Positions 1 through 12,608 of a DNA stretch of 12,608 nt are shown piece by piece; positions within the stretch are counted from its first letter, which is position 1; each line of letters starts with the position of its first letter. The stretch covers positions 1-12,608 of the forward strand of contig JALLAP010002402.1 in assembly GCA_036939355.1 (NCBI GenBank), written 5' to 3'. The stretch is from Thalassiosira profunda. Taxonomy: Eukaryota > Bacillariophyta > Thalassiosirophyceae > Thalassiosirales > Thalassiosiraceae. The notes under the pieces were generated by a model. That model was not told the DNA's origin and searched no databases. It worked only from the letters and a program-made list of their open reading frames with translations. The position numbers and the translations under genes are program-made.

Positions 1-2510
1 GGGAGATCAAAATGCACGCCAAGGAGCTGTGCTTCTCGACCGCGTCGTACGTCGTCAAGGGCGGGGACGGGATGGCGACGGAGGCGGAGGAAATTGCCGT
101 CAATACCAAAGCCACGACGGTGGCGTTTCGGTTTGGACAGGACATACCCCCCAACGCCACTCTGATCCTGAGCGTCGAGTACACGGGCTTTCTCAACAAC
201 AAGATGGCCGGGTTCTACCGCAGCGGGTACACCAACATCCACGGGGAGACCAAGGTCATGGCCAGCACGCAGTTCGAGAGTTTGGATGCCCGACGCGCCT
301 TCCCCTGCTGGGACGAGCCGGCCCGCAAGGCCGTTTTTGGCGTCACCCTCGTTGTGCCCATACATATGGATGCTTTCAGCAACATGCCGGAATTGTCCCA
401 CAAGACGTTGCCTGGGGGGAAGAAGAAGGAGCTGGCCTTCCTCGACTCTCCCGTCATGTCGACGTACCTCCTCGCCTTTTGCGTGGGGGAATTTGACTAC
501 GTGCAGGCGCAGACAAGCCACGGGGTATTGGTGCGGGTGTACACGCCCCCGGGGAAGAGCGACACGGGCGCCTTCGCCCTCGATTGCGCGACCAAATCCC
601 TGGACGCGTACGACGACTTCTTCGGGATTCCGTACCCCCTGCCGAAGCTGGACATGGTGGCGATTCCCGAGTTCGCAGCGGGCGCGATGGAGAATTGGGG
701 GCTGGTCACATACCGCGAGGTGGACCTCTTGATCGATCCGACCAAAGCCTCTTCGAACCAAAAGCAGCGCGTGTGCACGGTGGTCACCCACGAGCTCGCC
801 CATCAATGGTTTGGAAACCTCGTGACAATGACCTGGTGGGACGATTTGTGGTTGAACGAGGGCTTTGCTTCTTGGGCGGAGAACTGGGCCGCGGATGTGC
901 TCTTCCCGCAGTGGAAAATGTGGGATCAATTCACCACCGGGCACCTTTCGTCGGCGATGAGGTTGGATGCGCTGAAGTCGAGTCATCCGATCCAAGTGCC
1001 CATCCACCACGCCGAAGAGGTGGAGGAGGTGTTCGATGCCATCAGTTATTGCAAGGGCGGATCGGTGGTGAAAATGGCCCGCGCTGTGCTGGGGATGAAG
1101 GCGTTCCAGGCCGGTCTTGGCACGTACATGAAGAGGCATGCCTATGGAAACACGGAGACGTATGATCTCTGGAAGGCGTGGGAGGAGAGCAGCGGGATGC
1201 CCGTTCCAGAAATGATGGCGAGCTGGACGGAGCAGATGGGCTTCCCATTGGTAACGGTGACCGGTGAGAGCTGGTCGGACGACAAAGTCACCCTTGAGCT
1301 GGAGCAGGAATGGTTCCTGTCGGACGGATCTCCTCTCTCAGCGGAAGAGCAGGCAAAGAAGTGGTGCATTCCCATCATGACCTGCACTGCAGAGGGCACT
1401 CAGGGCGACATGATCTTCATGCGAGAGAAGACGGCCAGCGTCACTGTGCCCTTGTCAACCCCCGGCGGTTGGGTGAAGTTGAACGCGGGCCAGGATGTCC
1501 CGATGCGCGTGAAGCCGACTTCCGAAATGATTGATCGGCTGGGCGCGGGCATCAAGTGCAAAACTCTCCCTGCAGCGGATAGGGCGGTGCTGCTGACGGA
1601 TGGCTACGCTCTCGTCAAGGCAGGAAAGATGCAGCCGGAGGCGTTGATCAAACTTTTGGCGAACTACACTGATGAAGACGACTACATTGTTTGGTGCGGT
1701 ATCGCTGACATTCTGGGAGGTCTGGACACTGTCATGTGCGACGACGAGGCGATGAGTGCCAATTTCCGCAAGCTGGCCAAGAAGATTGTCATCGGGCTGT
1801 ACGGAAAGGTTGGCTGGGAGTCCAAGCCCACGGACGGTCACTTGGGCGTGCTCCTTCGCGGCATGATGATTGGCCTTCTGAGCACCTTCTGCTACGATGA
1901 CGGTGACGTGGCAGCGGAGGCGGCGCGGAGGTTTGGTTTATTCCAGCAGAACCACGCGGACATGGCGGCTCTTCCCAGCGACATGCGGTCGTCGGTGTTC
2001 AAGATTTACCTCAAATCCGGTGGCGTGGAAAGATACGAGGAAGTGAAGTCATACTTCGGCCAGGCGACCGACAACGCCGAGCGCAAGCACGTCCTTGCCT
2101 CTCTTGGGCACAGCATCGACCCAAAGCTGAAGCTGCGCACCCTGGAGTGGACCCTTTCGGGCGAGATCAAACTGCAAGATTTTTTTTACCCGATGGGATC
2201 GGTCCGTTCGTCGTCTCGCGAGGGTCGGGAGATTGCCTGGACCTTTTACCAAAACAATTTCCAGGCGATCAAGGACATGATCGGAAGCGCCAACCCCTCT
2301 CTGATGGATGCGGCAATCGTCAGTTGCGCTGGCGGTTTCTGTTCCAACGAAAAGGCCGGCGAGATTGAGGCGTTCTTCAAATCCAACCCTGTGCCAAAGT
2401 CTTCGCGCAAGATCCAGCAAACGGTGGAGAACATGCGGGCGAATGCCAAGTTCTTGGAGCTTCTGCAGGCGAGCGACTTGGCCAAGCCTGAGTTTTGGTC
2501 GTCGATGTGA
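1..2510 (+). CDS. M1 family zinc aminopeptidase, puromycin-sensitive type (5-prime partial)
   Basis: Removes N-terminal amino acids from peptides, probably in cytosolic peptide turnover. The frame is open from base 3 through the first ATG at 12 to the TGA at 2508, and the residues before that ATG (E-I-K) continue into the family's conserved HAKEL stretch, so the true start lies left of the window. Counting from the ATG at 12 (832 residues), the substrate-binding GAMEN motif is at 224-228, the zinc site HELAH at 260-264 with the third ligand Glu283 (HEXXH-X18-E), and the catalytic Tyr at 346 in ISYCKGG. An N-terminal beta domain (to ~165), the thermolysin-like catalytic domain (~170-410), a beta-sandwich and a C-terminal helical ERAP1-C-like region (~520-820) follow the family order. 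Usual length is about 870-890, so roughly 50 residues are missing. Targeting cannot be judged. No intron is seen. Confidence 0.95.
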   Translation, partial: EIKMHAKELCFSTASYVVKGGDGMATEAEEIAVNTKATTVAFRFGQDIPPNATLILSVEYTGFLNNKMAGFYRSGYTNIHGETKVMASTQFESLDARRAFPCWDEPARKAVFGVTLVVPIHMDAFSNMPELSHKTLPGGKKKELAFLDSPVMSTYLLAFCVGEFDYVQAQTSHGVLVRVYTPPGKSDTGAFALDCATKSLDAYDDFFGIPYPLPKLDMVAIPEFAAGAMENWGLVTYREVDLLIDPTKASSNQKQRVCTVVTHELAHQWFGNLVTMTWWDDLWLNEGFASWAENWAADVLFPQWKMWDQFTTGHLSSAMRLDALKSSHPIQVPIHHAEEVEEVFDAISYCKGGSVVKMARAVLGMKAFQAGLGTYMKRHAYGNTETYDLWKAWEESSGMPVPEMMASWTEQMGFPLVTVTGESWSDDKVTLELEQEWFLSDGSPLSAEEQAKKWCIPIMTCTAEGTQGDMIFMREKTASVTVPLSTPGGWVKLNAGQDVPMRVKPTSEMIDRLGAGIKCKTLPAADRAVLLTDGYALVKAGKMQPEALIKLLANYTDEDDYIVWCGIADILGGLDTVMCDDEAMSANFRKLAKKIVIGLYGKVGWESKPTDGHLGVLLRGMMIGLLSTFCYDDGDVAAEAARRFGLFQQNHADMAALPSDMRSSVFKIYLKSGGVERYEEVKSYFGQATDNAERKHVLASLGHSIDPKLKLRTLEWTLSGEIKLQDFFYPMGSVRSSSREGREIAWTFYQNNFQAIKDMIGSANPSLMDAAIVSCAGGFCSNEKAGEIEAFFKSNPVPKSSRKIQQTVENMRANAKFLELLQASDLAKPEFWSSM

Positions 2511-2582
2511 TGCGATGGCTAGATAGGCTGCATTATCTAGCTTTACTCAATAGATAGGTTTCAACCCTTCCGATGCTGAACC
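2511..2582. other. Short tail-to-tail intergenic spacer with a perfect stem-loop
   Basis: Only 72 bases separate the aminopeptidase stop from the SWEET stop on the opposite strand. The spacer holds an inverted repeat, GCTAGATA at 2518-2525 and TATCTAGC at 2534-2541, an 8-bp perfect stem with an 8-base loop. AGATAGG occurs at 2521-2527 and again near 2551-2557. Both transcripts must end in or beyond this spacer, so overlapping 3-prime ends are likely. A role in 3-prime end formation is inference. Confidence 0.6.
2518..2541. repeat. Perfect inverted repeat between convergent genes
   Basis: GCTAGATA and TATCTAGC form an 8-bp stem with an 8-base loop starting 8 bases after the aminopeptidase stop. 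Because it is symmetrical it would form in transcripts from either strand. Confidence 0.7.
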
Positions 2583-3446
2583 TCACGTCGCGTGCACATG
2601 CAAATTGCCCATTTCCTGAAGCACCGATGCTGCAGGGGCACCGTCGCCGTAGATTCCCTTCAAAAAGAGTTGCGCCAGGGCCGAGAGCAAACCCATCACG
2701 CAAGGGAACCATATGTAGAAATCGTTCATCAGCAACAACCCCACCGCAGACCACAGCGAGCAGTTGATCAAGCTTGCAATTGTGAACGGTAGGGCGATCG
2801 AGGCGGCTGATTTCGTCGCGATGACGTTCTTGGCAGCTACCAATGGCGATGCAAACAAGAGGATGTAGAACAGGACTCCCTCCTTTCCAACAAAATCCGT
2901 GCTCACTTTTCTGGGAAGCCTGGACACGATGAAGGCATTCGCCAGGGCGATCCACGTCACCACGAGCGCGTGCTGGTGGATTGTTCCCGGAAGACCCGAC
3001 GCCCCTGGCGGACTGCATTTACGATACTCTTTGCAGTAATACAAGCCCAATACTGTTCCAGCAATATTCGCCCCTAGCACCGGCGGCGACTCGGCCAACC
3101 AACCGTACAGGGACCAAATGAATCCGTTCGCCGCCATTGACGAATAGGGAAGCAGTGGAAGGCTGCCGACGCTCTGCGCTTTGGCTGCATCGATGATTGT
3201 AGGCAAGGGCGCCAGCGAGCACAGCACGCTCGTCGCCGGCGCGAGCTTGCCGCATATTTCCAACCACTTGGGAGGGTCGGCGCTCGTGGCGCCTCCGCGG
3301 AGCTTTGTCTCCCTCCGCGTCTTGCGCTTGGTGAATGCCCTCGGAACGGCGGCAGACTTTGCAGCGGACCGCGCGTCGGCGACGCTCACGTGATGTGAGA
3401 GAAATGACGCCGCGATAAACGCAACGCGGAGGAGCTTCGACATCAT
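2583..3446 (-). CDS. SWEET-type (MtN3/saliva) sugar transporter with N-terminal presequence
   Basis: SWEETs are seven-helix uniporters that pass sugars down their gradient; the substrate here is unknown. The 287-residue protein shows both three-helix MtN3 repeats. The first, about 62-140, contains GKLAPATSVL and QSVGSLPLLPYSSMAANGFIW; the second, about 188-268, contains SPLVAAKNVIATKSAASIAL, INCSLWSAVGLLL, NDFYIWFP and a final helix to GIYG. A linker helix lies at ~158-175. The family's conserved prolines and the Asn residues lining the pore (Asn107, Asn228) appear in place. Unusually for a SWEET, about 60 residues precede repeat 1: a hydrophobic signal-like stretch at 5-25, then a basic stretch ending in LRGGA (49-53). 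No ASAF motif follows the hydrophobic part. Start: two adjacent ATGs at 3446 and 3443; the first is used. The gene diverges from RPL5. No intron is seen. Confidence 0.87.
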   Translation of the reverse strand: MMSKLLRVAFIAASFLSHHVSVADARSAAKSAAVPRAFTKRKTRRETKLRGGATSADPPKWLEICGKLAPATSVLCSLAPLPTIIDAAKAQSVGSLPLLPYSSMAANGFIWSLYGWLAESPPVLGANIAGTVLGLYYCKEYRKCSPPGASGLPGTIHQHALVVTWIALANAFIVSRLPRKVSTDFVGKEGVLFYILLFASPLVAAKNVIATKSAASIALPFTIASLINCSLWSAVGLLLMNDFYIWFPCVMGLLSALAQLFLKGIYGDGAPAASVLQEMGNLHVHAT

Positions 3447-3771
3447 GATACTGGGATTGCTAGTGCGGCGCGTGCTCGGTACTATCTCGTCGACCTAGCG
3501 CCCTCTTGATTGTGGTGGGTTGGGAGCGCGAGGAACACAAGCGGGGTGTGGTGTCAAGGAGGGGGGCGGGGCGGGCGGGAGCGGGGAGGGAAGAGCGGCG
3601 GAGGGATGAGAAGGAAGGAAGGAGGCGCGCCGAGGTATCCATACGCCTTACAGTGAAGTACCTACACGTAGACTTCACGTCGGAATTAGTACCAATCTTC
3701 TTACCTGTTTACTGAACACTCTTTCCCTTCACAAACAACAACAGCTCTGTTGCTCCCCAACGATCTTCAAG
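3447..3771. promoter_or_regulatory. Divergent promoter region between SWEET and RPL5
   Basis: These 325 bases must hold the promoters of both genes. The plus strand is strikingly purine-rich from about 3560 to 3632 (G/A runs such as GGAGGGAAGAG). A near-perfect inverted repeat lies at 3653-3678. The stretch just before the RPL5 ATG (about 3700-3770) is rich in pyrimidines and CAA repeats, as expected for a ribosomal protein leader. No clear TATA box is seen for either gene. Confidence 0.55.
3653..3678. repeat. Inverted repeat upstream of RPL5
   Basis: GTGAAGT (3653-3659) pairs with ACTTCAC (3672-3678), and CTAC (3662-3665) pairs with GTAG (3668-3671), around a two-base centre with a two-base bulge on one arm. 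That is 11 base pairs in 26 bases. It ends 93 bases before the RPL5 ATG. It could be a binding site for a dimeric factor or an RNA hairpin in the leader, depending on where transcription starts. Confidence 0.6.
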
Positions 3772-4863
3772 ATGGTGCGTGCGCCGCCCCTTTGCCGTTG
3801 GTAGCCCTTGTTGGCGGCTGTTTGCTCCGCATCTGCTTTGGGATGATGTGGCTCGGTAGCTTGGGGGGCAATCGCTGGGAATTGCAAATTTACCGGCCGA
3901 CTCTCTCGCTCACATCCACTCTGCTCGTCCTCCTCCATCCAATAGGTGTTCGTCAAGATCCAAAAGTCCAAGGCTTACTACAAGCGCTACCAGGTGAAGT
4001 TCCGCCGCCGCCGCGAGGGCAAGACGGACTACCGCCAGCGCAAGCGCCTGGTCTGCCAGGCCAAGAACAAGTACCAATCCCCGAAGTACCGCTTCATCGT
4101 GCGCTTCACCAACCGCCAGATCATCTGCCAGATCGCCTACACCCTCATCGATGGCGATCGCATCCTCACCTCCGCCAGCTCGAACGAGCTCCCGCGCTAC
4201 GGATTGAGCGTCGGGCTCAAGAACTACGCGGCCAGTTACTGCACCGGCCTCCTCTGCGCCCGCCGTCTGCTCCAGAAGGTCGGATTGGATGATGTGTACG
4301 AGGGCAACGACGAGATCGACGGCAACGTCGTGTCCACCACCGTCGGCAAAACGACCTACTACGTCGACGAGGTCGACGAGGACAAGCGTCCCTTCCGCGC
4401 CCTCCTTGACGTGGGATGCAAGACCACCTCCACCGGCTGCCGCATCTTCGGCGCCCTGAAGGGAGCCGCCGACGGCGGCCTCGACATCCCCCACTCCGAG
4501 AAGCGCTTCCCGGGATACGACCGCGATTCGAAGGAGTACGACGCGGACATGCACCGCGAGCGCATCTTCGGGGGGCACGTCGGAGAGTACATGGAGTACC
4601 TCGAGGAGGAGGACAACACCAAGTACCAGCAGCAGTTCGCGAGTTACCTCGCGAACGACGTCGAGGCGGATGGTCTGGAGGAGCTGTACGAGGCGGTGCA
4701 CGAGAAGATCCGCGAGGATCCCTCCCCGTCGGAGAAGAAGGCGTTCAGCCCCGACAAGAGCTTCAAGCGCAAGGCGAAGAAGACGCTGGAGCAGCGGAAG
4801 GCGGACGTGCAGGCGAAGAAGGATGCGAAGAATGCCGAGCTCGAGGCGGAAGACGACGAGTAA
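3772..4863 (+). CDS. RPL5: 60S ribosomal protein uL18 (RPL5), two exons
   Basis: This cytosolic large-subunit protein binds 5S rRNA and helps deliver it to the ribosome. Exon 1 is only the ATG at 3772-3774; exon 2 runs 3946-4863, giving 306 residues that begin M-V-F-V-K-I-Q-K, matching the eukaryotic family start. Hallmarks include [17 protein letters not shown] (14-30), the KYRFIVR and IICQIAY strands, [11 protein letters not shown] (94-104), KVFGALKGA-like [26 protein letters not shown] and a Lys-rich C-terminal tail ending EAEDDE. Length matches the family (about 300). Without splicing, translation from the ATG stops at an in-frame TAG inside the intron (3802), so splicing is required. The gene diverges from SWEET and converges with the small secreted protein. 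Confidence 0.97.
3775..3945 (+). other. RPL5 intron 1, directly after the start codon
   Basis: The 171-base intron begins GTGCGT and ends in a pyrimidine-rich stretch followed by AATAG. It falls in phase 0 right after ATG, so exon 1 encodes only Met. Introns at or near the start codon are common in ribosomal protein genes and can enhance expression. The boundaries are set by homology: GTG TTC GTC AAG continues the conserved protein start. Confidence 0.9.
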
Positions 4864-5096
4864 TTCCATTGAGTAATGTGTTTACCTAAATCCAAAGCAC
4901 TGAAACGTCACTCTTGAGTGTCGCTCTCTCATCTATGCGACACCCCCTCTCCTTCAGAATTCAGTCCGTCTATCTGTGGTACATATTCTTTCCTGTTGGC
5001 TACCGCATCTATTCCCCACAGCCTGCCCAAATAAAGGTGCACTTCTGCACGTGGCCTACGGTCAGCCCCTATCTCCTCGCATGGTCTTTACTATTC
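4864..5096. other. Convergent 3-prime region between RPL5 and the small secreted protein
   Basis: These 233 bases hold both 3-prime UTRs. A hairpin is possible 54 bases past the RPL5 stop: GTGTCGC (4918-4924) and GCGACAC (4937-4943) around a 12-base loop. An AATAAA hexamer on the plus strand at 5030-5035 is a candidate poly(A) signal for RPL5, although such signals are weakly conserved in algae. Small reading frames here look like chance. Confidence 0.55.
4918..4943. repeat. Stem-loop in the RPL5 3-prime flank
   Basis: GTGTCGC (4918-4924) and GCGACAC (4937-4943) form a perfect 7-bp stem with a 12-base loop. A shorter competing palindrome, CACTC-TT-GAGTG, overlaps at 4909-4920. Function, if any, is unknown. 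Confidence 0.6.
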
Positions 5097-5600
5097 TCAC
5101 TCCACTGATAATGTTTCTCCCTCTCCGCTATCACCATCATCTGATACCAACGAAAATTTTCCCCACGGTCTCGGCGGTCCGAACGGCCCCACGCACGTGT
5201 CCAGCGGCAAAATAAACGAATCGTCTTCCCCATCCACGGGCTGCGGCACAATATTCTTCGTGCTCTCCTCCCTCCCCGCGCAGCTCCCATCGGTGGACTT
5301 GTAGAATGTCCTATGGAGATTTTTCATCCTCATTTCGTCGAATATATCGAACTCGCTCCACGACGGATCGTTGGGAAATAAATCCTTGGCGTTGTAGCAT
5401 TGATTGAGAGGGGTGGTGTATTGTTTGCACCCCGGAGTTTGCTCGTCTGCTCCGTCGCAGGATTCTGACGTGCACATGAGCGTGTTGATCTGTTTTGCCT
5501 TTTGCGGATCTGCTGGCGGCGGGCCGTCGGCAGCGACAAGCGATGCGCCGCCGACGAGGCAGACGAGGAAGGCGGCCTTGGCCGTCGAAGCTTTCTTCAT
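5097..5600 (-). CDS. Small secreted six-cysteine protein, unknown function
   Basis: The 167-residue product begins MKKASTAKAAFLVCLVGGAS, a clear signal peptide with likely cleavage after LVAA (24). The mature part, about 143 residues, has six cysteines at 43, 48, 58, 68, 107 and 136, enough for three disulfides; the central part is acidic and aromatic (LFPNDPSWSEFDIFDE, 74-89), and the tail is acidic (SDDGDSGEGE). No catalytic motif is visible and I do not recognise a named family. The frame extends upstream to an ATG at 5693, but that would put 31 residues before the signal peptide, so the ATG at 5598-5600 is preferred. The protein is presumably extracellular, in the cell wall or in the endomembrane lumen. 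No intron is seen. Confidence 0.75.
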   Translation of the reverse strand: MKKASTAKAAFLVCLVGGASLVAADGPPPADPQKAKQINTLMCTSESCDGADEQTPGCKQYTTPLNQCYNAKDLFPNDPSWSEFDIFDEMRMKNLHRTFYKSTDGSCAGREESTKNIVPQPVDGEDDSFILPLDTCVGPFGPPRPWGKFSLVSDDGDSGEGETLSVE

Positions 5601-6108
5601 GGTGGCGGCGCTGAGGGGTTGTTGTTCGTTGCGTTGAGCGGCGGGCAACAAAGTGTGAGCGGGAGCGGGAGGGGTTCCAAGAGAAGACCTCACGGGTCTT
5701 TATGTCCGTCACGCTCTCTCTAAGTTTCAACAGTGCTTTGTTCCTCACGTGACTTCTTGCCAACTTGCCTGCTTGGTTGACTTCGACAGCGAGCGGAGCG
5801 AGGTATTATCCGGATTGTCAAAGTCAAAGATGCTTCAGGGTTGTGTGCAGGGATCCTCTGTGTTAGATGATGACTGCTGTTCCTTTTATCATTCGGACCA
5901 TTTGCTTGCATTTCTTGCCATTCACCTATCCCGGCAAGCCGGACCTCTTTCGCTGTTTCTATCGCTGTTTTGCCTCTTCCATTGGTCGGGGCCATGGCCG
6001 TCTCAGTCTGTCATCTGGTCAGTGCAAATCTCCTCGCCACACTGCACCGACCTCTTTACCTATCTTTCTCCACATTTTTAGCTGCTTGCGATGCCCACAC
6101 GTGCATAT
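5601..6108. promoter_or_regulatory. Intergenic region upstream of the small secreted protein
   Basis: These 508 bases lie between two minus-strand genes and must contain the 3-prime UTR of the plastid membrane protein gene and the promoter of the secreted protein gene. The palindrome TCACGTGA at 5745-5752, about 145 bases upstream of the secreted gene's ATG, fits an E-box/G-box type site. A CACGTG also lies at 6098-6103. Nothing else that I can support is seen; the short reading frames are pyrimidine-rich and unlike proteins. Confidence 0.4.
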
Positions 6109-7296
6109 TTACTTTTGCCTCTGACCTCGCCTGCCTCTCCTCCTGCGCAAAGTCTCCTCCTCCTTCCTCGCCTTCTCCGCCGATTCCTCCGGCGTCGGGA
6201 TGGTCATCAACTGATCGTACGCGATCCCGCCCACCGCGAACGTCTTCGCCCCCCAAAGCAGCGACGGCTGGCCCCGCGACGGGGCCAAAACGGCCGCCAG
6301 GACGGCCAAAATCGAGTTGACCAGGTAGACTGTCGCCAGACCGCCCTGCAGCGCCCCCCGCAGCGGGTCCGGCAGGTTCGTCAGGGGGAATCCCGGATAC
6401 TCCACGAAGGCCATCAGCACCGCGCCCAGCGCCCCGATGAAGTGGCCCACCTGCAACGGCCCGCTCCCGATGCCCAGAAAGCTCGTCACCTTCTGCTGCC
6501 CCTTCCCCGACTTGTTGCTCGCCTCGTCGCTGTCGGTGCCCACCCCCGGCTCCACGTCCCCCAAGAGGGCGGAAATGAAGTCGATGCCCTCGTCCTCGAA
6601 GTAGGAATCGTCCTCGTCCGCCAGCGGATCCATCTCGAGCAGCTTCTCGTACGCCTTGACGTCGGACCGCTTGATCTTCTTCTTGGTCGGGATGGCGCTC
6701 GAGGGCTTCCCCGCCGTCGACTGGTCCTCCCTCTGCTTCTCCCGCTTGCGCTGCAAAAACTCGCGCGAATCGAAGAGGTCCTCCAGTTGGGAGTCGCCCC
6801 CGCCGGGAGCGACGGTGTACCCCGCCTTTTGGGCCGCGGCGGCGATGCGAGCGTCCTCCTCGAGCCGCTCGGGCGTGAAGGACGTCAGGTCGTCCTCGTC
6901 GTACATCATTTGTTCCTGGGCGAGGAGCTGCGCGGCCATGGCTTGGGCGGATTGCTTCTTTTCCTCGTCGGCGGCCGCCGCTGCCGATGGGGGCGCAGCT
7001 GCCGCGACGCCCTCGGTTGCCACCGGTGCTGCAGCCGTTGGCTCGGCCACCACCGCCTCCGAGGTCCCCCCATCCACCTTCTTGCGCTTCCGACGGCGCC
7101 GCTTGCCGCCACCGCTGCCCTTGCTGCCGCCGCTGGCCATGTGCAGCTCCCACATCCCCACACGATGCTGGGCAGACGAGTGCACAAGCGACAGCGGCCG
7201 AGGGCGACCAGGATGAAGCTGAAAAGAAGACGCCACCGCCGCGACGGCGGCCAGCGCGACGACCGCCCTTCCTACGGAGCTGTGCGGCCGTGCCAT
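6109..7296 (-). CDS. Predicted plastid-targeted membrane protein of unknown function
   Basis: The 395-residue product starts with a signal peptide (hydrophobic 10-22) whose likely cleavage context is VASS-F at 21-25, followed by a basic, hydroxylated stretch: the bipartite presequence that directs proteins into red-lineage complex plastids. Residues 55-280 look mostly disordered, with a Gly/Ser- and Lys/Arg-rich patch (54-73), an Ala-rich stretch (80-110) and acidic and coiled-coil-prone segments. The conserved-looking part is C-terminal: helices at about 282-300 and 316-338, a third, less hydrophobic one at 346-363, and a charged Arg/Lys-rich end. Two or three membrane passes are likely, so an envelope or thylakoid location is plausible. 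I do not recognise the domain. The gene diverges from the hydrolase at 7648. A very long plus-strand frame over it is the antisense shadow. Confidence 0.75.
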   Translation of the reverse strand: MARPHSSVGRAVVALAAVAAVASSFQLHPGRPRPLSLVHSSAQHRVGMWELHMASGGSKGSGGGKRRRRKRKKVDGGTSEAVVAEPTAAAPVATEGVAAAAPPSAAAAADEEKKQSAQAMAAQLLAQEQMMYDEDDLTSFTPERLEEDARIAAAAQKAGYTVAPGGGDSQLEDLFDSREFLQRKREKQREDQSTAGKPSSAIPTKKKIKRSDVKAYEKLLEMDPLADEDDSYFEDEGIDFISALLGDVEPGVGTDSDEASNKSGKGQQKVTSFLGIGSGPLQVGHFIGALGAVLMAFVEYPGFPLTNLPDPLRGALQGGLATVYLVNSILAVLAAVLAPSRGQPSLLWGAKTFAVGGIAYDQLMTIPTPEESAEKARKEEETLRRRRGRRGQRQK

Positions 7297-7647
7297 GACG
7301 TTCCCGATGCTGCAATTCGACGGCCCGGAGCGCAGGGGGAGAGTAGGCGGGTGCTACAGGTTGAGCAGGACAGCAGGAATCAGGAAGAAGTGCCGCGTGG
7401 CTTGCGTGCTGCGTGCAGCAACCGCAATCAAGTTGAATCAAGAAGTTGGAAGTTGAAGCTGCCTGGCGAACAACCACAACCACAACCCCGCCCGGTATCC
7501 CTCGCCGAGGCACGCCGCACGGGCGGCATGCTTCACTCGCCACGAGATCACACCGCCATGCCGCCCAATGCAACTGCCATTCGACCGGCGGGGGCGCCCC
7601 GCCCCGAGCTTCGTCGGCGACGGCCGGTGAGGAGGACAGGAGCGCCG
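7297..7647. promoter_or_regulatory. Divergent promoter between two plastid-targeted genes
   Basis: The 351 bases separate the start codons of the membrane protein and the hydrolase, so both promoters lie here. Visible structure: AAGTTG three times (7430-7435, 7443-7448, 7450-7455) followed closely by CAACCA/CAACCC repeats at about 7471-7488, which are partly complementary. No convincing TATA box is seen. The region is open on the plus strand in the hydrolase frame, but that continuation lacks protein-like character. Confidence 0.5.
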
Positions 7648-9069
7648 ATGAGCACATCACGTGCACTTTTGTTGCTGGCCGCGGTTGGAGGTTGTTCCGA
7701 TGGAACGATCTCGGCGTCGGCCTTCGTGCAGCACAGAAGTGCATCGCACCAGCGTTGCATCAATCCGCTCGTATCGCATCGGAAGGCACGCAGAAGAGAC
7801 GAGAATGGCGAGGGGTGGAGCGAGGCCGTGCAAAAGGCGGTGGGCACCCTCGACAAACGGCTCGACGTCCACGGAGGCAAGGAGCAACGGCGGCCCAACA
7901 TGTCCAACGGCAAAAATGGCAGATACGAATTCATCTCGCCTCTCTTGGAGGACGGGTATCCGCCGGCGGTGATGGAGTACAACGAACGGAGAAATCGCCG
8001 GCCCAAGCCGCTGTTGCTCTACCTCCCCGGATTCGACGGTACCGTGCTCGCCCCCTTCTTGCAATTCCCATCGCTGGGGGAAGAATTTGACGTGCGGGCC
8101 ATGCGAGTGGAAATGGATGATCGTTCGACGTTCGAGGAATTGAAAGAGGCCGTCGTCGAGTACCTGTTGCGAGAATGCCGGGACACCGACGGCGTCGCGT
8201 ACCTCATGGGAGAATCGTTCGGTGGGATATTGGCCACGGAGGTGGCGCTGGAGCTGCAGAGGCAGACGTACCGAGAGCACGTCGAGCTGCGAGGGTTGAT
8301 ATTGGTCAATCCCGCAACCTGCTTTCTGCGATCCAGTCTTTACGAACGCGGACCGTCGGTGGCCAACGCTCGACCGTTGCTGCCCATGCTGGAGTCGATT
8401 CAATACGTCGTTGGTTTGACGCGATTGGTGCCGCTGTTTCTCGACCAAGGGCTGGCATTACGGCAACTAGTCACAATACTGTCGTCGAAGGGGTTGCCAT
8501 CAGTGGTCAATAGTCCACAACGCGAGGCCTACATGGGGCGGGTGGCGTTCGACCTTCCACAGCGACTAAAGTTCATGCCCAAGGACACGCTCAAGTGGCG
8601 GCTCGAAGAGTGGCTGGAATGGGGCTGCGGCATCTTCGAGGATCGATTGCAAATGCTGCAGACGGCGCGAGATTCGTCCGACAGTGCGGGAGACGCAGAC
8701 ACTTATTCTCTATTGAAGCTTTCGCAGGAGTTGCGTGCACTTATCGTGGTGGGAGAGCACGATTTGACTTTGCCGAGCTACGATGAGGCTCAGCGGCTGT
8801 CGTCCCAGGTGTTTCGCAATGCGCACGTGCACGTCGTGCCCGGGGCCGGACACGCCTCGACGTGCGGCGGGTCGTTGCATCTGATGAGATTGATGCGGCA
8901 GGTGTTTCCAGAAATGGACGCGTATGGCAGCGATGCTGAGAGTGGCGACATTAATTGGGCGACAGAGGAATTGAATGGCTTGGAACCGCGATACGACGGT
9001 GCATCGATCGGCTTGAATCCTTTGTTGTACTGGTCTTCCGATTACTACCTGAAATGGAGGAGATCGTGA
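7648..9069 (+). CDS. Plastid-targeted alpha/beta hydrolase, phytyl-ester-synthase-like
   Basis: The 473-residue protein resembles the hydrolase half of plant PES/DGAT-like proteins, which make fatty acid phytyl esters and triacylglycerol in plastids. Key features: the oxyanion region LYLPGFDG at 124-131, the nucleophile Ser190 in GESFGG (188-193), a conserved LVNPAT (219-224), the acid Asp372 in GEHDLTLPS and His402 in GAGHA. The N-terminus is a signal peptide with ASAF at 23-26, a plastid presequence. The frame is open far upstream, but only the ATG at 7648 places the signal peptide at the start; the in-frame ATG at 7558 would add 30 residues. The acyltransferase domain that follows the hydrolase in plant PES1/PES2 is absent: only 71 residues follow the His. 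The stop lies within GTGAGG, so a downstream exon cannot be fully excluded, but nothing acyltransferase-like follows. Confidence 0.88.
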   Translation: MSTSRALLLLAAVGGCSDGTISASAFVQHRSASHQRCINPLVSHRKARRRDENGEGWSEAVQKAVGTLDKRLDVHGGKEQRRPNMSNGKNGRYEFISPLLEDGYPPAVMEYNERRNRRPKPLLLYLPGFDGTVLAPFLQFPSLGEEFDVRAMRVEMDDRSTFEELKEAVVEYLLRECRDTDGVAYLMGESFGGILATEVALELQRQTYREHVELRGLILVNPATCFLRSSLYERGPSVANARPLLPMLESIQYVVGLTRLVPLFLDQGLALRQLVTILSSKGLPSVVNSPQREAYMGRVAFDLPQRLKFMPKDTLKWRLEEWLEWGCGIFEDRLQMLQTARDSSDSAGDADTYSLLKLSQELRALIVVGEHDLTLPSYDEAQRLSSQVFRNAHVHVVPGAGHASTCGGSLHLMRLMRQVFPEMDAYGSDAESGDINWATEELNGLEPRYDGASIGLNPLLYWSSDYYLKWRRS

Positions 9070-9543
9070 GGGCTGGGGCTCAGCTGCACACCTCGCACAA
9101 AACTCAGAGAGGTACGCGGATTGTCTCATTGAGTTACCAGCCAATGGCTCTGGTTGCTACATGAAAGATGGCCCCCAGGAAAGCAACGAAAGAGGGTTCG
9201 CATCACGTTGTTTTGAGGCGTTGCAAACGACTGGCCAAGACTTGGGTTGGTCCTCGCTTGGACGATGATTGGACAAGGCACCCACATGAGAACCCTCTGG
9301 CGTTTCTTCGACTTGCTACCACCCTCCTCCCACACGAGATGTCACACAATTCTAGCTCACCTTCATGAGAACTGCGCCGTGGGATAGGATGTCAGGTGGT
9401 CAGTGAGAACCCTCTTGTCAACGATTCGGCCCTGATCCCCAAACCGCACTGCTCATAAAACGAAGAGTTGAAAGCCGGTATCCCTACCAACCATCGTCAA
9501 AGATATCCTTGATTGCAACTGCCAAATCTGACAGGGAAGACCA
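9070..9543 (+). promoter_or_regulatory. Intergenic region with promoter of the first tandem paralogue
   Basis: The first ~100 bases are the hydrolase 3-prime flank. From about 9260 the sequence matches the region upstream of the second paralogue. Shared elements are GATGATTGG (inverted CCAAT core), a 20-base identical block at 9279-9298, TGAGAAC copies at 9287, 9366 and 9404, GTCAACGATT near 9417, and CTGCTCATAAAA at 9449-9460. No gene is supported here. Confidence 0.6.
9449..9460 (+). promoter_or_regulatory. TATA-like box of the first tandem paralogue
   Basis: CTGCTCATAAAA is identical to the block at 10733-10744 upstream of the second paralogue and sits 84-95 bases before the ATG, leaving room for a leader of about 55-65 bases. 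Conservation between copies plus the position is the evidence. Confidence 0.5.
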
Positions 9544-10178
9544 ATGAAGCTCATCAAAGTATTGCTGATGCTTGCCGGGCTGGCCGGAGCGGGTGAGTGC
9601 GTTTCAGTTGAGGCATGAGGCATCGAGAACACTGGCGCGAGATCGAAATTGCCTGGGCTGCATCTCGTGCATGACGTCTCCTAACCAATTATCTGCACAC
9701 ACTTCCTTCTATTGCAGCCGGACATAAGCTGAGCCGAGCCCACAATCACCATCGCGGCAAATGCGGCAGGATATGCGTTATCCCGCAAGATCGCCGAACC
9801 AGGACCACCCGTTGCATGCGCCGCCTCCGGAGGGAGCTCGAGGAAGATCTGCGTGTAAACGTTGTCGCTGGCAATCGACAGAGTTGCCTCCTGAGGGTCT
9901 TCGTCGACAAGGACAAAGACTGCGATGATATGATCGAGATGGCATTGGAGAGGGCCGAGAATCGTATCCGGAGAAGAAACAACCGCGGCCGCACGAACTA
10001 CTGTCTCAGAGGTGGCACCAGCCGCACGGGCTCTACCAGCAAATCGACGACCAAAGGGACGAGCAAGTCAACGTCAAAGAGCACCTCCTCCAAGAGCTCG
10101 CACTCGAAATCGACGTACAAGTTATTCTCGAGCAAGAGCAAAAGTAGTAAAGGAGGCAGCAGCGGTGACTACTTGTAG
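9544..10178 (+). CDS. Secreted basic protein with Ser/Lys-rich tail, paralogue A (two exons)
   Basis: Exons 9544-9592 and 9718-10178 give 169 residues. A signal peptide (MKLIKVLLMLAGLAGA) is followed by a His-rich stretch (19-28) and a basic domain with Cys at 32, 36, 49, 73, 85 and 112; 32, 49, 85 and 112 are shared with paralogue B. Highly conserved patches are GKCG (30-33), DRRTRT (41-46), RRLRRELE (51-58) and RIRRRNNR (99-106). The tail, about 117-169, is rich in Ser, Thr and Lys with SKST and SSKS units and ends GDYL. No enzyme motif is seen. Tail composition recalls diatom silaffins and other wall proteins, so a role in cell wall or silica is possible but unproven. The intron model rests on consensus splice sites, restored reading frame and gapless alignment with B. 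Signal-peptide exon and domain exon are joined in phase 1. Confidence 0.78.
9593..9717 (+). other. Paralogue A intron 1
   Basis: The 125-base intron starts GTGAGT and ends TTGCAG, with a branch-point-like CTAAC at 9681-9685. It is in phase 1 and corresponds exactly to intron 1 of paralogue B. Confidence 0.82.
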
Positions 10179-10350
10179 TTGACGTTCTGCAATCGATGTC
10201 GTGGGTAGACCAAGAACTGTTGCCAAGTCTTACTGCGGCTGCCCACCGAGCATTAAGCTGTTTGCATGTATGAGAAGGAAGCCAAGGTTGCGCCATCGCA
10301 TTGTATTGACTAGGACTCATGAAGCATGAATCGGATCGAACTGCAGAATC

Positions 10351-10405
10351 TGCCTGTATGCACTGACATTGCAATCGTATAATGCCTGTATGCACTGACA
10401 TTGCA
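10351..10405 (+). repeat. 23-base direct repeat in the A 3-prime flank
   Basis: Two identical 23-base copies lie at 10351-10373 and 10383-10405, starting TGCCTGTATG and ending GACATTGCA, nine bases apart. The same opening TGCCTGTATG occurs once just after the paralogue B stop (11839-11848), also followed closely by GCAATCG, as after the first copy here. Confidence 0.85.
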
Positions 10406-10732
10406 TCCGTCTGAGAAATAAGTAAGACCTTCCACTATTACCCAAGTGCATGCACCTTACCATTTGCTTTGTTTGTTGTCAACGCTCGACAGCATGGACA
10501 GAGATCGAGGACCTGCTCTAGTCGACGCTTCACAAGTACGTCTCACCAGGACTGAAGATGATTGGCATCGCTTTGGCATCGCGCAGTAAAATGACACCCA
10601 CATGAGAACCCTCTTCTTCCCACACTAGTTGTCACTTTCTCAGCCCACACTCAGATGAGAACTGCTCAAGCAGCTTCTTGGTGGGATAGCAGCCTCGTGT
10701 CAACGATTTTGGCCCTCATCTCCGAGTGCATC

Positions 10733-10744
10733 CTGCTCATAAAA
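10733..10744 (+). promoter_or_regulatory. TATA-like box of the second tandem paralogue
   Basis: CTGCTCATAAAA, identical to 9449-9460, lies 97-108 bases before the ATG at 10841. It is followed, as in copy A, by a match to GAAAGCCGGTATCC, which probably belongs to the leader. Confidence 0.5.
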
Positions 10745-10840
10745 AGAAAGTCAACAATTGTGAAAGCCGGTATCCGCAACAACCATCGATACAAGACATC
10801 ATCGATTACAACCGCCAACACCTCTCAGAGGAAGGCACCC

Positions 10841-11823
10841 ATGAAGCTTACCACAGTATTGCTTTTACTTGCGGGGCTGACCGAGGCTGGTGAGTGCTTT
10901 TGGTCGAGGTATGAGGCATCGAGAACACCAGAGCGAGATCGAAATTGTCTGAGCTGCGTCTTGTGCATGATGCCGCCTCCTCTAACAGTATCTCACGGCA
11001 CACGCTGCTTTTCATGACAGTGGGGCATCGCCTGCGTCGAACCCCCCGCCACCACCACGGCAAATGCGGCGCGGTGGCCCTGATAGCAAATGATAGGAGG
11101 ACAAGAACCGCCCGGTGCATTCGCCGCCTCCGGAGGGAGCTCGAGGTGAGATAACAACATAGCGCAACGATGCAATTCATATATGCTGTGCTCTTCTAAT
11201 CGGTGTATGTCTCCATCGTGTGCTCTCAGCAAGAGTTCCGTGTGGACGTTGTCCGAGGCCGGAAGCGAAACGCCCTCTACAGGGTTCACGTGAACAAGAA
11301 CAAGAAGTGCGGCGATCTCATCGAGGACACATTGAAGGAAGTCGAACGTAGAATCAGGAGAAGGAACAACCGCAGCCGCACGAAGTACTGCATCAAGGAT
11401 GGTCCTGCGCGCAGGCGTCGTAGGAGGTCCACCAGCAGCACGGGACCCACCAGCAAGTCGACGACCACCAAAGGGACAAGCAGGTCCACAACGAGCCGTC
11501 TCAGTACGAGCAAATCCACCACCACGTCGACGCCCAAGAAGAAGACGAACGATCGCTACCTCAAGGGTACCTTCAGCTCGTCTTCCGTCAAGTCGTCCAA
11601 AGGCAGCAGCGAGAAGAAAACGTCGTCGTCTCCGAAGACGAGCTTCAGCTCATCGAGCACAAGCGGCTCAACCTCGGCGAAGAGCTCGGGATCCAAGAGC
11701 ACATCATCTAAGAGCAACAAAGGATCGAGTGGAAGCTCGGGGTCCAGTGGCTGCTCGTCCGCTGGCTCGTCTTCCAGCAGCACTTCCAGCAGCACTTCCA
11801 GCAGCGACGACTACTGGTGGTAG
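10841..11823 (+). CDS. Secreted basic protein with long Ser/Thr/Lys-rich tail, paralogue B (three exons)
   Basis: Exons 10841-10889, 11021-11145 and 11230-11823 give 255 residues. Signal peptide MKLTTVLLLLAGLTEA, His-rich stretch (HHH at 27-29), then the basic domain with Cys 32, 49, 85 and 112; it aligns with paralogue A without gaps over 1-112 (67 identities by hand). The last shared Cys is followed by a run of six Arg (119-124) and a tail at 125-255 with about 44% Ser, 18% Thr and 12% Lys, ending SSDDYWW. The tail carries mixed TSKST/SSKS units, a Lys cluster (PKKKT) and a terminal Ser-Thr run encoded by three 12-base DNA repeats. One tail Cys is present. No catalytic motif is seen. Silaffin-like phosphorylated or polyamine-modified wall protein is one reading; a mucin-like secreted protein is another. 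Function is unknown. Confidence 0.78.
10890..11020 (+). other. Paralogue B intron 1
   Basis: The 131-base intron starts GTGAGT and ends GACAG, phase 1, with CTAAC at 10982-10986 about 35 bases before the acceptor, the same spacing as in copy A. Its first ~85 bases closely match intron 1 of A. Confidence 0.82.
11146..11229 (+). other. Paralogue B intron 2, absent from paralogue A
   Basis: The 84-base intron starts GTGAGA and ends CTCTCAG, phase 0 after Glu58, with CTAAT at 11196-11200 as a candidate branch point. It holds an in-frame TAA just after the donor, so it must be spliced for the tail to be made. Paralogue A is contiguous at the same codon (between 9842 and 9843). Confidence 0.85.
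11770..11805 (+). repeat. Three tandem 12-base units in the paralogue B tail
   Basis: The unit ACTTCCAGCAGC occurs at 11782-11793 and 11794-11805, preceded by a copy with one change at 11770-11781. It encodes Ser-Ser-Ser-Thr repeats, directly before the terminal SSDDYWW-coding bases, and is a likely site of slippage-driven length change. Confidence 0.85.
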
Positions 11824-12608
11824 GCGTCGTTCGGCGCATGCCTGTATGCTGTATGCAATCGCTGCTCGCGGGTAGATCCTCAGTCCTCCAAGGGATGTTG
11901 ATGCCTGGCCCCAATGCTCACGTGACACTGTCTTGAGGTTGCGGTGATTGATGACCGTGTGTTGCCGAGAGAAGCTGCTGCCGCGCACCGCTCCCGTCAC
12001 TTAGGTTAGGACATGCTGCTCCCATGCTTCGGCGTTTCAAGAGCAGCTGGCGGCATTGAGCAAGAAGTTTGTTTGTACGGACTGTAGGAACAGCAGGCTG
12101 TGCCATCGCACTGTATTGACCAGGCCGCGTGATGTGCGCAAGAAGAACAATCCAGGTCTACCCGCAGAATTGATCCTGTATTGCGTTTTAGAGATAGCAC
12201 TTCCTTCGTTGGTCATCGAAGGCACACAGATGTAAGCTGTAGGACCTGATTAGAACAGTGTGTTTGAGCGATCCTTCCACATTGCAAATGGCATGGAATG
12301 AGAACGAGCACGCTTCTCACCTAGATTACGATCGCATCATGCTTCACCCGCTTCCCTGCAAATTGCACTCATGCTTCACCCTTGATGCCCTTCTCCCCCC
12401 AGCTCCTCACGCTCCCAAGTGAACACATCATATGCACATTGACAGTAATTCTTCTTCCACAAACACAGGCAACACCCAACAACGCTACCTCCACGCTTAA
12501 AGAAGAAGCCCCCCCGCAACACCCGCCAATCCCAACCCAGCACGAAGAATCCGCGCGCCTCCCATCCTCCCCGCCTCGTTCGTCGTCGGCGCCGAGCTCA
12601 CGCTCGGC
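11824..12608. other. 3-prime flank of paralogue B and gene-free right end
   Basis: No gene is supported in these 785 bases. Visible features are TGCCTGTATG at 11839, TCACGTGA at 11918-11925, the block shared with the A flank at 12100-12124, and a TGAGAAC at 12299-12305. From about 12330 the plus strand becomes C-rich (many CTTCACC, CCCCC, CACCC tracts) and lacks an ATG near the edge. A minus-strand frame is open from the right edge to about 12370 but is not protein-like enough to call. It could be the leader or promoter of a gene beyond the window. Confidence 0.4.

Follow-up and report, generated by a model that had tools for sequence, protein, structure and literature searches.

Many of the proteins that build algal coats and frustules match nothing in the databases. 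Silaffins, cingulins and silacidins contain at most one cysteine and are predicted to be random coil throughout, and Sin1 carries an NQ-rich domain (PMC5525289). Silaffin-like proteins are sought by composition, with the Scheffel-type rule of at least 18% Ser and at least 10% Lys per 100 amino acids (PMC3478156), by an N-terminal ER signal peptide, another of the Scheffel criteria, and by motif, with a screen for repeated KXXK (X = S or G) spaced 1-6 residues apart (PMC5501833); the silaffin targeting signal, or pentalysine cluster, comprises five non-consecutive lysines within 12-14 residues (PMC3478156, PMC5501833). Silicon transporters number 3-8 in diatom genomes and 1-2 in parmaleans, and bolidomonad transcriptomes yielded none (PMC10328945).

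The window analyzed is a whole stretch of DNA of 12,608 nucleotides, contig C1269 of a genome bin of 21.8 Mb in 1366 contigs. It carries two genes, A and B, whose apparently secreted products belong to a real, unnamed family built on two orphan domains; the existence of the family is secure, and its function is what we infer below. The genes were rebuilt from canonical GT-AG sites (the last base of gene A, 10178, being taken from the reading frame) and read as follows.

9544..9592, + strand: gene A exon 1, signal-peptide-like, ending in phase 1; layout as in relatives C519 and C616
9593..9717, + strand: gene A intron 1, GT-AG
9718..10178, + strand: gene A exon 2, domain A (Cys 32, 36, 49, 73, 85, 112), Ser/Thr/Lys tail, stop
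10841..10889, + strand: gene B exon 1, signal-peptide-like
10890..11020, + strand: gene B intron 1, GT-AG
11021..11145, + strand: gene B exon 2, first part of domain A (Cys 32, 49)
11146..11229, + strand: gene B intron 2, GT-AG
11230..11823, + strand: gene B exon 3, remainder of domain A (Cys 85, 112), long Ser/Thr/Lys tail, stop

Spliced in this way, the products (169 residues from gene A, with one intron; 255 from gene B, with two) bear out the original prediction of a tandem pair with a signal-like start, a basic domain and a Ser/Thr/Lys tail. The cysteines it called invariant, at 32, 49, 85 and 112, are common to both proteins; Cys36 and Cys73 occur in A, neither of them in B, and Cys233 lies in the tail of B, for totals of six and five. 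The gap-free alignment claimed for residues 1-112 (67/112 identical; 55/94 over residues 19-112) extends in BLASTP to residues 1-116 (68/116 identical, 59%, E 6e-40), and the stretch described as His-rich is modestly so, with four His in residues 17-31 of each protein. The tails, counted from residue 113, are 57 residues long with net charge +11 in A and 143 residues long with net charge +21 in B. Both proteins are apparently secreted, judging from hydrophobic MKL...LLAG starts (hydropathy averages 1.4-2.2 over residues 4-17 of A, B, C519 and the database protein P0002). Positions 1-9069 of the window hold ordinary genes by Pfam (M1 aminopeptidase, SWEET-type sugar transporter, ribosomal protein L5, alpha/beta hydrolase); another orphan, at 5097-5699 on the - strand, has a hydrophobic start, several cysteines and no significant Pfam match.

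Genes A and B arose by tandem duplication, and direct repeats at spacings of 1282-1316 show that it took in their upstream regions. Their resemblance far exceeds what composition yields: the top score in 10,000 shuffles was 21 identities, as against the 55/94 seen. Intron 1 occupies the identical phase-1 place in A, B, C519 and C616, and P0002 runs in one frame from its signal-like start into domain A, which gives independent support to the join of exon 1 to exon 2. Divergence between A and B over residues 19-115 (dN 0.34, dS 0.78) and between C519 and C616 (dN 0.029, dS 0.142; dN/dS about 0.2 in domain A) argues for real coding genes.

In its 5' part, intron 1 agrees between the two genes at 68/82 positions (83%), and over its full length at 95/124; that 5' part is better kept than coding exon 2 (89/126, 106/161). 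The idea of an intronic RNA was rejected, since an Rfam search of intron 1 gave no match up to E 1 and no shared fold was found, the A and B introns folding differently (z +0.75 and -1.58). A, C519 and C616 all lack intron 2 of gene B, which was probably gained after the tandem duplication; it is single-copy in the genome and hence no repeated introner, an idea that was likewise set aside.

Where a two-disulfide fold had been envisaged, AlphaFold predicts for domain A a small alpha/beta fold (beta-alpha-beta-beta-alpha-alpha; pLDDT 76, pTM 0.67). Cys36 and Cys73 are jointly present in A and jointly absent from B, as expected of a disulfide pair, and would form one in domain A. (The model of P0002 at whole length, at pLDDT 40, is useless.) Compared by fold only with the anticodon-binding domain of class II aminoacyl-tRNA synthetases, the predicted domain A gives a Z that is not significant and may reflect no more than a common arrangement. 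Unlike that domain, A and B are apparently secreted and bear cysteines, and no Pfam match to it at E <= 1 occurs in the A, B or C519/C616 frames.

The pair does not by itself define the family, as had been proposed. With the domain of gene B as query, the genome yields, besides the query itself, gene A, C519 (E 2.1e-6) and C616 (E 2.1e-5), four places in all. Searching with the C519 domain recovers these four and no others at E <= 10 (gene A 1.1e-4, gene B 0.005). Across 5.4 kb, C519 and C616 share 89% identity; they represent either haplotypes or strains within the bin, or a recent duplication. (The presence of two strains or haplotypes is suggested by contig pairs at about 89% identity, C519/C616 and the flank of C593/C321, and by proteasome matches that come as twins with nearly equal scores.) C519 and C616 each open with a start of the MKL...LLAG type (LLGG in the case of C616) and have a phase-1 intron and domain A with its four cysteines, followed by a 32-residue Ser/Lys linker and then a second orphan domain, domain B. 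The tail of genes A and B thus stands in the position of a linker. Domain B also occurs in tandem copies, three in C593 (a frame of 788 amino acids) and two in C321 (703 amino acids), where the repeats are acidic and the frames, with a transmembrane-like segment judged by eye, are of membrane type. Ahead of the B repeats, C593 carries another small Cys motif, WYYSSEIAGC...FDSLRDCCLYHF (L014, 992-3358), which was found elsewhere in the genome only in C321.

Outside the genome, relatives at E <= 1 are three in number (about 5.8 billion proteins, covered by word-limited searching). The gene B domain as query gave 0 of 156 candidates at that level, the C519 protein 2 of 678 and an 11-row alignment 3 of the 7992 scored. 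P0002 (433 amino acids) is one frame comprising the signal-like start, two copies of domain A, a Ser/Lys linker and domain B; P0001 consists of the end of domain A, the linker and domain B; P0003 is a near-copy of the gene A domain from residue 50 with its tail, which is kept with a changed repeat length (one extra KGTSKSTS repeat). Such rarity is weak evidence of true rarity, because databases of this kind are expected to be poor in eukaryotic genes; the origin of the records P0001-P0003 is not given. The claim that the family is unnamed stands as far as tested: searches with domain A gave nothing significant in Pfam, NCBIfam, PHROGs or, by sequence, the PDB, and profile matches at chance level (Pfam RAP1, E 0.49; NCBIfam, E 0.031; PHROG, E 0.013; PDB, E 0.13 and above) were set aside. 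Literature searches, which cannot be keyed on the sequence itself, found no paper on domains A or B. Neither a viral nor a prokaryotic origin was retained: no relatives appeared among viral contigs (pattern scans with three single queries, reaching close relatives only) or among genome contigs (P0002 as the only query, with the same kind of scan).

The A-type genes also have short upstream sequences in common.

9287..9299, + strand: TGAGAACCCTCTg, upstream copy of the shared promoter word with 1 mismatch, gene A
9404..9416, + strand: TGAGAACCCTCTT, exact, 140 bp 5' of the gene A ATG
9451..9459, + strand: GCTCATAAA, TATA-like, 93 bp 5' of the gene A ATG
10603..10615, + strand: TGAGAACCCTCTT, exact, 238 bp 5' of the gene B ATG
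10735..10743, + strand: GCTCATAAA, TATA-like, 106 bp 5' of the gene B ATG

Of the four copies of the 13-mer TGAGAACCCTCTT in the 21.8 Mb, genes A, B and C616 have one each upstream; the remaining copy lies inside a helicase-like coding exon (named by eye) and was taken as chance, and the reversed 13-mer, as control, has one genomic copy. GCTCATAAA is common to A, B and C616 and lies nearer the start than TGAGAACCCTCTT; the C519 version is CTCATAAAG, and of the 13-mer C519 retains only GAGAACCCT. Within the window TGAGAACCCTCTT has four matches within 2 mismatches as against 0.24 expected, one of them (9190-9202) on the opposite strand, and the 20-mer at 9279-9298 is repeated exactly at 10595-10614. 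Five of the six window copies of TGAGAAC lie at most 260 bp before A or B, and at least six copies arose in 3 of 200 window shuffles. As a control on shared upstream words, 172 pieces of 350 bp were compared with the C616 upstream region. Three match it over at least 29 bases, all from L016 and overlapping the C519 upstream region itself; two match over 14, both from L044, a contig included because it bears the 13-mer; the remaining 167 do not exceed 11 bases, versus 13 for A and 14 for B. It is a fair inference from these shared words that the A-type genes would be under shared regulation, A and B not counting as independent cases. In the B-repeat genes of C593 and C321, TGAGAACCCTCTT does not occur within 2 mismatches in the stretches read, whose upstream coverage is short.

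Net charge (K+R-D-E) is divided between the modules in this genome. Mature A and mature B carry +23 and +42; in C519, domain A is +13, the linker +9 and domain B -17; the B-repeat ectodomain of C593 is -67. The split is weaker in P0002 (-3 for its second domain A, -7 for domain B). Our tentative preference, with a probability of about 0.4, is that A and B are secreted, strongly cationic cell-coat proteins, a tandem pair derived from an A-linker-B ancestor. The Ser/Lys tail matches the A-B linker in place and composition, which makes it likely that domain B was lost while the linker grew; the tail is probably the former linker, in a history that cannot be rooted. By this account the acidic domain B of the ancestor would have been lost and the Ser/Lys linker lengthened by repeat expansion. 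A and B, probably co-expressed with the A-linker-B paralog through the shared promoter words, would enter secretion and lose the signal peptide, leaving a small domain A of alpha/beta fold, presumably disulfide-stabilized, with a disordered Ser/Thr/Lys tail. Outside the cell they would bind polyanions, and here both the partner and the coat role are guesses: acidic coat polysaccharide, or the acidic B repeats of the membrane-type relatives. A polycation sitting on, or condensing with, the polyanions of a coat is the simplest account, and the proteins may plausibly serve an organic coat or matrix.

The original prediction saw in this architecture the look of silica- or wall-associated diatom proteins, and the likeness holds in composition but gives weak grounds for silica. 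Like silaffins, cingulins and silaffin-like diatom proteins, A and B have a signal-peptide-like start and a Ser/Lys-rich tail that passes the composition rule (13/70 windows in A and 76/156 in B, with 25/32 in P0003, 0/244 in C519 and 0/334 in P0002). Were phosphorylated tails to template silica while domain A served as anchor, this composition would be accounted for; so would the light-harvesting protein that was tested (the bin encodes chlorophyll-binding proteins, 32 matches), whose closest chains, 8iwh, 8j7z, 8jp3 and 7vd6, we take to be diatom structures. The RXL prodomain that diatom biosilica proteins have soon behind the signal peptide has a possible counterpart in RRL at 51-53 of A and B, which however falls within predicted helix 1 of domain A. 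On the other hand, repeated KXXK is absent: A (158), B (179), C519 (147) and P0002 (260) have one KSSK each and P0003 has none, and none of the five contains a pentalysine cluster. Six and five cysteines and a domain predicted to fold also differ from the one cysteine or none, and the random coil, of silaffins and cingulins (PMC5525289). Silicanins (the SiMat7 family) are likewise secretory and Cys-containing, and the B-repeat relatives, like Sin1, look membrane-bound with an outside part; set against the description of the NQ-rich domain of Sin1, N+Q amounts to 9/94 in the gene A domain and 13/162 in one C593 B repeat.

The bin has no match to the silicon transporter profile (PF03842), in a search that had no positive control from a silicifying genome. 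Judged by a single marker family, the bin appears reasonably complete: the proteasome, of which 14 subunits are expected, gives 21 matches on 16 contigs, or 14 loci when two twin pairs are merged by eye, some of which may be other members, as the profile also matches 10/14 prokaryotic controls. A silica-free or weakly silicified ochrophyte host fits these observations, though it is not proven by them, and a role in silica is considered unlikely, and less probable than the cell-coat role. Slightly better placed, and still improbable, is an elaboration of the coat reading in which acidic B-repeat membrane proteins, soluble A-only polycations and A-linker-B bridges would make a charge-paired coat of two modules that forms by electrostatic condensation, paralleling the silaffin system without silica in an ochrophyte that has no silicon transport; its weight is slightly lessened because the B-repeat genes lack TGAGAACCCTCTT in the stretches read. 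Two further possibilities rank just below the silica role, and alike. Cationic defense proteins that kill or coat bacteria through their anionic surfaces would suit small, apparently secreted, Cys-bearing, strongly positive products of tandemly duplicated genes, but the common A-linker-B architecture and the acidic B relatives suggest a structural set, and Pfam gives no significant match, whether to antimicrobial families or to any other. Surface recognition in mating or cell-cell contact, with B-repeat membrane proteins as receptors and secreted A as ligand or coat, would suit the divergence of the repeats, which between C593 and C321 are 52-64% identical in protein (6/6 pairs) while the N-terminal part is 71% and a neighboring gene 98% identical. 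However, repeat dS is also high (1.1-3.4 in the six pairs versus 0.26 in the neighboring gene), so that repeat turnover accounts for the divergence without selection on recognition, and domain A is not fast between C519 and C616. That the genes are mis-modelled or decaying, their likeness a by-product of basic low-complexity sequence, is already disfavored and very improbable: the tails are of low complexity and the models come from DNA, but the identity lies far above the shuffles, the intron place agrees in four genes, and P0002 and P0003 are separate database records.

The pair bears on how algal coats are built. It yields domains A and B as defined orphans, several related architectures, a candidate regulatory element and a testable complementarity of charge. 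If the host is truly without silica, secreted Ser/Lys-rich polycations of silaffin type could serve an organic coat, and such a coat might represent a precursor state for the templating of silica.
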